64,000 nt of DNA from an uncultured Bacteroidia bacterium (GTDB lineage Bacteria > Bacteroidota > Bacteroidia > Bacteroidales > UBA932): positions 1 to 64,000 of the forward strand of contig CACYWN010000014.1 in assembly GCA_902778105.1 (NCBI GenBank). Reading direction: 5' to 3'. The position numbers and the translations under genes are program-made. Positions 1-64,000 of the stretch are shown here, one piece after another; positions within the stretch are counted from its first letter, which is position 1; the number at the start of each line of letters is the position of its first letter. Under the pieces are notes generated by a model. That model was not told where the DNA came from and ran no database searches. It saw only the letters and a list, made by a program, of their open reading frames with translations.

Positions 1-92
1 GCGCCAAGATCATGGTTCCCCTCTTCATCGAGACCGGCGAAGTCATCACTGTCAACACCACCGACCGTTCCTACGGCCAGCGCGTGAAGTAA
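1..92 (+). CDS. efp: Elongation factor P, C-terminal fragment
   Basis: Only the last 29 codons lie in the window; the frame is open from base 3 to a TAA at 90-92. The tail contains FIETGEVITVNT and SYGQRV, the usual C-terminal (OB domain III) signature of EF-P, the factor that rescues ribosomes stalled at polyproline. The gene converges on the regulator that ends at 169, with a shared hairpin between them. The call rests on a short but characteristic tail, and nothing can be said about the N-terminal modification site. Confidence 0.85.
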   Translation, partial: AKIMVPLFIETGEVITVNTTDRSYGQRVK

Positions 93-110
93 GGTTTTCC
101 GCTTTCAGAC

Positions 111-148
111 ACCCAAAAAGCCGACCCATGCGGGCCGGCTTTTTGGGT
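111..148. terminator. Bidirectional intrinsic terminator
   Basis: Inverted repeat ACCCAAAAAGCCGACCC / GGGCCGGCTTTTTGGGT with a 4-nt loop. The A-run before the stem and the T-run inside the right arm make it usable in both directions, which suits its place between the convergent efp gene and the response-regulator gene. Confidence 0.85.
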
Positions 149-168
149 AGGGGCGGGACGGAGCCCTC

Positions 169-1317
169 TCAAAACACATAATCCTCGATATCCTTCACGC
201 TCACGGGGTCGCCGCCGAGGATGAGGAGGCGCTCGACGACGTTACGGAGTTCACGGATGTTGCCGGTCCAGGATTTCTGCACCAGCATGTCGACGGCCTC
301 CTTCGAGAACTCCTTGCGCGGCATGGCGGTCTCGGTGCAGATCTGGTCCAGGAAGTGATTGATCAGCAGCGGGATGTCATCCTTTCGCTCGTCCAGGGTA
401 GGGACCTTGATGACAATGACGCTGAGGCGGTGGTAAAGGTCCTCGCGGAAGGTGCCTTTCTTGATTTCCTCGGCGAGGTTCTTGTTCGTGGCGGAGACCA
501 CGCGGACGTTCACGGTGATGTCCTTGTCGGAGCCTACGCGGGATATCTTGCGCTCCTGCAGGACGCGGAGGACCTTGGCCTGGGCGGCGAGGGACATGTC
601 GCCGATCTCGTCCAGGAAAAGGGTACCGCCGTCGGCCTGTTCGAACTTGCCCTTGTGCTGCTTGATGGCCGAGGTGAAGGAGCCTTTCTCGTGACCGAAG
701 AGTTCACTTTCGATGAGCTCCGAAGGGATGGCGGCGCAGTTCACCTCCACGTACGGCATCATGGACCGCTGCGAGAGCTGGTGCAGGCTGCGGGCGACGA
801 GTTCCTTTCCGGATCCGTTGGCGCCGGTGATGAGTACGCTGGCGTCAGTGGGAGCGACCTTGGCGATCATTTCCCGGATATGCTGGATTCCGGCCGACTG
901 TCCCACCATCTCCTGCCCGTAGACCTTCTTCTTGAGGATCTTGGTCTGGGTGACGAGGTTGGCCTTGTCCGTCGCGTTCTTGATGGTGATAAGGATGCGG
1001 TTCAGGTCCAGGGGTTTGCCGATGAAGTCGAAGGCGCCGTCCTTGATGCACTTGACGGCGGTGTCGATGTCGCCATGGCCGGAGATCATGATGACCGGAG
1101 TCTCGACCCCGTCGGCAACGAGTTTCTGCAGCACTTCCGTTCCGTCCATGCCGGGCATCTTGATGTCGCAGAAAATGGCATCGTACTTCTCCTTTTCGGC
1201 CAGATCGCAGGCCGCAGTGCCGTTTTCAGCTGTATCCACCTGGTATCCTTCCATCTCGAGGATCTCCTTGAGGGAGTTCCGGATGGACCGTTCGTCATCG
1301 ACAATCAGAATCTTCAT
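169..1317 (-). CDS. NtrC-like response regulator without a DNA-binding domain
   Basis: A 382-aa protein with a receiver domain (residues 1-120; acidic pair D7/D8, phospho-acceptor D51 in FCDIKMPG) followed by a sigma-54 AAA+ domain (Walker A GANGSGKE, Walker B GGTLFLDEIGDM, arginine-finger region FREDLYHRL). The sigma-54-contacting loop reads GSFTSA instead of GAFTGA. The protein stops about 10 residues after the AAA+ domain (VKDIEDYVF), so the usual Fis-type helix-turn-helix is absent. The start was put at MKILIVDD, the normal beginning of a receiver; an ATG three codons upstream is possible. No sensor kinase is adjacent. As I recall, similar HTH-less relatives occur in other Bacteroidetes, so this is likely a subfamily trait, not a broken gene. 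The DNA targets cannot be inferred. Confidence 0.88.
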   Translation of the reverse strand: MKILIVDDERSIRNSLKEILEMEGYQVDTAENGTAACDLAEKEKYDAIFCDIKMPGMDGTEVLQKLVADGVETPVIMISGHGDIDTAVKCIKDGAFDFIGKPLDLNRILITIKNATDKANLVTQTKILKKKVYGQEMVGQSAGIQHIREMIAKVAPTDASVLITGANGSGKELVARSLHQLSQRSMMPYVEVNCAAIPSELIESELFGHEKGSFTSAIKQHKGKFEQADGGTLFLDEIGDMSLAAQAKVLRVLQERKISRVGSDKDITVNVRVVSATNKNLAEEIKKGTFREDLYHRLSVIVIKVPTLDERKDDIPLLINHFLDQICTETAMPRKEFSKEAVDMLVQKSWTGNIRELRNVVERLLILGGDPVSVKDIEDYVF

Positions 1318-1355
1318 AGACAACATTCGTTTATGCAAATATCGGAACTTTTTTC

Positions 1356-1363
1356 TACATTTG
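1356..1363 (+). promoter_or_regulatory. Bacteroidetes -7 box upstream of cmk
   Basis: TACATTTG matches TAnnTTTG and lies 21 bases before the cmk ATG in the 67-bp divergent gap. A -33 TTTG is not clear. On the other strand GATATTTG (bases 1336-1343), one mismatch from consensus, is a candidate for the regulator gene. Confidence 0.6.
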
Positions 1364-1384
1364 CATTCTTGAGAGAGAAAGATT

Positions 1385-2101
1385 ATGAACGTTCCTGATA
1401 TCATCATCGCCGTGGACGGCTTCTCAGCCACCGGCAAGAGCACCTTCGCCAAGATGGTGGCGAAAGAATTCGACTTCCTGTACCTGGACAGCGGCGCCAT
1501 GTACCGCGGCGTCACCCTCTTCGCCATGGAGAACGGGCTGATCGCGGAGGACGGCACCATTGACGAGGCTGCGCTGAAAACGGTTATTGATACGCTGGAC
1601 CTTCATTTCCGGAACGAGGAAGGAAAGACGCTCCTGTACCTGGGCGAACGCTGCATCGAGACGGAAATCCGCACGCTGGCCGTGTCCTCGTACGTGAGTC
1701 CCGTGTCGGCCATCGCCTTCGTGCGGACCTATGTGGACGCGAAACTCCGCGCCTTCTCCGAGGGCGGCCGTGTCATCATGGACGGCCGGGACATCGGCAC
1801 CACCGTTTTCCCGAACGCCGAACTGAAGGTGTTCATGGTGGCCGATGCCAAAGTCCGCGCCCAGCGCCGCTATGACGAAATGGTGGAAAAGGGCGACACG
1901 CCCGTCTTCGAGGACATCGTCAAGAACCTCGAGGAACGCGATTACATCGACTCGCACCGCGAGACCTCTCCCCTCCGCCAGCCGGAAGACGCCTATGTGA
2001 TGGACAACACCCACATGACCCTCCACGAGGAGCTGGTCTGGGCCCTCGGCGTCATCCAGGGCAAGTTCGGCATCCTCGAGGCGCCGGCCATGTCATGGTA
2101 A
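1385..2101 (+). CDS. cmk: Cytidylate kinase
   Basis: A 238-aa CMP/dCMP kinase, transferring phosphate from ATP to CMP in pyrimidine nucleotide supply. P-loop GFSATGKST at residues 12-20, then YLDSGAMYRG (substrate-binding region near the N-terminus), the DGRDIGTTVFPNA motif typical of Cmk, and a LID-type stretch RAQRRYDEM. Length fits the family (about 220-235 aa). The last seven bases overlap the start of ispH, a pairing common in bacteria (cmk next to ispH), so the two are almost certainly co-transcribed and translationally coupled. Confidence 0.95.
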   Translation: MNVPDIIIAVDGFSATGKSTFAKMVAKEFDFLYLDSGAMYRGVTLFAMENGLIAEDGTIDEAALKTVIDTLDLHFRNEEGKTLLYLGERCIETEIRTLAVSSYVSPVSAIAFVRTYVDAKLRAFSEGGRVIMDGRDIGTTVFPNAELKVFMVADAKVRAQRRYDEMVEKGDTPVFEDIVKNLEERDYIDSHRETSPLRQPEDAYVMDNTHMTLHEELVWALGVIQGKFGILEAPAMSW

Positions 2102-2961
2102 CGGTCGAAATCGACCCCCGTTCCGGTTTTTGCGGCGGCGTCATCCGTGCCATTTCCAGCGCGGAACGATTCCTCTCGGACCGCGACCATCTTTATTCCC
2201 TCGGTGCCATCGTCCACAACGAAGCCGAACTCGAACGCCTGGGCGCGAAAGGCCTCCGGACCGTTGCAACCCTCTCTGTCGTCCCCGAAGGCGAAACCGT
2301 TCTCATCCGGGCCCACGGCGAACCGCCGCAGACATATGCGGAAGCCCGGAACCGCGGCCTGAAGGTCATCGACTGCACCTGTCCCGTCGTGCTGCAACTG
2401 CAAAAGCATATCCGGGAAGCCTATGCCCGCCTGCATGCGGACGGGCTCCACGGGACACTCATCATCTTCGGAAAAATCGGGCACGCGGAGGTTCTGGGCC
2501 TGCTCGGCCAGGTGGGCGGCGACGCCCTCGTGGTGGAGAACCGGGCCATGCTGGAATCCCGTCTCGGGGAAATCGACTTCTCCCAGCCCGTCGAGATCTT
2601 TTCCCAGACGACGAAGAGTCCCGCGGAATATGCGGAAATCTGTGACCGGGTGCGTTCCCTCGGTGTCCACGTGACGGTCCATGACACCATCTGCGCGCAA
2701 GTGGCGAACCGGCACGAGCACCTGGAAGCCTTTGCCCGGGCGCACGACCTCATCCTTTTCGTCGCCGGAGAATCCAGCTCCAACGGCCGTGTCCTCTTCG
2801 ACCTGTGCCGTCGCGTAAACCCGCGCTCCCATCGCATCGGCTCCGTCTCCGACATCGATCCTTCCTGGATCCAAGACGGCGACCGCGTCGGCATCTGCGG
2901 CGCCACATCCACGCCCAAATGGCTGCTGGAGGAGGTTGCAGCAGCGGCAAGGGAAGCATAG
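2095..2961 (+). CDS. ispH: 4-hydroxy-3-methylbut-2-enyl diphosphate reductase
   Basis: A 288-aa iron-sulfur enzyme of the non-mevalonate isoprenoid pathway that reduces HMBPP to IPP and DMAPP. The three cluster cysteines are visible: C13 in GFCGGV, C96 in DCTCPVV and the one in HDTICAQVANR. Substrate-binding segments are IVHNEAELERLG (H41), IGHAEVLG and FSQTTKSP. The start ATG overlaps the end of cmk. Length is normal for the short bacterial form. Together with cmk it forms a housekeeping pair. Confidence 0.95.
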   Translation: MVTVEIDPRSGFCGGVIRAISSAERFLSDRDHLYSLGAIVHNEAELERLGAKGLRTVATLSVVPEGETVLIRAHGEPPQTYAEARNRGLKVIDCTCPVVLQLQKHIREAYARLHADGLHGTLIIFGKIGHAEVLGLLGQVGGDALVVENRAMLESRLGEIDFSQPVEIFSQTTKSPAEYAEICDRVRSLGVHVTVHDTICAQVANRHEHLEAFARAHDLILFVAGESSSNGRVLFDLCRRVNPRSHRIGSVSDIDPSWIQDGDRVGICGATSTPKWLLEEVAAAAREA

Positions 2962-2969
2962 AAACAATA

Positions 2970-2991
2970 AAGGCGGGCCTTGCGCCCCGCC
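2970..2991 (+). terminator. Weak terminator-like hairpin after ispH
   Basis: AGGCGGG ... CCCGCCT, a 7-bp stem beginning 8 bases after the ispH stop. It is followed by a pyrimidine-rich stretch without a proper T-run, so termination is only plausible. The rest of 2962-3061 shows nothing else. Confidence 0.4.
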
Positions 2992-3061
2992 TCTACTGTT
3001 CCTTATTAACCAAACCAACTTAAAACTAACCGGCTTAGTCTATAGCAAGGGGTGTGCCAAA

Positions 3062-3862
3062 CTATTCTTCGGTCACCGTTTTTTCAGCAGCCATCGCTTC
3101 CGCCTCCGCTTCTTTGCGGGCGCGTTCAACGCTCTTGGAACGCTTCAGGACGAAGCCGGAACCGAGGTACTTGGTACGGACGTCCTCGTCGGCGGCCAGC
3201 TCCTCCGGCGTACCCTCCTGAAGGATCGTACCTTCGTACAGCAGGTAGGCGCGGTCCGTAATCGCAAGGGTTTCACCCACATTGTGGTCGGTGATGATGA
3301 CGCCGATGTTGCGGTACTTAAGCTTGGCGATGATGTACTGGATGTCCTCTACGGCGATGGGGTCGACGCCGGCGAAAGGTTCGTCCAGGAGGATGAACTT
3401 CGGGTCCACGGCCAGGGCACGGGCGATTTCGCAGCGACGGCGCTCACCGCCGGAGAGCTGGATGCCCAGGGACTTGCGGACCTTGGAGAGACTGAATTCG
3501 TCGATCAGGCGCTCCAGCCGGGCGTTCCTTTCTTCCCGGGTCATGCCGGTCATCTCCATCACGGACATGATGTTGTCCTCCACGGACATTTTCCGGAAGA
3601 CGGAAGCCTCCTGCGGCAGATAGCCGACGCCTTTCTGGGAGCGTTTGTACATCGGAAGGTTGGTCAATTCATCATCGTCGATGAAGATACGTCCCTCGTT
3701 CGGGACGATCTGGCCGGTGATCATGTAGAAGCTGGTGGTCTTTCCGGCGCCGTTCGGGCCCAGGAAGCCCACGATCTCACCCTGGCTCACCTCCATCGAA
3801 ACGCCCTTCACGACCGTGCGGACGCCGTATTTCTTAACAAGGTTTTCTGCGCGTAGTTTCAT
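3062..3862 (-). CDS. lptB: LPS export ABC transporter ATPase
   Basis: A 266-aa ATP-binding subunit of the LptBFG exporter that extracts lipopolysaccharide from the inner membrane. Walker A GPNGAGKT at residues 35-42, Q-loop region YLPQEASVF, signature LSGGERRR, Walker [14 protein letters not shown] and H-loop ITDHNV. The [15 protein letters not shown] segment is characteristic of LptB. About 25 charged residues (rich in E, A and K) extend beyond the usual C-terminus. It starts 7 bases after dnaX and shares that operon; permease genes are not in the window. Confidence 0.93.
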
Positions 3863-3869
3863 GGCGGAA

Positions 3870-5630
3870 TTATTTGGTATCGAGGCCCAGGTCGGCCACG
3901 AAGGCCCTTACTTCGGGATTCTTGTCCATCAAGTCCCGGGCCTTTTCTTCAGGCATGTAGGGAATCTTCTCCCCGGGTTCCTCCTCGGGGATTTCGTCCA
4001 CGTGGAGATTGACTTTCACGCTGGAAAGGATCTCCCGGAAAGAGTTCTCCAGCTCACGGAGGAGTTTCTCCTCGATCCACTGCTTCTGGGCAGCGTTGGA
4101 GACCGTGAAATAGACGGACTTGATGCCGTCTCCCTCCTCGATCCGGAGCCGGGTCTGCGCCAGGGCGTTGGCCAGGCGGGGACGGGAGGAGTACTTGGCG
4201 GCCAGTTCCTTCCACTTGCTTTCGACTTCCTCGTTGGAAGGAAGGGCGCCGGGGACCTGACCGGCCGGAGCATCCTCTTCCGGTTTCTGCTCTTTCTCTT
4301 CCATGATGGCGTTCATCGACAGGGATGATCCCGTCTTGGGAACACGCTTGCGGCGCTCCGGAGCGGAAGGTGCGGGAGGTACAGAAGGCGTGGAAGGTAC
4401 AGAGGGTGCAGGAGGTGCAGGTTTCGGAGCCACCGCGGTCTTGTCGGCAGGAGCCGGTTGTTCCTGAGGAACAGGCTTTTCCGCCGGAACGGGTTTGGGA
4501 ACCGCGACCGGACGGGGGGCCGTGGAGACGCCGGCGGCGCCCGTGAGGAAACTGAGCTTCATCAGGGCGAACTCGATGTGCAGGCGCGGATTGACCGCAG
4601 CCTTGTAGCCCGTTTCGCAGGCGGTGGTAATGTTCAGGGCCTCATAGAGGAACTGGAGCGGACAGCGGGCAGCTTGCTCCTGGTACCGTTTCTTCAGGGA
4701 ATCCGGCAGTTCCAGCAAGGAGTCCAATCCGGCGGTCCGCGCAACGACGAGGTCCCGCAGGTGCGAACTCAGGGCGGCCACGAAATGGAGGGCGTTGAAT
4801 CCCTTCCCGAGCACCTCGTCGAAGGTGGTCAGGGCAGCACCGTAGTTGCCGGACAGGAAGTCCTCCACCATGGAGAAACTGTACTCGTAGTCCAGCACGT
4901 TCAGGTTGCGGATGACATCCCCGTAATGGATGTCGGTTCCGCAGAAGGCGACCGTCTGGTCGAAGATCGTCAGGGCGTCGCGCATCGCGCCGTCGGCCTT
5001 GGAGGCGATGACGTGAAGGGATTCATCGTCGATGGAAACCCCTTCCTTGGCGGCGATGCCCCGGAGATTCCGGACCATGTCGGCGATGCTGATGCGGTTG
5101 AAATCGTAGGTCTGGCAGCGGGAGAGGATCGTGGGCAGGATCTTGTGCTTCTCGGTGGTGGCGAGGATGAAGATGGCGTGTGCGGGCGGTTCCTCCAGGG
5201 TCTTCAGGAAGGCATTGAACGCCGCCTGGGACAGCATATGGACCTCGTCGATGATGTAGACGCTGTACTTCCCCACCTGCGGCGGAACCTGGACCTTCTC
5301 CATCAGGGACTTGATGTCCTCCACGCTGTTGTTGGAGGCGGCATCCAGCTCGTGGATGCAGTAGGACCGGCCTTCCTGGAAGGAAACGCAGGACTCGCAC
5401 TGCCCGCACGGCTCCATCTCCGGCCCGGGATGGGCGCAGTTGATCATCTTCGCGAAGATGCGCGCCGTGGTGGTCTTCCCTACCCCGCGCGGGCCGCAGA
5501 AGAGATAGGCGTGGGCGAGCTGCCCCCGCTTGATGGAGTTCGACAGGGTCCGGGCGATGTTGTCCTGGCCGAGCAGGGTCTCGAAAGAGTCCGGTCTGTA
5601 CTTGCGTGCCGATACGATATACTGACTCAT
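3870..5630 (-). CDS. dnaX: DNA polymerase III subunit gamma/tau
   Basis: A 586-aa clamp-loader ATPase. AAA+ core with Walker A GPRGVGKT (residues 46-53), zinc-binding cysteines C65, C75, C78 and C81, Walker B DEVHMLS, and sensor-1 [19 protein letters not shown] proline/alanine-rich linker (about residues 375-435) joins the loader to a tau-like C-terminal domain (about 470-586). I see no obvious frameshift signal for a short gamma form. First gene of a two-gene operon with lptB; a consensus -7 box sits just upstream of the ATG. Confidence 0.95.
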
Positions 5631-5636
5631 AGCTTA

Positions 5637-5644
5637 CAAAGATA
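5637..5644 (-). promoter_or_regulatory. -7 box for dnaX-lptB
   Basis: On the minus strand TATCTTTG, a perfect TAnnTTTG, ends 6 bases before the dnaX ATG. Transcription would start almost at the start codon, giving a leaderless or near-leaderless mRNA if this box is used. Confidence 0.5.
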
Positions 5645-5653
5645 AGAAGTAAT

Positions 5654-5684
5654 TTTGAAAAACCGGACCGGAAGCGTATCTTTG
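5654..5684 (+). promoter_or_regulatory. Promoter for the secreted protein / M16 peptidase pair
   Basis: TTTG (5654-5657), a 19-bp spacer, then TATCTTTG (5677-5684): a full match to the Bacteroidetes vegetative promoter TTTG-N19/20-TAnnTTTG. The ATG follows 21 bases later. Confidence 0.8.
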
Positions 5685-5705
5685 TCTCGAAAAGAAGCAA
5701 GGAAC

Positions 5706-6542
5706 ATGAAACGATTGACCACCCTCATATTGCTGCTGCTGGCCGGCACGTGCCTCTTCGCCCAGCAAGGGAACGTCACGACCCGCAAATACCGGTTTTC
5801 CGACTTCACCGACAAGATCACCAAGGTCGTGATGGGATCGGGCGAGGTGCTCGACGCCGCCATCCGCCAGGAAGTGGTGGATGTCTGGACCGCCTCCCCC
5901 TTCGAGTTCTGCACGGCCGATGAATACGGGAAACTCCGCCAATCCGACGAGTATTATTTCCTCCTGGTCACCGAAGGGAAGGCCAAGGGAGAGGAAGAGC
6001 CGATGGTCCGGTTCCTGACCCTGGAGAAGGGCGGGGCCGACGAAGGGGAGAACATCGCCCTGCGCACGGAGGTCATCTCCCTTCCGCTGTGCCCGGTGGA
6101 AGACGGCTCCGGCCGGGAACTGGTTTTCCTGCCGGCCCTGATCCGCGGCATCCAGGATTTCGCCCTCAAGGCCATGGAATCCGAGAAAGTCGCCTACTCC
6201 GGCATGAACTGGTTCAACGAGAATTTCGACAAGAAGGGACGCATCAAGCGGATCTACCTCGCCCAGGAGGACCTGTCCGGATCGCTCACCGACAAGGACA
6301 AGGAAAAGTATCTGGACGAAGACATCATCCTCTGCGAAGAGGACGATGCGGACAAGGTCTATACCGACAAGACGTTCAATACGCTTGTGAGTTATACCGT
6401 TTCCGCCGGTACCTGGAGCTACAAGATGCTCCTGGAGGCGGATACGAACACCCTCTACTACATCCGCAAGCACAAGATCACGGGCAAGAACGGTCCCGGC
6501 TTCCTTGCCGAAGACCTTCGCAGGATAGCCAAGGGCAGGTAA
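5706..6542 (+). CDS. Conserved secreted protein of unknown function
   Basis: 278 aa with an N-terminal signal peptide (MKRLTTLILLLLAGTCLFA then Q). I do not recognise a catalytic motif. The C-terminal part (TWSYKMLLEADTNTLYYIRK and GFLAEDLRRIAK) resembles Bacteroidales periplasmic proteins of unknown role, recalled only from general pattern. The ATG at 5706 was chosen because it begins the signal peptide and lies just after a full promoter. Its stop TAA shares two bases with the ATG of the peptidase gene, so the two are translationally coupled and may act together outside the cytoplasm. Confidence 0.75.
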   Translation: MKRLTTLILLLLAGTCLFAQQGNVTTRKYRFSDFTDKITKVVMGSGEVLDAAIRQEVVDVWTASPFEFCTADEYGKLRQSDEYYFLLVTEGKAKGEEEPMVRFLTLEKGGADEGENIALRTEVISLPLCPVEDGSGRELVFLPALIRGIQDFALKAMESEKVAYSGMNWFNENFDKKGRIKRIYLAQEDLSGSLTDKDKEKYLDEDIILCEEDDADKVYTDKTFNTLVSYTVSAGTWSYKMLLEADTNTLYYIRKHKITGKNGPGFLAEDLRRIAKGR

Positions 6543-7852
6543 TGCGGAGCGGAACGGCACCTTGCGGACTTCGCTACGCCGTCCGGCGCAGCGGTTCCGC
6601 CGTCGGCTACTGCGCCCTGAGCATCCGCTGCGGGACGCGGGACGAGGCAGGTTTCCCGGGCGGCATCGCCCATTTCACGGAACATACGATCTTCCGGGGG
6701 ACATCCCGGAAAAGCGCCTCGGTCATAGGCAGCTACCTGGATCGTCTGGGCGGCGAGCTCAATGCCTACACCACCAAGGAGGAAATCGTCCTGCACGCCA
6801 CCGTGCTGAAGGAGGACCTCGGCAAGGCCGCCCGGCTTCTTTTCGAACTCGCGACAGAACCCACTTTCCCGGACGACGAGATCGAAACCGAACGGGGCGT
6901 GGTCCTGGACGAGATCATCTCCTACAAGGACAATCCGGTAGAGGACATCTATGACAAGTTCGAGGGCAAGCTCTTCGAAGGGCATCCGCTGGGCAAACCC
7001 ATCCTGGGCACCTCCGCCTCCGTCAAGCGCATCACCCCGGAGGACCTCCGCCGCTTCGTCCGCACCTTCTTCACCCCGGACCGCATGGCCTTCACGGTCG
7101 TCGCGGATGTCGATGAGAAAGTGCTGGAGAAACGGGCACTGCGGCTGGCTGAGAAATTGTTCGGGAAAGAGATTCCTTCACCGGCTCCGCCGGTTCGGAA
7201 TGACAATCGCACTGTCATTCCGGGCGAAGCCACTTCTGTCATTCTGAGCGAAGCCAATTCTGTCATTCCGAGCGAAGCGAAGGAATCTGCCTGCGCCGCG
7301 CCTTTCGACAAAACCGTGGACAAACGCAACCACGAGGTGAATGCCGTGATCGGCAACCGGGCGCCGTCGCTGTATGAGGAGGAGGACCGGATCACCGCGG
7401 CAGTGCTGTGCAACATCCTGGGCGGACCGGCATCGAACTCACTTCTCAACAAAGAGTTACGGGAAAAGAACGGCTGGGTGTACGGGGTGGAATGTTCCTA
7501 CACCCAATATGCCGACACCGGCATCTTCGCCATCAGCTTCGGCTGCGACAAGCCCAACCTGGAACGCTGCCTCTCGGCCCTGGACAAGATTCTTGCCCGC
7601 ATGCGTGAAACGCCGCTTTCAGAACGTACCCTGAAGGCTGCCAGGAAACAGCTGCTCGGGCAGCTTGCCATCGCCTCCGACAATGGTGAGGCGCAGTGCC
7701 TGTCCATGGGCAAGTCCCTCCTCTCCTGGGGCCGCATCGATTCCTCCGCCGAAACCCGCGCCCGCATCGAGGCCGTGACGCCCGAAGCCCTGCGGGCCAT
7801 GGCCCGCCGGCTCTTCGACCCGGCGGTCCTTTCCCGCTTGATCTACCTGTAA
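6542..7852 (+). CDS. M16 family zinc peptidase with in-frame repeat insertion
   Basis: A 436-aa protein. The zinc site HFTEH (H44, E47, H48) is followed by E124 in VLDEI, the exact spacing of the HxxEH-x75-E motif of M16 peptidases. The second half carries GGPASNSLLNKELREKNG and VYGVECSYTQYADTG, the usual M16 C-terminal domain. The linker between the halves, normally short, holds about 39 residues encoded by a palindromic DNA element (7171-7287), read as VIPGEATS, VILSEANS and VIPSEAKES. There is no signal peptide. The start overlaps the stop of the preceding gene (TAATG). Confidence 0.88.
   Translation: MRSGTAPCGLRYAVRRSGSAVGYCALSIRCGTRDEAGFPGGIAHFTEHTIFRGTSRKSASVIGSYLDRLGGELNAYTTKEEIVLHATVLKEDLGKAARLLFELATEPTFPDDEIETERGVVLDEIISYKDNPVEDIYDKFEGKLFEGHPLGKPILGTSASVKRITPEDLRRFVRTFFTPDRMAFTVVADVDEKVLEKRALRLAEKLFGKEIPSPAPPVRNDNRTVIPGEATSVILSEANSVIPSEAKESACAAPFDKTVDKRNHEVNAVIGNRAPSLYEEEDRITAAVLCNILGGPASNSLLNKELREKNGWVYGVECSYTQYADTGIFAISFGCDKPNLERCLSALDKILARMRETPLSERTLKAARKQLLGQLAIASDNGEAQCLSMGKSLLSWGRIDSSAETRARIEAVTPEALRAMARRLFDPAVLSRLIYL
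7171..7287. repeat. Dispersed palindromic element inside the M16 gene
   Basis: Ends are GATTCCTTC and GAAGGAATC. Inside are CGGAATGACA and three near-copies of CTGTCATTCCGAGCGAAGC in tandem. The length, 117 bp, is 39 codons, so the reading frame is kept. Elements with the same ends recur at 9373 and 54744. Confidence 0.85.
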
Positions 7853-7854
7853 AC

Positions 7855-7932
7855 GATTCCATCGTCCCAAAAACCGGGACGATGGAATCAAAAATGGCCA
7901 AATTTGCTTCTTCCGTCCCAAATTCCGGGACG
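7855..7932. repeat. Two tandem GGGACG hairpins between convergent genes
   Basis: A perfect 14-bp inverted repeat (GATTCCATCGTCCC at 7855-7868, complement at 7876-7889, loop AAAAACC) is followed by a second, imperfect hairpin with the same core (CGTCCC at 7914-7919, GGGACG at 7927-7932, loop AAATTCC). It lies between the M16 stop and the SPFH gene's stop, so it may act as a bidirectional terminator; the repeated core suggests a dispersed element. Confidence 0.75.
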
Positions 7933-7946
7933 ATAGGAACACCTCT

Positions 7947-8819
7947 CTACTTGCTCAGGTTGATGAACGGAAGGGCGTTGGACCCATTGTAGGTCGGAAG
8001 CTCGCCGTTCCACTTCTCGATGGCATACTGCTGGACGATGAGTCCGTTCAGGGAGGCCGCGACCACGCGGTTGTAGTAGGCCTCGCCGTCACCCTGGATC
8101 TTCAGGGCTTCGGCCTCACCCTGGGCCTTGGCGATGGCGATCTTCGCCTCAGCCTCGGCTTCCTTCACCTTGTTTTCCGCCTTGAGGGCGTTCTGGACGG
8201 CCTCGTTCTTGGCGTTGATGGCCTCGGTCAGGGAGGCCGGCGGATCGATCTTCGTCGTGAACTCGCGGACGATGAACCCTTCGCGGTTCATGGACTCGTC
8301 CAGGCGGGCGCGGACCTCAGTCTCGAACTTGGCGCGGTTCGCCATGAGTTCGTCGGACGTGTAGTTGTTCGCGCAGGTACGGTAGGCCTCGAAGATACAG
8401 GTGTTGATGTAACCCATCTCCAGTTCCCGGACCGGCTTGCGGTACTTCACGAAGATATCGACAGCCTTGTTCTCATCAATCTGATACGCCAGGGTCGGAG
8501 TCATCGAGAAGATAGCCGCGTCCTTCGGGTTCACCGTGAACGGATCATAGGTAACGCGCTGGATGTAAGTGGGATACTCGAAGATGCTCTCCGTAATGGG
8601 ATTGTACCAGACCCAGCCGCGGCAGGTGCCTTCCACACCGCCCTTGAGCTCGGAGTTGGACGACCACTTCTTGAAACGGATACCCACCGACGCGGAGTCG
8701 ATGGTCGTGCAGCAGGATGCCATCAGGATGATGGCAAGGACAGTGACGCCCAGGGAAATCCAGGTGGCCTTTCCCAGTTTGCTTCCCCTGCGGGGATTGA
8801 CGGTTTTGGTGGCTTGCAT
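7947..8819 (-). CDS. SPFH/prohibitin-family membrane protein
   Basis: A 290-aa Band-7 protein. One N-terminal transmembrane segment (about residues 19-38), which ends ILMASCC and could also serve as a lipobox. An SPFH domain (about 45-210) follows, then a long Ala/Glu/Lys coiled coil (NALKAENKVKEAEAEAKIAI) with the GEAEALKIQGDGEAYYN motif typical of prohibitins. Such proteins form membrane scaffolds that modulate FtsH-like proteases. Last gene of the minus-strand cluster dnaG-metG-SPFH, 18 bases after metG. Confidence 0.85.
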   Translation of the reverse strand: MQATKTVNPRRGSKLGKATWISLGVTVLAIILMASCCTTIDSASVGIRFKKWSSNSELKGGVEGTCRGWVWYNPITESIFEYPTYIQRVTYDPFTVNPKDAAIFSMTPTLAYQIDENKAVDIFVKYRKPVRELEMGYINTCIFEAYRTCANNYTSDELMANRAKFETEVRARLDESMNREGFIVREFTTKIDPPASLTEAINAKNEAVQNALKAENKVKEAEAEAKIAIAKAQGEAEALKIQGDGEAYYNRVVAASLNGLIVQQYAIEKWNGELPTYNGSNALPFINLSK

Positions 8820-8837
8820 ATCTGAAGGGGATAAAGG

Positions 8838-11117
8838 TTAGCCGATGACGGCGCCGTTGGTGACGGCCTCCTGCGGAGTGATGAACCGCATCTTGCCGTC
8901 GCCCTGCTTGGCCATGAGGATCATGCCCTTGGACTCGATGCCGCGGATCTTGCGCGGAGCGAGGTTCGCAAGGATGCAGATCTGCTTGCCCAGCATGTCC
9001 TCGGGGCTGTAGTATTCGGCGATGCCGGAGACGATCGTGCGGGTGTCGATGCCCGTATCGATGGTGAGTTTCAGCAATTTGTCCGTCTTGGGAACGCGCT
9101 CGGCCTCCAGGACGGTGGCGGTGCGGATGTCCATCGCGCCGAACTGGTCGAAGGTAACCTCGGCCTTCTGCGGCTCCACCTTCTTCGCGGCTTCCTCGGC
9201 AGCCTTGGCGGCCTCGGCCGCTTCGCGCTCGGCCTTGATGGCCTCCAGGCGGGCGATCTGGGCGTCCACGACGCTGTCCTCGATCTTCTGGAACAGCAGC
9301 ACGGCTTCGCCGAGGGCGTGTCCGGCGGGCAGGAGTTCGGGGGTGCCGAGCATGTCCCAGCGCAGGGTCAGAGATTCCTTCGCTTCGCTCGGAATGACAG
9401 AGGAAACTTCGCCCGGAATGACAGAGGAAACTTCGCCCGGAATGACAGAGCCACTGTCATTTCGACCAAGGCCGTCAGGCCGCGCGGAGAAATCTCGCGT
9501 ATGCAACGCCTTGCCTTCACCGCTCTTGTAGAAGTTCTCCGTCGGGGTGCCTTCGCCGGCACGGTGGTCGGTCCCGGCGTCGAGGCCGACGCGGAGGATG
9601 TCGCGGAGCTTCTCGGCGCTGAAGGGGGTGAAGGGCTCGAAGGCGATGGCGAGGTCGGCGCAGATCTGGAGGCAGGTGTAGAGGATGGAGGCGGTGCGGT
9701 CCAGGTCCGTCTTCGCCACCTTCCAGGGCTCCATGTCGGAGATGTACTTGTTGCCGATGCGGGCGATATTCATCGCCTCCTTCAGGGCCTCGCGGAAGTG
9801 GAAGGTCTCCACGTATTTCTCCAGGGCTTCCTTGCAGGGAACGATGGAAGCAAGGGTCTCGGCGTCAATGGCTTCGGGCTTCCGGTTCTCCGGGACGACA
9901 CCGCCGAAGTACTTGTGCGTGAGGACGACGGCGCGGTTCACGAAATTGCCGAACACGGCCACGAGCTCGGAGTTGTTGCGCTGCTGGAAGTCCTTCCAGG
10001 TGAAGTCGTTGTCCTTGGTCTCCGGGGCGTTCGCGGTGAGAACATACCGCAGGACGTCCTCCTGGCCCGGGAACTGCTCCTCGTACTCGTGGACCCAGAC
10101 GGCCCAGTTGCGGGAGGTGGAGATCTTGTCGCCCTCGAGGTTCAGGAACTCGTTGGCCGGGACGTTCTCCGGGAGGATGTAGTCGCCGTAGGCCTTGAGC
10201 ATGGACGGGAACACGATGCAGTGGAAGACGATGTTGTCCTTGCCGATGAAGTGCACCAGCCGGGTTTCCGGATCCTTCCACCATTTCTCCCAGCTCTGAG
10301 GGAGGAGCTCTTTGGTGTTGGAGATGTAGCCGATGGGGGCGTCGAACCAGACATAGAGGACCTTGCCCTCGGCACCCTCCACAGGCACCGGAACACCCCA
10401 GTCCAGGTCACGGGACACGGCGCGGGGCTGCAGGCCGCCGTCCAGCCAGCTCTTGCACTGGCCATAGACGTTGGTCTTCCACTCCTTGTGCTGCTCCAGG
10501 ATCCAGTCGCGGAGCCAGGGCTCGTACCGGTCCAGCGGGAGATACCAGTGCTTGGTCTTCACCTTCTTGGGCGTGGAACCGGACAGGGCGGACTTGGGAT
10601 CGATGAGTTCTTCCGGGCTCAGCGTGGAACCGCACTTCTCGCACTGGTCCCCGTAGGCGCCGGGATTGCCGCACTTGGGGCAGGTGCCCACGATATAGCG
10701 GTCCGCGAGGAAGGTCTTCGCCTCCTCGTCGTAATACTGCTCGGTCTCCTTGGTGATGAATTTGTCGTCGTCGTAGAGCTTGCGGAAGAACTCCGACGCA
10801 TTCTCGTCATGCACCTTGGACGTCGTCCGGGAATAGATGTCGAAGTTGATGCCCAGGCCCGTGAAGGCGTCCTTCATCATGCTGTGGTACTTGTCCACGA
10901 TGTCCTGCGGGGTAACCCCCTGGGCGCGGGCCTTGATGGTGATGGGCACGCCGTGCTCGTCGGAGCCGCAGACGAAAACGACGTCCTCGCCCCGCATCCG
11001 GAGGTAGCGGACGTAGATGTCACCGGGGATGTAGGCACCGGCCAGATGGCCGATATGGACAGGACCGTTGGCGTACGGGAGCGCGCAGGTCACGAGGGTT
11101 CTCTTGTGGTCGCTCAT
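8838..11117 (-). CDS. metG: Methionyl-tRNA synthetase with a repeat-derived insertion
   Basis: A 759-aa class I synthetase charging tRNA-Met. HIGH motif HIGH at residues 21-24; zinc knuckle CPKCG and CEKCG; KMSKS-like loop KISTS; C-terminal EMAP-type tRNA-binding domain starting near [15 protein letters not shown]. Between the anticodon-binding helices (AEKLRDIL) and [14 protein letters not shown], where relatives have a few residues, about 60 extra residues include three [16 protein letters not shown] repeats encoded by a palindromic DNA element (9373-9494) read in frame. The start overlaps the dnaG stop by 4 bases. The essential motifs are intact, so the insertion is presumably tolerated as a loop. 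Confidence 0.95.
9373..9494. repeat. Composite dispersed repeat inside metG
   Basis: From the left: GATTCCTTCGCTTCGCTC, then three copies of GGAATGACAGAG separated by GAAACTTCGCCC, then a second repeat type beginning GTCATTTCGACC and ending GCGGAGAAATC. It shares its left end and core with the elements at 7171 and 54744, while the right end is a different unit. Confidence 0.8.
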
Positions 11118-13096
11118 TTCAATCTTCCGAGTTTTATATTGATTCTTTTCTTCATTTCATTGATCCGCTCCAGGGCGGACAGGATCTCCAGCTGGCGTTC
11201 CGGGCCGGCCGTGGCCAGTTCCCGGGTCAGGGCGAGCCGTTCCGACTGCAGGCGCTTGTCGTGGAAGGCCAGGATGGCCTTGGGCACAAAATTCGTCAGC
11301 CAGGAGTCACGGGTGGTAAGCGCTTCCTGGAAATGCTTGACTGTCAGGGCATATTTGACATCGGAAAGCTGGGAGGTCACGAAACGGACGGTGTCGTCCG
11401 CCCCGTTCAGCAGGTCGCGGATGATCTCATCCTGTGTCTTTCCTTCGTCGTACAGGGTAAAATACGCGTCATAGGTGCGCCGATAGCCTTCATTGGCGAA
11501 CTGGATGTCATCCCCGGAAAGTGCGCCGTCGATGAATTCGGCGACGGTCTGCGACCCTTCCGGGTCGTAGAATTCCGAATCGCTCTCGAAAACCAGCTGC
11601 GTACAGCCGTCGGTGAGGATGAAGCCCAACAGTTCGCGTTCGGAGGGCGCTACCAGCGGATTCTGCGTTTCCAGCGCACCCAGCTCATTGACAGGCGGTG
11701 TGTAGAGGGCCGGCTCCGGTTCCTGCGAGGGAGTCTCCGCCTGACGGGCACGGGCGGCCTCACGCTGGGCCTGCGTCCGTTCCTCACCCTGGACCTTCTC
11801 GCGGGTGCGGCGGACCCGGTCGGTGAGGATGTCCGCATCGATGCGGAATTTGGCCGCGATGGAGTCGGTATAGACGGACCGCTTTACGGCGTCGGGGATG
11901 CCGGCGACCGTGTCGGCGATGTCGTTGATGAGGTTCGCCCGCTTCAGGGGGTCGTTCCCGGCCTCATCCAGCAGGAGGTCGGCCTTGAAGGCGATGAAAT
12001 CCTGTTCGTGGGAGGCGATGAATGCCTCCACCTCCTCCAGGGTATGCTTCCGGGCGTAGGAATCCGGATCGTCGCCGTCGGGAATGAGGACGACCTTCAC
12101 GTTCATCCCTTCCTTCAGGATCAGGTCGATACCGCGAAGGGCGGCGTGGATGCCGGCCGAGTCACCGTCATACATGATGGTGACGTTTTCGGTGAACCGC
12201 TTGATGAGGCGGATCTGCTCCACGGTGAGGGAGGTGCCGCTGGAGGCCACCACGTTGGTGATGCCCAGCTGATGCATGGACAGGACATCCAGATAACCTT
12301 CCACGAGGTAGCACTTGTCGGCACGGGAGATGGCACCCTTGGCGAAATAGATGCCGTACAGGGAGCGGGATTTGACATAGATCTCCGACTCCTTGGAATT
12401 CACGTACTTGGCGACGGACTTGTCGGTGAACAAGGTACGTCCGCCGAAGGCGATGACCCGGCCGCTGACCGAGTGGATCGGGAACATCACCCGGTCGTAG
12501 AAACGGTCGTGCAGGGCACCGTCCGTATCCCACTGGGCGCAGAGACCCGTTTCCAGGAGGTATTCATCCTTGTAACCCTCCTTCTTCGCCGCTTCCGTGA
12601 AGGCGCTTTTGGACTTGGGGGCCCATCCCAGGCCGTACTTGGCGATGGTCTCGTCCTCGAGGCCGCGGGAATGGAAATACTGGACGGCGACGGCGCGGCC
12701 TTCGTCCGTCGACAGCTGGTCCTTGTAGAAATTGAAGGCAAACTCCGAGACGGCGAGGAGGCTCTCGTTGCGCTGGCGGGCGGCGATGTCCTCGGCCGAT
12801 TCTTCCTTCTCCTTCACCTCGATGTGGTACTTGCGGGCGAGGTACTTGAGGGCTTCCGTGTAGGAAAGCTTCTCGTACTCCATCACGAAGCCGACGGCCG
12901 TGCCGGACTTGCCGCAGCCGAAGCACTTGTAGATGCCGCGGGAAGGCTCTACGTGGAAGGACGGCGTCTTCTCATTGTGGAACGGACAGCAGGCCCACAG
13001 GCTGCTCCCGCGGCGCTTCAGCGTCACGAAATCGCCCACCACGTCTTCGACGCGGGCCGTGTCCAGAATGAGTTGTACCGTCTCCTGCGGAATCAT
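11114..13096 (-). CDS. dnaG: DNA primase
   Basis: A 660-aa primase laying RNA primers at the replication fork. N-terminal CHC2 zinc finger with C37, H40, C58 and C61 ([19 protein letters not shown]). The TOPRIM core has [14 protein letters not shown] and [12 protein letters not shown]-terminal helicase-binding region follows a linker rich in E, Q and A (about residues 440-490). Its stop overlaps the metG start (ATGA), and its start lies 3 bases after the small membrane protein gene, so all are read from one promoter near 13430. Confidence 0.95.
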
Positions 13097-13099
13097 GTC

Positions 13100-13405
13100 C
13101 TATTCCTTCTCGAAATCCACTTCCTTGGCGCCGGAAAGGTCCGTCACCTGGATCTTGCCGTCATCGATGATGGGACCGTCCTCCGGACGCCGGGTCTCGG
13201 AAGGCCGCTCCACGTTGTCGCGGACGGGAGCCGCGGACGGGAGGACCGATTTCACCCGGTACCAGAAGTCCCTGCCGTACCACAGAAGGGCCAGAACGCC
13301 GATGACGGCGCCCAGGAAACGTCCCTTCACAATGAGGAAAAGCGCCACCAGGATGAACAGAAGGTCCTTGCCCAGGGTCAGGAGGATATGTTGTTTCTGC
13401 GTCAT
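13100..13405 (-). CDS. Small membrane protein (DUF4834-like, tentative)
   Basis: 101 aa beginning MTQKQHILLTLGKDLLF. Two closely spaced hydrophobic stretches (about residues 9-42) form one or two membrane segments. The rest is a charged tail ending AKEVDFEKE. The composition and size resemble small Bacteroidetes membrane proteins of the DUF4834 type, but I am not certain. The ATG at 13405 was preferred because it lies 24 bases after a -7 box. First gene of the dnaG-metG transcript. Confidence 0.65.
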   Translation of the reverse strand: MTQKQHILLTLGKDLLFILVALFLIVKGRFLGAVIGVLALLWYGRDFWYRVKSVLPSAAPVRDNVERPSETRRPEDGPIIDDGKIQVTDLSGAKEVDFEKE

Positions 13406-13426
13406 ATTTTCTCGATCAGTAATAAC

Positions 13427-13457
13427 TTGCAAATATACGAAATCTTCCCTACTTTTG
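13427..13457 (+). promoter_or_regulatory. Promoter for hydG-hydF
   Basis: TTG (13427-13429), 20-bp spacer, TACTTTTG (13450-13457). The leader before the hydG ATG at 13480 would be about 15-20 nt. Confidence 0.7.
13430..13437 (-). promoter_or_regulatory. -7 box for the dnaG-metG operon
   Basis: Minus strand TATATTTG, a perfect TAnnTTTG, 24 bases before the ATG at 13405. It overlaps the spacer of the oppositely directed hydG promoter, so the two promoters cannot be occupied at once. Confidence 0.65.
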
Positions 13458-13479
13458 TGTTCCTAATCCAGTTTTGATC

Positions 13480-14892
13480 ATGTATAATCCCAAGTCCGCC
13501 CACGCCGAGGAATTCATCGACCACCAGGAAGTGCTCGATACCCTCGAGGAAGCCGCCCGAGAAAGTGGCAATCACCAGCGTGTGCTTGAAATCCTGGAAA
13601 AGGCCGCCCAATGCAAGGGACTGACCCACCGGGAAGCCGCCATCCTGATGGACTGCAACGAACCCGGACTGGAAGAGAAGATCTATGCGCTCGCCGCGTC
13701 GATCAAGCATCGTTTCTACGGCAACCGGATCGTGCTTTTCGCGCCCCTGTATCTGTCCAACTACTGCATCAACGGGTGCACCTACTGCCCCTACCACGCC
13801 AAGAACCGCACGATTCCCCGTCGGAAGCTCTCCCAGCAGGAGATCGAGGAGGAGGTCCGCGCGCTGATCCGCATCGGCCACAAGCGCCTCGCGGTCGAAG
13901 CCGGCGAGGACCCGCGCCACAACCCGCTGGAATACATCATCGACAGCATCCATACCATCTACGGTGTCCGCGAAGGCGGCAACAGTATCCGCCGTGTCAA
14001 CGTGAACATCGCGGCCACGGACGTGGACTCCTACCGCAAGCTGCACGAAGCCGGCATCGGCACTTACATCCTGTTCCAGGAGACCTACAACAAGGAAAAC
14101 TACCAGCGCCTGCACCCCACCGGCCCCAAGAGCAACTACGAGTGGCACACCGAGGCGATGGACCGCGCGCAGGAAGGCGGCTGCGACGACGTGGGCATCG
14201 GCGTCCTGTTCGGGCTCAGCAGCTACCGCTACGAGCTCGTGGGCCTGCTGATGCACGCCGAGCACCTCGAGGCCCGCTGGGGCGTCGGCCCGCACACGAT
14301 CAGCGTCCCGCGCATCTGTCCGGCCGACGACATCTCCGTGAGCGACTTCGACGCCCTCCCGGACGCGATTTTCCACAAGCTGGTCGCCGTCCTCCGCATC
14401 GCGGTCCCCTACACCGGCATGATCGTCTCCACCCGTGAATCCCAGCGGATGCGGGAGCAGCTCCTGAACTGCGGCATCTCCCAGATCAGCGGCGGCTCGC
14501 GCACCAGCGTCGGCGGTTACACGACTGAGGAACGGCACGACGAAACGGCCCAGTTCGACGTCTCCGACACCCGTCCGCTCGACGACGTGGTCCGCTGGCT
14601 ACTCGAGCAGGACCACATCCCGTCCTTCTGCACCGCCTGCTACCGGGAGGGACGCACCGGCGACCGCTTCATGTCGCTGTGCAAGAATGGCAAGATCCAC
14701 TACTGCTGCACGCCGAACGCCCTGATGACCCTGAAGGAGTACCTGATGGACTACGCCTCCCCCGCCACCCGCGAAGAAGGCGAACGGATGATTGCGAAGA
14801 GCCTGACGGACATCCCGGAAGGCCGCATCCGGGAGATTGCCATCGAGCGGCTGAAGCGCATCGAAAACGGCGAGCGGGATTTCCGTTTCTGA
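13480..14892 (+). CDS. hydG: [FeFe] hydrogenase maturase HydG, tyrosine lyase
   Basis: A 470-aa radical SAM enzyme that cleaves tyrosine to supply the CO and CN ligands of the hydrogenase H-cluster. The SAM-cluster motif is C96, C100, C103 (NYCINGCTYCPYH). A second, C-terminal cluster motif FCTACYREG with a later cysteine in SLCKNGK is specific to HydG and absent from ThiH. The start at 13480 (MYNPKSAHAEEF) follows the promoter; an in-frame TTG 6 bases upstream is less likely. One base separates it from hydF. HydE, the third maturase, is not in the window. The client enzymes are encoded at 27.6-31.6 kb. Confidence 0.95.
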   Translation: MYNPKSAHAEEFIDHQEVLDTLEEAARESGNHQRVLEILEKAAQCKGLTHREAAILMDCNEPGLEEKIYALAASIKHRFYGNRIVLFAPLYLSNYCINGCTYCPYHAKNRTIPRRKLSQQEIEEEVRALIRIGHKRLAVEAGEDPRHNPLEYIIDSIHTIYGVREGGNSIRRVNVNIAATDVDSYRKLHEAGIGTYILFQETYNKENYQRLHPTGPKSNYEWHTEAMDRAQEGGCDDVGIGVLFGLSSYRYELVGLLMHAEHLEARWGVGPHTISVPRICPADDISVSDFDALPDAIFHKLVAVLRIAVPYTGMIVSTRESQRMREQLLNCGISQISGGSRTSVGGYTTEERHDETAQFDVSDTRPLDDVVRWLLEQDHIPSFCTACYREGRTGDRFMSLCKNGKIHYCCTPNALMTLKEYLMDYASPATREEGERMIAKSLTDIPEGRIREIAIERLKRIENGERDFRF

Positions 14893-14893
14893 C

Positions 14894-15988
14894 ATGGACC
14901 GGCTGCAGATCGCTTTCTTCGGGGCGACGAACAGCGGAAAATCCACGCTGGTGAACGCCCTGGCGGGACAGGAAGTCTCGCTGGTGAGCGAACTGCCCGG
15001 CACGACCACGGACCCGGTCCGGAAAGCCATCGAGCTTCCGGGACTGGGTCCTTGCGTTTTGGTGGATACGGCCGGCTACGGCGACCCGGGAGCACTCGGT
15101 GCGGAACGGGAACGCCGGAGCCGCGCCGTGGTCGATTCCACGGACATCGCCGTGTTGTTGCGCTCGGGGCATCCGGAGGATGACCGATGGGTCGAAATGC
15201 TGCAAACCGCCCAGATTCCGGTGGTTGAACTCCAGTCGCGCGCGGGGAAGGCGCCTGTCGAAGATGTCGTTCCGGACCTCCTCAGGAGCCTCCAGGCTGT
15301 CCGTCCCGACCGTAAAGAGCGCCTCCTGACCGGCGGCCTCGTGGGCAAAGGCGATCTCGTCGTCCTCGTGATGCCGCAGGACAGCGAAGCCCCGAAAGGC
15401 CGCCTCATCCTCCCGCAGGTCCAGGTCATCCGCGAACTCCTCGACCTCGGCTGCATCCCCGTCTGCTGCCAGCCGGACGGCCTGAAGCGCGCCCTCGATG
15501 GCCTCATCGGGCGTCCCGCCCTCACGATCACCGACTCCCAGGCATTTGCCCGGGTCAATGCCATCCTGCCGGCGGACTACCCCCTCACGAGTTTCTCCAT
15601 CCTCCTCGCCGGTGCCAAGGGCGACATCCGCACTTTTGTGGAAGGGGCCAAGGCCATCGGTACGCTGCAGCCCGGCGACCACGTCCTCATTGCCGAAGCC
15701 TGCACGCACGTGCCTGATACAGAAGATATCGGCCGTGTAAAGATTCCCAGTCTCCTCCGGAAGAAAGTCGGCGGAGACCTCGAGGTAACCATCGCCGCCG
15801 GCAACGACTTCCCGGACGACCTCACTCCCTACCACCTCATCATCCAATGCGGCGGCTGCGTCGCCACCGAGCGACTCCTCCGCTCCCGCATCAAAAAAGC
15901 ACTCCTCACCGGAGTGCCCATCACCAATTACGGCATCGCCATAGCCGCGCTTACCGGAATCCTGGACCGCGTCCGGATTCCGGATTAG
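14894..15988 (+). CDS. hydF: [FeFe] hydrogenase maturation GTPase HydF
   Basis: A 364-aa scaffold GTPase on which the di-iron subcluster is assembled before transfer to the hydrogenase. N-terminal G domain with G1 GATNSGKST (residues 10-18) and G3 DTAGYGD. A dimerisation domain follows, and a C-terminal cluster domain has CTH and, about 50 residues on, CGGC. The residue before CGGC is glutamine, where several HydF proteins have a histidine ligand. Sits one base after hydG; together they form a maturation pair. Confidence 0.95.
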   Translation: MDRLQIAFFGATNSGKSTLVNALAGQEVSLVSELPGTTTDPVRKAIELPGLGPCVLVDTAGYGDPGALGAERERRSRAVVDSTDIAVLLRSGHPEDDRWVEMLQTAQIPVVELQSRAGKAPVEDVVPDLLRSLQAVRPDRKERLLTGGLVGKGDLVVLVMPQDSEAPKGRLILPQVQVIRELLDLGCIPVCCQPDGLKRALDGLIGRPALTITDSQAFARVNAILPADYPLTSFSILLAGAKGDIRTFVEGAKAIGTLQPGDHVLIAEACTHVPDTEDIGRVKIPSLLRKKVGGDLEVTIAAGNDFPDDLTPYHLIIQCGGCVATERLLRSRIKKALLTGVPITNYGIAIAALTGILDRVRIPD

Positions 15989-15997
15989 TTTCCTTGG

Positions 15998-17068
15998 TCA
16001 TTCTTCGATGACCGTTCCATTAGGCCAGGTATCGATGGTTACCCGTCGTGTCGGGAATGCGATTTCGTAATCGACTGCCGCTTCGACGGACACGAATCCG
16101 ATTCCGCCTTTGACATTATTCGGGAAGACGAATTCCTCCGTCAGGTAGGTTTCGCTCTCTTTCGAGTTGGAGAATTGATATCCCGAAAGAGACAGATAAT
16201 CCTCCCGGGAGATATTGAACACCCGCACGACGGCGGTGGTGTAAACGATCATGGAATCACCACTATCCATCGTTTTGGGACCGTTTTTGAACCGTTCGTT
16301 CGTAAACACGCGCATCGTGTATTCTCCATCCCTGAACAAAAGGTCCGTAAACAAGTTCTCCTCATTGTCAAAAAAACTGGCCTGGCTTGAGCCCTGATCT
16401 CCCAGGATTCTGGCTCCTGTATTGAGCAAAGGCTCTCCGGTCGTAATGATGCGGATTTCTTTTTCCTCGCGGTCCAGGATGTCTCCCGCTTTATACGAGG
16501 AAAAAACGTCGGCCTTCTCGATAAGGACATGAGATTTTTCCAGGATCCGGAGATAATGGTAATTCAGGACATCATGCTGGTCCTGGATACGTATTTCTAA
16601 GCCGTATGGGCCGAACTGCCGGTCGGAATCCGTCTCGCTCGGGAAAGCGCGGGCCTCGAGGATTGTGGGCGCCGGGAGGACATCCACATCGGCCCGGCAA
16701 TGATGTTTTCCGGCCTCGGCCTGGATACTAACATGGTCCCCGGGCGCAATCCGGGCATCCAATAGGTATCCGGCGGCGCCGAAATACTTCTTTCCCTTAT
16801 CTTCTTTCTCATGGACCTCTGATACCCTGTCGACAGTAGCGACCAGTTCTCCGTTCACGAAGCAGGAAACAACCCCGTCCAGTGCGGAGGACACCCCGTG
16901 CTGGGTGCCATAGGCCAGCCAGATGACGTGACTGGTATCTGCAGTACTCATCCGGGCGTTCATGATCAAGACTTCTCCCTGCCCGTCCTCTCCCATCTCA
17001 ATCGTCGATTCGCAGGACGGAATCACGGCAATGGCCAGCAGCAGTGCTGTCAATAGTTTTGTCTTCAT
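15998..17068 (-). CDS. DUF4249 outer-membrane lipoprotein
   Basis: 356 aa with a lipoprotein signal peptide (lipobox VIPSC, C19). The body, with short strand-rich segments such as SALDGVVSCFVNGELVATV and GDHVSIQAEAGKHHC, matches the DUF4249 family, whose genes commonly sit next to a TonB receptor with a carboxypeptidase-regulatory domain. It starts at the base after the receptor stop, so the two are co-expressed and probably form one outer-membrane complex. The substrate is unknown. Confidence 0.8.
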   Translation of the reverse strand: MKTKLLTALLLAIAVIPSCESTIEMGEDGQGEVLIMNARMSTADTSHVIWLAYGTQHGVSSALDGVVSCFVNGELVATVDRVSEVHEKEDKGKKYFGAAGYLLDARIAPGDHVSIQAEAGKHHCRADVDVLPAPTILEARAFPSETDSDRQFGPYGLEIRIQDQHDVLNYHYLRILEKSHVLIEKADVFSSYKAGDILDREEKEIRIITTGEPLLNTGARILGDQGSSQASFFDNEENLFTDLLFRDGEYTMRVFTNERFKNGPKTMDSGDSMIVYTTAVVRVFNISREDYLSLSGYQFSNSKESETYLTEEFVFPNNVKGGIGFVSVEAAVDYEIAFPTRRVTIDTWPNGTVIEE

Positions 17069-19468
17069 CTAGAAACTGTATGTATAACTGATGGACGGCA
17101 AGAATACGAGAAGGCTCCTTTTGGAGAGCCGGTAGGAACTCCCTATCCGGCCGTCGTTGTCAATGGTAAGGATGCTGTCTGTAACCACCCAATCCGGATT
17201 CTGAGCGCCATAAGCGTTGCAAAGGCCGAACGACCAGACGCGTTCACCATATCCCTTCTGCTTTTTGAAATCAACGGAAAGATCCAGACGATGGGTGGGA
17301 GGCAGGCGGAAATTGTTCCTCCCGCTGATGTAAGGGACGTCCTGTATGGACTCCCCGTCGGAGCCCAGAACAAAAGTGGACCGCCAGGACGCCGTGACCA
17401 TGTTCCCGGAATAGAAACACCAGGAGGCGCTTGCGCTGATCCGGTCATTGAATTTATAACGCACAAAACAATCAAGGACATGCCTCCGGTCATACGTGAA
17501 AGGGAACGGTTTCCCGTAATTGATCGTTCCGTCCGGAAAGACCCGGTCCGTCTTGGACAGCGTATAAGCGACCATTCCGGTCAGATTCCCCGCCGTTTTC
17601 TGGACAAGCAGTTCCAGACCCTTACTTGTGCCCTCGCCCATTTCCACAGTCTGCTCCCAGTCTGAGGCGCTTGTGAAAACGAGCTGTCCTTCTTTGTACT
17701 CGAGAACATTCTCCTCTTTCTTGAAATAGGTTTCTATGGAAACTTCCCACATGTCATCCCAAGAATAAAACAGTCCGGCGGAATAATGGGTGGAGAAAAC
17801 AGGCTTGATATCCGCGGTAATGGGCACCCAAAGGTCAGTCGGCATCGCCATCGCCCCGGAAGCCAGCAAGTGGACATACTGGGAGATCCGAGAATACGCC
17901 GCCTTGGCAGACAGACCGGGAAGGATGCTGTATTCGGCCGAAATCCGGGGTTCGATCGAAGGATAAGAACGGCCTTCCGTCGTAAACAGCGTCGCACGGA
18001 GGCCGACGCTGGCGTTGAAAGAAGCGGAATTGAACTGATCTTCCAGATAGACGGCCGTCTCGCCGCCGACCATATTGATATTCTTGTCGCTGGAGAAAGA
18101 AACCTCCTTCGAAGAGCTTTCGTCGCGCTGCGACGTGCGCTGGGAATAATCCTTCTCCGGGGAGAAGGCATGCATCGTATGCGCCAGCCCGAAGGATAAT
18201 TTCTGGTGCGTTGAAAGCGCCGCCTCAAAATCCCAGGAGACGTTCAGGTCCGAAATCGCCGAGGCGTTGACATGTTGCTGAGAAAAGCCGGCAGGGGTCT
18301 CAAAATCGACATAGTTGCTGTCGAACGAGAACTCCCGCATCCGATAATCGCTCCAGGAAACCGCCAGGTCAGAAAACACATGGCCGCTGAACCGATGGTT
18401 CCACCGGACGGAGGCTGACGTGTTGCCCCATTTTAAATCATATTGTTCCTTACTGGTCTGCGAAGCGAACTGGTCCCGACCAAGTTCATCTTGATAATGG
18501 AACGGCGAGTTTTCCGACGTGGCATATTTGAACTGATCGTGGCCGCGGAAAAAAGAAAGATAGAGGCGGTCGGAGTTGCCGAACCGCTGCGTCAGTTTAC
18601 CCGTAACATCGTAGAAATAGTAGGAGTACGGAATGCGGAATGGCAACAGGATCAATGAGTTCGTGCCACGGACGGAAAGGCTGAAGGAAGTCCGATCCTT
18701 GTACAGAGGTCCCTCGACATGAAGGCGGCTGTTCAGCAGCCCGACACTGGCCGTACCGCTGACTTTCTGGAGATTGCCTTCTTTTGTCCGGATATCGATT
18801 ACGCTCGATGTCCTGCCGCCGTATTTTGCCGGGAAGAATCCTTTGTACAACGTTATCTGCTTGATGGATTCCGGCGTGAAAGACGAGAATAAACCCAGCA
18901 GATGGGAAACGTTGTACATCGGACATCCGTCGAGAAGCATCAAGTTCTCTTCCGCGCCGCCTCCTCGCACATAGATACCGGCGAATGCGCTCATTCCGGG
19001 CTGCACACCGGGCATCTTCTGGATGGATTTGATCGGGTCGGGCTCACCCAGCACCGTCGGCATCTCCTTGACATAGGACACCGGGATGTCAATCACGCCC
19101 ATATAGGCTGAGGGCAGCTCCGGAGTGGAACGGGCTCTGACGACCGCACCGTCAAGGAGTTCGGCGGACATCATGGCGATATTGAGCAGCGTGTCCTTCC
19201 GTACGGAGATTTGCAGATCGTCGGCATGCATGCCAAGATAGGTGCAACTGATGATTCTGTCCCCGGACTTCAGGTTCAGGGAATAGAATCCGTATTCGTT
19301 GGTAACCGCCCAGTCCTCGCCGGAAAAAACGACCGCACCGATAAGGCACTCCCCGGATCCGTTCTCCGTCACGTACCCGCTTACCCGATGGGTCGTTTGC
19401 GCATAAGTGCTGCTCCACATAAAACAGAGCAGCACTACGCACAAGAGTTTCATCCGAGAAATGATCAT
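17069..19468 (-). CDS. TonB-dependent receptor with carboxypeptidase-like domain
   Basis: 799 aa. Signal peptide to about residue 23 (SSTYAQ), a carboxypeptidase-D regulatory-like domain (about 26-110: VSGYVTENGSGECLIGAVV), a plug domain (DPIKSIQKMPGVQPG, YVRGGGAEENLMLLDGCPMYN) and a 22-strand barrel ending YTYSF with terminal phenylalanine. It imports or senses an unidentified ligand. The start at 19468 overlaps the previous stop in an ATGA junction; an internal ATG at 19453 would also give a good signal peptide. The partner lipoprotein is directly downstream. Confidence 0.9.
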   Translation of the reverse strand: MIISRMKLLCVVLLCFMWSSTYAQTTHRVSGYVTENGSGECLIGAVVFSGEDWAVTNEYGFYSLNLKSGDRIISCTYLGMHADDLQISVRKDTLLNIAMMSAELLDGAVVRARSTPELPSAYMGVIDIPVSYVKEMPTVLGEPDPIKSIQKMPGVQPGMSAFAGIYVRGGGAEENLMLLDGCPMYNVSHLLGLFSSFTPESIKQITLYKGFFPAKYGGRTSSVIDIRTKEGNLQKVSGTASVGLLNSRLHVEGPLYKDRTSFSLSVRGTNSLILLPFRIPYSYYFYDVTGKLTQRFGNSDRLYLSFFRGHDQFKYATSENSPFHYQDELGRDQFASQTSKEQYDLKWGNTSASVRWNHRFSGHVFSDLAVSWSDYRMREFSFDSNYVDFETPAGFSQQHVNASAISDLNVSWDFEAALSTHQKLSFGLAHTMHAFSPEKDYSQRTSQRDESSSKEVSFSSDKNINMVGGETAVYLEDQFNSASFNASVGLRATLFTTEGRSYPSIEPRISAEYSILPGLSAKAAYSRISQYVHLLASGAMAMPTDLWVPITADIKPVFSTHYSAGLFYSWDDMWEVSIETYFKKEENVLEYKEGQLVFTSASDWEQTVEMGEGTSKGLELLVQKTAGNLTGMVAYTLSKTDRVFPDGTINYGKPFPFTYDRRHVLDCFVRYKFNDRISASASWCFYSGNMVTASWRSTFVLGSDGESIQDVPYISGRNNFRLPPTHRLDLSVDFKKQKGYGERVWSFGLCNAYGAQNPDWVVTDSILTIDNDGRIGSSYRLSKRSLLVFLPSISYTYSF

Positions 19469-20076
19469 GATTCATTTTTCGTATAAGAATACTTGATAAT
19501 CCCGCTGACAAGTTCATCATTCAGGCGGTCGTAGAAGGTGTAGCCTGCCTCGAAATACAGGTTATTCCCGTCGTCAAACCATACCTTTCCGTCGTGGATG
19601 TATTTGATCTCCACGCGCTGCTCGTATTTAGGGATATCAAACGAATCGAAGTGCCCGATAGAAAGAAACCCATCAGCATCAATCTCGTACGGTACGCTCA
19701 CGGAAAGCGCACCCCCGGTCATAAAGACTGTCGGATATCTGCCATCATAAGTAGAAGAGGAATTCTGGATGGGGAAACGAATGCTGATAACACCTTCCCG
19801 ATGGTCCGGTAATGAAGGTAAAACTTCAGCTAAAAACCGAGTATCGACATTCATTGACAGAGACATCAACTCTGTATAAAGCTGATTGCTGGCGACACCG
19901 TCACCATTAACATCGATTGGATTCCCGGACCAGGAAATACCGGACAGAAGATAATCTCCTTCTATCCTGACAGCCATTGAAGGAGACGGTCTGTCCTTTT
20001 TACATGAAATAGGCAGTCCTGCCAAAATAATTCCTACCAAGGAAAACAACTTTCTACGCGAAATAGATCGAAACAT
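19465..20076 (-). CDS. Lipoprotein of unknown function
   Basis: 203 aa with a lipoprotein signal (LPISC). The mature part is strand-rich (MAVRIEGDYLLSGISWSGN, DGFLSIGHFDSFDIPKYEQ) without a motif I recognise. It lies between the unknown gene upstream and the TonB receptor and overlaps the latter by 4 bases, so it belongs to the same transcript and is probably an accessory surface component of that receptor. Confidence 0.7.
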   Translation of the reverse strand: MFRSISRRKLFSLVGIILAGLPISCKKDRPSPSMAVRIEGDYLLSGISWSGNPIDVNGDGVASNQLYTELMSLSMNVDTRFLAEVLPSLPDHREGVISIRFPIQNSSSTYDGRYPTVFMTGGALSVSVPYEIDADGFLSIGHFDSFDIPKYEQRVEIKYIHDGKVWFDDGNNLYFEAGYTFYDRLNDELVSGIIKYSYTKNES

Positions 20077-20089
20077 TTGTTGTAATTGT

Positions 20090-20956
20090 TTAATAACTCA
20101 CCGGCAGTACCATGATATCAATTGTGCCAGTCGTAATAGTATTAATCTCGTATCCCCATTTACCGTTCTTGTTTACTCGCTTCTCTACGATAGGAGTAAT
20201 GTATTCCCAGTAAGCAGTCCCGAGATCGTCAATTCCTCCTTGACTACGTGTAAATTTCTCTTCTACGTTTGTGTCATGTGTATCAGTACCAGAATAACCC
20301 ACATTAATCTTCGCTTGCGCCTTGCCACCGAGGGGTATTCCTTCGACTCCTCCGTCGATTTTAAAGTTGTTCGTCCACTGCCTCTTCGTTATATATCTCA
20401 GTTCGTGATCTCCCTTTTCATCAAACTCGCCAACGGCGATGGTTATCATAGTTCCATCTTTAGAAATGTCCCATGTCGTAGATAGCTTCCAGTTCAACTC
20501 ACACCAGCGCGGTTTAATATAATTTCTATTGATAGTATAGACATACCAATCTTTAACGAATAAAGTTCTGTGTCTATAATCCAGATCGACATGATCAATT
20601 GCAAACACATCGCCAAATGAAACCGACTTAACTTTTTTATCTATGAAAGCATCTCCACTATATTTGTTAGGGATGTTGATTAAGAACACGAGATCCAAAT
20701 TTCCTTCTGCATAGAAAGCGCTCTGTAATTCACTTACAGTTTTGTCTCCTTTATTCTTTTTGTAGTCTAACTTTTTGTTTTCCATTGCTAGATCGCTTTC
20801 GAAGTCCGACCATAATACACCAGGAATGCCAGCTCCAGGTAATTCAATTAATGTATAGTCATCATGTATGAAAGAACTACTATAATTCTGGATCTGGACA
20901 ATTATGTATCGCAAAACTAATCTGGTATGGTATTCGTCTGTTTTAATTGTATGCAA
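20090..20956 (-). CDS. AT-rich gene of unknown function
   Basis: About 288 aa; not recognised. The sequence is rich in aromatic and charged residues (DLDYRHRTLFVKDWYVYTIN, RQWTNNFKIDGGVEGIPLGG) and has no signal peptide or membrane segment with this start. The only in-frame start near the 5' end is TTG at 20954-20956; an upstream in-frame stop lies 23-25 bases before it, so the true start could be internal. Base composition is clearly more AT-rich than the housekeeping genes, matching the LytS/LytTR pair opposite. First gene of the TonB/DUF4249 transcript, 13 bases before the lipoprotein. Confidence 0.55.
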   Translation of the reverse strand: MHTIKTDEYHTRLVLRYIIVQIQNYSSSFIHDDYTLIELPGAGIPGVLWSDFESDLAMENKKLDYKKNKGDKTVSELQSAFYAEGNLDLVFLINIPNKYSGDAFIDKKVKSVSFGDVFAIDHVDLDYRHRTLFVKDWYVYTINRNYIKPRWCELNWKLSTTWDISKDGTMITIAVGEFDEKGDHELRYITKRQWTNNFKIDGGVEGIPLGGKAQAKINVGYSGTDTHDTNVEEKFTRSQGGIDDLGTAYWEYITPIVEKRVNKNGKWGYEINTITTGTIDIMVLPVSY

Positions 20957-21084
20957 AGATGCATAATAAGAAAGTAATCATAAAATAATCTTTGGTAAAC
21001 ATGACATTTTTGTCCTTGAATCTACATCTCCGGAAAACCAGACTTTTTGGGGGAGGGAGGAGGGGACCTTAACAATAAAAGCAG

Positions 21085-21092
21085 TATCTTTG
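21085..21092 (+). promoter_or_regulatory. -7 box for the LytS/LytTR pair
   Basis: TATCTTTG, a perfect TAnnTTTG, 20 bases before the ATG at 21113. No clear -33 element. The divergent gap 20957-21112 also contains a G-run (GGGGGAGGGAGGAGGGG, 21049-21065). Confidence 0.6.
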
Positions 21093-21112
21093 CAATAAGA
21101 GTAATTCAGCTT

Positions 21113-22222
21113 ATGGCGATAAACAATTTCGATTCGAACGAAACACCCAAACGTGAGATGCATCTCGATCATGGAACGATGTTGGGGCTTGCCATCGCGT
21201 TCAGTTGGGTGTTATGGTCTATTGTCAATTTCCCCGAATACGCCAAGATGAGCGGCTGGCCTCTGGTTTGGGAGGTTTTCAAGGATTTCGGAGAACAGTT
21301 CCTTGAAACGACCATTCTCCTTGAATTGTCCCTTGTTTACATCCGCTTGATAGTAAAGGCCTTCTGGGCCAAAGAGAAGAATTTGAGGAATTTGATTCTT
21401 CAGGTAATGTTTCTTGCCATTTTGAACTGCATATCATCGGTTGTCTGCGCAACTGTTTACTATTATCTCTATCCTTTAAAGGAGGGGCTATTTGCTCGAA
21501 TTGCATTTACGGATTGTCTTAATCTTTCTGTCCTTACGACAGCTTATCTGGTCATTTTCTTGATGAATCGATACCGTAATGAGACAGAAGCAAAGGTTGA
21601 GGCGGAAAAAAGGCTGAAAGAGGAGGAGAACATTCTTCTCCATTCTAAACTGAAGAACCTGTCATTACAAACGAATAATCACTTCGTATTTAACAGTTTT
21701 AGCACTCTTTTCGGGCTTATAAAGACATCTCCGGAAGATGCAGAAATCTTCCTCCAAGGGTTATCACGTATTTATCGTTATTTAGTATCGAACGGAGCAA
21801 AGAGCATTGTCGAGTTGAAGGATGAGCTCTCGTTCGTAAATGATTATGCTCGCTTAGTTCAGTTTAGGTATACCGGGATTTCTATTCATATAGATCCTCT
21901 TCTGTTTTCTGTTGACGGATTCGTCTGCCCGGTTTCTATTCAGGGGCTTGTTGAGAATGCCGTAAAGCATAACCGTCATGGTAAGGAAAACCAACTGACT
22001 ATCGACATCCATCAGAGAGTGAACTCTATCGTTGTTACGAACAATATTCTCCCACGGGAGGATCAAGTATCCAGCACAGGAAGCGGCCTTACTAATCTTA
22101 AAGAACGATACTCCTTGTTGACTGAGCAAGAAATAATGATTTTTGATGACGGTGGCCGATTTGAAGTATGCATTCCTATTCTTTTTTATGAAGACTTGAA
22201 AGATGAAAGCATTGATTATTGA
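21113..22222 (+). CDS. LytS-type sensor histidine kinase
   Basis: 369 aa. Four predicted transmembrane segments lie in about residues 18-160 (for example LGLAIAFSWVLWSIVNF). A His_kinase domain follows with NNHFVFNSFSTL, where H is the expected phosphorylation site, and a HATPase_c domain has LVENAVKHNRHG (N-box) and GSGLTNLKERY (G-box). The start MAINNF follows the -7 box. The response regulator begins 20 bases before this gene ends, a typical coupled LytS/LytTR pair. It probably controls the divergent TonB/DUF4249 operon. Confidence 0.9.
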   Translation: MAINNFDSNETPKREMHLDHGTMLGLAIAFSWVLWSIVNFPEYAKMSGWPLVWEVFKDFGEQFLETTILLELSLVYIRLIVKAFWAKEKNLRNLILQVMFLAILNCISSVVCATVYYYLYPLKEGLFARIAFTDCLNLSVLTTAYLVIFLMNRYRNETEAKVEAEKRLKEEENILLHSKLKNLSLQTNNHFVFNSFSTLFGLIKTSPEDAEIFLQGLSRIYRYLVSNGAKSIVELKDELSFVNDYARLVQFRYTGISIHIDPLLFSVDGFVCPVSIQGLVENAVKHNRHGKENQLTIDIHQRVNSIVVTNNILPREDQVSSTGSGLTNLKERYSLLTEQEIMIFDDGGRFEVCIPILFYEDLKDESIDY

Positions 22223-22961
22223 GGATGAGCAGCCTATTGCGATGCTTCTCGAGAACATGATTCATGAATTACGTCCCGATTTGAGCATATTGGGCGTAAC
22301 CACGGACATAACAAGTTCGATGAACGCAATCTCCTCTCATCCAGATATAGACATTATTTTTTCAGATATTAAGATTGATGACGGCCTATCCTTCTCTGTT
22401 TTTGAGCAAGTTCAGACCACGGCAATGATTGTGTTTACAACAGCATATGACGAATTTGCGTTGAGAGCATTCGAATACAACTGTGTGGACTATTTGATGA
22501 AACCCATCTCCAAAGAATTGTTAGAAAGGGCCCTAACAAAATGTGAACAAAGGATACCCCACGCCGATATGATGATTATCCGTTCTGCTGTCAAAGAAAT
22601 ACGGCAGCAAAAAGTGATAACTAGGAAACGACTCCTTCTCCAAAGGGGACAGGATACCATGATTTGTAATGTCAATGATATTTGCTATATTTTCACAGAG
22701 AAAGGAAATACCCGTGTTTTTCTTAAGGATAGAATCTGGGGCGATATTGACATTTCTCTCATCGAACTATCCAAAAGTCTTCCAGATAATCAATTCTGTA
22801 GAGTCAACCGTCAGGCAATTGTAAATATCAGCTTTGTTGGTGGTGTAGCGCCCGGTCCTGGAAGAGACTCCATCATCTCATTAATCATTCCTTATGAGGG
22901 GCGACAATTCCAGATTACTCAAGACAGGAAAAAAGAATTACTAAAGCATTTGGGAGTTTAA
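22203..22961 (+). CDS. LytTR-family response regulator
   Basis: 252 aa. Receiver domain (residues 1-120) with acidic residues E7/D8, phospho-acceptor D55 (IIFSDIKIDDG) and the conserved K of YLMKPIS. A C-terminal LytTR DNA-binding domain (about 150-252) has DICYIFTEKGNTRVFL and FCRVNRQAIVNI. Partner of the upstream kinase by overlap and family. Base composition is AT-rich like the kinase, and the three genes 20090-22961 probably arrived together. Confidence 0.92.
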   Translation: MKALIIEDEQPIAMLLENMIHELRPDLSILGVTTDITSSMNAISSHPDIDIIFSDIKIDDGLSFSVFEQVQTTAMIVFTTAYDEFALRAFEYNCVDYLMKPISKELLERALTKCEQRIPHADMMIIRSAVKEIRQQKVITRKRLLLQRGQDTMICNVNDICYIFTEKGNTRVFLKDRIWGDIDISLIELSKSLPDNQFCRVNRQAIVNISFVGGVAPGPGRDSIISLIIPYEGRQFQITQDRKKELLKHLGV

Positions 22962-23150
22962 TTCCCGACTTCGGATAATACTCCGGCGAGGTGTATCGTT
23001 CCTCAATCCCAAATTACACCTACACCTAAAGATGGGCGCACCTGCGCCATATCAAGTAGCCAATTCCCATAACTAGGGAGTTATTCCAAAGGAGGCAGAT
23101 GGTGCCTGGGTCGGGAGAGGGCCAACGGATAGCATGTCGCCGGAAGAACA
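22962..23150. other. Non-coding convergent region, left part
   Basis: Lies between the convergent LytTR and ATPase genes. It holds a small GC hairpin GGCGCACCTGCGCC (bases 23034-23047), and no reading frame I would call coding. The right part of the gap carries the TGTACAAG cluster listed next. Confidence 0.5.
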
Positions 23151-23304
23151 TGTACAAGTCTCACTTGTACACGTTTTTTACACTAGATTGCCTTCTTCTT
23201 GCTCAAGTCTCCGATCAGTGCCCGTTATTAACCCCTTTTCGGAAAGACTTGTACACGAAAAGTGAGGTCTCTCTGCGTTTTTCTGTACAAGCCAGACTTG
23301 TACA
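23151..23304. repeat. Cluster of five TGTACAAG / CTTGTACA half-sites
   Basis: Half-sites at 23151-23158, 23164-23171, 23248-23255, 23284-23291 and 23297-23304. The first pair forms a 9-bp-arm palindrome with a 3-nt centre, the last pair an 8-bp-arm palindrome with a 5-nt centre. The third and fourth, with their flanking GAAAA/TTTTTC, form a larger inverted repeat. This looks like an array of operators or a mobile-element end, in a gap between two convergent genes. Confidence 0.8.
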
Positions 23305-23352
23305 CTTGATATGGCCTGCAATTACTTGGAGAAGAGATATGAGGAAACCTTC

Positions 23353-23853
23353 CTACGAACCGATATTCTCGTGGATGAGCTCTGTGAGGCTCTTGATGAT
23401 TTCCCAGTCGTTGAGATTCATCCCTTCAAAGACTTCCTTGACCTCGGCGGTGGAGAGTTCAAAGGTGCCCTCATCCGTGATGTAGCGGATGATGAAGTTG
23501 ATGTCCTGGTACTGGCAGATGAAGTTCGCGAAGCAGCCGGAGAGGTCGCCCTTGGGCTGCAGGTCGATGTGCGAACGCTGGTAGGACTTCAGGTAGAAGT
23601 TACCGTTGCACATCTCGGAATGGAACTTCAGGAGCGCAATGCCCATGCCGATCTTGCGTTCCTTACGGCACGAGTAGAACCGGTCGTTGATGGCCTGGAT
23701 CATGTCTTCCGGCATGCCGCAGCCATTGTCGATGATCTTGATGGAGAGAAGGTCGCGCGCTGCGCTGTCCTCCATCTCAATGGTGATCTCGGTAGCACCC
23801 GCCCGGATGGAATTGTGGGTGATGTCGATGATGTGGAGATCGAGACTTTTCAC
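23353..23853 (-). CDS. HATPase_c protein in the hydrogenase cluster
   Basis: 166 aa. A GHKL ATP-binding fold with DITHNSIRAGA (N-box), IIDNGCGMPED (G1) and KIGMGIALLKFH (G2). There is no histidine phosphorylation domain, so it resembles an anti-sigma-type ATPase or a free kinase ATPase domain. About 60 C-terminal residues (FELSTAEVKEVFEGMNLN) are outside the fold. Last gene of the minus-strand hydrogenase region, 1 base after the PHP gene. Its substrate is unknown; the DRTGG proteins nearby are possible partners. Confidence 0.8.
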   Translation of the reverse strand: MKSLDLHIIDITHNSIRAGATEITIEMEDSAARDLLSIKIIDNGCGMPEDMIQAINDRFYSCRKERKIGMGIALLKFHSEMCNGNFYLKSYQRSHIDLQPKGDLSGCFANFICQYQDINFIIRYITDEGTFELSTAEVKEVFEGMNLNDWEIIKSLTELIHENIGS

Positions 23854-23854
23854 G

Positions 23855-24589
23855 CTAAAGAATCACTGGCTCTCCCTGGCGGAGGGCATCCTTGAAATTG
23901 TCGAAACTGAAAAAGGGCATCTCCAGGACACTGTGGATCTTGGCGATGTCCTCGGTGTAGTGGGCGTCGCTCGACTGGATGAAGTTGAAGTCGCTGAACC
24001 AGGGGCAGTCGTCCAGGAACTTGTAGCCGTCCCGCTTGCAGTAATAGCTGAGTTCCATCGCATGGAACTTGAGCCCTGTCGGGACGAATCCCAGCTGCGA
24101 GCTGAGGCTGAAGGAAGGGCGGTCGATATGGGCCGGGATGAAGATACCTCCCATTTCATAGACTTTCTGCTGCAGTTCCAGCATCGGAAGGTCGAGGGCG
24201 TTGATCAGCAGATGGGGCACCTGGTCCAGCACATTCTCATCCTCATCCACCACCAGCTGCCAGCCGAACTTGTCCACATCGTTCTCGAACCAGATGACGC
24301 GGGAATCCAGAAAGGCCTGGAATTCAGCGAGTTTCTCCACTGTGGGCATGAAACTCAAGCAATGGACCTCCTCCTTCGTCGTCACCTCGGCGCCCATCAG
24401 CACATGAAGCCCCACTTTCTCCCCCAGACGCCGTGTCACATCGGCATTCAGGGTGGAGTTGTGGTCGGTCAGGCCGATGATGTCCATCCCCCGCTCCTTC
24501 GCCTTCGCAACGATGGCGGAGGGGCTCATTTCGATGTCCCCGCAGGGGGAAAGCACCGAGTGGATATGCATGTCGGCCCGGAACTGCAT
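23855..24589 (-). CDS. PHP-domain metal-dependent phosphoesterase
   Basis: 244 aa. The PHP metal ligands are visible in DMHIHSVLSPCGD (N-terminal), GLTDHNST, GAEVTTKEEVH, PAHIDRP and SSDAHY. Related enzymes hydrolyse nucleotides or phosphoryl groups; the substrate here is unknown. Five bases after the DRTGG gene and 1 base before the ATPase. A PHP enzyme next to a second [FeFe] hydrogenase, DRTGG and ATPase genes is, as I recall, also seen in Clostridia, supporting a role in a hydrogen-linked signalling chain. Confidence 0.85.
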   Translation of the reverse strand: MQFRADMHIHSVLSPCGDIEMSPSAIVAKAKERGMDIIGLTDHNSTLNADVTRRLGEKVGLHVLMGAEVTTKEEVHCLSFMPTVEKLAEFQAFLDSRVIWFENDVDKFGWQLVVDEDENVLDQVPHLLINALDLPMLELQQKVYEMGGIFIPAHIDRPSFSLSSQLGFVPTGLKFHAMELSYYCKRDGYKFLDDCPWFSDFNFIQSSDAHYTEDIAKIHSVLEMPFFSFDNFKDALRQGEPVIL

Positions 24590-24594
24590 GGAAG

Positions 24595-24924
24595 CTATCC
24601 GATGAGTGCGTAGAGCTTGCCGCAGACCTGGAACGTAGCGTCCTTGCTGACGAGGATGCAGATGCCCTCGTCCTTGGCATGCTCGAGCATGTCGATATCC
24701 GGCACGCCGCCACGGACCAGGATCACGGCCGGGATATCCTTCAGGGAGGCGATGGCCGTGACGTTCTTATGGGTCTGCATCGTAATCCAAATCTGGCCGG
24801 AACGGGCATTGCCCATCACGTCGCTCAGCAGGTCGGAGGCATAGGCCCCGGTCACTTCCGTATCCAGATTGACCTCGTTCAGGCACTGCAGATCCAGTTT
24901 TTCAATGATTTCCTTGACTGTCAT
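24595..24924 (-). CDS. DRTGG-domain protein, second copy
   Basis: 109 aa covering one DRTGG-like domain: GAYASDLLSDVMGNARSGQI, then AVILVRGGVPDIDMLEHAKD and a terminal KLYALIG. It is a paralogue of the protein at 26708-27052 (shared ASDLMSDVL-type and DEDMLELA-type segments). DRTGG domains bind small ligands, often nucleotides, in regulatory contexts such as CBS-linked proteins. Directly downstream of the sensory hydrogenase, one base away. Confidence 0.8.
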   Translation of the reverse strand: MTVKEIIEKLDLQCLNEVNLDTEVTGAYASDLLSDVMGNARSGQIWITMQTHKNVTAIASLKDIPAVILVRGGVPDIDMLEHAKDEGICILVSKDATFQVCGKLYALIG

Positions 24925-24925
24925 A

Positions 24926-26287
24926 TCAGTTGTTTTCTTGGTTGTTCTTGTTGATTTCCTTGGTTTTGACCCGGTCGCCCCAGATGCTCCGGATGGCGTC
25001 CTCGGAGGCCTGGGAGTGACGGTTGATGAAGATGCAGGTGTCGATGCCGGCGTCCCCGCGGACGATGTCCTCGGCCAGGGCGGCGCAGGAAGGCGCCCCG
25101 CAGGCCGAGCAGTTCACGCCCGGAAGGGCTTTCTCGATCTTCTTCATCCGCTCGGCCATCTTGAAGGCCTCGGCGAAATTGTCGTTGAGCTTGAAGATGG
25201 ACCGGGGTTTGATCTCGGGGATGGTCATCACGTCGATCATTTCCTGCGTCAGGGTCTTGTCGTCCCCGCTCGTATCCCGGAGCTTGCTGCGTTCCAGGCG
25301 CTCGAAAAGCCGCGCCCGGTATTCCAGGCGCTTGCGGGCCACGAAACGGTTGTTGATGGACAGCACGCCGCCCACACAGCCCTGGTCGCACATGCGCATC
25401 TCCACCAGCCCCGGAGCATCCACGGCATCGTCCTCCAGTTTCTCCAGGAAGTCCAAGACGTTCTTGAGCCCGTCCACGGCGTAATGCGCGCCCCTGAAAT
25501 GAGGCGCTTCCCCGCCGGAAAGGGACCAAAGGACATCCCGCGACGTGAGGGCATGGTTGATGGGCTGGGCATTCTTGTCCGAATCGTGCAGCATGAGCAG
25601 GACCTTGTTATACAGGAAGTCCATGTTGATCACGCCGGAGACATAGGTCTCCTTTCCGCTCACCGGATACTTGACCGCAGCGATCTTGGCCGCACAGGGC
25701 GTCACGTAGAAGACACCGATGGAGGGCCGGCTGGCGCCTTCGTCCATGAGGCGCTTGGTGATGACGCGGGAAGCAAGCTCCAGCGGAGCCCGCACATGGA
25801 TCACGTTGTCCACCAGCGAGGGGAACCGCACCTGGATGAGGCGTGTGACCGCCGGGCAGTACGGAGAGATGAAGGTCGTGAGCTCGGGATGGTCGTCCAT
25901 GTACATGTTGTAGAGCTGGACCATACGGCTCATCTCGTGTTCCACCTCGTAGATATGGGTGAATCCCAGTCTCTTGAGACAGGAATAGATCGCCTTCGTG
26001 TTGTACTTCTCCTCGAACTGGCCGATGAACGTGGTGGGCACCAGGCACACCCGGTACCGGTAATTGAACAGCCGTCCGAAGTCATCCTGCTTGATGTAGA
26101 TGGCCTTGTGCGGACACACTTGCATGCATTCGCCGCAGTCCACGCACTTGTTGTCGCTCACGACCGCCTTCCCGTTCCGGATGCGGATCGCCCCGGTCGG
26201 ACAGGCCCGCATGCAGGTGGTGCACCCCTTGCACAGGTAGTCGTTGACCTTGAGCGAATGTCTGAAATAAGGTTCTCCGGAAGCCAT
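24926..26287 (-). CDS. Putative sensory [FeFe] hydrogenase (group C/D-like)
   Basis: 453 aa. Two N-terminal 4Fe-4S clusters (C19, C22, C25, C29; C48, C51, C54, C58), then a hydrogenase large-subunit domain, then a C-terminal cluster motif (C392, C395, C400, C417). All four H-cluster cysteines are present: C144 (SPYCPAV), C198 (TPCAAK), C300 and C304 (CDQGCVGG). The proton-relay cysteine of TSCCPAW is Tyr143, the Met of MPC is Thr196, and the acidic residue after the second motif is lost, as expected for non-catalytic sensory forms. It lacks the NAD-linked subunits' ferredoxin set and lies among ATPase, DRTGG and PHP genes, so a hydrogen- or redox-sensing role is inferred. Confidence 0.85.
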   Translation of the reverse strand: MASGEPYFRHSLKVNDYLCKGCTTCMRACPTGAIRIRNGKAVVSDNKCVDCGECMQVCPHKAIYIKQDDFGRLFNYRYRVCLVPTTFIGQFEEKYNTKAIYSCLKRLGFTHIYEVEHEMSRMVQLYNMYMDDHPELTTFISPYCPAVTRLIQVRFPSLVDNVIHVRAPLELASRVITKRLMDEGASRPSIGVFYVTPCAAKIAAVKYPVSGKETYVSGVINMDFLYNKVLLMLHDSDKNAQPINHALTSRDVLWSLSGGEAPHFRGAHYAVDGLKNVLDFLEKLEDDAVDAPGLVEMRMCDQGCVGGVLSINNRFVARKRLEYRARLFERLERSKLRDTSGDDKTLTQEMIDVMTIPEIKPRSIFKLNDNFAEAFKMAERMKKIEKALPGVNCSACGAPSCAALAEDIVRGDAGIDTCIFINRHSQASEDAIRSIWGDRVKTKEINKNNQENN

Positions 26288-26291
26288 GGTG

Positions 26292-26705
26292 TCAAGTCAG
26301 GTAAACGGTCATGGTAACGGTGGTTCCCACGCCCACCTGGGTGTCGATCTTCAGGTCGTCCGTGTTCTTCTTAATGTTGGGCAGGCCCATGCCGGCACCG
26401 TAGCCCATCTCCCGCACCTTGGCGGAAGCCGTCGACCAACCTTCCTGCATTGCAAGGTCCAGGTTGGGAATGCCCGGGCCCTCATCGGCAACCACCATCA
26501 CGATCTTCTCCCCGTCGATTTCCACGTCGATCGTGCCGCCGTAGGCGTGTGCCACGGCATTGATCTCCGCTTCGAAGAGGGCGACGACCGTGCGTTTGAT
26601 GTTCGCAGGATCCACGCCCAGCTGCTTGAGGGTGCGCTTGACGCTGCTGGAAGCCTGTCCCGCATCGGTGAAATTGCCTCGTTCTATGTTGAAGGTGTAA
26701 TGCAT
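26292..26705 (-). CDS. Anti-sigma-type ATPase (RsbW/SpoIIAB-like)
   Basis: 137 aa, start MHYTFNIERG chosen because upstream codons overlap the preceding gene. GHKL motifs: FEAEINAVAHAYGG (N-box with catalytic E/N), VADEGPGIPN (G1) and MGYGAGMGLPNIKK (G2). Size and motifs match serine-kinase-like anti-sigma ATPases. The gene lies 2 bases after a DRTGG gene and 4 bases before the sensory hydrogenase. It may phosphorylate a partner in the same cluster, but no STAS antagonist is adjacent. Confidence 0.85.
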   Translation of the reverse strand: MHYTFNIERGNFTDAGQASSSVKRTLKQLGVDPANIKRTVVALFEAEINAVAHAYGGTIDVEIDGEKIVMVVADEGPGIPNLDLAMQEGWSTASAKVREMGYGAGMGLPNIKKNTDDLKIDTQVGVGTTVTMTVYLT

Positions 26706-26707
26706 AA

Positions 26708-27052
26708 CTAATAGAGGGGTGCTATTCCGGCGCCATAGAGTATTCCACTGATCTTGAAGATACTGTATTTGCACTTGATGATGGTGATGCCGCTGTCCTC
26801 GGCCAGTTCCAGCATATCCTCGTCCGGCTGCTTGTCACGGCCGATGACGACCACGCGCAGGTCGGCCATTTCGCTGGTGCGCATCGTCTGGTTGTTGCAG
26901 AGTCCGGTGATCAGCACGGTCTCCTCCATCGAGAAACGCAGCACGTCGCTCATCAGGTCCGAGGCGAAGGCCTTTTTTACTTCGTAGAGTTCATCGGCGG
27001 GAGCTCCCACGATCTCGCCGTTGACAAGGGTTGCAATCTCCTTGATGGTCAT
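26708..27052 (-). CDS. DRTGG-domain protein, first copy
   Basis: 114 aa with one DRTGG-like domain: VNGEIVGAPADELYEVKKAF, ASDLMSDVLRF, then LRVVVIGRDKQPDEDMLELA and SGILYGAGIAPLY. Paralogue of the 24595-24924 protein. It probably binds a small effector and may couple the hydrogenase signal to the neighbouring ATPase. First gene of the sensory sub-operon, downstream of the hairpin at 27070. Confidence 0.82.
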   Translation of the reverse strand: MTIKEIATLVNGEIVGAPADELYEVKKAFASDLMSDVLRFSMEETVLITGLCNNQTMRTSEMADLRVVVIGRDKQPDEDMLELAEDSGITIIKCKYSIFKISGILYGAGIAPLY

Positions 27053-27069
27053 TGTTCAGGAATTCTAAT

Positions 27070-27095
27070 CGGGCCGACCCTGATGAGCCGGCCCG
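27070..27095 (-). other. GC hairpin between hydC and the sensory genes
   Basis: CGGGCCG ... CGGCCCG, 7-bp stem with a 12-nt loop. No T-run follows on the minus strand, so it is more likely an mRNA processing or attenuation element, separating the catalytic from the sensory half of the operon. Confidence 0.5.
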
Positions 27096-27118
27096 AAACG
27101 TTGTCGTTCAAAGGGGTC

Positions 27119-27604
27119 TTATTCCGCGTACTCGGCCAGGATTTCCTTGACGTGTTCGGGAACCAGACGTCCGTAGGTCTTTCCGTTGATAGTCATGACC
27201 GGCGCCAGGCCGCAGGCGCCCACGCAGCGGAGGACATCCAGGGAGAACTTGCCGTCTTCGGTGACACCGCCTTCGGAAATCTTGAGTTCGCTCTTGAGCG
27301 CATCCAGGATCTTCTCGGCACCCTTGACATAGCACGCCGTACCCAGGCAGACGGAAATCGCATACTTGCCCTTCGGCTTCATGGTGAAGAAGCTGTAGAA
27401 GGAGACGACCCCGTATACCCGGCCCACCGGGATACCCAGACAGTCGGCCACGACCTGCTGGACTTCCTCGGGAAGATAGCCGAAATGGCTCTGCGTCTGG
27501 TGGAGAACGTTGATCAGCTCACCCGGATTGTTATTGAAGGACTCGCAGATCTCCTTGATTTTCAAGTAGCTGTCCTCGGTAATTTTTATTTTGGGTCCAA
27601 CCAT
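27119..27604 (-). CDS. hydC: Hydrogenase subunit HydC (NuoE-like)
   Basis: 161 aa. A thioredoxin-like [2Fe-2S] protein with the four cluster cysteines in CLGTACYVKGA and CVGACGLAPV. Family: NuoE / HndA / HydC of trimeric bifurcating hydrogenases. The INVLHQTQSHFGYLPEEVQQ segment is typical of NuoE. 11 bases after hydA. It passes electrons between HydB and the rest of the complex. Confidence 0.93.
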   Translation of the reverse strand: MVGPKIKITEDSYLKIKEICESFNNNPGELINVLHQTQSHFGYLPEEVQQVVADCLGIPVGRVYGVVSFYSFFTMKPKGKYAISVCLGTACYVKGAEKILDALKSELKISEGGVTEDGKFSLDVLRCVGACGLAPVMTINGKTYGRLVPEHVKEILAEYAE

Positions 27605-27615
27605 GGTTCAAAGAT

Positions 27616-29388
27616 TTAGTCGATGTCAAACTTGATTTTCTTGTCGAAGTAAATGGTGTGCAGCAGGTGATGCGACTTCTCGGAGCAAGGTTTTCCGTAG
27701 AACTCCTTGTAGATCGCCTGGATCTCGGGGTTCTCGTGGGACTTGCGGATGGGCATGTTGCGGTCCGCCTCGTAGATGGCGGCATGGCGCGCCTTGACGA
27801 TGGAGGCGTCGCCATGGTGATAAGGCTGACCGGCGCCGTCGATGCAGCCGCCGGGACAGGCCATCACTTCCACGAAGTGGTAAGGGCACTCCCCTGCCTT
27901 GATCTGCTCCATGATGGTGCGGGCGTTCTTCAGGCCGTAGACGACGGCGACCTTCAGGTCAGCGACACCGGGAACGGGGATCGTAGCCTCGCGGACACCG
28001 TCCAGGCCACGGACCTCCTCGAAGTCGATACGGGGAAGCGTTTCGCCGGTCAGGACCTCGACGGCCGTACGGAGAGCCGCCTCCATCACGCCGCCCGTGA
28101 CGCCGAAGATGACGGCGGCGCCGGTCGATGCTCCGAGCGGAGAATCGAATTCGGCATCGGGAAGGCTGTTGAAGTCGATGTTGCAGATCTTGATGAGGCG
28201 CGCGAGTTCGCGGGTGGTGATGGAGTAGTTCACGTCCGGATCGCCGTTCACACCGAGCTCCTCACGCTCGCACTCGTACTTCTTCGCCACGCAAGGCATG
28301 ACGGAAACACAGATGAGATTCTTGCGCGGGATGCCGATCTTGTCGGCGAAGTAGGTCTTCACCGTGGCGCCGAACATACCCTGCGGGGATTTCGCCGTGG
28401 AAGGATAGTCGCGGAGTTCCGGATAGAATTTCTCGTAGAAGTTGACCCACGCGGGGCAGCAGGAGGTCATGATCGGGATCTTGACGTCCTTGTCGCCGGC
28501 GAGGTAGGCCTTGAGGCGGCCGATCACTTCCGTGCCTTCTTCCATGATGGTCAGGTCGGCGGACCAGTCCGTATCGAACACGTAGTCGAACCCGATGGCC
28601 TTGAGGGCGGCGGCAATCTTGCCGGTGACGATGCTTCCCGGAGGCATGCCGAATTCCTCGCCCAGGGCCACGCGCACGGCGGGAGCCACCTGGACGCAGG
28701 TCTTCACGTCCGGATTCGCGATGTCGCGGAGGATCTTGCCGGTGTTGTCCACCTCGGCGAGGGCGCCGGTAGGGCACACGGCGACGCACTGGCCGCAAAG
28801 GACGCAGTTGGTGTCCGTGAGGTTCTTTCCGAAAGCGGTGGAAACCACGGCCGGGAATCCCCTTTCAACGGCTCCGATGGCACCGACGCTCTGGTACTCG
28901 TGGCACACGGACTCACAGCGGCGGCACATGATGCACTTGTTGGCATCCCGGACGATGGAAGGCGAGAACTCCTTCGCATACTGGGACTGCTGGCCCTTGA
29001 AGGGAATCTCGCGGATACCCATGTCCGCGGCCAGGGCCTGCAGCTCGCACTTCCCGCTCTTGGGGCACTGGAGGCAGTCGTTGGGATGGTCGCTGAGCAT
29101 GAGCTCAAGGACGGTCCGGCGCGCATTGAGCGCCCGGAAAGAATTGGTCTTCACGACCATGTCCGGCATGCATTCGGTGATACAGGCCGGCGCCAGATTC
29201 CTGCGGCCGACGACCTCCACCACGCACACGCGGCATCCGCCGGGGCGGTTTTCGAGGGCGAGGCCATCGAGTTCGAAATGGCAGAGGGTAGGAATCCTGA
29301 TACCCATCTGCTCGGCAGCTTTCAGAATGGTCGTACCGCGCGGCACTTCCACTTCCCTGTTGTCTATGGTCAATTTGATAGTATCCAT
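27616..29388 (-). CDS. hydA: [FeFe] hydrogenase catalytic subunit HydA
   Basis: 590 aa, start MDTIKLTIDN. N-terminal [2Fe-2S] ferredoxin domain (C36, C52, C55), a His/Cys-ligated cluster region (HPNDCLQCPKSGKCELQ), two 4Fe-4S motifs (CIMCRRCESVCHE, CVLCGQCVAVCP), then the H-cluster domain with TSCCPAW (near residue 310), VMPCVAKKYE (near 364) and MACPGGCIDGAG (near 509). All catalytic residues are canonical. The N-terminal clusters are typical of HydA/HndD in NAD(P)-linked electron-bifurcating hydrogenases. GGAGGA precedes the ATG by 7 bases, an unusual Shine-Dalgarno-like site here. Confidence 0.95.
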   Translation of the reverse strand: MDTIKLTIDNREVEVPRGTTILKAAEQMGIRIPTLCHFELDGLALENRPGGCRVCVVEVVGRRNLAPACITECMPDMVVKTNSFRALNARRTVLELMLSDHPNDCLQCPKSGKCELQALAADMGIREIPFKGQQSQYAKEFSPSIVRDANKCIMCRRCESVCHEYQSVGAIGAVERGFPAVVSTAFGKNLTDTNCVLCGQCVAVCPTGALAEVDNTGKILRDIANPDVKTCVQVAPAVRVALGEEFGMPPGSIVTGKIAAALKAIGFDYVFDTDWSADLTIMEEGTEVIGRLKAYLAGDKDVKIPIMTSCCPAWVNFYEKFYPELRDYPSTAKSPQGMFGATVKTYFADKIGIPRKNLICVSVMPCVAKKYECEREELGVNGDPDVNYSITTRELARLIKICNIDFNSLPDAEFDSPLGASTGAAVIFGVTGGVMEAALRTAVEVLTGETLPRIDFEEVRGLDGVREATIPVPGVADLKVAVVYGLKNARTIMEQIKAGECPYHFVEVMACPGGCIDGAGQPYHHGDASIVKARHAAIYEADRNMPIRKSHENPEIQAIYKEFYGKPCSEKSHHLLHTIYFDKKIKFDID

Positions 29389-29402
29389 GTATTGTTCCTC
29401 CC

Positions 29403-31196
29403 TTATTGAATGCTGATTGCTCCGAATTTGCACTTCTCGATACAGGTGCCGCACTTGATGCAGTCCAGCTGGTTGATGACGTGCGGGTTCTTGACGGTGC
29501 CGCTGATGGCGCTGACGGGGCAGGCCCGGGCGCAGGCCGTACAGCCTTTACACTTGGCGGGGTCGATGACGTACTTCTTCAGGGCCTTGCACTGGCCGGC
29601 ACGGCATTTCTTGTCGACGACGTGCTCCACGTATTCGTCCCAGAAATTGCTGATGGTGGACAGAACAGGGTTCGGGGAGGTCTGGCCCAGGCCGCAGAGG
29701 GCCGTGTCCTTGATGACCGCAGAGAGGTTCTTGAGCTGTTCGAGGTCCTCCATCGTGCCCTTGCCGTCCGTGATCTTGGTGAGGATCTCCAGGAGGCGGC
29801 GGTTGCCCACGCGGCACGGGGTGCACTTTCCGCAGGACTCGTCCACGGTGAAGCCCAGGTAGAACTTGGCGATGGCGACCATGCAGTCGTCCTCGTCCAT
29901 GACGATCATACCGCCGGAACCCATCATGGAACCCGCGGCCACGAGGCTGTCATAGTCGATGGGGGTATCCAGGTGCTTTTCCGTAAGGCAGCCGCCCGAA
30001 GGACCGCCGGTCTGGACGGCCTTGAACTTCTTGCCGCCCTTGATGCCGCCGCCGATCTCGTAGATGATCTCCCGCAGGGTGATGCCCATCGGGACCTCGA
30101 TGAGGCCGACGTTGTTGATCTTTCCGGCGAGGGCGAAGACCTTCGTTCCCTTGGACTTCTCGGTGCCGATGCTGGCGAACCAGTCGGCGCCCTTGTTGAT
30201 GATCACCGGGATGTTCGCATACGTCTCCACGTTGTTCACGTTGGTGGGCTTGCCCAGGTAACCGGACTGGGCGGGGAACGGAGGTTTGAAGGTAGGCTCG
30301 CCGCGCTTCCCTTCCATGGAATGGATCAGGGCCGTTTCCTCGCCGCAGACGAACGCACCGGCACCATAGCGGAGTTCGATCTCGAAATCGAAACCGGTTC
30401 CGAAGATGTCCTTGCCCAGCAGACCGTACTCTTCGGCCTGCTGGATGGCGACCTGGAGACGGTGGATGGCGAGGGGATATTCGGCACGGATGTAGATGAG
30501 ACCCTTGCTGGCCCCGATGCAGTAGCCGCAGATGGCCATGGCCTCGAGGATGGAATGGGGATCACCTTCCAGGAGGGAACGGTCCATGAAGGCGCCCGGG
30601 TCACCCTCGTCAGCGTTGCAGACGACGTATTTCTGCTCGCCGGGACGGCTCTTGGACGCGATCTCCCACTTCAGGCCCGTGGGGAAACCGGCACCGCCGC
30701 GTCCGCGGAGGCCGGATTTCTTGATCTCGGCGATCACCTGCTCCGGGGTCATCTCGGTCAGGCACTTGGCCAGGGCGGCATAGCCGTCACGCGCGATGGA
30801 TTCCTCGATGTTCTCGGGATCGATGAAACCGCAGTTGCGCAGGGCGATGCGGAGCTGTTTCTTGTAGAACTCCATGTGCTTGGAGTCGGGGACGCTCTGG
30901 TTGGTGTCGGGGGCCACATAGAGCAGGCGCTGGACCTTACGGCCCTTGATGATGTGCTCCTCGATGATTTCCTTCGCATCGGACGGCTTGACCCGCGTGT
31001 AGAAGGTGTTGTCGGGGATGATCTTCACGATGGGGCCCCGTTCGCAGAATCCGAAGCAGCCGGTGACGACCACCTTCGCGAAATCGGTCAGGTCGTGGGC
31101 CACGAGTTCCTTGTTGAGTTCGGCAACAATCTCATGGCTGGCGGATGCGGAGCAACCTGTTCCACCGCATACCAGAATATGCATTTTTACTGCCAT
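29403..31196 (-). CDS. hydB: Hydrogenase subunit HydB (NuoF-like)
   Basis: 597 aa. N-terminal thioredoxin-like [2Fe-2S] domain (CGGTGCSASA, CFGFCERGP), an NADH/FMN domain (GLRGRGGAGFPTG, the NADH-binding glycine loop), a 4Fe-4S motif ESCGKCTPCRVG, and two C-terminal ferredoxin clusters (CKGCTACARACP, CIKCGTCIEKCK). This fits HydB/HndC, the flavin subunit of the bifurcating hydrogenase that links NAD(H), ferredoxin and H2. 14 bases before hydA. Confidence 0.95.
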   Translation of the reverse strand: MAVKMHILVCGGTGCSASASHEIVAELNKELVAHDLTDFAKVVVTGCFGFCERGPIVKIIPDNTFYTRVKPSDAKEIIEEHIIKGRKVQRLLYVAPDTNQSVPDSKHMEFYKKQLRIALRNCGFIDPENIEESIARDGYAALAKCLTEMTPEQVIAEIKKSGLRGRGGAGFPTGLKWEIASKSRPGEQKYVVCNADEGDPGAFMDRSLLEGDPHSILEAMAICGYCIGASKGLIYIRAEYPLAIHRLQVAIQQAEEYGLLGKDIFGTGFDFEIELRYGAGAFVCGEETALIHSMEGKRGEPTFKPPFPAQSGYLGKPTNVNNVETYANIPVIINKGADWFASIGTEKSKGTKVFALAGKINNVGLIEVPMGITLREIIYEIGGGIKGGKKFKAVQTGGPSGGCLTEKHLDTPIDYDSLVAAGSMMGSGGMIVMDEDDCMVAIAKFYLGFTVDESCGKCTPCRVGNRRLLEILTKITDGKGTMEDLEQLKNLSAVIKDTALCGLGQTSPNPVLSTISNFWDEYVEHVVDKKCRAGQCKALKKYVIDPAKCKGCTACARACPVSAISGTVKNPHVINQLDCIKCGTCIEKCKFGAISIQ

Positions 31197-31220
31197 AATC
31201 GCGCTGTAGGGAGGTTAAGG

Positions 31221-31610
31221 TTAGATGGATCTGTAATTGGCGGGCAGGATGCCTTCTATCAGTTCACCCCCGATGATGTACTTCTCAATGATTTCCTGCG
31301 CGCGCGGGATCTTCACGTCCCCGAAAACGACGGGGTCCTTTCCGGGGATGGTGACTTCGACCGTGGGCTCCGCATAGCTGTAACCCATGTCGCCCACCTG
31401 CATGACCAGGGCCTTGATCTGGCGCTTGTCCAGTTCGGTGATGAGGTAGCTCATCGTTTCCTTCGCGCCAGAGGCGATACCGCTGGTAGCCATTCCGACC
31501 TTGATTTGAATGATGGCATCGGGGGAATTGCTGTTCTCACGCAGCGACATCCTCGACTGCATACCCTCTTTCATCTTGCGAAGATCCGCAAGATTCCTGA
31601 TTTTATCCAT
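31221..31610 (-). CDS. HndB-like thioredoxin-fold protein without cysteines
   Basis: 129 aa aligned by eye to the small [2Fe-2S] proteins preceding NuoF-like genes (IKVGMATSGIASGAKETM, MGYSYAEPTVEV, PVVFGDVKIPRAQEIIEKY). Family members usually have cysteines in MATCGIA, in QTGC and in GxCYAEP; here they are S, absent and S, and the whole protein contains no Cys, so it cannot bind a cluster. It is the first gene of the hydrogenase operon, 24 bases before hydB, with a GGAGGA motif 5 bases before its ATG. It may keep a structural role in the complex. Confidence 0.8.
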   Translation of the reverse strand: MDKIRNLADLRKMKEGMQSRMSLRENSNSPDAIIQIKVGMATSGIASGAKETMSYLITELDKRQIKALVMQVGDMGYSYAEPTVEVTIPGKDPVVFGDVKIPRAQEIIEKYIIGGELIEGILPANYRSI

Positions 31611-31679
31611 AGGATTCCTCCAGTTTAATAGTGTTAAATAATGATAATTATTGTTGGTTAATGAGTCTCTTTTTCTTGG

Positions 31680-31710
31680 CTAATATACATAATAGTTTTC
31701 AAAATACAAA
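31680..31710 (-). promoter_or_regulatory. Candidate promoter of the hydrogenase operon
   Basis: Minus strand TTTG (31710-31707), 19-bp spacer, TATATTAG (31687-31680), one mismatch from TAnnTTTG. The leader to the ATG at 31610 would be about 60-65 nt. It abuts the upstream terminator, whose T-run supplies part of the -33 region. Confidence 0.5.
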
Positions 31711-31743
31711 AAAAAGGAGCCGGCTCATCACTGAGTCAGCTCC
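31708..31743 (-). terminator. Intrinsic terminator after the SSB-like gene
   Basis: Minus strand GGAGCTGACTCA / TGAGCCGGCTCC with a short loop, followed by eight T residues. It isolates the FKBP-OB operon from the hydrogenase operon downstream. Confidence 0.85.
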
Positions 31744-31764
31744 TTGTGCCTTGATTCCGCGTTC

Positions 31765-32163
31765 CTAGAACGGGAGGTCTTCCTCGCCCTGGGATTCCGC
31801 GGGCATGTCCTCGAGGGTGGGGGCCGGTGCCTGCTGGAATGCAGGGGCCGCCGCCTGCACGGGTGCAGGAGCGGCCGGCTGGGCGCCGGCAGGGGCGATC
31901 TTCCAGATCTGGAGGTCGTTGTACCAGCGGCCGTTGTATTCACGGCTCTTGAGGTTGAAAGACACTTTCACCTTATCCCCGACCTGGTACTTGGAAAGCT
32001 CCTGGACCTTGTCCGAACCCCAGGCCGTAAAGCAGGCCTTGGCAGTGTAGTTGCCGTCGGGATACTCCAGGATGAACTCCTGCTTGGCCCAGGGGCCGCG
32101 CGCGGAGTTGCCGGATGCGACCGGGAGTTTCTGGAAGAGGGTTCCCTCGATCTCGAGTGCCAT
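31765..32163 (-). CDS. OB-fold protein with SSB-like acidic tip (DUF3127-like)
   Basis: 132 aa. The N-terminal about 90 residues form an OB-like domain (GPWAKQEFILEYPDG, VGDKVKVSFNLKSREYNGRW) of the DUF3127 type. A Pro/Ala/Gln-rich linker follows, ending EEDLPF, similar to the acidic tail by which single-strand binding proteins recruit partner enzymes. A single-strand DNA role is inferred from this layout. 3 bases after the FKBP gene, in one transcript, and ended by a strong terminator. recQ lies divergently upstream of the pair. Confidence 0.75.
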   Translation of the reverse strand: MALEIEGTLFQKLPVASGNSARGPWAKQEFILEYPDGNYTAKACFTAWGSDKVQELSKYQVGDKVKVSFNLKSREYNGRWYNDLQIWKIAPAGAQPAAPAPVQAAAPAFQQAPAPTLEDMPAESQGEEDLPF

Positions 32164-32166
32164 AGG

Positions 32167-32940
32167 TTACTTCTTTCCGGGTTTGGCGGACTTGGCAGGC
32201 TCCTCGGCGGGGGCGACGAAGGTGCCGACCTTGTTCAGGGTCACGTCGAACACGAGCGTGGAGTTGGGCTCGATGCCGCGGGTGCCATACTCGCCGTAAG
32301 CGAGTTCACCGGGGATGACGAGCTTGACCTTGCCGCCTTCGCCGATGAGCTTCATGCCCTCGCTCCAGCCCTTGATGACACGGTTGAGGGTGAAGTTGAT
32401 GTTCTCGTTCTCGTCGAACACGGTGCCGTCGAGCAAGGTGCCCTTGTAGTCGACCCAGACGGTATCCTGGTCGGCGACGGCCTTCTTGCCGTTACCGGCT
32501 TCGATGATCTGGTAGGCGAGACCGCTCTCGGTCTTCTGCGCGCCCTCTTCCTGGAGGAACTTCTCGATGTACGCGGCACCCTTCTCGTTGTTCAGGGCGC
32601 CGGTGTAGGCACGACGCTTCTGGATGAAGCCGTCGAGGACCGTGTTCATCTCGTTGGGATCGATCTTGAACTGCTTGAAGAAGGTGGAATCCTGGGGCGT
32701 GCCCTCGGCCTTCATCCAGTCCTTGATACCCTTGATCATCTGGTCGTAGTTGACCTCACCGAAATTGTTGCCCTTGATCCAGGAACCGAAGTTCACACCG
32801 ATCAGGTAGCTGGCGGAGTCGACCTGGGCCTTGCTCGGAAGAAGGTCACGGACTTCCTGGCTGCCCTCGACCTGGGAGGTGCCGCATGCCACCATCAGCA
32901 CAGCGGCCGACGCGATGGCGAAAATCTTGGAAATTTTCAT
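32167..32940 (-). CDS. FKBP-type peptidyl-prolyl isomerase lipoprotein
   Basis: 257 aa, start [10 protein letters not shown] with lipobox LMVAC. An N-terminal FKBP_N dimerisation region ([17 protein letters not shown]) precedes a C-terminal FKBP domain (about 165-245) with [32 protein letters not shown] and [10 protein letters not shown]. It would assist folding of outer-membrane or periplasmic proteins. A short C-terminal lysine-rich tail (KSAKPGKK) is present. First gene of the pair with the OB protein. Confidence 0.92.
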
Positions 32941-32971
32941 CTTATAAATTTTAACAAGTTTCAAGTCCAGA

Positions 32972-33003
32972 GGCTCACTATGAGCCGCTATCCTGCAAAG
33001 ATA
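32972..33003 (-). promoter_or_regulatory. -7 box and leader hairpin of the FKBP gene
   Basis: Minus strand TATCTTTG (33003-32996), then a leader containing a perfect 6-bp hairpin GGCTCA / TGAGCC (32972-32986), about 32 bases before the ATG. No clear -33 element. The rest of 33004-33156 has no convincing recQ promoter. Confidence 0.6.
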
Positions 33004-33156
33004 ACGTTTTTTCTTGAAATAACACGAAATAATGTCAATGTTCGAAAGATTGCCACAAAAATGAAACTATTTCTGCAGGATTTTTCGGGAAAAGGAAGCG
33101 ACAAATTTGGTTTTTTCCTTCCTATTTGTTAAATTGTGGCACTTAACACGCGGACT

Positions 33157-35352
33157 ATGGCCTTCGACTCCTCCATCCTTCAGTCCAAGTTGAAGCAGTT
33201 TTTCGGCTTCGACTCCTTCAAGGGTGACCAGCTGCGCATCATCCAACATCTGGTTGAAGGGGGAAACGCATTTGTCCTGATGCCCACCGGCGGCGGAAAA
33301 TCCCTGTGCTACCAGCTCCCCGCCCTGGTGATGGAAGGGACCGCCATCGTCATCTCCCCCCTCATCGCCCTGATGAAGAACCAGGTGGACGCCATCCGCG
33401 GATTCGTGGAATCGAATGACGGCATCGCCCATTTCCTCAACTCCTCGCTGAGCCGCCAGCAGGTGGCCGACGTCCGGGAAGACCTCCTGAGCGGGGTGAC
33501 CAAACTCCTGTACGTCGCCCCCGAATCCCTGACCAAGGAGGAAAACATCGCCCTCCTGAAGGAAATCCACATTTCCTTCTACGCCGTGGACGAAGCGCAC
33601 TGCATATCCGAATGGGGACACGATTTCCGGCCGGAATACCGGAAGATCCGTTCCATCATCGAGGAAATCCAGCCGGCCCCGGTCATCGCCCTGACGGCGA
33701 CCGCCACACCCAAGGTCCAGAGCGACATCCTCAAGAACCTCCGCATAACGGACGCCACCGTGTTCAAGTCCTCCTTCAACCGCCCGAACCTGTATTACGA
33801 GATCCGGGACAAGGTGGAACCGGAGAAGGACATCATCCGCTTCATCCGCCAGAACCCCGGGAAGTCGGGCATCATCTACTGCCTGAGCCGCAAGAAAGTG
33901 GAGGAACTCGCCCAGCTGCTGTCCATCAACGGCATCCGGGCCCTCCCCTACCACGCCGGACTGGATGCGAAGGTCCGCGCCGAGAACCAGGACCGCTTCC
34001 TGATGGAGGACATCCAGGTGATCGTCGCCACCATCGCCTTCGGCATGGGGATCGACAAGCCGGACGTCCGGTTCGTCATCCATTACGACATTCCCAAGAG
34101 CATCGAGGGCTATTACCAGGAAACCGGCCGCGCCGGCCGTGACGGGCAGGAAGGGCTGTGCATCACCTACTACAGCTACAAGGACATCCAGAAACTGGAA
34201 AAATTCATGCAGGGGAAGCCGGTCGCCGAACAGGAGATCGGCCGCCAGCTGCTGGGAGAGACCGTCGCCTACGCGGAATCCAGCCAGTGCCGGAGAAAAC
34301 TGCTGCTCAATTACTTCGGAGAAGACTACCCGCAGGACAACTGCGGCTGCTGCGACAACTGCCTCCACCCCAAGACCCGGTTCGACGGCCGGGAGGAGAT
34401 GTCCCTTGTGATCGAGCTTATCGGCTCCTTGCGCGAGCATTTCAAGATCGAGCACATCGCCGGGATCCTCGCCGGGGTTCCCAACGCCCTGATCAAGTCC
34501 TACCACCACGACCAGCTGGAGCTCTACGGGGCCGGGAAGGACCACGACGTCCGCTTCTGGTCGGCCGTCATCCACCAAGGACTGGTGCTGCATTTCCTGG
34601 ACAAGGACATAGACAATTACGGCCTCATCCGGGCCACCGACGCGGGTCTCGACTTCTATGTCCACCCGCATGAGCTGATGCTGGTGGAGGACCGCACCTT
34701 CACCGGGGACGGCGACGACGAGGAAGACGACCCGGCGGCGGTCCGGGGTGGCGGAGGCGGCGACCAGACGCTCCTCGCGATGCTCAAGGACCTGCGCAAG
34801 GACGAGGCCCGGAAACGCGGGCTCCAGCCCTGGATCATCTTCACGGACCCGTCCCTGGAGGACATGTCCATCCTCTACCCCGTCACCGTGGAGGAACTCC
34901 GGGGCTGCCAGGGTGTCGGCGAAGGAAAGGCCCGCAAGTACGGAAAACCGTTCCTCCAGCTCATCGCCCGCTATGTGGAGGAGAATGATATCCTGCGACC
35001 CGACGACTTTGTCGTCAAGTCCGTCGCCCCGAAATCCGGAAACAAAGTCTACATCATCCAGAGCATCGACCGGAAGATGGCCCTGGAGGACATCGCCGCC
35101 ACCAAGGGCCTGGACCTCCCCGACCTCCTGTCCGAAATCGAAGGCATCGTCGCCACGGGGACGCGCCTGGACATCAACTACTACATCAGGGAGAAACTGG
35201 ACGGGGATGTCGTGGACGAAATCTACACCTGGTTCAAGGAAGAAGCCACCTCCGATTCGCTCGAGGAGGCCCTCGCCGCCCTCCGGAACGACTACGAGGA
35301 CCTGGAAATCCGCCTGGTCCGCATCAAGTTCCTCTGCGAAGTGGCGAACTAG
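33157..35352 (+). CDS. recQ: ATP-dependent DNA helicase RecQ
   Basis: 731 aa, start MAFDSSILQSKL; a GTG 21 bases upstream is in frame but less likely. Helicase core with Walker A MPTGGGKS (residues 42-49), DEAH box AVDEAHCISEWGHDFRPEY, SFNRPNLYYEI and QETGRAGRDGQ. The RQC zinc cysteines are in QCRRKLL and CGCCDNC, a winged helix follows, and an HRDC domain (DEARKRGLQPW, GVGEGKARKYG). The region after HRDC is longer than in E. coli. Probably acts in recombination repair. Confidence 0.95.
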   Translation: MAFDSSILQSKLKQFFGFDSFKGDQLRIIQHLVEGGNAFVLMPTGGGKSLCYQLPALVMEGTAIVISPLIALMKNQVDAIRGFVESNDGIAHFLNSSLSRQQVADVREDLLSGVTKLLYVAPESLTKEENIALLKEIHISFYAVDEAHCISEWGHDFRPEYRKIRSIIEEIQPAPVIALTATATPKVQSDILKNLRITDATVFKSSFNRPNLYYEIRDKVEPEKDIIRFIRQNPGKSGIIYCLSRKKVEELAQLLSINGIRALPYHAGLDAKVRAENQDRFLMEDIQVIVATIAFGMGIDKPDVRFVIHYDIPKSIEGYYQETGRAGRDGQEGLCITYYSYKDIQKLEKFMQGKPVAEQEIGRQLLGETVAYAESSQCRRKLLLNYFGEDYPQDNCGCCDNCLHPKTRFDGREEMSLVIELIGSLREHFKIEHIAGILAGVPNALIKSYHHDQLELYGAGKDHDVRFWSAVIHQGLVLHFLDKDIDNYGLIRATDAGLDFYVHPHELMLVEDRTFTGDGDDEEDDPAAVRGGGGGDQTLLAMLKDLRKDEARKRGLQPWIIFTDPSLEDMSILYPVTVEELRGCQGVGEGKARKYGKPFLQLIARYVEENDILRPDDFVVKSVAPKSGNKVYIIQSIDRKMALEDIAATKGLDLPDLLSEIEGIVATGTRLDINYYIREKLDGDVVDEIYTWFKEEATSDSLEEALAALRNDYEDLEIRLVRIKFLCEVAN

Positions 35353-35367
35353 CGCAGGGGGCCGGGT

Positions 35368-36702
35368 TTACCATTTTGAAGAGAATACACTGGGGGATAT
35401 GGCCAGGGAGAACCAGCCCCAGCGGGCCTGTTTGCTGTCTCCCTCCTGTTTCAGGCGGGCCATCGTGTCGGTTCCGGACATCTGGGTATAGCCGGCGGAA
35501 AGGGAGATGTCCTTGCTGATGGCATAGCTCAGCTTCAGTTCCACGCTGTGACCCAGCGTGCGGCTCAGGTCTTCCAAGTGGGTGGCCACGGCCAGATAGT
35601 GGTAGGTCAATCCGCAAGTCAGAGAGGAGAAAGGCTTCCCGAAAGCGCCGATGAAAGCATTCTGGAGGCCGGGCGTGAAACCATTGGTGTAAGCGCTCGC
35701 GTAGAAATAGTCCATGATCCCGTAGAATTTGTTCCGGGAACCGTACATTGGCGAGAATCCTCCTTCCACCTCGTGCCGTGGCAGACCGAACTGGCCGCCG
35801 TAGGTCACCGGCACGTAGTCGTCACCGCTGAGGTAGTCGTAACCCAGCTCGAATCCCCATCGTTCACCGGGCTTGACGGTCGCCTTCGCGCTGGCCATCC
35901 AGGCCTTGATCGGCATGGCCTCCTTGTCCGTGTTCACCACTTGGCCGGTCTGCCGGTAATAGGAGGCTTCGAACGTCAGGAATTTGGGATGATAGTTCAG
36001 ATAGCCGCCCGTCATCTGCTGATACTCGATGCGGGCGGGATCGGCCTCGCTGTCCGGCTGTCCGGCCTGCTGGCCGATGTTCATCAGCAGCAGGGACGCC
36101 CCGAGCGGGAACTTGGGAATGTCATAGTGGTACCACACCGTCTGCATGGCCTTGTAATACTGTGCGCCGCCGTCGTAATAGGTGCCGGAATACATGTTGT
36201 CCGCGTTCTGGTTGTAGGCCAGGATGGCGTGGAGCTTGTGACCATGCCCCTCGTAACCCAGGCGCAACACATCGTGGGAATAGGCTGCCGTAGCAAAGTC
36301 ATTGGTGCCGATGATGCGTTCGTCGTCATAGGAAAGCGCCACCCGGCCGGCCTGGGCAAAAAGGCCATGCCGGGAACACAGCTTCACCCAGCCTTCATAG
36401 AGGTTGACACCCTGGTTCCCTTTCATGCCCCAGATCGCCGTGTTCTGAAAGACGGTATGGACCTGCAGGGCCGAGCGCTCGTACCCGACGATCAGGAGGT
36501 TTCGCCCGTAAAGAAAGTGGGACACGTCTTCCGTAGAGGCGGCGGCCCTGGGCATACCGCCGCCGCAGGTTTCTCCGTGCGTGACGGACTGCAGCCGGAT
36601 GCTCAGCTTATTCTCCAGCGTGTCGGTCTGGGCGCAGATGCGACCATGCACCAGAAAGGAGACTGCGGTAAGAAGGATCAGAGGAAAAAAACGTCTGTTC
36701 AT
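35368..36702 (-). CDS. Outer-membrane beta-barrel protein
   Basis: 444 aa, start MNRRFFPLILLTA with signal peptide to about HGRICA. The rest is a series of amphipathic strands rich in Tyr, Gly and Trp (VGYERSALQVHTVFQNTAIW, LRLGYEGHGHKLHAILAYN) ending FSSKW. The pattern resembles alginate-export-type porins of Bacteroidetes, which run as one long barrel; the substrate is unknown. Its gene converges on recQ with a 15-base gap. A TATCTTTA box (36734-36727), one mismatch from -7 consensus, lies upstream. Confidence 0.75.
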   Translation of the reverse strand: MNRRFFPLILLTAVSFLVHGRICAQTDTLENKLSIRLQSVTHGETCGGGMPRAAASTEDVSHFLYGRNLLIVGYERSALQVHTVFQNTAIWGMKGNQGVNLYEGWVKLCSRHGLFAQAGRVALSYDDERIIGTNDFATAAYSHDVLRLGYEGHGHKLHAILAYNQNADNMYSGTYYDGGAQYYKAMQTVWYHYDIPKFPLGASLLLMNIGQQAGQPDSEADPARIEYQQMTGGYLNYHPKFLTFEASYYRQTGQVVNTDKEAMPIKAWMASAKATVKPGERWGFELGYDYLSGDDYVPVTYGGQFGLPRHEVEGGFSPMYGSRNKFYGIMDYFYASAYTNGFTPGLQNAFIGAFGKPFSSLTCGLTYHYLAVATHLEDLSRTLGHSVELKLSYAISKDISLSAGYTQMSGTDTMARLKQEGDSKQARWGWFSLAISPSVFSSKW

Positions 36703-36738
36703 GGAAAGCTGTATCACAAGTTGTTGTAAAGATACTAA

Positions 36739-36903
36739 ACAAATTGGTTTCCCGCGTATTGCGAGGGAATTCCAGGCATCCTGTTCCTCTGCGCCAGCGC
36801 CAGCAGGGAATCCTCCCACGCCGATGTGATGGAAGACGGCATCTACAACGATGCCAACTACGGGAACGTATACCGGAACACCCTGAAGGAGTTCCTGCAA
36901 TAA
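36739..36903 (+). pseudogene. Fragment of a lost gene, C-terminal end
   Basis: An open frame of 54 codons without a start, ended by TAA at 36901-36903. Codons use G/C at the third position like real genes here. The peptide ends YNDANYGNVYRNTLKEFLQ, which reads like a globular protein's C-terminus. The frame is closed upstream by TAA at 36736-36738. It lies in the otherwise empty gap between the barrel and STAS genes. I do not recognise the family. Confidence 0.45.
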
Positions 36904-36904
36904 C

Positions 36905-37210
36905 TCATTCGAAATCGAACAGGGATACAAATCCGGTCAGATCAAACACTTCGCGGATATCTTCCTGGACATTCCTGAGCACGACGCCGGACCCATTGGC
37001 CTTGCAGTGCTTGAGGATACCCAGCAGGATCCGCAGTCCACTCGAAGAAATATACTCCAGGGTAGCGCAGTCAATGATGACAGGTCTTCCTTCACTGTCA
37101 AGAAGCGGCTGGAGAGCCTGTTCGGTTTCACGGGCGGCAGCCGTGTCCAATTCTCCGGACAAGGTAACGACAAATTTGCCGTCCTGTTCCTGGATCGAGG
37201 TTTTCATCAT
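36905..37210 (-). CDS. STAS-domain anti-sigma factor antagonist
   Basis: 101 aa, a single STAS domain: VVTLSGELDTAAARE, PVIIDCATLEYISSSGLRIL. Ser56, in the SSG position of SpoIIAA/RsbV, is the likely phosphorylation site. Start ATG overlaps the phosphatase stop (ATGATGA). Third gene of the NRPS operon. With the phosphatase and its fused ATPase it forms a complete partner-switching module; no sigma factor is nearby. Confidence 0.9.
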   Translation of the reverse strand: MMKTSIQEQDGKFVVTLSGELDTAAARETEQALQPLLDSEGRPVIIDCATLEYISSSGLRILLGILKHCKANGSGVVLRNVQEDIREVFDLTGFVSLFDFE

Positions 37211-39309
37211 ATTTTTTTAGTTAAAGATAATACATTCTGCCCGTCTCGGCGGGTATAGGATATGGAGTCCATGAGCTTGCGGGTCAGCAGGATGCCCAGT
37301 CCGCCGATCGGCCTGTCCTGGGCGTCCAGGGTCGTATCGGCCTCCAGGACAGTCGTGGGATCGAACGGCTTTCCGGAATCGATCACCGTGAACCGCAACT
37401 GCTTCCGGTCGCTGTCTGCCAGGACCGTGACATCTCCCCGCTCACCGGGAGCATAGGCATAATTGATGACGTTCACGACCGTTTCCTCCAAGGCAAGCCG
37501 CAAGCCGGACGCCGTCTTCCCTTCCAGGTGCAGTGCCCCCAGGAACGCCTTGACAAAGACATTCAGCCGCTCCACCTCATCAATCTCATTGACAAGGGTG
37601 ATCCTTTCGCGCAGAACCTCCCCCGGAGCGAACTGAACGACAAGCAAAGTCAGGTCGTCACTCTGGGGTGCCTGTCCGGCAAATGCGTGCGCGGCCCTGC
37701 TCAGGGAGGACACCAGGGAGGCCGGCGTCCGATCCCCGGACTTGACAAAGGCTTCCAATACCTTCAGCACCCGGTCGCGCCCGAACTGTTTCCGTTGGAC
37801 GTCCTTGGATTCGGTCAGGCCGTCGGTATAGAGGAGGAGCGAGGTCCCGGGAGACAGGGTGCAGCGCTGCCCTTCAAAACGCGTATCAGGGAACACGCCG
37901 AGCGGGAGATTGGCTTTGGCGGGCATCATGGACACTTCGTCCGTGAGGATGAACGGCTTGTCGTGACCGGCTGTCGCATAATCCAGTTCTCCGGAATACA
38001 GGTCCAGACAGCCGACAAAGAAAGTCACGAACATATTGCTGTCATTGCCGCGGCAAAGCTCCCCGTTGAGCAGGGACAGGATCTGGGACGGAAGCTCTTC
38101 CGTCCTGGACACCATCCGGAACAGGGAATGGACAACGGACATCAGCATCGCCGAGGGGACGCCTTTCCCGGCGACATCGCCGATACAGAAGAACAGCTTG
38201 CCGTCGCGGATGAAGAAATCGAAAAGGTCTCCGCCCACTTCCCGGGCGGGCTCCAGGGATCCGTACACGAACGGAGGGAAGGACGTGGGCAGCATTTCCC
38301 GCTGGATGCGTCGGGCGACAGAGAGTTCTCCACTGATGCGGGCCTGTTCTTCCGACGCCTTGTGCAGCTTGGATTCACTGCGGGCGAACCGCTCGATCAT
38401 AAAGGCCAGGATGGCAAGGCCCAGCAGGACCAGCAAGACCTGCTGCCTCCGCATCCTCCAGATACGGGCGAAGATTTCCTGGGTGCGGTACACCTGCACG
38501 ACCTGCCAGTAAGGTTCCCGGACCATTTGCACACTACGGATGGAAATACCCTTCCCGTCAGCGTCCGGCCCTCCCTGACGAATCAATTCCAGCGCAGTTT
38601 CAACATCCTGCCGGGAAGCCCGGCTTTCCGGCGGAGCGGCCACCAGCATCCCTTCCTGCGTAAGCAGGAGGCCGTATGAGGAAGGAAAAGGCTGCCGGGC
38701 ATTCAGCGTGTCACCCAGCCAGGAAACATTCATGTCCAGTCCGCAGATGGCGACGATCCTCCCCCGCCCGTCCAGAACCGGGGTGGCATAGGTAATCAGG
38801 GTTTCCAGCGAATCCGCCGCATCGACATAGGGCTCTGACCAGAATGGCCGCTTGGTATCCATCGCACGACGGAAGAACTCATTCTCCGTATAGTCATGGT
38901 CCTGGCCGGCAAACTGCGACAGGCTGACGGTTCCGTCGACCTTCTTGGCATAAGGTTCGAAAAGGCGGCCCTTGGAAGGGAAGTAATCCGGGACAAACGT
39001 GAGGAAGCCGCCCACCACATGCGGGTTGCCGTCTACCAGGTAGCGCAGGGAGACATAGGAAGAGTCGGGATGGGCCAGATCCTGTCTCACTTTCCAAAGG
39101 TTCTCCTTCATGGTGGCTTCCGTAAGCTCCATCATGTGCCCGACCTCGGCGTCCATCGCACCCAGGACCACCCGGGCACGGGCGTCCATCTCATCCTCCA
39201 TGGCCGTCTTGACACGCTCGTACTGGATGATGGAGATGACCTCCACCAGCAAGGCGGCCAGGACGACGACTCCCAGGCGGAACAACCTTCTCTTTTTGGC
39301 AGAATCCAT
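37207..39309 (-). CDS. RsbU-type phosphatase with sensor and fused RsbW-like ATPase
   Basis: 700 aa. One N-terminal membrane segment (about residues 9-28), a periplasmic Cache-like sensor (about 30-290: FWSEPYVDAADSLETLITYATPV, IVAICGLDMNVSWLGDTL), and a second membrane segment (about 290-310). A PP2C/SpoIIE phosphatase domain follows (about 345-560: AREVGGDLFDFF, CIGDVAGKGVPSAML, LLLYTDGLTESKD, SDDLTLLVV). A C-terminal anti-sigma-type ATPase domain (about 570-700: LALEETVVNVINYAYAPG, VIDSGKPFDP) completes it. Phosphatase and kinase-like domains in one chain would set the state of the STAS protein encoded next. 15 bases after the NRPS gene. Confidence 0.92.
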   Translation of the reverse strand: MDSAKKRRLFRLGVVVLAALLVEVISIIQYERVKTAMEDEMDARARVVLGAMDAEVGHMMELTEATMKENLWKVRQDLAHPDSSYVSLRYLVDGNPHVVGGFLTFVPDYFPSKGRLFEPYAKKVDGTVSLSQFAGQDHDYTENEFFRRAMDTKRPFWSEPYVDAADSLETLITYATPVLDGRGRIVAICGLDMNVSWLGDTLNARQPFPSSYGLLLTQEGMLVAAPPESRASRQDVETALELIRQGGPDADGKGISIRSVQMVREPYWQVVQVYRTQEIFARIWRMRRQQVLLVLLGLAILAFMIERFARSESKLHKASEEQARISGELSVARRIQREMLPTSFPPFVYGSLEPAREVGGDLFDFFIRDGKLFFCIGDVAGKGVPSAMLMSVVHSLFRMVSRTEELPSQILSLLNGELCRGNDSNMFVTFFVGCLDLYSGELDYATAGHDKPFILTDEVSMMPAKANLPLGVFPDTRFEGQRCTLSPGTSLLLYTDGLTESKDVQRKQFGRDRVLKVLEAFVKSGDRTPASLVSSLSRAAHAFAGQAPQSDDLTLLVVQFAPGEVLRERITLVNEIDEVERLNVFVKAFLGALHLEGKTASGLRLALEETVVNVINYAYAPGERGDVTVLADSDRKQLRFTVIDSGKPFDPTTVLEADTTLDAQDRPIGGLGILLTRKLMDSISYTRRDGQNVLSLTKKI

Positions 39310-39324
39310 AAAGGCGAAACGGTG

Positions 39325-42300
39325 CTATTCAAAGAAGCCGAAGGCCGCGATCTGGCGGATCATCTGGGTAATATACTCACTGGAGGTATCACTCCAGCTG
39401 AAGCCCAGCCGGTGCAGCACGTTGCAGGTATAGCGGTTGTCCCGTTCGATCGTCAGGGCACGCTGCCCATGCGCCACGTCCTGATAGGCCAGCATGGCGG
39501 CCAGCAGCTTCGCCTTCTCCGGATCCTGTCCGGCCATGGCCACGGCCTGCTGGAACTCTCCGACCTCCACGAAACGCATGGACCCGCCCTCTTTCTCCAT
39601 CACCGTCAGCACGTCGCCCAGGAGCTCCGTATGGTTGTTGAAGGGCTGGAACACCGTGCAATCCTTCGGCGTGGAGGCGAGGAGCACCACTGCCTTGGCC
39701 GTTTCGTCAATCGGGGACATTTCCGTGGGCTCGTCGTAGCTGTCGACGGGGCAGCAGCCCAGGATGTGGAATACCTTGAGCCGGCCCATGTAGCTGTTGG
39801 AGTTGAAGTTGGCCTGGAACTCTCCGTCGGAGCTGCGCGGGGCGAGGTTGCCCACGCGCATCACCTTGGCGCTGAGTCCATGGTGAGCGACGGCTTCCAG
39901 GATCAACCGTTCGGCCAGGAACTTCGAGTGGATATAGCGGTTGTCCAGGAACTGGCCGAACCAGAGCTTCCTCTCGTCCAGCTGGGGAACCGGGCTGCCG
40001 TCCCCGCGGTCGATCCAGATTTCGCCCACGGAGGTGGTGGAAATGTGCACGAGCCGGGCGTGGTTGCGCAGGCAGAATTCGACGCAGCGCCGCACGCCGC
40101 CGATATTCACGTCCTCAATGTCGGTTCCCTTGGAGAAATGCTTCACGTTGGCCGCCGAATTGAACACCGTGTCGATGGCCGGATACCCTTCCGGGATGGC
40201 CTTGCCGAAATCGGCCGTGACATCACCGCAGACGACGAAGAGGCGCTTGCCGAACAGGTCCGGGAACGACGTCTCGAAATAGTAGAAGAGGAGGTTCTTG
40301 AGCCGACGCTCGGCCGCCTCCTGGCTCTTGGACCGCACCAGGCAGGTAATCGTCGTCGCATCAGAGTCAATGAGTTCGCGCAGCAGATGGATGCCGAGGT
40401 ACCCTGTCGCACCGGTCAGGAGGACATTGCCCAGCGTCTGCCTTTCACCTTCCAGGAAGGTCTTCACGTTGTTCCGCGGCAGGATGGCGTCGATGCCGCT
40501 GTAGTCGAAGCTCTCCACGACGGTGTCGGTCTCCACCGACGGGGCCTCTCCGCTCACGAACTGCGCCAGCAGGCGCGGCGTAGGATGGTCGAAGACCTCG
40601 CCGTAAGCCACGTGCTTGCCGGCCTTGTCGGCCTCGATGATGACCTTGGTCACCATGAGGGACGTGCCGCCCAGCTCAAAGAAGTTGTCCGTGGCGCCCA
40701 CCTTGTCCAGGGAAAGAATGCCGGCAAAGATGTCGCAGAACAGCTTTTCCACCTCGCCCTCCGGGGCAACATACTCACGCTCTTCGACCTGGATCTGCGG
40801 GGCGGGCAGGGCGCGCCGGTTCACCTTCTGGTTCTGGTTCAGCGGAATGGCGTCGATCTGCATCGTCGCGGCAGGGACCATGTACGGCGGCTTGCGCTCC
40901 TTGATGAAGGCGTTCAGCGCCTGTACGTCCACCTTGGAGTCGCTGACGATGTAGGCGGCGATGAACTTTCCGCCGTTGGGGTAATCGAAGGCCTGGACGG
41001 TGGCGTCCTTGATGCCCTTGAATTCCCGGATCACGGCCTCCACTTCCTTGAGTTCGATGCGGAAGCCGCGGATTTTCACCTGGCCGTCGCTGCGGCCTAC
41101 GAACTGGATGTTGCCGTCCGGGAGATAGCGGACCACATCGCCAGTCCGGTAGCAGCGGAGGCCGTTCCAATCAATGAAGGTCTCGGCCGTCTTTTCCGGA
41201 AGGTTCAGGTAGCCGCGGCTCACCTGGGGTCCCGATACCAGCAATTCACCCACGGCGCCGAGCGGGAGGCGGTTCATATCCTTGTCCACGATGTAGAGGC
41301 GCAGGTTGTCCAGCGGCTTGCCGATGGGGGCGTTCTGTTCGAACTCCTTCATCGGATAGGTGGTCGTGAAGATGGTACACTCGGTCGGGCCGTAACCGTT
41401 ATGGAACTGATAATTCGCCGGAGGGGTGAGCGGCAGCACCTTCTCTCCGCCCACGGAGAGGTGGCGGAGGGAGTGGTTCTCGCAGTTCATGGCGAACTGG
41501 CAGCCCACCTGCGTGGTCATGAAGGAATGCGTAACCCCTTCTTCGTCAAAGTATTTATTCAAATCCGGGAGGTTCAGGCGGATGTCGTCGCCGACGATGA
41601 CGACGGCCGCGCCCGTGGTGAGCGCCGGATACATGTCCATCATGCAGGCGTCGAAGCCGAAGGAGGCGTAGGCGGCCACCTTGTCACCCGGCTTGAGCCC
41701 ATAGTAGCGCCGGTACCAGTGGCAGAAGGCCACGAGGTTCCGGTGTTCCAGCTGGCAGCCCTTGGGCTGGCCGGTGGAACCGGACGTGTACAGCAGGATG
41801 AAGAGGTCCTCCGGCCTGGGTTCGCGTCCCGTCGCACCGGGCTCCGGCCGGACATCGGCCAGTTCCCGGGTCAGCAGCACCGGTCCCTGGTAATCGACCT
41901 TCTCCAGCAGTTCCTCCTCGGCGATGAGGAGCTTGGCGGAGGCGTCCTGCATCATGAAGTTCAGACGCTCGGCGGGGTAGCTGGGATCCAGCGGCTGGTA
42001 GGCGCAGCCGGACTTGAGCACGCCCAGGGCGGAGAGCGCCATCCATTCGCTGCGGCCGATGAGGATGGACACCACGGTCTCGGGGCCCTCGCCGGCGATC
42101 TTCCGGACCTCGGCCGCAATGGCATCGGTCTTTTCATCCACCTCCCTGTACGTGAGCCGCACGTCGTGATACACGACGGCCAGGTTGTCCGGCGTTTCGG
42201 CGGCCTGGGCACGGAACAGGGAGACGATGGTCTGCGCGGCGTCATAGTCCACATCCGTGGCGTTGAAGCCGTCCAGCAGGGCCGCCTGCTTCCTGTCCAC

Positions 42301-45300
42301 CAGGGACAGGCTGCGGAGCGGCGCCCCGGCATCGGCGGCAAAGGCGCTGACGGCCTTCACCACACTCCGGGCGAGGCTCTGCATCATGGCCTCGCTGTAC
42401 TTGCCGTTGTCATACTCGATGGCGACGGAGGGTTTGCCCTCCACCTCGGTGATATAGAAGGCGATCTTGAACTTGGGAACGCCCAGTTCCATGGTCTCAT
42501 CAACCTGCACCGGTTTTCCGCCCACGCGGTAGTCGCTGAGGACACCGATCTGGTAGGCGAACATGATGTCGGCCTTGAGGTCGTAGTCGGCGGCGATGCG
42601 GGCGAAAGGATAGTTTTCATGGGCAAGGGTCTGCTCGAAGGTGGCGGCGCTCTCGTGCAGGAACTCCTCCACGCGCTGGCCGCCGATCTTCGCCCGGAGC
42701 GCCAGGGTGTTCACGAACATGCCCATGGTATTGGACACCTTCAGGTTGCTGCGCCCGTTGGAGATGGTGGTGATGCACACGTCGTCACTGCCCGAGAAAC
42801 GGGCCAGGCTGTAGAAGACGGCGCTCAGCAGGACGGCGGAAGGGTTGACGCCCTGGGCCTTGGCCAGCCGCTCGGCGTCTTTCCACACGAGCGGTTCGAA
42901 CACGCGGCCGTTTTCTCCCTGCGGCCGGGGATTGGTCAGGTCCGGCGAGATTTCCGTCACGCTCTCCACATCGGCGAGGCGCTCCTGGAAGAAAGCGGCG
43001 GAGGCGGCGAAGTCTTCGCCCCCTTCGGCAGCCTTCTGCTCGGTGACGAACTGCGCATAGCTGCACATCTCGGGCTCGATTTCCTTGCCGTCCAGGAGGT
43101 CGCAGAGCTCGTGGATGAAAAGGTCGTAGGAATAACCGTCGCACACCAGGTGATGGATGTCGCAGTACAGGTACAGGTCCTTATCGGTCTTGACGATGGC
43201 ATAGCGGAAGAGGCGCTCCTTCGCGAGGTTGAAGGGACGGACGAAGCCCTGGCGGAAGGCGATGGCCTCCTCTTCGGTCATCGTGTACTCCTCCACCTCC
43301 ACCGGCGCCTCGCGGTCGCCCATGACCTGGACGACGCCCGTTTCGTCGGTGACGAACTGGACGAAGAGGGCCGGATGGTTCGCCACGGCTTTCTGCACCG
43401 CCGTGCGCAGGGCATCGACCGTGACGCCCTCGGGAAGACGCAGGCACATCGGCGTGTTGTACAGCGTGGACATCGGGTTCTTCATGCACTCGAAATACAC
43501 GCCCGTCTGGGAGTAGGACAACGGAACGGCGGTGGGAACTTCCGGCGCGGCGGCCGCCTCCCGGGATGCGCCGGGGGCTGCGGCGGCCCCGGCCAGGACG
43601 GTCTGGGCGAGAATCTCATTCTCGATCGTCTGGATGCTTCCGCCGCCCGCTAGGAGCTTGGAATCCAGCTGGACGCCGAAGCGCTTGTAGATCTGCGTGG
43701 CCAGCTTGATCGCCAGGATGGAGGTAAGTCCGGCCATGCGGAGGTCCGTCGTCAGGCCGAAGGCGTCGGTGTTCACGACGGAGGCGACCATGTCCTTGAG
43801 CTGCTGCTCCAGGACATTGAGCGGGGCGTTGGATTCCTCCTCCGCCTCGATGCCGGCGCCGATGACCGGTTCGGGCAGGGCGCGGCGGTTCACCTTCTGG
43901 TTCTGGTTCAGCGGGATGGCGTCGATCTGCATCGTGGCCGCCGGGACCATGTAGGGCGGTTTCCGGTCCATGATGAAGGCGTTCAGGGCCTTGACATCGA
44001 CCTTCTCGTCGGACACGACGTAGGCGGCGATGTACTTGCCGCCGGTCGGATACTCGAAGGCCTGCACCGTGGCGTCCTTGATGAGCGGGAACTCCCGGAT
44101 GACCGCCTCCACTTCCTTGAGTTCGATGCGGAAACCGCGGATCTTCACCTGGCCGTCCTTCCGGCCCACGAATTCGATGTCCCCGTTCCCGCGGTAGCGG
44201 ACGACATCGCCGGTGCGGTACACCCGCTTGCCGTTCCAGTCCACAAAGGTCGCGGCCGTCTTCTCCGGCTGGTTCAGATAGCCGGCGGCCACCTGCGGAC
44301 CAGCGATGATCAATTCGCCCGAGGCGCCCCAGGGAAGCTGCTTCCCGTAGCGGTTGACGATGAACAGCTGCGCGTCGGCATTGGGTTTGCCGATGGGGAT
44401 GTTGGGTTCGTTCCTGTCGACATAATGGCTGCACACGTACACGGTCGTTTCCGTGGGTCCGTAGGCGTTGAGCAGGGCATAGGACGGCGGATCCAGGCTC
44501 ATGAGCTTCTCTCCGCCCGTTCCCAGCCACTTGAGGCCCGGGATGTCGGGGAAATTGAGCGCCAGCTGGGTGGCCATCTGGGTGGTCATGAACACGTGGG
44601 TCATCCCTTCCTTGACCAGATAGTCGTTCAATCCCGCGAGGTCGAAGCGGATGTCGTCCTGGATGATGTAGATGGTCGCACCGGCCCAGACGCAGCTCCA
44701 GAGGTCCATCTGGAAGGCGTCGAAGCCGTAACCGGCATAGGTGGCGTAGCGCGAGCCGGCCTCCAGGCGGATGTTCCGGGTGTTGAAGTCCACGAAGCTG
44801 CGGAAATTCTTCTCGGTGAGCATTACGCCCTTGGGCGTCCCCGTAGTGCCGCTGGTGTACAGGATCACGAGGGCGTCGTCGCCGTCATAGGCCGAGGCGT
44901 CCTCTTTCATGAAGGAAAGCCGCTCCTCGGGATAGCTGCTGTCCAGGGGAAGGGACGTGAGGCCCGCCTTGGCGATGGCGATGGGGGCCAGCACCATCTT
45001 TTCGTCGCGGGGGACGGAGAATCCCACCACGTGTTCGCCGCAGCGGACAGTATAGGACGGGTCGATGCTGTCGGTAAGCCGATCCACCTCCGCGAAGGTG
45101 AGCCGCTTGTCGCCGGCCACGCAGAAAATGTCATTCGGACGCTCGGCGACATGCTGCCGGAAACGCTCCACGAGGGTCGGGAGGGCGTCCGGAGACTGGA
45201 GTTCGGGATTCAGGCCATTCAGCCAACGGACCTGCTCCGGCGTGGCGTATTCCAGTTCCTTCACCTTCTCCGCCGTCATCATCGAACGGAGGACGGCCCC

Positions 45301-46500
45301 GTAACTCTTGGCCAGCTCTTCCATGAACGCATCCGCGTAATCGGCGCTGTCATAGGCGAACTTGAGGGAAAAGACGCCGTCGGTCTCGAACAGTTCGGCG
45401 CAAAGCTTCCAGCCCGGTGCCGGCTGCCGCAGATCCTCGTAATGCACGGGATCCTCCCCGAAGTGCAGGCCGCGCTTGCTGTTCAGGACGGAGCCCTGGT
45501 ACACGAAGGCGACCTGGTTGTTCAGGCCGAGGTCCTTCACGGCATCCTGATAGGCGTAGAACTGCAACTCCTGGGTCTTGTTCATCTGGGCGGAGAGGGC
45601 GGAGAACACTTCACCCAGCGTCAGGTCCCCTCCCGCCTGGACGAACACGGGCAGGGTATGGACCATCATCGTGACGGTGGACAGGGTCCGTCGCTCGCCG
45701 CGGCCGAAATAGACGGTGCACCAGGAGGCCTTGTCCTCGGCGCTGTAGGCCGCGAGGAGCAGGCCCCAGGCCGCCTGCATCAGCGTGCTTTCACCGACAT
45801 CCCACTTGCGCATGATTTCCTGGATGTCTTCCTTGGCGATGTCCAGCGGGAAGTGCGTGTAGTTCATCCGGGACGGCGTACCGGCCTGCGTGCTCTGCGG
45901 CAGCGGCAGGGAATCCGTCTCGACTGCATCGCAGAAGGTCTTCGCATACCAGTCCCGCGCCTCGGCCATCCGGGCCTCGTCCGCGCGCAGCGCCTCTTCC
46001 TCGAAGGCGAGGGTCCCGCCGTCCACCCCTTCGCCGGAGGGTTTCTTCCCGTTGAAGCAGCGCTCGATCTCCCGAAGCATCAGCACGAGGGAGAATCCGT
46101 CGCAAAGGACATGGTGGAAATCGACATAAAGCCAGGATTTCCCTTCGGCCCCCTGATAGACGGCGCAGCGGTACAGCCGCTCCCCGTAGATGTCCATGGC
46201 GGCGCCCAGGGCGGGCTCCACCTCGTCCAGCGTACGGACGGAGATCACCGGAACCGCCTCCTCCTTGGACGGGAAGCTGCCGCTCTCCACACAGGGTGTT
46301 CCCTCCCCGTCCACGACGATGCGGGAGGCCAGGGACGGATGGGCGCAGAGAGCATCATAGACAGCGCTCCGCACTTTTTCCAGGTCCACGTCCGAGGGAA
46401 GGTCGAACAGAACTGGGTTCTGATAATTCGCCGGGGTGTCGGAAGACGTCACACAGGCATAGTAGATGCCCTGCTGGCTTTGGGAGAGGGGAAATCTCAT
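39325..46500 (-). CDS. Two-module NRPS ending in a reductase domain (C-A-T-C-A-T-R)
   Basis: 2391 aa. C1 (residues 1-430, HHVLCDG at 129-135, catalytic His kept); A1 (about 435-850, LYTSGTTGTPKG, NAYGPTETT, RGFRIELKEVEAVI); T1 (MAGLTSILA, near 925); C2 (about 985-1425, HHLVCDG near 1117); A2 (about 1450-1870, LLYTSGSTGQPKG near 1570, NGYGPTECT); T2 (ELGGTSLMV, near 1945); R (about 2020-2391, LLTGATGYLG, catalytic YIHSK). An R domain would release the product as an aldehyde or alcohol. A first C domain before A1 suggests N-acylation or another starter. Both A domains have hydrophobic, unassigned pockets. A1 lacks about 38 residues that A2 has before its ATP loop. No thioesterase is present. 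The PPTase lies divergently next door. Confidence 0.92.
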   Translation of the reverse strand: MRFPLSQSQQGIYYACVTSSDTPANYQNPVLFDLPSDVDLEKVRSAVYDALCAHPSLASRIVVDGEGTPCVESGSFPSKEEAVPVISVRTLDEVEPALGAAMDIYGERLYRCAVYQGAEGKSWLYVDFHHVLCDGFSLVLMLREIERCFNGKKPSGEGVDGGTLAFEEEALRADEARMAEARDWYAKTFCDAVETDSLPLPQSTQAGTPSRMNYTHFPLDIAKEDIQEIMRKWDVGESTLMQAAWGLLLAAYSAEDKASWCTVYFGRGERRTLSTVTMMVHTLPVFVQAGGDLTLGEVFSALSAQMNKTQELQFYAYQDAVKDLGLNNQVAFVYQGSVLNSKRGLHFGEDPVHYEDLRQPAPGWKLCAELFETDGVFSLKFAYDSADYADAFMEELAKSYGAVLRSMMTAEKVKELEYATPEQVRWLNGLNPELQSPDALPTLVERFRQHVAERPNDIFCVAGDKRLTFAEVDRLTDSIDPSYTVRCGEHVVGFSVPRDEKMVLAPIAIAKAGLTSLPLDSSYPEERLSFMKEDASAYDGDDALVILYTSGTTGTPKGVMLTEKNFRSFVDFNTRNIRLEAGSRYATYAGYGFDAFQMDLWSCVWAGATIYIIQDDIRFDLAGLNDYLVKEGMTHVFMTTQMATQLALNFPDIPGLKWLGTGGEKLMSLDPPSYALLNAYGPTETTVYVCSHYVDRNEPNIPIGKPNADAQLFIVNRYGKQLPWGASGELIIAGPQVAAGYLNQPEKTAATFVDWNGKRVYRTGDVVRYRGNGDIEFVGRKDGQVKIRGFRIELKEVEAVIREFPLIKDATVQAFEYPTGGKYIAAYVVSDEKVDVKALNAFIMDRKPPYMVPAATMQIDAIPLNQNQKVNRRALPEPVIGAGIEAEEESNAPLNVLEQQLKDMVASVVNTDAFGLTTDLRMAGLTSILAIKLATQIYKRFGVQLDSKLLAGGGSIQTIENEILAQTVLAGAAAAPGASREAAAAPEVPTAVPLSYSQTGVYFECMKNPMSTLYNTPMCLRLPEGVTVDALRTAVQKAVANHPALFVQFVTDETGVVQVMGDREAPVEVEEYTMTEEEAIAFRQGFVRPFNLAKERLFRYAIVKTDKDLYLYCDIHHLVCDGYSYDLFIHELCDLLDGKEIEPEMCSYAQFVTEQKAAEGGEDFAASAAFFQERLADVESVTEISPDLTNPRPQGENGRVFEPLVWKDAERLAKAQGVNPSAVLLSAVFYSLARFSGSDDVCITTISNGRSNLKVSNTMGMFVNTLALRAKIGGQRVEEFLHESAATFEQTLAHENYPFARIAADYDLKADIMFAYQIGVLSDYRVGGKPVQVDETMELGVPKFKIAFYITEVEGKPSVAIEYDNGKYSEAMMQSLARSVVKAVSAFAADAGAPLRSLSLVDRKQAALLDGFNATDVDYDAAQTIVSLFRAQAAETPDNLAVVYHDVRLTYREVDEKTDAIAAEVRKIAGEGPETVVSILIGRSEWMALSALGVLKSGCAYQPLDPSYPAERLNFMMQDASAKLLIAEEELLEKVDYQGPVLLTRELADVRPEPGATGREPRPEDLFILLYTSGSTGQPKGCQLEHRNLVAFCHWYRRYYGLKPGDKVAAYASFGFDACMMDMYPALTTGAAVVIVGDDIRLNLPDLNKYFDEEGVTHSFMTTQVGCQFAMNCENHSLRHLSVGGEKVLPLTPPANYQFHNGYGPTECTIFTTTYPMKEFEQNAPIGKPLDNLRLYIVDKDMNRLPLGAVGELLVSGPQVSRGYLNLPEKTAETFIDWNGLRCYRTGDVVRYLPDGNIQFVGRSDGQVKIRGFRIELKEVEAVIREFKGIKDATVQAFDYPNGGKFIAAYIVSDSKVDVQALNAFIKERKPPYMVPAATMQIDAIPLNQNQKVNRRALPAPQIQVEEREYVAPEGEVEKLFCDIFAGILSLDKVGATDNFFELGGTSLMVTKVIIEADKAGKHVAYGEVFDHPTPRLLAQFVSGEAPSVETDTVVESFDYSGIDAILPRNNVKTFLEGERQTLGNVLLTGATGYLGIHLLRELIDSDATTITCLVRSKSQEAAERRLKNLLFYYFETSFPDLFGKRLFVVCGDVTADFGKAIPEGYPAIDTVFNSAANVKHFSKGTDIEDVNIGGVRRCVEFCLRNHARLVHISTTSVGEIWIDRGDGSPVPQLDERKLWFGQFLDNRYIHSKFLAERLILEAVAHHGLSAKVMRVGNLAPRSSDGEFQANFNSNSYMGRLKVFHILGCCPVDSYDEPTEMSPIDETAKAVVLLASTPKDCTVFQPFNNHTELLGDVLTVMEKEGGSMRFVEVGEFQQAVAMAGQDPEKAKLLAAMLAYQDVAHGQRALTIERDNRYTCNVLHRLGFSWSDTSSEYITQMIRQIAAFGFFE

Positions 46501-46577
46501 GATTATCAGTGTCTAAAAAAAAGCAGGTTATTCGTTGCGATATATTATGTAAATATGTAAATGTAGAGATAAATTTT

Positions 46578-46585
46578 TATTTTTG
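46578..46585 (+). promoter_or_regulatory. -7 box for the PPTase gene
   Basis: TATTTTTG matches TAnnTTTG. The likely GTG start follows 4 bases later, so the transcript would be leaderless or nearly so. No consensus box is seen on the NRPS side of the 89-bp gap; the closest is TACATTTA (46564-46557, minus strand), one mismatch, so the NRPS may use a weaker or different promoter. Confidence 0.55.
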
Positions 46586-46589
46586 CAAT

Positions 46590-47204
46590 GTGATTTACCT
46601 GAAAGAACACCCGGAAGATCTGAATATCACCCTGGCACTCAACCAAGTAGGCCCGCAGCGTCGCGATACCGCCTTGCGTTATGTGCGCGAAATCGACCGC
46701 AAGCTTTCCCTCGCCGCCTTCCTGCTGCTGATGGAAGGGCTGGAAAAGGAGTACGGCATCACGGAGCCGCCGGTCCTCGCCTTCGGCCCCCATGGGAAAC
46801 CCTTCCTCCGGGATGAGCCCCGGATCCATTTCAACCTGAGCCACTGCCCCTGCGCCGCCCTCTGCGTGATCGGCGATGCCCCGGTGGGCTGCGACATCGA
46901 GCGGGTGGAAACGCCCCTGGACATGGATTTGCTCCATCATTGCTGCAGCCCTGCGGAACAGGCGTCCATCCTGGCTTCAGAACGTCCCGAAATCGCTTTC
47001 TACACGCTCTGGACCCGCAAGGAAGCCTTCCTCAAATGGACCGGAGAAGGGCTCACCGACCACCTTCCGGAACTGCTCTCGTCCCCCGGAGCCGCCTCGG
47101 CGCATTTTGAAAGCTTCCTCTCGCCGGACGCATCCTACGTCTATACCCTCTGCCGGATGACACAACAACCCCTGTTTTCTCCGGGTACTGACCGTACACG
47201 GTGA
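46590..47204 (+). CDS. 4'-phosphopantetheinyl transferase
   Basis: About 204 aa from the GTG at 46590 (VIYLKEHPED). The Sfp/AcpS-type signature is present: HFNLSHCP, GCDIERVE (Mg-binding D and E) and WTRKEAFLKWTG (WxxKEA). It would transfer the phosphopantetheine arm from CoA to the T domains of the NRPS. Divergent from the NRPS and separated by 89 bases. An earlier in-frame GTG at 46509 would overlap the NRPS leader and precede the promoter, so it was rejected. The stop lies inside a terminator stem. Confidence 0.9.
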   Translation: MIYLKEHPEDLNITLALNQVGPQRRDTALRYVREIDRKLSLAAFLLLMEGLEKEYGITEPPVLAFGPHGKPFLRDEPRIHFNLSHCPCAALCVIGDAPVGCDIERVETPLDMDLLHHCCSPAEQASILASERPEIAFYTLWTRKEAFLKWTGEGLTDHLPELLSSPGAASAHFESFLSPDASYVYTLCRMTQQPLFSPGTDRTR

Positions 47205-47213
47205 AAACAGGGG
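47169..47213. terminator. Terminator shared by PPTase and DUF1015 genes
   Basis: Perfect 11-bp inverted repeat CCCCTGTTTTC (47169-47179) and GAAAACAGGGG (47203-47213) that includes the PPTase stop codon. There is no long T-run, so efficiency is uncertain. It sits between convergent genes. Confidence 0.65.
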
Positions 47214-47231
47214 CGTGCGTGCAGAGTCAGG

Positions 47232-48494
47232 CTACACCAGTTCGTGGATGGCCAGACCGCTGCGGAGCTTGGGCTCGAACCAGGTGGTCTTGGGCGGCAT
47301 GATGTTGCCGGTGTCGGCGATATTGATGAGCTGCTGCATGGAGACCGGGTACAGGGCGAAGGCGACCTTCATCTCGCCGGAGTCCACGCGGCGGGCGAGT
47401 TCGCCGAGGCCGCGGATACCGCCGACGAAGTCGATGCGCTTGTCGGTACGGAGATCCTTGATGCCCAGCAGTTTGTCCAGCACGAGGTTGGACAGGATGG
47501 TCACGTCCAGGACGCCGATCGGATCGTTGTCATCGTAGCGGCCGGGCTTGGCGGTGAGGCTGTACCACTTGTCACCCAGGTACATGGAGAAGTTGTGGAG
47601 GGCGGTCGGGGCAAAGGGCTTAGCCGGACGGCCGCAGCGTGGTTTGGTGGCGAGGCTCACTTCGAAATCCTCTTCCAGGGCCTTCAGGAAGTCTTCCGGC
47701 GTGTATCCATTCAGGTCCTTCACCACGCGGTTATAGTCGATGATGGCGAGTTCACTCTCCGGGAAACACACGGCCATGAAGTAGTTGTACTCCTCGTTGC
47801 CGGTATGGTTCGGGTTCAGGGCCCGCTTTTCTGCTCCCACGCGGGCGGCGGCGGCAGTGCGGTGGTGGCCGTCGGCGACGTAGAAGGCATCGACCTGGGT
47901 GGTGAAGATTTCCGTGATGCGGGCGATGGTGGCATCGTCGTCGATCACCCAGAAAGTGTGGGTGAACTTGTTCTCGTCCACGAACTTGTATTCGGGTTTG
48001 CCGGCGGCCGCCTTGGCGACGATGGCGGCGAGTTCCGCATTATCCTTATAGGCGAAAAAGACCGGTTCGATGTTCGCATTCTGGATGCGGACGTGGATCA
48101 TGCGGTCGTCTTCCTTGTCCTTGCGGGTAAGCTCGTGCTTCTTGATGATGCCCTCGGCATAGTCGTCGGTATGGGCGCACAGGACAAGGCCGTACTGGGT
48201 GCGCTTGCCCATCGTCTGCGCATAGACATAGTACATCGGCTTCGGATCCTGGACCAGCCATCCTTTGGCACGCCAGGCCTTGAAGTTCTCCACGGCCTTG
48301 TCGTAAGTACGCTGCTCGTGTTCGCCGGCGATGGGGGTGAAGTCAATCTCCGGTTTGGTGATGTGCAGGAGGGATTTTTCCCCGGCCATCGCGAGGGCCT
48401 CTTCGGAATTCAGGACGTCATACGGCGGGGCGGCCACTTCGGTGACCAGGTTTTTCGGCGGACGGATGGCCGCAAAGGGTTTTACTCTTACCAT
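47232..48494 (-). CDS. DUF1015 family protein
   Basis: 420 aa, start MVRVKPFAAIRPP. The family hallmarks are the N-terminal APPYDVLNSEEA, a DGHHRTAAAARVG segment and the late RKIDFV-type region (KRIDFVGGIRGLG). The biochemical role is unproven; in several Bacteroidetes this gene follows serC and serA, suggesting a link to serine metabolism. Here it has its own -7 box and is separated from serA by about 1.9 kb holding two opposite genes. Confidence 0.85.
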   Translation of the reverse strand: MVRVKPFAAIRPPKNLVTEVAAPPYDVLNSEEALAMAGEKSLLHITKPEIDFTPIAGEHEQRTYDKAVENFKAWRAKGWLVQDPKPMYYVYAQTMGKRTQYGLVLCAHTDDYAEGIIKKHELTRKDKEDDRMIHVRIQNANIEPVFFAYKDNAELAAIVAKAAAGKPEYKFVDENKFTHTFWVIDDDATIARITEIFTTQVDAFYVADGHHRTAAAARVGAEKRALNPNHTGNEEYNYFMAVCFPESELAIIDYNRVVKDLNGYTPEDFLKALEEDFEVSLATKPRCGRPAKPFAPTALHNFSMYLGDKWYSLTAKPGRYDDNDPIGVLDVTILSNLVLDKLLGIKDLRTDKRIDFVGGIRGLGELARRVDSGEMKVAFALYPVSMQQLINIADTGNIMPPKTTWFEPKLRSGLAIHELV

Positions 48495-48527
48495 GTCGGT
48501 TTCGGTTTGTGTTTGGTTATTAGTTTT

Positions 48528-48535
48528 CAAAGATA
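48528..48535 (-). promoter_or_regulatory. -7 box for the DUF1015 gene
   Basis: Minus strand TATCTTTG, perfect TAnnTTTG, 33 bases before the ATG at 48494. No clear -33 element. Confidence 0.6.
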
Positions 48536-48736
48536 GCCTTTTTTCTGCAATAATATGCGGTTTCCGCTGAAAAAAAGGAGGCCCCATCCGCCCTCTGCGC
48601 AGCCAGGATGGCGATTGGGAACCTTATCCGTCCGCTTTTTGCGTAAACGGCTGTTCCTCCTTACCTTGCCCCGTCACCTGCTGACCGGGGAAGCGGCGCC
48701 CCGCCATTCGTCCGCATTAACATTAAGTATCTGTCT

Positions 48737-49147
48737 ATGAAGAGCTTTTTCCTGACACCCGAACAGTACGGGACCCTGAAAGCCCGTTATGCCAAGTTCA
48801 ATGAACCCTGGACGGCCGACGAGGTCGACGAACTCCGCCGGATGGCGGAAGACGGGGTATCGCGCGAAGAAATGTCGCAGCAACTCGGCCGCACTCCCAA
48901 CGCCGTGAAAATGAAGCTCCAGTCCCTGGGGCTTTACGTGCCGAAACCTGCCGCCAGGCCGTGGACGGAAGAGGACGACGCGTCGCTTGTCCGGCAATAC
49001 ATCGCCGGCACCCCCTTCTCCGAACTCGCCGCCGCCTTCGGCCGAACCGAAAACGCCATTATCTCCCGCCTCGTCCGCCTCCGCGCCGGACTGCGGACGG
49101 AAAGCGCGCCAGAGGAAGCGCCGGGCAGGGTCCCTGTTGCGGAGTAA
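48737..49147 (+). CDS. Small protein with two SANT/Myb-like helix-turn-helix repeats
   Basis: 136 aa. Two similar segments, WTADEVDELRRMAEDGVSRE...LGRTPNAVKMKLQSLG and WTEEDDASLVRQYIAGTPFS...FGRTENAIISRLVRL, each read as a Trp-anchored three-helix DNA-binding motif. It probably binds DNA as a small regulator; the target is unknown. Its TAA precedes the repeat-rich segment flanking the transposase-like gene. A TATCTG sequence precedes the ATG by 5 bases, not a convincing promoter. Confidence 0.75.
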   Translation: MKSFFLTPEQYGTLKARYAKFNEPWTADEVDELRRMAEDGVSREEMSQQLGRTPNAVKMKLQSLGLYVPKPAARPWTEEDDASLVRQYIAGTPFSELAAAFGRTENAIISRLVRLRAGLRTESAPEEAPGRVPVAE

Positions 49148-49163
49148 CTGATGCCTCCGGGAG

Positions 49164-49315
49164 GGTCTGCTTCGGAGAGTTCTATAATGCACTATAAATC
49201 AATGAGTTATATTTTATCTCCCGGCAGACCTCCTTTTTTTCCGGCAGGTCTGCAAAACAGTGTTTTATAACCATCTATCAATCAATTATTTCCAATAAAC
49301 ACCCCTGCAGACCCC
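49164..49315. repeat. GGTCTGC / GCAGACC repeats left of the transposase-like gene
   Basis: GGTCTGC at 49164-49170, GCAGACC at 49224-49230, GGTCTGC at 49247-49253 and GCAGACCCC at 49307-49315, alternating in orientation. They resemble REP sequences associated with Y1-type transposases. A T-run (49234-49240) lies in the middle. Confidence 0.65.
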
Positions 49316-49333
49316 AAAAGCGCAGGAAGAAGT

Positions 49334-50215
49334 ATGCTCATACGTTATTTCAAAGATCACATCCCCGGACGGGAAGGAGTTTTTATGTTCACTTCCGACC
49401 ATCAGCTCAGGCAGTTGATTTTCCGGTCGGCGAGCGATTTTTCCTATGGTGTAAATACGCTGGCAATCGGGACGCTGAAATACAAAGTCCGCGTCCTGTG
49501 CTATACCCTGATGAACAACCACCTGCTTGTCTTGGGGCGCTACGAAGAATGTCTGGCTTATTTCCGATGGATTTTGCTCCGGCTGGCACAGATGCTGAAG
49601 GCCCGATACGGAATCAACGGCGTCCTGAAAGCGGACGCAGCCGATGTCCAATATGTCACGGACCGTCAGATGCTTTTGAACGAAGTGGCCTACTTGCTCA
49701 GAAACTCCTTCAAGGCACAGATCGACAGTCCTTTTTCATACCCCTGGGCTCCCTTCGAAGTGTATTTCAATCCCTACCTGGACAGTATACGGGGCGAACG
49801 TTTTCCCAGTACCGACGTCGCCAAAAGGATTTTGGGGACCCATGCCCTCATACCGGAGGACTGGGAACACAGAAATGGAACGATTCTGAACAAATGCTTT
49901 GTTGATTACCGGACCGCCGAACGCTTGATCGGTTCCGGTTACGCACTGTTCAACCGGATCCGAAAGTTCGACACCGAGTCCATCATCGCCCAATCACATG
50001 GCATTGAAGAGTCGTTGACCTTCACGGACAACGAGTTGCAGGAGAAGATCCGGTCAGTCTGTCAGAATGAACTGCATGTAGACTCTCCGCATCAGTTGGG
50101 ACGCAAAGACTTGCTCCGGCTGGCCCGGACCCTGGCCAACCGGTTTTCTGCCACAAAGAAGCAGATTTCCCGGCTGCTTGGCATCGCCTCTGACGTACTA
50201 GACAACATCCTGTGA
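49334..50215 (+). CDS. REP-associated transposase-like protein, degenerate HUH motif
   Basis: 293 aa. The order of features matches IS200/RAYT-type transposases: LCYTLMNNHLLVLGRYEE where relatives read MPNHxH, AYLLRNSFKAQ where relatives read a YILRNPVKA segment with the catalytic Tyr, and SYPWAPFEVYF after it. A C-terminal helix-turn-helix (SATKKQISRLLGIASDVL) follows. The second His of the HxH metal site is Leu here, so nuclease activity is doubtful; it may be a domesticated or dead copy. Repeats flank it on both sides, and it splits DUF1015 from serA. Confidence 0.75.
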   Translation: MLIRYFKDHIPGREGVFMFTSDHQLRQLIFRSASDFSYGVNTLAIGTLKYKVRVLCYTLMNNHLLVLGRYEECLAYFRWILLRLAQMLKARYGINGVLKADAADVQYVTDRQMLLNEVAYLLRNSFKAQIDSPFSYPWAPFEVYFNPYLDSIRGERFPSTDVAKRILGTHALIPEDWEHRNGTILNKCFVDYRTAERLIGSGYALFNRIRKFDTESIIAQSHGIEESLTFTDNELQEKIRSVCQNELHVDSPHQLGRKDLLRLARTLANRFSATKKQISRLLGIASDVLDNIL

Positions 50216-50260
50216 AGAGGCCCGCGGAGTGACCTCTCATAACCCACTGATTCCCAACCG

Positions 50261-50370
50261 ATTGCAAAACAGCCATCCGCAAACCCCTTGAAATAATGGC
50301 AGATCTGCGGGTTAGCCTTTCGTACTCATTTGATTTACAACGAATTACAAAAAGACCGTCCGCAAACCCC
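50261..50370. repeat. CCGCAAACCCC direct repeats right of the transposase-like gene
   Basis: Two 27-bp copies (50261-50287 and 50344-50370) agree at 22 positions and share the end TCCGCAAACCCC. Between them AGATCTGCGGG (50301-50311) forms a partial stem with the first copy. The second copy overlaps the serA terminator. Confidence 0.65.
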
Positions 50371-50393
50371 AGAGAAGGAGCGAGCGGACGGTC
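50349..50393 (-). terminator. Intrinsic terminator of serA
   Basis: Minus strand GACCGTCCGC (50393-50384), 20-nt loop, GCGGACGGTC (50363-50354), then TTTTTG. A perfect 10-bp stem with a T-run, 22 bases after the serA stop. Confidence 0.85.
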
Positions 50394-50414
50394 ATAATCA
50401 GGCAGAGGGCGGAA

Positions 50415-51335
50415 CTACTTGTTCACCTGGAACTTCGTGCAGCCGGTAGCGAAGAAGTCCACGATCTGGCGGGCGGCGGCGAGGCCGGCATTGATGTTGG
50501 CCTCGGAGGTCTGGGCTCCCATCTTCTTGGGCGTGGCGAAGACGCGGTAGCCGAACTTCTTGGTGAGCGTGTCGTAGTTGTCCGGCATCACATCCGTGAC
50601 GTACTTGAGGTCCTCACGCTCCTCCAGGGCCTTCAGAAGGCCTTCCTCGTCGATGACTTCCTTGCGGGCGGTGTTCACGACCGTCGCTCCCTTGGGCATC
50701 TTCATGAGGAGGTCATAGCCGATGCTCCTGATGGTGGAAGGAAGGGCCGGGATGTGGATGGACAGGTAGTCGGAGTTCGCGTACAGCTCCTCCACGGAAT
50801 GGACGGGCTCGGCGCCGCCGGCGACGATCTGTTCGTCGGTGAGGAACGGGTCCAGGGCGTGGATGGTCATGCCGAGGGCCTTCGCCTTCTGGCCGACCAG
50901 CCGGCCCACATTGCCATAGGCCTGGACACCAAGGCGCTTTCCCTGCAACTCGCTGCCGGTCGCCGGAGTGAAGTGCGTACGCGCCATGAAGATCATCAGG
51001 CCGAGGGCGAGTTCCGCCACGGCATTGGAGTTCTGGCCCGGGGTGTTCATCACGACGACGCCATGCTCCGTGGCCGCGGCGAGATCGACATTGTCGTATC
51101 CCGCGCCGGCACGGACGACGATCTTGAGTTTCGGGGCGGCGGCGATGACCTCGGCCGTCACCTTGTCGGAACGGATGATCATCGCTTCCACGTCCGCGAC
51201 GGCGGCGACCAGGTCGCCCTGTTCCGCATATTTCTCGAGTTTCACGACCTCGTGACCGGCCTCGGTGAGGATATTCACGATCCCTTCCACCGCCTTGGCG
51301 GCGAAAGGCTTCTGGGTAGCAAGTAAAACTTTCAT
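50415..51335 (-). CDS. serA: D-3-phosphoglycerate dehydrogenase, short lysine-type
   Basis: 306 aa. First step of serine synthesis, oxidising 3-phosphoglycerate with NAD. NAD-binding YGNVGRLVG, catalytic Arg/Glu region VVVNTARKEV. The C-terminal catalytic His of most family members (HxxxS/T pattern) is replaced by Lys in TPKKMGAQTSEANINAG, as in the type IIIK form known from Entamoeba and many Bacteroidetes. No ACT domain. Separated from serC by 152 bases of structured DNA; both are on one strand and probably co-transcribed. Confidence 0.92.
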   Translation of the reverse strand: MKVLLATQKPFAAKAVEGIVNILTEAGHEVVKLEKYAEQGDLVAAVADVEAMIIRSDKVTAEVIAAAPKLKIVVRAGAGYDNVDLAAATEHGVVVMNTPGQNSNAVAELALGLMIFMARTHFTPATGSELQGKRLGVQAYGNVGRLVGQKAKALGMTIHALDPFLTDEQIVAGGAEPVHSVEELYANSDYLSIHIPALPSTIRSIGYDLLMKMPKGATVVNTARKEVIDEEGLLKALEEREDLKYVTDVMPDNYDTLTKKFGYRVFATPKKMGAQTSEANINAGLAAARQIVDFFATGCTKFQVNK

Positions 51336-51353
51336 GTCAATTTATGTTTTGAT

Positions 51354-51497
51354 GAAGAAATGTGAAGTTCCGGGACCTGTGTATCAGAAACCTGTGGCCA
51401 CCCTCGGCCGCATAAGAGGGAGGGGCCCATCGAAGATGGGAGGGGTCGCAAAGCGACGGTTTCTGATACTCAGGTCCCGGAACGGAATCATTTCTTC
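51354..51497. repeat. Large nested stem-loop element between serA and serC
   Basis: Inverted arms of 26 bp (51367-51392 and 51458-51483) match at 25 positions (GTTCCGGGACCTG and TATCAGAAACC with one differing base between). Outer 9-bp arms GAAGAAATG / CATTTCTTC (51354-51362, 51489-51497) extend the stem. Inside are the hairpins CCCATCgaaGATGGG and GTCGCaaaGCGAC. The outer arm covers the last codons of serC, whose stop is at 51488. It looks like a MITE- or REP-type insertion. Confidence 0.85.
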
Positions 51498-52561
51498 AAA
51501 GCTTCAAATTCCTTCATGCAGTCGACCAGGGCCTGGACATCCTCGACGGAGCAGGCATTGTAGATGGAGGCGCGGAAGCCGCCGACGGAGCGGTGGCCCT
51601 TGATGCCCACCATGCCGCGTTCCTTCGCGAAGGCGAAGAATTCGTCCTGCAGGTCCTCATGGCCGGGAGCCATCACGAAGCAGACGTTCATCAGGGAACG
51701 GTCCTCCTTCACGGCGGTGCCGACGAACAGGGAGTTGCGGTCGATCTCGTCGTAGAGGATCTGCGCCTTCTTCTTGTTGATCTCGTACATGGCCTCGACG
51801 CCGCCGATGCCCTTGAGCCACTTGAGGGTTTCGGTCATCACGTAGATGGCGAACACCGGCGGGGTGTTGAACATGGAGAGCTTGTCGATGTGGGTGCGGT
51901 AGTCGAGCATCGTGGGGATGTAGCGGCTCACGCGGCCGAGGGAATCCTTCCGGATGATGGCGAAGATGACACCGGCAGGGCCGACGTTCTTCTGCGCACC
52001 ACCATAGATAAGGTCATACTTGGAAACGTCCACCGGACGGGACATGATGTCGGAAGACATATCGGCGATGAGCGGACACGGGACGTCCAGGTCCTCGTGG
52101 ATCTCGGTGCCGTAGATGGTATTGTTGGTGGTGATGTGCAGGTAATCCAAGTCCGCCGGGACTTCGAAGCCCTTCGGGATATAGGTGTAGTTCTTGTCTT
52201 TGGAGCTGGCGATGGCATAGGCGTCGCCGATGCCCTTGGCCTCCTTGAGCGCCTTGCTGGCCCAGACACCGGTATCCAGATAAGCGGCCTTTTTCTCCAG
52301 GTAGTTCATCGCGACATAGAGGAACTGGAGGGAGGCGCCGCCACCGAGGAAGACGACCTCGTGGGTATCGGGAATATGGAGAAGTTCCTTCCACAGGGCG
52401 CGGCACTCATCCATCACGGCGTCCCACTCCTTCGTACGGTGGGAAATGGAAAGGACGGAAATGCCGGTGCCGCTGAAATCCTTCAGGGCCTCGATGGCAT
52501 GGTCGATGGCAACCTGCGGAAGAAGGCAGGGGCCAGCATTGAAAACGTGGACTTTTTTCAT
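51488..52561 (-). CDS. serC: Phosphoserine aminotransferase
   Basis: 357 aa. PLP enzyme converting phosphohydroxypyruvate and glutamate to phosphoserine and 2-oxoglutarate. FNAGPCLLP at the N-terminus, GGGASLQF, and the PLP-binding Lys in [12 protein letters not shown]. Normal length. First gene of the serC-serA unit; its 3' end lies inside the stem-loop element. Confidence 0.95.
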
Positions 52562-52589
52562 TGTTTTAAATTGTTATCAATTCACTTCC

Positions 52590-52597
52590 GAAAGATA
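52590..52597 (-). promoter_or_regulatory. Possible -7 box for serC
   Basis: Minus strand TATCTTTC, one mismatch from TAnnTTTG, 28 bases before the serC ATG. The region is otherwise AT-rich. Confidence 0.4.
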
Positions 52598-52617
52598 ATG
52601 ATTTATTATTGATTTTC

Positions 52618-53217
52618 CTATTTTTCCTCAATAAAAGCAACGTTTCCCAGCTTATTCCGAAAATCCTCTTCCAAAGCGAGCCGGACGCGGACGTCCAGGG
52701 CGCACTGCAGGCCGAAATCCTGTCCGGACGGGGACAGGCCCATCTCCTTCAAGGCCTTCATCACATCGTTCATCGCCAGGTAGTCGAAGGAGAGGCGGAA
52801 CTGCTTGCCGGCAACCTTTTCCACCACTTCCGCACGGGAAAGGGCGTCGGCCGTGGAGGTCTTGTACGCCCGGATGAGCCCCGGAATGCCCAGTTTGATG
52901 CCGCCGAAATACCGGACCACCACGACCAGGATGTCGCTCAGGCCCATCGAGTCGATCTGGCCCAGGATGGGACGCCCCGCCGATCCGGACGGTTCCCCGT
53001 CGTCGCTGGAGCGGAAGCGGTCGCCCTGATAGCCAAGACGATAGGCATAACAGTGGTGCCGGGCATCGTGATACTCCTTTCGCAAGGCCGCAAGGATTTC
53101 CTTGATCCCTTCCTCCGTTTCCACGGGATAGGCCAGGGCGATGAAACGCGATCCGTTGTCCTTGAACAGGCCTTCGCTGCGGGCGGCGATGCTCCGGTAT
53201 GTGTCAAAATTATCCAC
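52618..53217 (-). CDS. YigZ/IMPACT family protein
   Basis: About 199 aa from a GTG at 53217 (DNFDTYRSIAARSEG). Family marks are GSRFIALAYPV, HHCYAYRLG, DDGEPSGSAGRPILGQI and VVVRYFGGIKLGIPGL. YigZ proteins are conserved but of uncertain role (translation-linked in the IMPACT/YIH1 group). The C-terminal half (residues about 130-199) is the usual EF-G-V-like domain. No ATG is found at the correct place; the GTG fits the family N-terminus. 56 bases after serC's start on the same strand. Confidence 0.85.
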   Translation of the reverse strand: MDNFDTYRSIAARSEGLFKDNGSRFIALAYPVETEEGIKEILAALRKEYHDARHHCYAYRLGYQGDRFRSSDDGEPSGSAGRPILGQIDSMGLSDILVVVVRYFGGIKLGIPGLIRAYKTSTADALSRAEVVEKVAGKQFRLSFDYLAMNDVMKALKEMGLSPSGQDFGLQCALDVRVRLALEEDFRNKLGNVAFIEEK

Positions 53218-53272
53218 GTCTACGAATGTAGCGTTTTTTGCGAAATTTTGCAATCGGGACGGATTTTTATTG

Positions 53273-53280
53273 TATCTTTG
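53273..53280 (+). promoter_or_regulatory. -7 box for the pRiA4b-type gene and miaA
   Basis: TATCTTTG, perfect TAnnTTTG, 30 bases before the ATG at 53311; TTTG at 53247-53250 is 22 bases upstream, slightly wide for a -33 element. Confidence 0.6.
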
Positions 53281-53310
53281 ACTACCCGAAACAAGACTGA
53301 CTATTTGATT

Positions 53311-53877
53311 ATGGTATTCCGACTCAGAGTGACCTTGACCGGCATCAAGGGCTTTTTCCGAATCTACCACGTGAACGGCGCTACGACGCTGTACACCCTC
53401 CATAAACAGATGCGGGCCGACATGGAGTTCCCGCAGGACCAGCTCATCATGTTCAAGGCCCTCGACCCCGAGGGCGGTGTCGTGGGGCGCTACGGCCTGT
53501 TTGACCTCGGCTGCGGCACCGTGGACGAGATTTCCCTGGAAAAGGCCGTCAAGGCCGGCACCGGCAGTTTCGTCTACTTTTATGACGTCACGAACCGCAA
53601 GAGCGTGAACATCACCGTGGAAGGTGAACTGGAAGGGGCCGTCGTGAGTCCCGATTACCCGCTCCTCGCGGAAACCAAGGGCCCGAACCCCATCGAGTTC
53701 GAGAACGGCTATGTCGCCTATGAGGACCTTCCCGACGAGCAGCGCCACCTCCCTGGCGAAAACAAGGGCGGGATGGACTTCGACGACGAGGACCTGGATG
53801 ACGAAGACCTCGAGGACGAGGAGGAAGAAGAAGACGACGACGAGGACGGGAAGGAAATCTACGACGAGAACGAATGA
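53311..53877 (+). CDS. pRiA4b ORF-3-like protein with acidic tail
   Basis: 188 aa. The N-terminal part (FRLRVTLTGIKGFFRIYHVN, TLYTLHKQMRADMEF, KALDPEGGVVGRYGLFDLG) fits the plasmid pRiA4b ORF-3 domain, of unknown function and also found in IS1096-type passenger proteins. The last about 40 residues are a run of Asp and Glu (FDDEDLDDEDLEDEEEEE), suggesting an ionic interaction surface. The gene is 3 bases before miaA and may be co-transcribed with it; no functional link is known. Confidence 0.8.
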   Translation: MVFRLRVTLTGIKGFFRIYHVNGATTLYTLHKQMRADMEFPQDQLIMFKALDPEGGVVGRYGLFDLGCGTVDEISLEKAVKAGTGSFVYFYDVTNRKSVNITVEGELEGAVVSPDYPLLAETKGPNPIEFENGYVAYEDLPDEQRHLPGENKGGMDFDDEDLDDEDLEDEEEEEDDDEDGKEIYDENE

Positions 53878-53880
53878 CGG

Positions 53881-54744
53881 ATGGGCAGGCGGCTCCTGGT
53901 GATCCTCGGACCGACTGCCGTCGGAAAAACGGACTACAGCATCGAACGGGCGCTGGAGTACGGAAGTCCCGTCATCTCCTGCGATTCACGCCAGCTATAT
54001 AAGGAAATGCGCATCGGCACGGCCGTTCCGTCGGAGGAACAGCTCGCGCGGGTGCCCCATCATTTCATCCGGGACCACTCCGTGACGGCGAATTATACCG
54101 CCGGGATGTATGAGGTCGAGGCCCTTTCGCTCATCGACCGGCTGTTTGCCGAAGGACATGAGACCCTGGTGGTGACCGGCGGGTCGATGATGTACATCGA
54201 CGCCCTCTGCTACGGCCTGGACGATTTCCCTGAAGTGCCCCTGATGCTCCGGGAACACCTGATGGAATGCCTCCGGGACGAAGGTGTGGAAGTCCTTGCC
54301 GACCAGCTCCGGGAACTGGACCCCGTCACCTACGACGAAATCGACCTGTCCAACGGGCAGCGGGTCATCCGCGCCCTGGAAGTATGCCTGTACACCGGCC
54401 AGCCTTTTTCCTCCTTCAAGACGCGCTCGTTCAAGGAGCGGAACTTCGAAATCGAAAAAATCGGTCTCCAGCGCCCCCGCGAGGACCTTTACGCGCGCAT
54501 TAACGCGCGCGTGGAGAAGATGATGGAGGAAGGGCTGGAAGAGGAGGTCCGAAGCCTCCTCCCCTATCGCGGCCTCCCTGCCCTCCAGACGGTGGGCTAC
54601 CGGGAGATGTTCGACTACTTCGACGGCAAGCAGGACCTCGGGGCCACCGTCCGTCTGATCCAGCGCAACACCCGCCACTACGCCAAGCGCCAGCTCACCT
54701 GGTGGCGCCGCGATCCCACGATCCGCTGGATCGACGCGGAATAG
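53881..54744 (+). CDS. miaA: tRNA dimethylallyltransferase
   Basis: 287 aa. Adds a dimethylallyl group to A37 of tRNAs reading UNN codons. P-loop GPTAVGKTDYS (residues 8-18), SCDSRQLYKEM (substrate-binding), GGSMMYIDALCYG, and RQLTWWRRD near the C-terminus. Slightly shorter than usual (about 300). Its TAG stop touches the first base of the palindrome at 54744. Confidence 0.94.
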   Translation: MGRRLLVILGPTAVGKTDYSIERALEYGSPVISCDSRQLYKEMRIGTAVPSEEQLARVPHHFIRDHSVTANYTAGMYEVEALSLIDRLFAEGHETLVVTGGSMMYIDALCYGLDDFPEVPLMLREHLMECLRDEGVEVLADQLRELDPVTYDEIDLSNGQRVIRALEVCLYTGQPFSSFKTRSFKERNFEIEKIGLQRPREDLYARINARVEKMMEEGLEEEVRSLLPYRGLPALQTVGYREMFDYFDGKQDLGATVRLIQRNTRHYAKRQLTWWRRDPTIRWIDAE

Positions 54745-54842
54745 ATTCCTTCGTCGGCCTATGGCCTCCTCGGAATGACAATGGGGCGCCCTTTCGGCAC
54801 CCCATTATCTTTGTCTGTCATTCCGAGCGAAGCGAAGGAATC
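54744..54842. repeat. Dispersed palindromic element between miaA and the GH51 gene
   Basis: Ends GATTCCTTCG (54744) and CGAAGGAATC (54842), with CTCGGAATGACA and TGTCATTCCGAG inside, and a central hairpin ATGGGGCGCC / GGCACCCCAT. It spans exactly the space between two convergent stops, overlapping both by one base. The same ends and core occur at 7171 and 9373. It may act as a terminator. Confidence 0.85.
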
Positions 54843-56818
54843 TATCTTTCCACAATGTAGATCGCGAAGGTGAGCGGTTCCACGGTGGCGGAGAGGGTCT
54901 TTCCCTCGCCGGTGAAAGCGGCCTTCACGGGAGTGATGAGGTCCGGAGTATCCAGGGTATTGTCCTCATAAAGGAGGTCGGAATGGAACTTCACGCACTC
55001 GACGGCCTTCACGGTCTCTTTCTTCTTGAGACCGGAGAAGGCGAATTCCACCTGCCGGGGCTCCTCTGACGTGTTGATCACCTTCACGTACACCTTGTCA
55101 CCGTCCTTGACGGCGCTGGCAAAGAGTCCGTCCTGGCCGGCAGCGCCGGTAACGTTGGCACCGTCCATCTTGAGCGTCAGCGCATTCTGGCCCTTGTACT
55201 GGCCATAGAGCTGCTGGACATGCCAGCTGGCGGTGCGCATGGAGCGGAGGTTGTCGTACCAGATGAGGTCCGGACGCCACTGCCAGCCCTCGATGTGGGC
55301 GAAGAGCGGAGCGTAGGTGGCCATGTGCACGATGTCGGCGTTGCGCTCGATGGTGGTCATGAAGGCAGCCTCGAGGAGGGAGGCGTAGAAGTGATTGTAC
55401 TTCCGGCCCTTGGCATGGCAGGCATACTCGCCGGCGAAGACCTTCGGGCCCTTGCGGTCGTAGTTGTCATAGCGGGCGCCCTGGGCGAGGAACCAGTCGT
55501 AAGGACGGTAGAAGTGCTCGTCCACGAGGTCGGCGCCGAGGCGCTTCATCTCGGGCCACAGGTAGTCGAACTGCTTGCCCTCGGAGTCCGGGCCGCTGGT
55601 ACCCACGATCTTGATTTCCGGATACGCGGCGCGGATGGCCTTCACAAAGGGCTCCAGGTGCTCGGGATAGATGGCGTCCCACTGCTCATTGCCGATGCCG
55701 ATGTACTTGAGGTTGAAGGGAGCCGGATGGCCCATGTCGGCGCGGACCTTGCCCCAGGTGGAGGTGACGGGGCCGTTGGCGAACTCGATGAGGTCCAAGG
55801 CATCCTGGATGAAAGGCTGGAGCTCGTCCACCGGGCAGTGCGCCGCGGGATCGTCATTCTGGAACTGGCAGGCGAGACCGCAGCTGAGAATCGGAAGCGG
55901 CTCGCTGCCGATCTCTTCGGAAAGCTGGAAGAACTCGAAGAAGCCCAGGCCGTAGCTCTGGAAATAGTCCGGATAGAAGCGGTGGGGGAAGGTGTATTCC
56001 CAACGGTTCTCGTTGATCGGGCGGTTCTCCACCGGACCGACGGTGTTCTTCCAGTTATAGCGGGTGGCGAGGTCGGCCCCCTCCACGATGCAGCCGCCGG
56101 GGAAACGGAAGATGCCGGGCTTGAGGTCGGCGAGGGCCTGTGCCAGGTCCTTGCGCATGCCGTTGCGATGACCCATCCAGGTGTCGGTCGGGAACAGGGA
56201 GATGTGCTCGAGGTCCACGGTCCTGCGGTCTCCCACCAGGAAGATGCGGAGGGTGCTCTTCGCCAGGGTCTCGGTGGGCGTGAGGATCACCTCATATTGC
56301 TTCCAGTCGGCGCCAGAGACCTTAAGGGGCTCCTGGCAGAGGGCCTGCTTCTCGCCCATGGAGGCGGTGTTCACCAGTTCGAGGCGGAGTTCGGAGGAGC
56401 CGCCGTCCGGGACGCGGGCCCATACGGTGAACCGGTAGGTTTCCCCGCCCTTCACGCCGATGCCGAAGAAACCTTCGTTGTCCAGGCCGGTCCATTTCTC
56501 CTTGTGACCGGGATTGACAAGCCGGACATAGTGCGGGCAGCGCTCGAACGGGCCGTCCTCCCGCACTTCCACCTTGCCGAAGGCCTTCCAGCCCTGGAGG
56601 GGGTCCTGCGGAAACTCGAAAGAGCGGTTCTTCACGAGCTCGGCGTACAGGCCGCCGTCGGCTGCGAAGTTGATGTCCTCGAAGAAAATGCCGTACATCG
56701 TAGGCTGGATGGGTGCGCCGACCTTCTTGAGGTCGATGTCCATGCGGTGGGTCTGCGCAAAGGCCGCCGCTCCGACAAGGAGGGCCGCCGCCGTGAGAAG
56801 AACTTTATTTCTGGTCAT
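54842..56818 (-). CDS. Alpha-L-arabinofuranosidase, GH51
   Basis: 658 aa, start MTRNKVLLTAAALLVGAAAFA (signal peptide). The catalytic TIM-barrel has IGIGNEQWD (acid/base Glu, near residue 376) and DLVDEHFYRPYDWF (nucleophile Glu, near 430). A carbohydrate-binding-like domain (about 70-190) is inserted near the N-terminus (VRLVNPGHKEKWTG, GGETYRFTVWARVPDGG), as in many Bacteroidetes GH51 enzymes. It trims arabinose from arabinan or arabinoxylan, presumably in the periplasm, serving the locus to its right. The stop lies inside the palindrome. Confidence 0.93.
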   Translation of the reverse strand: MTRNKVLLTAAALLVGAAAFAQTHRMDIDLKKVGAPIQPTMYGIFFEDINFAADGGLYAELVKNRSFEFPQDPLQGWKAFGKVEVREDGPFERCPHYVRLVNPGHKEKWTGLDNEGFFGIGVKGGETYRFTVWARVPDGGSSELRLELVNTASMGEKQALCQEPLKVSGADWKQYEVILTPTETLAKSTLRIFLVGDRRTVDLEHISLFPTDTWMGHRNGMRKDLAQALADLKPGIFRFPGGCIVEGADLATRYNWKNTVGPVENRPINENRWEYTFPHRFYPDYFQSYGLGFFEFFQLSEEIGSEPLPILSCGLACQFQNDDPAAHCPVDELQPFIQDALDLIEFANGPVTSTWGKVRADMGHPAPFNLKYIGIGNEQWDAIYPEHLEPFVKAIRAAYPEIKIVGTSGPDSEGKQFDYLWPEMKRLGADLVDEHFYRPYDWFLAQGARYDNYDRKGPKVFAGEYACHAKGRKYNHFYASLLEAAFMTTIERNADIVHMATYAPLFAHIEGWQWRPDLIWYDNLRSMRTASWHVQQLYGQYKGQNALTLKMDGANVTGAAGQDGLFASAVKDGDKVYVKVINTSEEPRQVEFAFSGLKKKETVKAVECVKFHSDLLYEDNTLDTPDLITPVKAAFTGEGKTLSATVEPLTFAIYIVER

Positions 56819-56847
56819 AGATACGGTTGAAATTAGCTTTAGATTTT

Positions 56848-56865
56848 CAAATGTACGCAAAAATA
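56848..56865 (-). promoter_or_regulatory. Two -7 boxes for the GH51 gene
   Basis: Minus strand TATTTTTG (56865-56858) and TACATTTG (56855-56848), both matching TAnnTTTG, 30-40 bases before the ATG. They abut the divergent promoter of the sensor gene. Confidence 0.6.
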
Positions 56866-56867
56866 CG

Positions 56868-56875
56868 TAAGTTTG
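56868..56875 (+). promoter_or_regulatory. -7 box for the propeller-AraC regulator
   Basis: TAAGTTTG matches TAnnTTTG. It ends 4 bases before the ATG at 56880, which favours the next in-frame ATG at 56895 as the start. Confidence 0.5.
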
Positions 56876-56894
56876 GAAAATGTTAGGTGGACAA

Positions 56895-59825
56895 ATGTAC
56901 TTTGGAGGTGTAAAATCCTTTTTCATCCTGGCCGCAGTCGTGGGCGGTCTGACCCTGTCCCTCCCCTCCCGTGGACAGGAATCTTTCACCGACCGGAGCC
57001 TCACCACGGTCCTGTCCATGGAGGAGGGTCTCCCCTGCAACTACATCGACGACCTCTGCCGCGACAGCGCCGGTTTCCTGTGGATAGCCACCTCGGGCGG
57101 CGGTCTGTGCCGATATGACGGTTACCAGTTCCTCACCTTCAGTTCCACCTCCGCCCGTCCCCTCAAGAGCAATTTCGTCCGCAACGTCTGCGAAGACCGC
57201 TTCCATCGGCTTTGGATCGGTTCGGAAGGCGGACTGGACCTGCTGGACCTGAGGACCCTGGAACTGCTGCCGCTGCCCCACCCCGACCTCGAAGAGGACG
57301 GCGGGAAACTCTGTTCCTTTCTCATGGCCGACGCGGCCGGGCATATCTGGTACAAGACCGGGAAAACCCTGCACCGGATCGGCTTCGACGGAGAAGGGAA
57401 TGTCACGGAGGTCATCTCCTACAGCCACGACGGGCTCTCCCCCGTCAACCTCGTCTTCCAGGACGTGGACGGCGACGGAACGGTCTGGGTGGGGCTGCAA
57501 GGGCGCCTGTACAAGATCCGGGAGACCCGTCCCGGCGTCCTGGACGCGGAGGAGCCCGTTCCGGGTTTCCGGTACGGCGAACGGACCTACCTGTCCGATT
57601 TCCTGCCCACCGGACAGGAACTCTGGATTTCCACGGAGGACGGCCTGTATTTCCTGAACCGTCCCACGGGGCAGTGGAAACATTATACCTATTCGGCCAC
57701 CGACCCGCATTCCCTGACCCAGAATTTCGTCACGAGCCTGGCCCGGACCCCGGCGGGGCAGCTGATTGCGACCACCCTGCACGGCTACAACCTGTACAAC
57801 CCGGTCACGGACGACTTCGCCCGTGTGGGCGGGGACGTCATCAACTGCGTCCGCGTTTTCGGGACAGACGTGCTGCTGGGAACCGAGACGGCCGGACTGC
57901 AGATTCTCTCTCCCAAACAGCTTTCCGTCACGAACCATGCCCACGATACCAAGAGCCCGGAGTCCCTTTCACCCGGAGCCGTCAATGCGGTCCTCGAGGA
58001 CCGGGAGGGACGCCTTTGGGTTGGGACCGTGGAGGGCGGCCTGAATATCCGGAAGCCCGGGAGCCGGGACTTCCGGCATCTCACCCACGAACGGGGCGGG
58101 CTGTGCCACAACAGCGTCAGCGCCCTCTGCGAGCTGCCCGGAGACCGGATGGCGGTGGGCACCTGGGGCGGCGGCATCGACATCGTCTCCCGCAAGGGTT
58201 CCTACCCGGTCCTGAAGCACCTGCAGCCGGGAAATCCCCGGCTGGACTATATCGGATCGCTGGATTATGACGAAAGGAACGGCCTTCTCTGGGTCGGGTC
58301 CAACCTGGGCGTTTACTGCTACGATTCCGAAAAGGATACGTGGTCTCCCGCCCTGGAGGAACAGGCCAGCGGGTGCATCGGTTCCTGCCTGGACAGTCGC
58401 GGAAACCTTTGGATCGGCTGCCGGGAAGGGCTCTATGTATTTGACATTCAAACCAATTCCCGGAAAATGGATGGGACTTTCCCCTTCCGGCACTATCCGT
58501 ACCGGCTGGACGCCCCGGAATCCGGCGTCCGGGAAATGGTGTGCTTCATCATCGAGGCTTCGGACGGGGCCGTCTGGCTCGGGAGCAACGGCGGCGGCGT
58601 GTACAAGGCCGCCCGGGAGGAGGACGGATCCTACACGTTCCAGGCCTATACGAGCCGACAGGGGCTGTCCAATGACCGCGTACGGGGTCTTGCGGAAGAT
58701 GCGGAGGGCAACATCTGGATCAGTACCGAGCATGGGCTGAACCGGTTGAACCCTGCTTCCGGTCTGATCTCCGCCTACTACCGGGAAGACGGTCTGGCCA
58801 GCACCCGATTCCACTGGAACAATGCCTGCTCCGGCGCGGACGGAATGCTTTACTTCGGCCAAGCGGAAGGACTTTCCGTCGTAGACCCCGCCAAGACGGG
58901 CAGTGACTCCTCCGAAAAGCCGTTCCGTTTCACCCGGATCAGCGTGGATGACCGGGATTACCGGGATCCTTTCCTGCAGGAAGTGAGGATCCACGAACGG
59001 AACCGGTCCGTCGACTTTGAATTTGCCCAACTCGCGGCCACCGGTTCCCGGCCGGCCTTCAAATACCGGCTGGAAGGGTTCGACACCGGCTGGAAGACGC
59101 TGCCTCAGGGTCGCCACGAAGCGACTTATTCCTCATTGCCGCATGGGAATTACCGATTCGTCGTACGCACGCAGCAACTCTCCGGTGACTCCTCCGAAGT
59201 CCTTTCCCTGGCCGTGAAGGTCGCTCCTTATTATTATAAGACCTGGTGGTTCCTCCTGCTTTGCGTGGGACTGGCTATCCTTACCGTCTATCTGGTTTCC
59301 ACCTGGCGCACACGCGCCCTCGTCCAACGGCAGGAACTGCTCCAGCGGACGGTGGAGGAACGCACGCGGGAAATCTCCCAGCAGAAAAAGCTCGTGGAGC
59401 AGAAGGCCGAGGAACTGGACCGGCAGAACCGCATCCTCCTCCGCCAGAACGAGGAACTGGCCGGGCACCGGCTCCTGTCCGCCCAGGAGCCCCAGCAGGA
59501 AGACCCGTTTGCGACAAAGGTCATCGACACCCTGCGGGCGCAGTACAAGAAGCCCGACCTGGACGTCACCGCCTTCTGCGCCGCCATGGGCATGAGCAAG
59601 ACCCTCCTGAACAAACGCATCCAGGAGACCTTCGGCCAGCCCATCGCCCAGTTCATCCGGACCTACCGTCTGTCCGTCGCCCGGGAGATGCTCCTGAACA
59701 ACCGGGGCAGCAAACTCATGAACATTTCCGAGATCGCCTACGAGGTCGGATTCAACGACCCCAAGTATTTCAGCCGCTGTTTTACGAAAGAATTCGGCGT
59801 CTCCCCCAGTTCCTTCCCTGAATAG
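56895..59825 (+). CDS. Membrane sensor with propeller domain fused directly to AraC
   Basis: 976 aa from MYFGGVKSFF. Signal/anchor at the N-terminus, then Reg_prop repeats forming two seven-bladed propellers (DSAGFLWIATSGGGLCRYD, DSRGNLWIGCREGLYVFD, DAEGNIWISTEHGLNRL). A Y_Y_Y domain (about 690-770), a transmembrane helix (about 778-803), a coiled coil (EERTREISQQKKLVEQKAEE) and a C-terminal AraC helix-turn-helix (about 875-975: NISEIAYEVGFNDPKYFSRC) follow. Unlike hybrid two-component systems it has no kinase, histidine or receiver domain between. It lies between the GH51 gene and the SusC locus and probably controls them upon oligosaccharide binding. Confidence 0.9.
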   Translation: MYFGGVKSFFILAAVVGGLTLSLPSRGQESFTDRSLTTVLSMEEGLPCNYIDDLCRDSAGFLWIATSGGGLCRYDGYQFLTFSSTSARPLKSNFVRNVCEDRFHRLWIGSEGGLDLLDLRTLELLPLPHPDLEEDGGKLCSFLMADAAGHIWYKTGKTLHRIGFDGEGNVTEVISYSHDGLSPVNLVFQDVDGDGTVWVGLQGRLYKIRETRPGVLDAEEPVPGFRYGERTYLSDFLPTGQELWISTEDGLYFLNRPTGQWKHYTYSATDPHSLTQNFVTSLARTPAGQLIATTLHGYNLYNPVTDDFARVGGDVINCVRVFGTDVLLGTETAGLQILSPKQLSVTNHAHDTKSPESLSPGAVNAVLEDREGRLWVGTVEGGLNIRKPGSRDFRHLTHERGGLCHNSVSALCELPGDRMAVGTWGGGIDIVSRKGSYPVLKHLQPGNPRLDYIGSLDYDERNGLLWVGSNLGVYCYDSEKDTWSPALEEQASGCIGSCLDSRGNLWIGCREGLYVFDIQTNSRKMDGTFPFRHYPYRLDAPESGVREMVCFIIEASDGAVWLGSNGGGVYKAAREEDGSYTFQAYTSRQGLSNDRVRGLAEDAEGNIWISTEHGLNRLNPASGLISAYYREDGLASTRFHWNNACSGADGMLYFGQAEGLSVVDPAKTGSDSSEKPFRFTRISVDDRDYRDPFLQEVRIHERNRSVDFEFAQLAATGSRPAFKYRLEGFDTGWKTLPQGRHEATYSSLPHGNYRFVVRTQQLSGDSSEVLSLAVKVAPYYYKTWWFLLLCVGLAILTVYLVSTWRTRALVQRQELLQRTVEERTREISQQKKLVEQKAEELDRQNRILLRQNEELAGHRLLSAQEPQQEDPFATKVIDTLRAQYKKPDLDVTAFCAAMGMSKTLLNKRIQETFGQPIAQFIRTYRLSVAREMLLNNRGSKLMNISEIAYEVGFNDPKYFSRCFTKEFGVSPSSFPE

Positions 59826-59885
59826 GGGTGGTCAAAAATCCACCTTTTATGGCAAATCGTACACCTCGCGCGTGCGATTTGTCCG

Positions 59886-59893
59886 TATTTTTG
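59886..59893 (+). promoter_or_regulatory. -7 box for the lipoprotein-SusC transcript
   Basis: TATTTTTG matches TAnnTTTG. About 60 nt of leader follow before the ATG at 59961. No clear -33 element. Confidence 0.6.
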
Positions 59894-59960
59894 CACCCGT
59901 TGACACATTTTCGCGAATGACACTTGGACATTTATCAACTAACCAATAAAAACCAACATT

Positions 59961-61703
59961 ATGCAACTACGGAAATTGATGCTTTTCGCGCTCGGCGCGG
60001 CTGCTGCGGCAGCGGTATCAGTCGGATGTTCTGATGTGTCCCTCTACAAGATCGACGCCCCGGACGACCTCCAGGCCCGGATCGACGAGATTGCGGAGCG
60101 GAACAAGCCGGTCGAGACGGACGGCAAAACCTCCGTCGTCGTCACGAAATTCGAGATCGGCGCCAGCGACTACTCCACCGGCTGGTGGGGCGACCACTCC
60201 CAGTCCTTCGAAGTGGCTCCCGGCAAACTCCTCCACATCGAATTCGACAACTACGGTGCCCGGGTGAACAACTGGAGCAACTGGAACCTCGCCCTCGTGA
60301 CCGTGGGCGGCGGCGCCCACAGCGCCGACGACGACGCCAGCTATGCCGAGTACTTCGTCATGCGTTCCGACCTGTACGGCTGGGGCAACGGCGACTACGA
60401 CGGCGGACTGATCTCCTCCGACTACGCTGAGGTAATCGGCGAGGTGGACGACATGTGGGCCGTGTTCCGCGACCTCATGTACGGTGCCCACGTAACCATC
60501 GAACTGGACCATTCCTCCACCGGTTACACCTACATGACCGCCACCGCCACCAGCGCGGACGGCGCCTATACCATCACCGAGACCTACAACCACCCGACGC
60601 CTTCCACCGCCAGCGTCTATGCCTTCCTCATCACCGACAACAGCTACATGGTGATGGACGCCGACCACTGCTGGACCGAGGACTCCAAGGTCACCGCCAT
60701 CGTGGACTATGACGCGGAATCCATCTCGGTCACCGGCACGCCCGTCTCCATCGAGCTCGGCAGCGAAGACTTCTGGGGCAACGGTGTCGCCACCGTGACC
60801 TTCGCGGACGGCTCTTCCACCGTCGTCGACCGCGAAGACATCGAGTTCGTCGCTCCGGACGTGACGACCGTGGGCACCAAGACCGTTGTCTATTCCTACA
60901 GCAAGACCAAACTCGGCAATTACGGCCGTTCCGTAGCCGGCTACTACACCATCGAGGTGACGAACCCGATCGTCGCCATCGAGGCCGAAGCCAACGCCTA
61001 CCTCATCGGCGGCGCCAAGCGGATCGCCCTCTCCAAGCAGGCGGTCAAGGTTACCGGCACCTATGCCGACGGCACCACCGCGGTCCTCCATGGCGGACAG
61101 TTCGAGATCGCCTTCACGAACGACCAGGTGGTCTATGACGGCGTTCCCGGCACCTATGAGGACGCCTTCACCGTCACCTACGCCAGCGCTTCCGGCGAAG
61201 CGATCACCGCTTCCGGCGACCTCGTGATCGCCGAGAGTTCCCTCCCGGCCCAGACCGAGCCCGTGGGCGCTCCCGACTTCACCAACGGCTGGTGGCTCAC
61301 TTTCTCCCAGGACTGGAAGGTCGCCCCGTACGAGAGCCAGACCGTCTCCCTGACCCTGAGCTCCGACAACCTCGGTAACTGGCACAGCCCGTGCACCATC
61401 CTCCGCAAGGCCGACCTGAGCGAATATCTCGTCGTCCGTCAGGACCACTACGGCTGGGGCGGTTCCTATGATGCCTGCGACAAGGCCAGCAACTGGAACT
61501 GGGATACCTTCGCCGGTGCCCTGAACGGCTCGAAGATCGCCATCACCGTGGCAAACGGCGGCGACGGCTTCGCCAGCATCCGCTATACCGTGACCGACGC
61601 CAATGGCGAGGAGCACTTCCAGTACTACGACCACATCGCGGTGGACAGCGGCGACCTCCAGTTCGCCCTCGTCTGCGAAGAGTCCTACCTTGTCTTCGAC
61701 TAA
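59961..61703 (+). CDS. Surface lipoprotein with duplicated domain and Ig-like core
   Basis: 580 aa. Lipobox SVGC (C23). Two related regions, about residues 60-230 (STGWWGDHSQSFEVAPGK, YFVMRSDLYGWG, ending SYMVMD) and 432-580 (TNGWWLTFSQDWKVAPYES, YLVVRQDHYGWG, ending SYLVFD), share order and motifs. Between them are two Ig-like regions with VTFADGSSTVVDRED and VTGTYADGTTAVLHGG. No catalytic motif is seen. The Trp-rich repeated domains suggest glycan binding. Expressed before the SusC gene, in place of the usual SusD. Confidence 0.8.
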   Translation: MQLRKLMLFALGAAAAAAVSVGCSDVSLYKIDAPDDLQARIDEIAERNKPVETDGKTSVVVTKFEIGASDYSTGWWGDHSQSFEVAPGKLLHIEFDNYGARVNNWSNWNLALVTVGGGAHSADDDASYAEYFVMRSDLYGWGNGDYDGGLISSDYAEVIGEVDDMWAVFRDLMYGAHVTIELDHSSTGYTYMTATATSADGAYTITETYNHPTPSTASVYAFLITDNSYMVMDADHCWTEDSKVTAIVDYDAESISVTGTPVSIELGSEDFWGNGVATVTFADGSSTVVDREDIEFVAPDVTTVGTKTVVYSYSKTKLGNYGRSVAGYYTIEVTNPIVAIEAEANAYLIGGAKRIALSKQAVKVTGTYADGTTAVLHGGQFEIAFTNDQVVYDGVPGTYEDAFTVTYASASGEAITASGDLVIAESSLPAQTEPVGAPDFTNGWWLTFSQDWKVAPYESQTVSLTLSSDNLGNWHSPCTILRKADLSEYLVVRQDHYGWGGSYDACDKASNWNWDTFAGALNGSKIAITVANGGDGFASIRYTVTDANGEEHFQYYDHIAVDSGDLQFALVCEESYLVFD

Positions 61704-61721
61704 CCTAACGACCGAAAGCAT

Positions 61722-64000
61722 ATGAAAAAGATATTTGCATCCCTCGCACTTTGCGGCCTGCTCCTCACCGCCCCCGCTGTCCTTTCCGGCAGCTTCGGCC
61801 TCGTCGCCCAGGCCCAGAACGACGTAACCGTGAGCGGTACCGTCGTGGATGAGAACGGCGAGCCCATCCTGGGCGCCGGCATCGTGGTGAAGGACACCAC
61901 GATCGGCACCACCGCCGACTTCGACGGCAACTTCTCCCTGACCGTTCCCGCCGGTTCCGTCCTCCAGTTCATCTCCGTGGGCTTCGAGACCGTGGAGAAG
62001 ACCGTGGACGTGGGCGGCGCCCTCGGCACCATCACGATGCCCACCGAGCACACCCTCCTGGACCAGGTGGTCGTCATCGGTTACGGTTCCCAGAAGAAGG
62101 TGGACCTGACCGGTTCGGTCGCCATCGTCGATGCCGACGAAATGAAGAAGGTCTCCAACTCCAACATCTCCACGATGCTGGAAGGTAAGGTCGCCGGTGT
62201 CCAGATCACTTCCGACGGCCAGCCGGGTGCCGATCCGGCCGTGCGCATCCGCGGTCTCGGCAGCTTCGGCGACACCAGCCCGCTGTACGTCATCGACGGC
62301 GTGCCGATGGGAACCTCCATCCGTGACTTCTCCCCGAACGACATCGAGACCATCCAGGTCCTCAAGGACGCTTCCGCGGCGGCCATCTACGGATCCCGCG
62401 CGGCGAACGGCGTCGTGATCATCACCACCAAGGGCGGCAAGAAGAACCAGCCCATGAAGGTGGACTACCGCGGCTATGTGGGTGTCGACAAGATCCGCAA
62501 GGGCGTGTATGACGTGATGGACGCCGCCCAGTACGGCGACTACGTCCGCACCGCCTATGCAGCCAGCGGCCAGAATATCCCTGCCGGCTATATCCAGGGG
62601 GATCCGAACTACCTCGATCCGGCCACCAACAACACCGACTGGTTCAACGAAATGTTCAAGACCGGTATCCGCCAGAACCACAACGTGAACCTCTCCGGCG
62701 GCGGCGAGAACAACACCTACAACATCGGCCTGGACTACTTCTCCCAGCGCGGCACGATGGTGGGCGCCGGTCCTAACTACGACCGTTTCACCGCCCGTGT
62801 GAACAACACCATGGACACCAAGTTCATCAAGTTCCGCACCGGTATCGTCTACTCCCACAGCAAGCAGGACAACATGGCCCTCTCCAACGCCAACGAGTAT
62901 GTCCAGGGCCTGTACGGCGGCCAGTACCCCGTGATGGCTTCCGCCCTGATCATGCCTCCGACCTACAAGGCCTATGACGATCGCACCTGGGTCCTCGACG
63001 ACATCATCCCGATGGCCAGCGAGTACAGCTACGACTCCTTCGGCTTCGGCACCTATTATAATGACGTGCACGGCGACCTCCGTCTGGCGAACCCGCTGCT
63101 GTACAACAACCTCCTCACCCGCAACACCACGGTGGACCGCATCGTTGCGACCGGCACCGCCAACGTGGACCTGCTGGGCATGGTGGGCGTCAAGTCCTCC
63201 AATCACAGCCTCAGCTACAACCTGAACCTCTCCTACAGCCGCACCTACGCCAAGGACTTCACGTTCGTCCCTTCGTTCATCGCCAGCAACTTCAACTACC
63301 TGGACAAGAACAACGAACGTCTCAGCGAAGGCTACCGCAGCTACTCCGACGGCCTGGTGGAGAACTACCTCACCTATGACGGCAAGCTGGGCAACCACCA
63401 CCTGAACGCCGTGGCCGGTATCACTTACGAGGTGGAAAACTACCACACGCTGACGGGCGTCGGCATCAACATGCCGGAGCCGTACTACCTCCAGGTGAGC
63501 AACGGCAACACCCGCGACGCCGGTTCCTACGAGAACGAGCACAAGCTGGCCTCCTACATCGGCCGTATAAACTACGACTACGACAGCCGCTACCTGTTCC
63601 AGGCCACCGTCCGTCGGGACGGTTCCTCCCGCCTGAGTCCCGAAGACCGCTGGGAGTGGTTCCCTTCCGCCTCCATCGGCTGGCGCATCGACAAGGAGCC
63701 CTTCTTCGCCGTGGACCCGCAGCTGGTGAGCCTCCTGAAATTCCGCGCCAGCTATGGCGTACTCGGTAACGAGAACATCGGCGAATACCAGTACATGAGC
63801 ACCATGGCCCGCAACAACTACACCTACAGCTTCGGAGGCACCAAGGTGAACGGTTCCGCCATCGTGGACTTCGTCAACCGGAAGATCCGCTGGGAGAAGA
63901 AGAAGACCCTGGACGTCGGTTTCGACTACGCGATGTTCGGCGGCGCCCTCGAGTTCACCGCCGACTGGTACAACGCCAAGTCCGAGGACCTGCTGTTCGG
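61722..64000 (+). CDS. SusC-like TonB-linked outer-membrane receptor, partial
   Basis: Open from ATG 61722 to the window end (about 759 codons). Signal peptide MKKIFASLALCGLLLTAPAV, carboxypeptidase-D regulatory-like domain (TVSGTVVDENGEPILGAGIV), TonB-box region VVVIGYGSQKKVDLTGSVAI, plug with SPLYVIDGVPMGTSI and SAAAIYGSRAANGVVII, then barrel. It would import oligosaccharides in the locus. The gene's end and any SusD are outside the window. 18 bases after the lipoprotein gene. Confidence 0.95.
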   Translation, partial: MKKIFASLALCGLLLTAPAVLSGSFGLVAQAQNDVTVSGTVVDENGEPILGAGIVVKDTTIGTTADFDGNFSLTVPAGSVLQFISVGFETVEKTVDVGGALGTITMPTEHTLLDQVVVIGYGSQKKVDLTGSVAIVDADEMKKVSNSNISTMLEGKVAGVQITSDGQPGADPAVRIRGLGSFGDTSPLYVIDGVPMGTSIRDFSPNDIETIQVLKDASAAAIYGSRAANGVVIITTKGGKKNQPMKVDYRGYVGVDKIRKGVYDVMDAAQYGDYVRTAYAASGQNIPAGYIQGDPNYLDPATNNTDWFNEMFKTGIRQNHNVNLSGGGENNTYNIGLDYFSQRGTMVGAGPNYDRFTARVNNTMDTKFIKFRTGIVYSHSKQDNMALSNANEYVQGLYGGQYPVMASALIMPPTYKAYDDRTWVLDDIIPMASEYSYDSFGFGTYYNDVHGDLRLANPLLYNNLLTRNTTVDRIVATGTANVDLLGMVGVKSSNHSLSYNLNLSYSRTYAKDFTFVPSFIASNFNYLDKNNERLSEGYRSYSDGLVENYLTYDGKLGNHHLNAVAGITYEVENYHTLTGVGINMPEPYYLQVSNGNTRDAGSYENEHKLASYIGRINYDYDSRYLFQATVRRDGSSRLSPEDRWEWFPSASIGWRIDKEPFFAVDPQLVSLLKFRASYGVLGNENIGEYQYMSTMARNNYTYSFGGTKVNGSAIVDFVNRKIRWEKKKTLDVGFDYAMFGGALEFTADWYNAKSEDLLF

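What the first reader, a model, noticed from the sequence alone, without database searches (positions are those of the whole stretch)
36905..47204. NRPS making a probable N-capped dipeptide aldehyde, in one operon with a complete partner-switch regulator
The 2391-aa enzyme has C-A-T-C-A-T-R order with intact HHxxxDG motifs, two T serines and a reductase YxxxK site. The next two genes encode an RsbU-type phosphatase fused to a Cache sensor and an RsbW-like ATPase, and a STAS protein; gaps are 15 bases and a 4-base overlap. A PPTase is divergent. Terminal-reductase NRPSs are known from gut Clostridia; this layout in a Bacteroidales genome with its own regulator, and with no transporter in sight, is new to me.
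Basis: partly seen in the sequence, partly recalled or inferred. Interest (0 to 1): 0.85.

Follow-up and report, generated by a model that had tools for sequence, protein, structure and literature searches.

The report
Partner-switch-linked reductase peptide synthetase module
A gut bacterium carries an enzyme that probably makes a small reactive peptide aldehyde, next to its own on/off signalling switch and an outer-membrane channel, and similar combinations recur in related gut bacteria, so the switch probably controls making or exporting this compound.

Summary
The genes are as described: a 2391-aa C-A-T-C-A-T-R NRPS, a Cache-PP2C-HATPase protein and a STAS protein in one tight operon, with a PPTase divergent. 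The linkage holds up. In 299 same-family genomes this reductase domain occurs at 45 places; 27 have a PP2C and/or STAS gene within 10 kb, mostly adjacent. Of the 18 others, 7 belong to one genus, 5 are cut off by a contig end and 6 are exceptions.

First, a 444-aa outer-membrane barrel gene lies downstream (35368-36702), predicted to fold like the alginate exporter AlgE. Homologues occur in 30 of 299 genomes; 22 of those 30 have the reductase NRPS (about 4 expected). Second, some relatives carry a MATE exporter nearby (11 of 31 linked named loci), and a few a MATE fused to an RsbW-like kinase domain. So 'no transporter' does not hold for the module.

The layout is not wholly new: Leahy 2010 reported an NRPS with serine phosphatases, an anti-sigma-factor antagonist and a MatE gene in the rumen archaeon Methanobrevibacter ruminantium.

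The product is probably a dipeptide aldehyde. The N-cap and the switch's target are unproven. I suggest the switch acts on export or enzyme activity rather than through a sigma factor.

The parts
39325..46500 (-). NRPS, C-A-T-C-A-T-R, 2391 aa (C1 ~aa 1-400, A1 ~440-880, T1 S927, C2 ~985-1410, A2 ~1425-1885, T2 S1947, R ~2010-2391)
   Evidence: Pfam, motifs, domain HMM map; R-domain best solved relative 6vtj, E 1.7e-68
37207..39309 (-). Cache(PDC)-SpoIIE(PP2C)-HATPase_c_2 protein, 700 aa: membrane sensor, phosphatase and RsbW-like kinase in one chain
   Evidence: Pfam; alignment A1; PP2C aspartates and HATPase boxes conserved; PDB sequence hits Rv1364c and RsbW
36905..37210 (-). STAS anti-sigma-factor-antagonist-like protein, 101 aa, candidate phosphoserine S56
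   Evidence: Pfam; PDB hits TM1442, an anti-sigma-B antagonist, SpoIIAA; Ser at this column in all 107 distinct STAS sequences examined
35368..36702 (-).
   Evidence: Pfam (below cut-off for the window copy, above it for L039, and for L097); AlphaFold2 model pLDDT 79.5; Foldseek best hits AlgE, E 9e-15; co-occurrence
46509..47204 (+). Sfp-type PPTase, divergent from the NRPS; exact start uncertain
   Evidence: Pfam ACPS; homologues divergent from the NRPS in L034, L088, L265, L269, L270 and L303
46501..46589 (.). Short divergent stretch between NRPS start and PPTase; presumed promoters (extent depends on the PPTase start)
   Evidence: Position only; the promoter scan found no excess of sigma-70-like sites

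Best explanation
This is a regulated biosynthetic module. The PPTase activates a two-module NRPS. The NRPS joins an optional N-terminal acyl group, a first residue that varies between relatives and a second residue that is the same in most of them. The terminal reductase then releases the peptide as an aldehyde. A Cache sensor, presumably periplasmic, drives the attached PP2C phosphatase to dephosphorylate the STAS protein, and the attached HATPase kinase rephosphorylates it. The STAS phosphorylation state then sets output: either making the enzyme or moving the product out through an inner-membrane MATE carrier (encoded nearby in some relatives) and the AlgE-like outer-membrane channel. Shown by sequence: gene content, intact motifs, conserved linkage, predicted barrel fold. 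Inferred: ligand, direction of the switch, target, exact product, export role of the barrel.
For: Reductase-domain places in the family sample: 27 of 45 have PP2C or STAS within 10 kb. The script scored 44 places and found PP2C at 25, STAS at 23, either at 26; place G378 was missed because I gave a wrong position, and its map (L269) shows both. The nearest PP2C ORF lies within 100 bases of the NRPS ORF in 22 of the 25 scored. SpoIIE domains are scarce in this family, 80 matches in 99 genomes, so about 1-4% of places would have one by chance. The linkage survives different gene orders: downstream co-directional (window, L265, L267, L269), upstream co-directional (L096, L116, L117), divergent (L040, L045, L275, L278-L283). 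The PP2C group closest to the window's (over 585 bits, a cut I chose at a gap after seeing the scores) is in 13 of 299 genomes, 12 with the reductase NRPS. Barrel homologues: 30 of 299 genomes, 22 with the NRPS, expected 4.1. R-domain S-T, Y and K are kept in 81 of 81 distinct R domains; HHxxxDG in 48 of 50 C1 and 50 of 50 C2. PP2C aspartates are kept in 123 of 123, STAS Ser in 107 of 107, kinase N-box Asn in 106 of 107 (these sets include copies not linked to NRPSs). The last A domain reads DAMFSGGIF in 44 of 74 distinct proteins while A1 varies.
Against: 18 of 45 places show no PP2C/STAS. Seven are one genus (g22), where the NRPS mostly has only a PPTase, and six others are exceptions; extending the flanks to about 10 kb where the contig allows found nothing more. 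In close relatives G095, G374 and G378 the barrel lies on another contig (L262, L261, L268), and in G095 a tRNA-Leu, not a STAS gene, follows the PP2C. Eight genomes have the barrel without the NRPS. Only 4 of 44 scored places have the barrel, and 4 of 44 a MATE, within 10 kb. No MATE was found in the window. The MATE-kinase fusions in L049, L117 and L193 sit beside three-module, not two-module, NRPSs. Fisher tests treat related genomes as independent.
Confidence: 0.6

Rival explanations
1. Classical transcriptional partner switch: the HATPase (or another RsbW-like protein) sequesters a sigma factor, STAS frees it, and the sigma factor turns on the NRPS operon.
For: All three classical proteins are present with intact motifs; the genome has 13 sigma-region-2 matches, mostly in ECF-sized frames.
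Against: Only one protein of the genome (84% complete) matches sigma region 3, in a 286-aa frame that looks like the primary sigma factor, so no SigB/SigF-type partner was found. The similar neighbourhood in a methanogen cannot use a bacterial sigma factor (general knowledge). MATE-kinase fusions point to a non-sigma target.
Confidence: 0.35
2. The switch and barrel are a reception system: the Cache domain senses the exported peptide aldehyde (or its target) and the barrel takes compounds in, making an autoinducer-like circuit.
For: PP2C-STAS-barrel units exist apart from the NRPS (L099, L103, L257, L258, L259), and most genomes with the barrel have the NRPS even when it lies elsewhere.
Against: Nothing shows that Cache binds the product; AlgE, the closest fold, is an exporter.
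Confidence: 0.2
3. Chance neighbours: PP2C-STAS pairs are common regulators and happened to lie next to the NRPS.
For: PP2C-STAS pairs also occur without an NRPS (27 of 78 distinct named PP2Cs clearly unlinked; 25 of those 27 have STAS).
Against: Linked and unlinked PP2Cs separate on a tree (11 changes against a shuffled mean of 25, minimum 21 of 300), the linkage recurs in different orientations, and chance expectation is about 1-4% per place.
Confidence: 0.03
4. The released product is an alcohol (four-electron reduction) or a cyclised pyrazinone/dihydropyrazinone rather than a stable capped aldehyde.
For: Terminal R domains can do either (general knowledge); AusA's product cyclises (PMC8210680, passages read). 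Thirteen distinct relatives lack C1 and would leave a free amine able to cyclise.
Against: The window enzyme has an intact C1 motif, consistent with N-capping.
Confidence: 0.3

Closest known systems
Methanobrevibacter ruminantium M1 mru0068 NRPS neighbourhood (Leahy 2010, PMC2812497; passages read)
   Same: Two-module NRPS starting with a C domain, a terminal thioester-reductase domain (its Figure S8 legend; the main text says thioesterase), two serine phosphatases, an anti-sigma-factor antagonist and a MatE gene; a rumen organism. The best solved relative of the window's R domain is 6vtj, an NRPS; that it comes from M. ruminantium is recalled.
   Different: Archaeon; reported as one genome's adjacency without a test of conservation. 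Here it is Bacteroidales, with phosphatase and kinase fused, and with an AlgE-like outer-membrane barrel.
AusA/PznA of Staphylococcus aureus (PMC8210680, passages read)
   Same: Dimodular, terminal reductase, release of a dipeptide aldehyde; R domain similar in sequence (4f6c/4f6l, E 7e-33 and 1e-32); partner PPTase (recalled).
   Different: AusA has no N-terminal C domain (recalled) and I know of no linked partner switch; here C1 is present.
Gut dipeptide-aldehyde NRPSs (Guo 2017; ruminopeptin), known here only through reviews (passages of PMC12327764, and PMC8210680)
   Same: Gut bacteria, dipeptide aldehydes, N-acyl tail in some.
   Different: Guo 2017 is not held, so whether its clusters carry PP2C/STAS genes could not be checked.
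RsbU-RsbW-RsbV / SpoIIE-SpoIIAB-SpoIIAA partner switches; fused phosphatase-kinase proteins such as Rv1364c (its fusion is recalled)
   Same: Same domains and catalytic motifs; PDB hits to Rv1364c, RsbW, an anti-sigma-B antagonist and SpoIIAA.
   Different: No SigB/SigF-like sigma factor found in the genome; cognate to an NRPS.
AlgE alginate export porin
   Same: Predicted barrel of about 18 strands; the top 17 Foldseek hits are AlgE, TM-score about 0.6.
   Different: 11-13% identity; tied to NRPS and PP2C-STAS genes. I did not search for alginate genes.

Membership tests
Terminal-reductase dimodular NRPS (AusA / gut peptide-aldehyde class) | Two C/A/T modules ending in a thioester reductase | tested here: met
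Terminal-reductase dimodular NRPS (AusA / gut peptide-aldehyde class) | Intact R-domain cofactor and catalytic residues | tested here: met
   GATGYLG, T2155, Y2189, K2193; S-T, Y, K in 81 of 81 distinct R domains; aligns to 6vtj and AusA R
Terminal-reductase dimodular NRPS (AusA / gut peptide-aldehyde class) | Product is a peptide aldehyde | not testable with these tools
   needs LC-MS or in vitro reconstitution
N-acylating (capped) NRPS | Active starter C domain | tested here: inconclusive
   HHVLCDG intact and HHxxxDG in 48 of 50 C1; C-domain subtype not determined
RsbU/RsbV/RsbW-type partner switch | PP2C phosphatase with metal-site aspartates | tested here: met
RsbU/RsbV/RsbW-type partner switch | GHKL kinase with N, G1, G2 boxes | tested here: met
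RsbU/RsbV/RsbW-type partner switch | STAS antagonist with phosphorylatable Ser | tested here: met
   S56 aligns with the Ser of YMDSTG in an anti-sigma-B antagonist; 107 of 107; phosphorylation itself not tested
RsbU/RsbV/RsbW-type partner switch | Sigma factor (SigB/SigF type) as target | tested here: inconclusive
   one sigma-region-3 match only, probably the primary sigma; genome 84% complete; ECF targets not excluded
AlgE-type outer-membrane exporter | 18-strand barrel of PF13372 | tested here: inconclusive
   predicted fold agrees; Pfam score of the window copy is under the cut-off (23.7 vs 25.2), while L039 and L097 are over it
AlgE-type outer-membrane exporter | Exports a substrate of the linked pathway | not tested
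   inference from co-occurrence only

The most novel reading that the evidence does not exclude
A sigma-free partner switch that acts directly on natural-product output: the STAS/HATPase pair gates a MATE exporter (in some relatives the exporter itself carries the RsbW-like kinase domain) and perhaps the NRPS, rather than transcription. The same logic would then be shared by gut Bacteroidales and a rumen methanogen, which has no sigma factors, with an AlgE-like channel as the Gram-negative outer-membrane exit.
Probability: 0.4. Interest if true: 0.82.

Novelty: new variant of a known kind. Interest (0 to 1): 0.63.

Why it matters
Peptide aldehydes from gut bacteria are protease inhibitors of interest, and how their synthesis is switched on is little known to me. 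A conserved sensor, phosphatase, kinase, STAS set and channel gives a concrete control circuit to test, might explain why such pathways are silent in culture, and suggests that partner switching can control export or enzyme activity without a sigma factor. The MATE-kinase fusions make that directly testable.

Tried and rejected
Chance linkage was tested and rejected. The short plus-strand reading frame between STAS and the barrel (36745-36904) was examined as a possible gene remnant and dropped: apart from loci of the same stretch, DNA similarity was found only in L098 (68 bases), and at protein level in L098 and, weakly (E 0.27), L260. A first count of HHxxxDG motifs used a pattern that was too strict and gave too few; it was redone with a looser pattern. 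Adenylation specificity could not be named: the codes were read by anchors to recalled GrsA positions and matched to no database; DAMFSGGIF only resembles recalled codes for branched-chain residues. The promoter/terminator scan gave no more sites than shuffles. PDB sequence search found no relative of the barrel or of the MATE-fused kinase domain. Five papers were opened for passages; the paper searches were otherwise seen as listings only. In this library (open-licence PMC papers), searches for 'partner-switching' + NRPS + STAS and related terms found no paper on this linkage except Leahy 2010; the MATE-kinase fusion was not searched for in print.

Limits of the counts: the named set (78 distinct PP2C domains from 80 loci: 31 linked, 27 unlinked, 20 undecidable) was collected with a seed of NRPS-linked PP2Cs, so it is not an unbiased rate. 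The profile HMMs were built from linked loci. The family sample of 299 genomes was drawn evenly from a larger group and many are incomplete. The lists of places and genomes used were typed by hand (and 30 for the MATE list). Linkage was scored on flanks often shorter than 10 kb on one side; for 10 of the 18 unlinked places I fetched more flank afterwards and found no PP2C or STAS there.
Full report
Observation. The PPTase is divergent; its start codon is uncertain.

Outer-membrane protein. Pfam places the 444-aa protein near PF13372, alginate export, just under the cut-off (23.7 vs 25.2 bits), while its homologues in L039 and L097 score above it. An AlphaFold2 model from an alignment of 35 sequences (pLDDT 79.5, pTM 0.76) is a barrel of about 18 strands, and the top 17 Foldseek hits are AlgE structures, best E 9e-15, TM-score about 0.6, 11-13% identity.

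Where it occurs. The nearest named loci are metagenome-assembled Bacteroidales such as RUG436 and RGIG8438 (water deer abomasum); most of the 80 titles that name a source name a ruminant gut compartment, and at least one is from horse faeces (that RUG isolates are from rumen is recalled). In the window's genus, 24 of 101 genomes have a match to the NRPS at E<=1e-50. In a 299-genome family sample, 41 genomes have the reductase domain at E<=1e-40, at 45 places. In 247 genomes drawn across the order, 4 have it, the window's own included, so outside the family it is rare at this threshold.

Linkage. In 22 of the 25 scored places with a PP2C, its ORF lies within 100 bases of the NRPS ORF. Of the 18 without, 7 belong to genus g22 (G140, G157, G171, G183, G194, G234, G252; some cut by a contig end), 5 others are cut by a contig end at the NRPS itself (G238, G331, G358, G375, G258 second copy), and 6 are exceptions (G336 and G295 first copies, G023, G308, G166, G376). 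I then extended the flanks of 10 of the 18 to about 10 kb where the contig allowed (G336, G295, G023, G166, G376, G140, G183, G194, G157, G234) and found no PP2C or STAS. G023 and G308 carry PP2C-STAS-barrel units on another contig (L258, L257), and both their NRPS contigs end within 5 kb on one side. G336 and G295 each have a second NRPS copy about 49 kb away with a PP2C next to it (L273, L289). PP2C domains are scarce in this family, 80 matches in 99 genomes, giving a chance of about 1-4% per place.

Orientation and type vary. The regulator lies downstream on the same strand (window, L265, L267, L269), upstream on the same strand (L096, L116, L117), or divergent (L040, L045, L275, L278-L283). 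The sensor part varies too: Cache-PP2C-HATPase, Cache-PP2C without kinase, or a short PP2C of about 430-460 aa with an unassigned N-terminus. On a tree of 124 distinct PP2C domains, linked and unlinked copies need 11 changes against a mean of 25 in 300 shuffles (minimum 21), so there are NRPS-associated PP2C groups rather than random neighbours. The window genome's own second PP2C-STAS pair (L308) falls with the unlinked group.

Co-occurrence of the barrel. It is in 30 of 299 genomes at E<=1e-20; 22 of these have the reductase NRPS, expected 4.1; 8 do not. In the named set the barrel lies within 10 kb in 19 of 31 linked PP2C loci and 3 of 27 unlinked. Against this, it is within 10 kb of only 4 of 44 scored reductase-domain places in the family sample, and in the close relatives G095, G374 and G378 it sits on another contig. 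In G095 a tRNA-Leu follows the PP2C where STAS would be expected. Co-occurrence is therefore firmer than physical linkage.

Transporters. MATE genes lie within 10 kb in 11 of 31 linked named loci and 1 of 27 unlinked, and at 4 of 44 scored places of the family sample. In L049, L117, L193/L304 and L195/L305, among others, the MATE carries a C-terminal HATPase_c_2 domain with conserved E, N and DDG motifs. The AlphaFold2 model of the L049 protein (pLDDT 83.6) matches MATE structures over about 450 alignment columns; the kinase-like part was assigned by Pfam and my HMM, not by the fold search. In L049 and L117 the order is PP2C-STAS-(MATE-HATPase)-NRPS, and there the NRPS has three modules.

Chemistry. 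R-domain S-T, Y and K are invariant in 81 distinct R domains. The closest solved R domain is 6vtj (E 1.7e-68), then AusA. HHxxxDG is intact in 48 of 50 C1 and 50 of 50 C2; 13 distinct relatives with a complete N-terminus lack C1. The last A domain reads DAMFSGGIF in 44 of 74 distinct two-T-domain proteins and DAQSRGCVA in 15 (5 could not be read); the first A domain has more than 30 different codes. In the group with DAQSRGCVA last, mostly those with upstream PP2C-STAS-barrel, the first A domain usually has DAMFSGGIF or a near variant. I read this as a family of products that share one residue. Amino-acid identity is not assigned. In the window and its nearest relatives the HMM splits A1 in two; by eye, A1 lacks about 45 residues between core motifs A2 and A3.

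Regulation. PP2C aspartates, kinase boxes and the STAS Ser are conserved, so the switch looks active. Its target is unknown. Only one protein of the genome matches sigma region 3 and 13 places match region 2, so no SigB/SigF-type partner was found, though the assembly is 84% complete. The MATE-kinase fusions, together with a similar gene set in an archaeon, make a direct, sigma-free target attractive; this is inference.

Prior work. Leahy 2010 described the NRPS, serine phosphatases, anti-sigma-factor antagonist and MatE set in Methanobrevibacter ruminantium (passages). A rumen survey counted 5,346 NRPS clusters, 934 of them in Bacteroidaceae; the terms 'thioester reductase', 'aldehyde' and 'sigma factor' do not occur in its main text (PMC8241843, passages). 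So the kind is known. What I add is the conservation across related Bacteroidales, the barrel, the MATE-kinase fusion and the specificity pattern.

Noticed in passing
L049:3246-5006, L117:12397-14187, L050:17059-18837, L192, L194, L196 and others: MATE transporters fused to a C-terminal RsbW-like HATPase domain; 19 such ORFs listed (two pairs, L193/L304 and L195/L305, are the same gene fetched twice), some beside NRPSs, some not.
   Followed up: partly
window 39325-46500, A1 domain (aa ~440-880): A1 lacks about 45 residues between core motifs A2 and A3 compared with the second A domain of the same protein (by eye); the HMM split of A1 recurs in close relatives.
   Followed up: no
L284, L285, L293, L294, L295, L298: Genus g22 has a C-A-T-C-A-T-R NRPS of about 2446 aa, mostly with an adjacent PPTase, without PP2C/STAS in the flanks examined, and with a different last code (DADSxGGVC).
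   Followed up: partly
L264: Two reductase NRPSs in tandem, one with and one without the first C domain, next to a divergent PP2C-STAS pair.
   Followed up: no
L274 and L256 (genome G190): A STAS gene sits by the NRPS while the PP2C sits by the barrel gene on another contig: a split module.
   Followed up: no
window 56880-59825: 981-aa protein with two-component regulator propeller repeats and an AraC-type HTH, next to a gene for an alpha-L-arabinofuranosidase; looks like a polysaccharide-use regulator.
   Followed up: no
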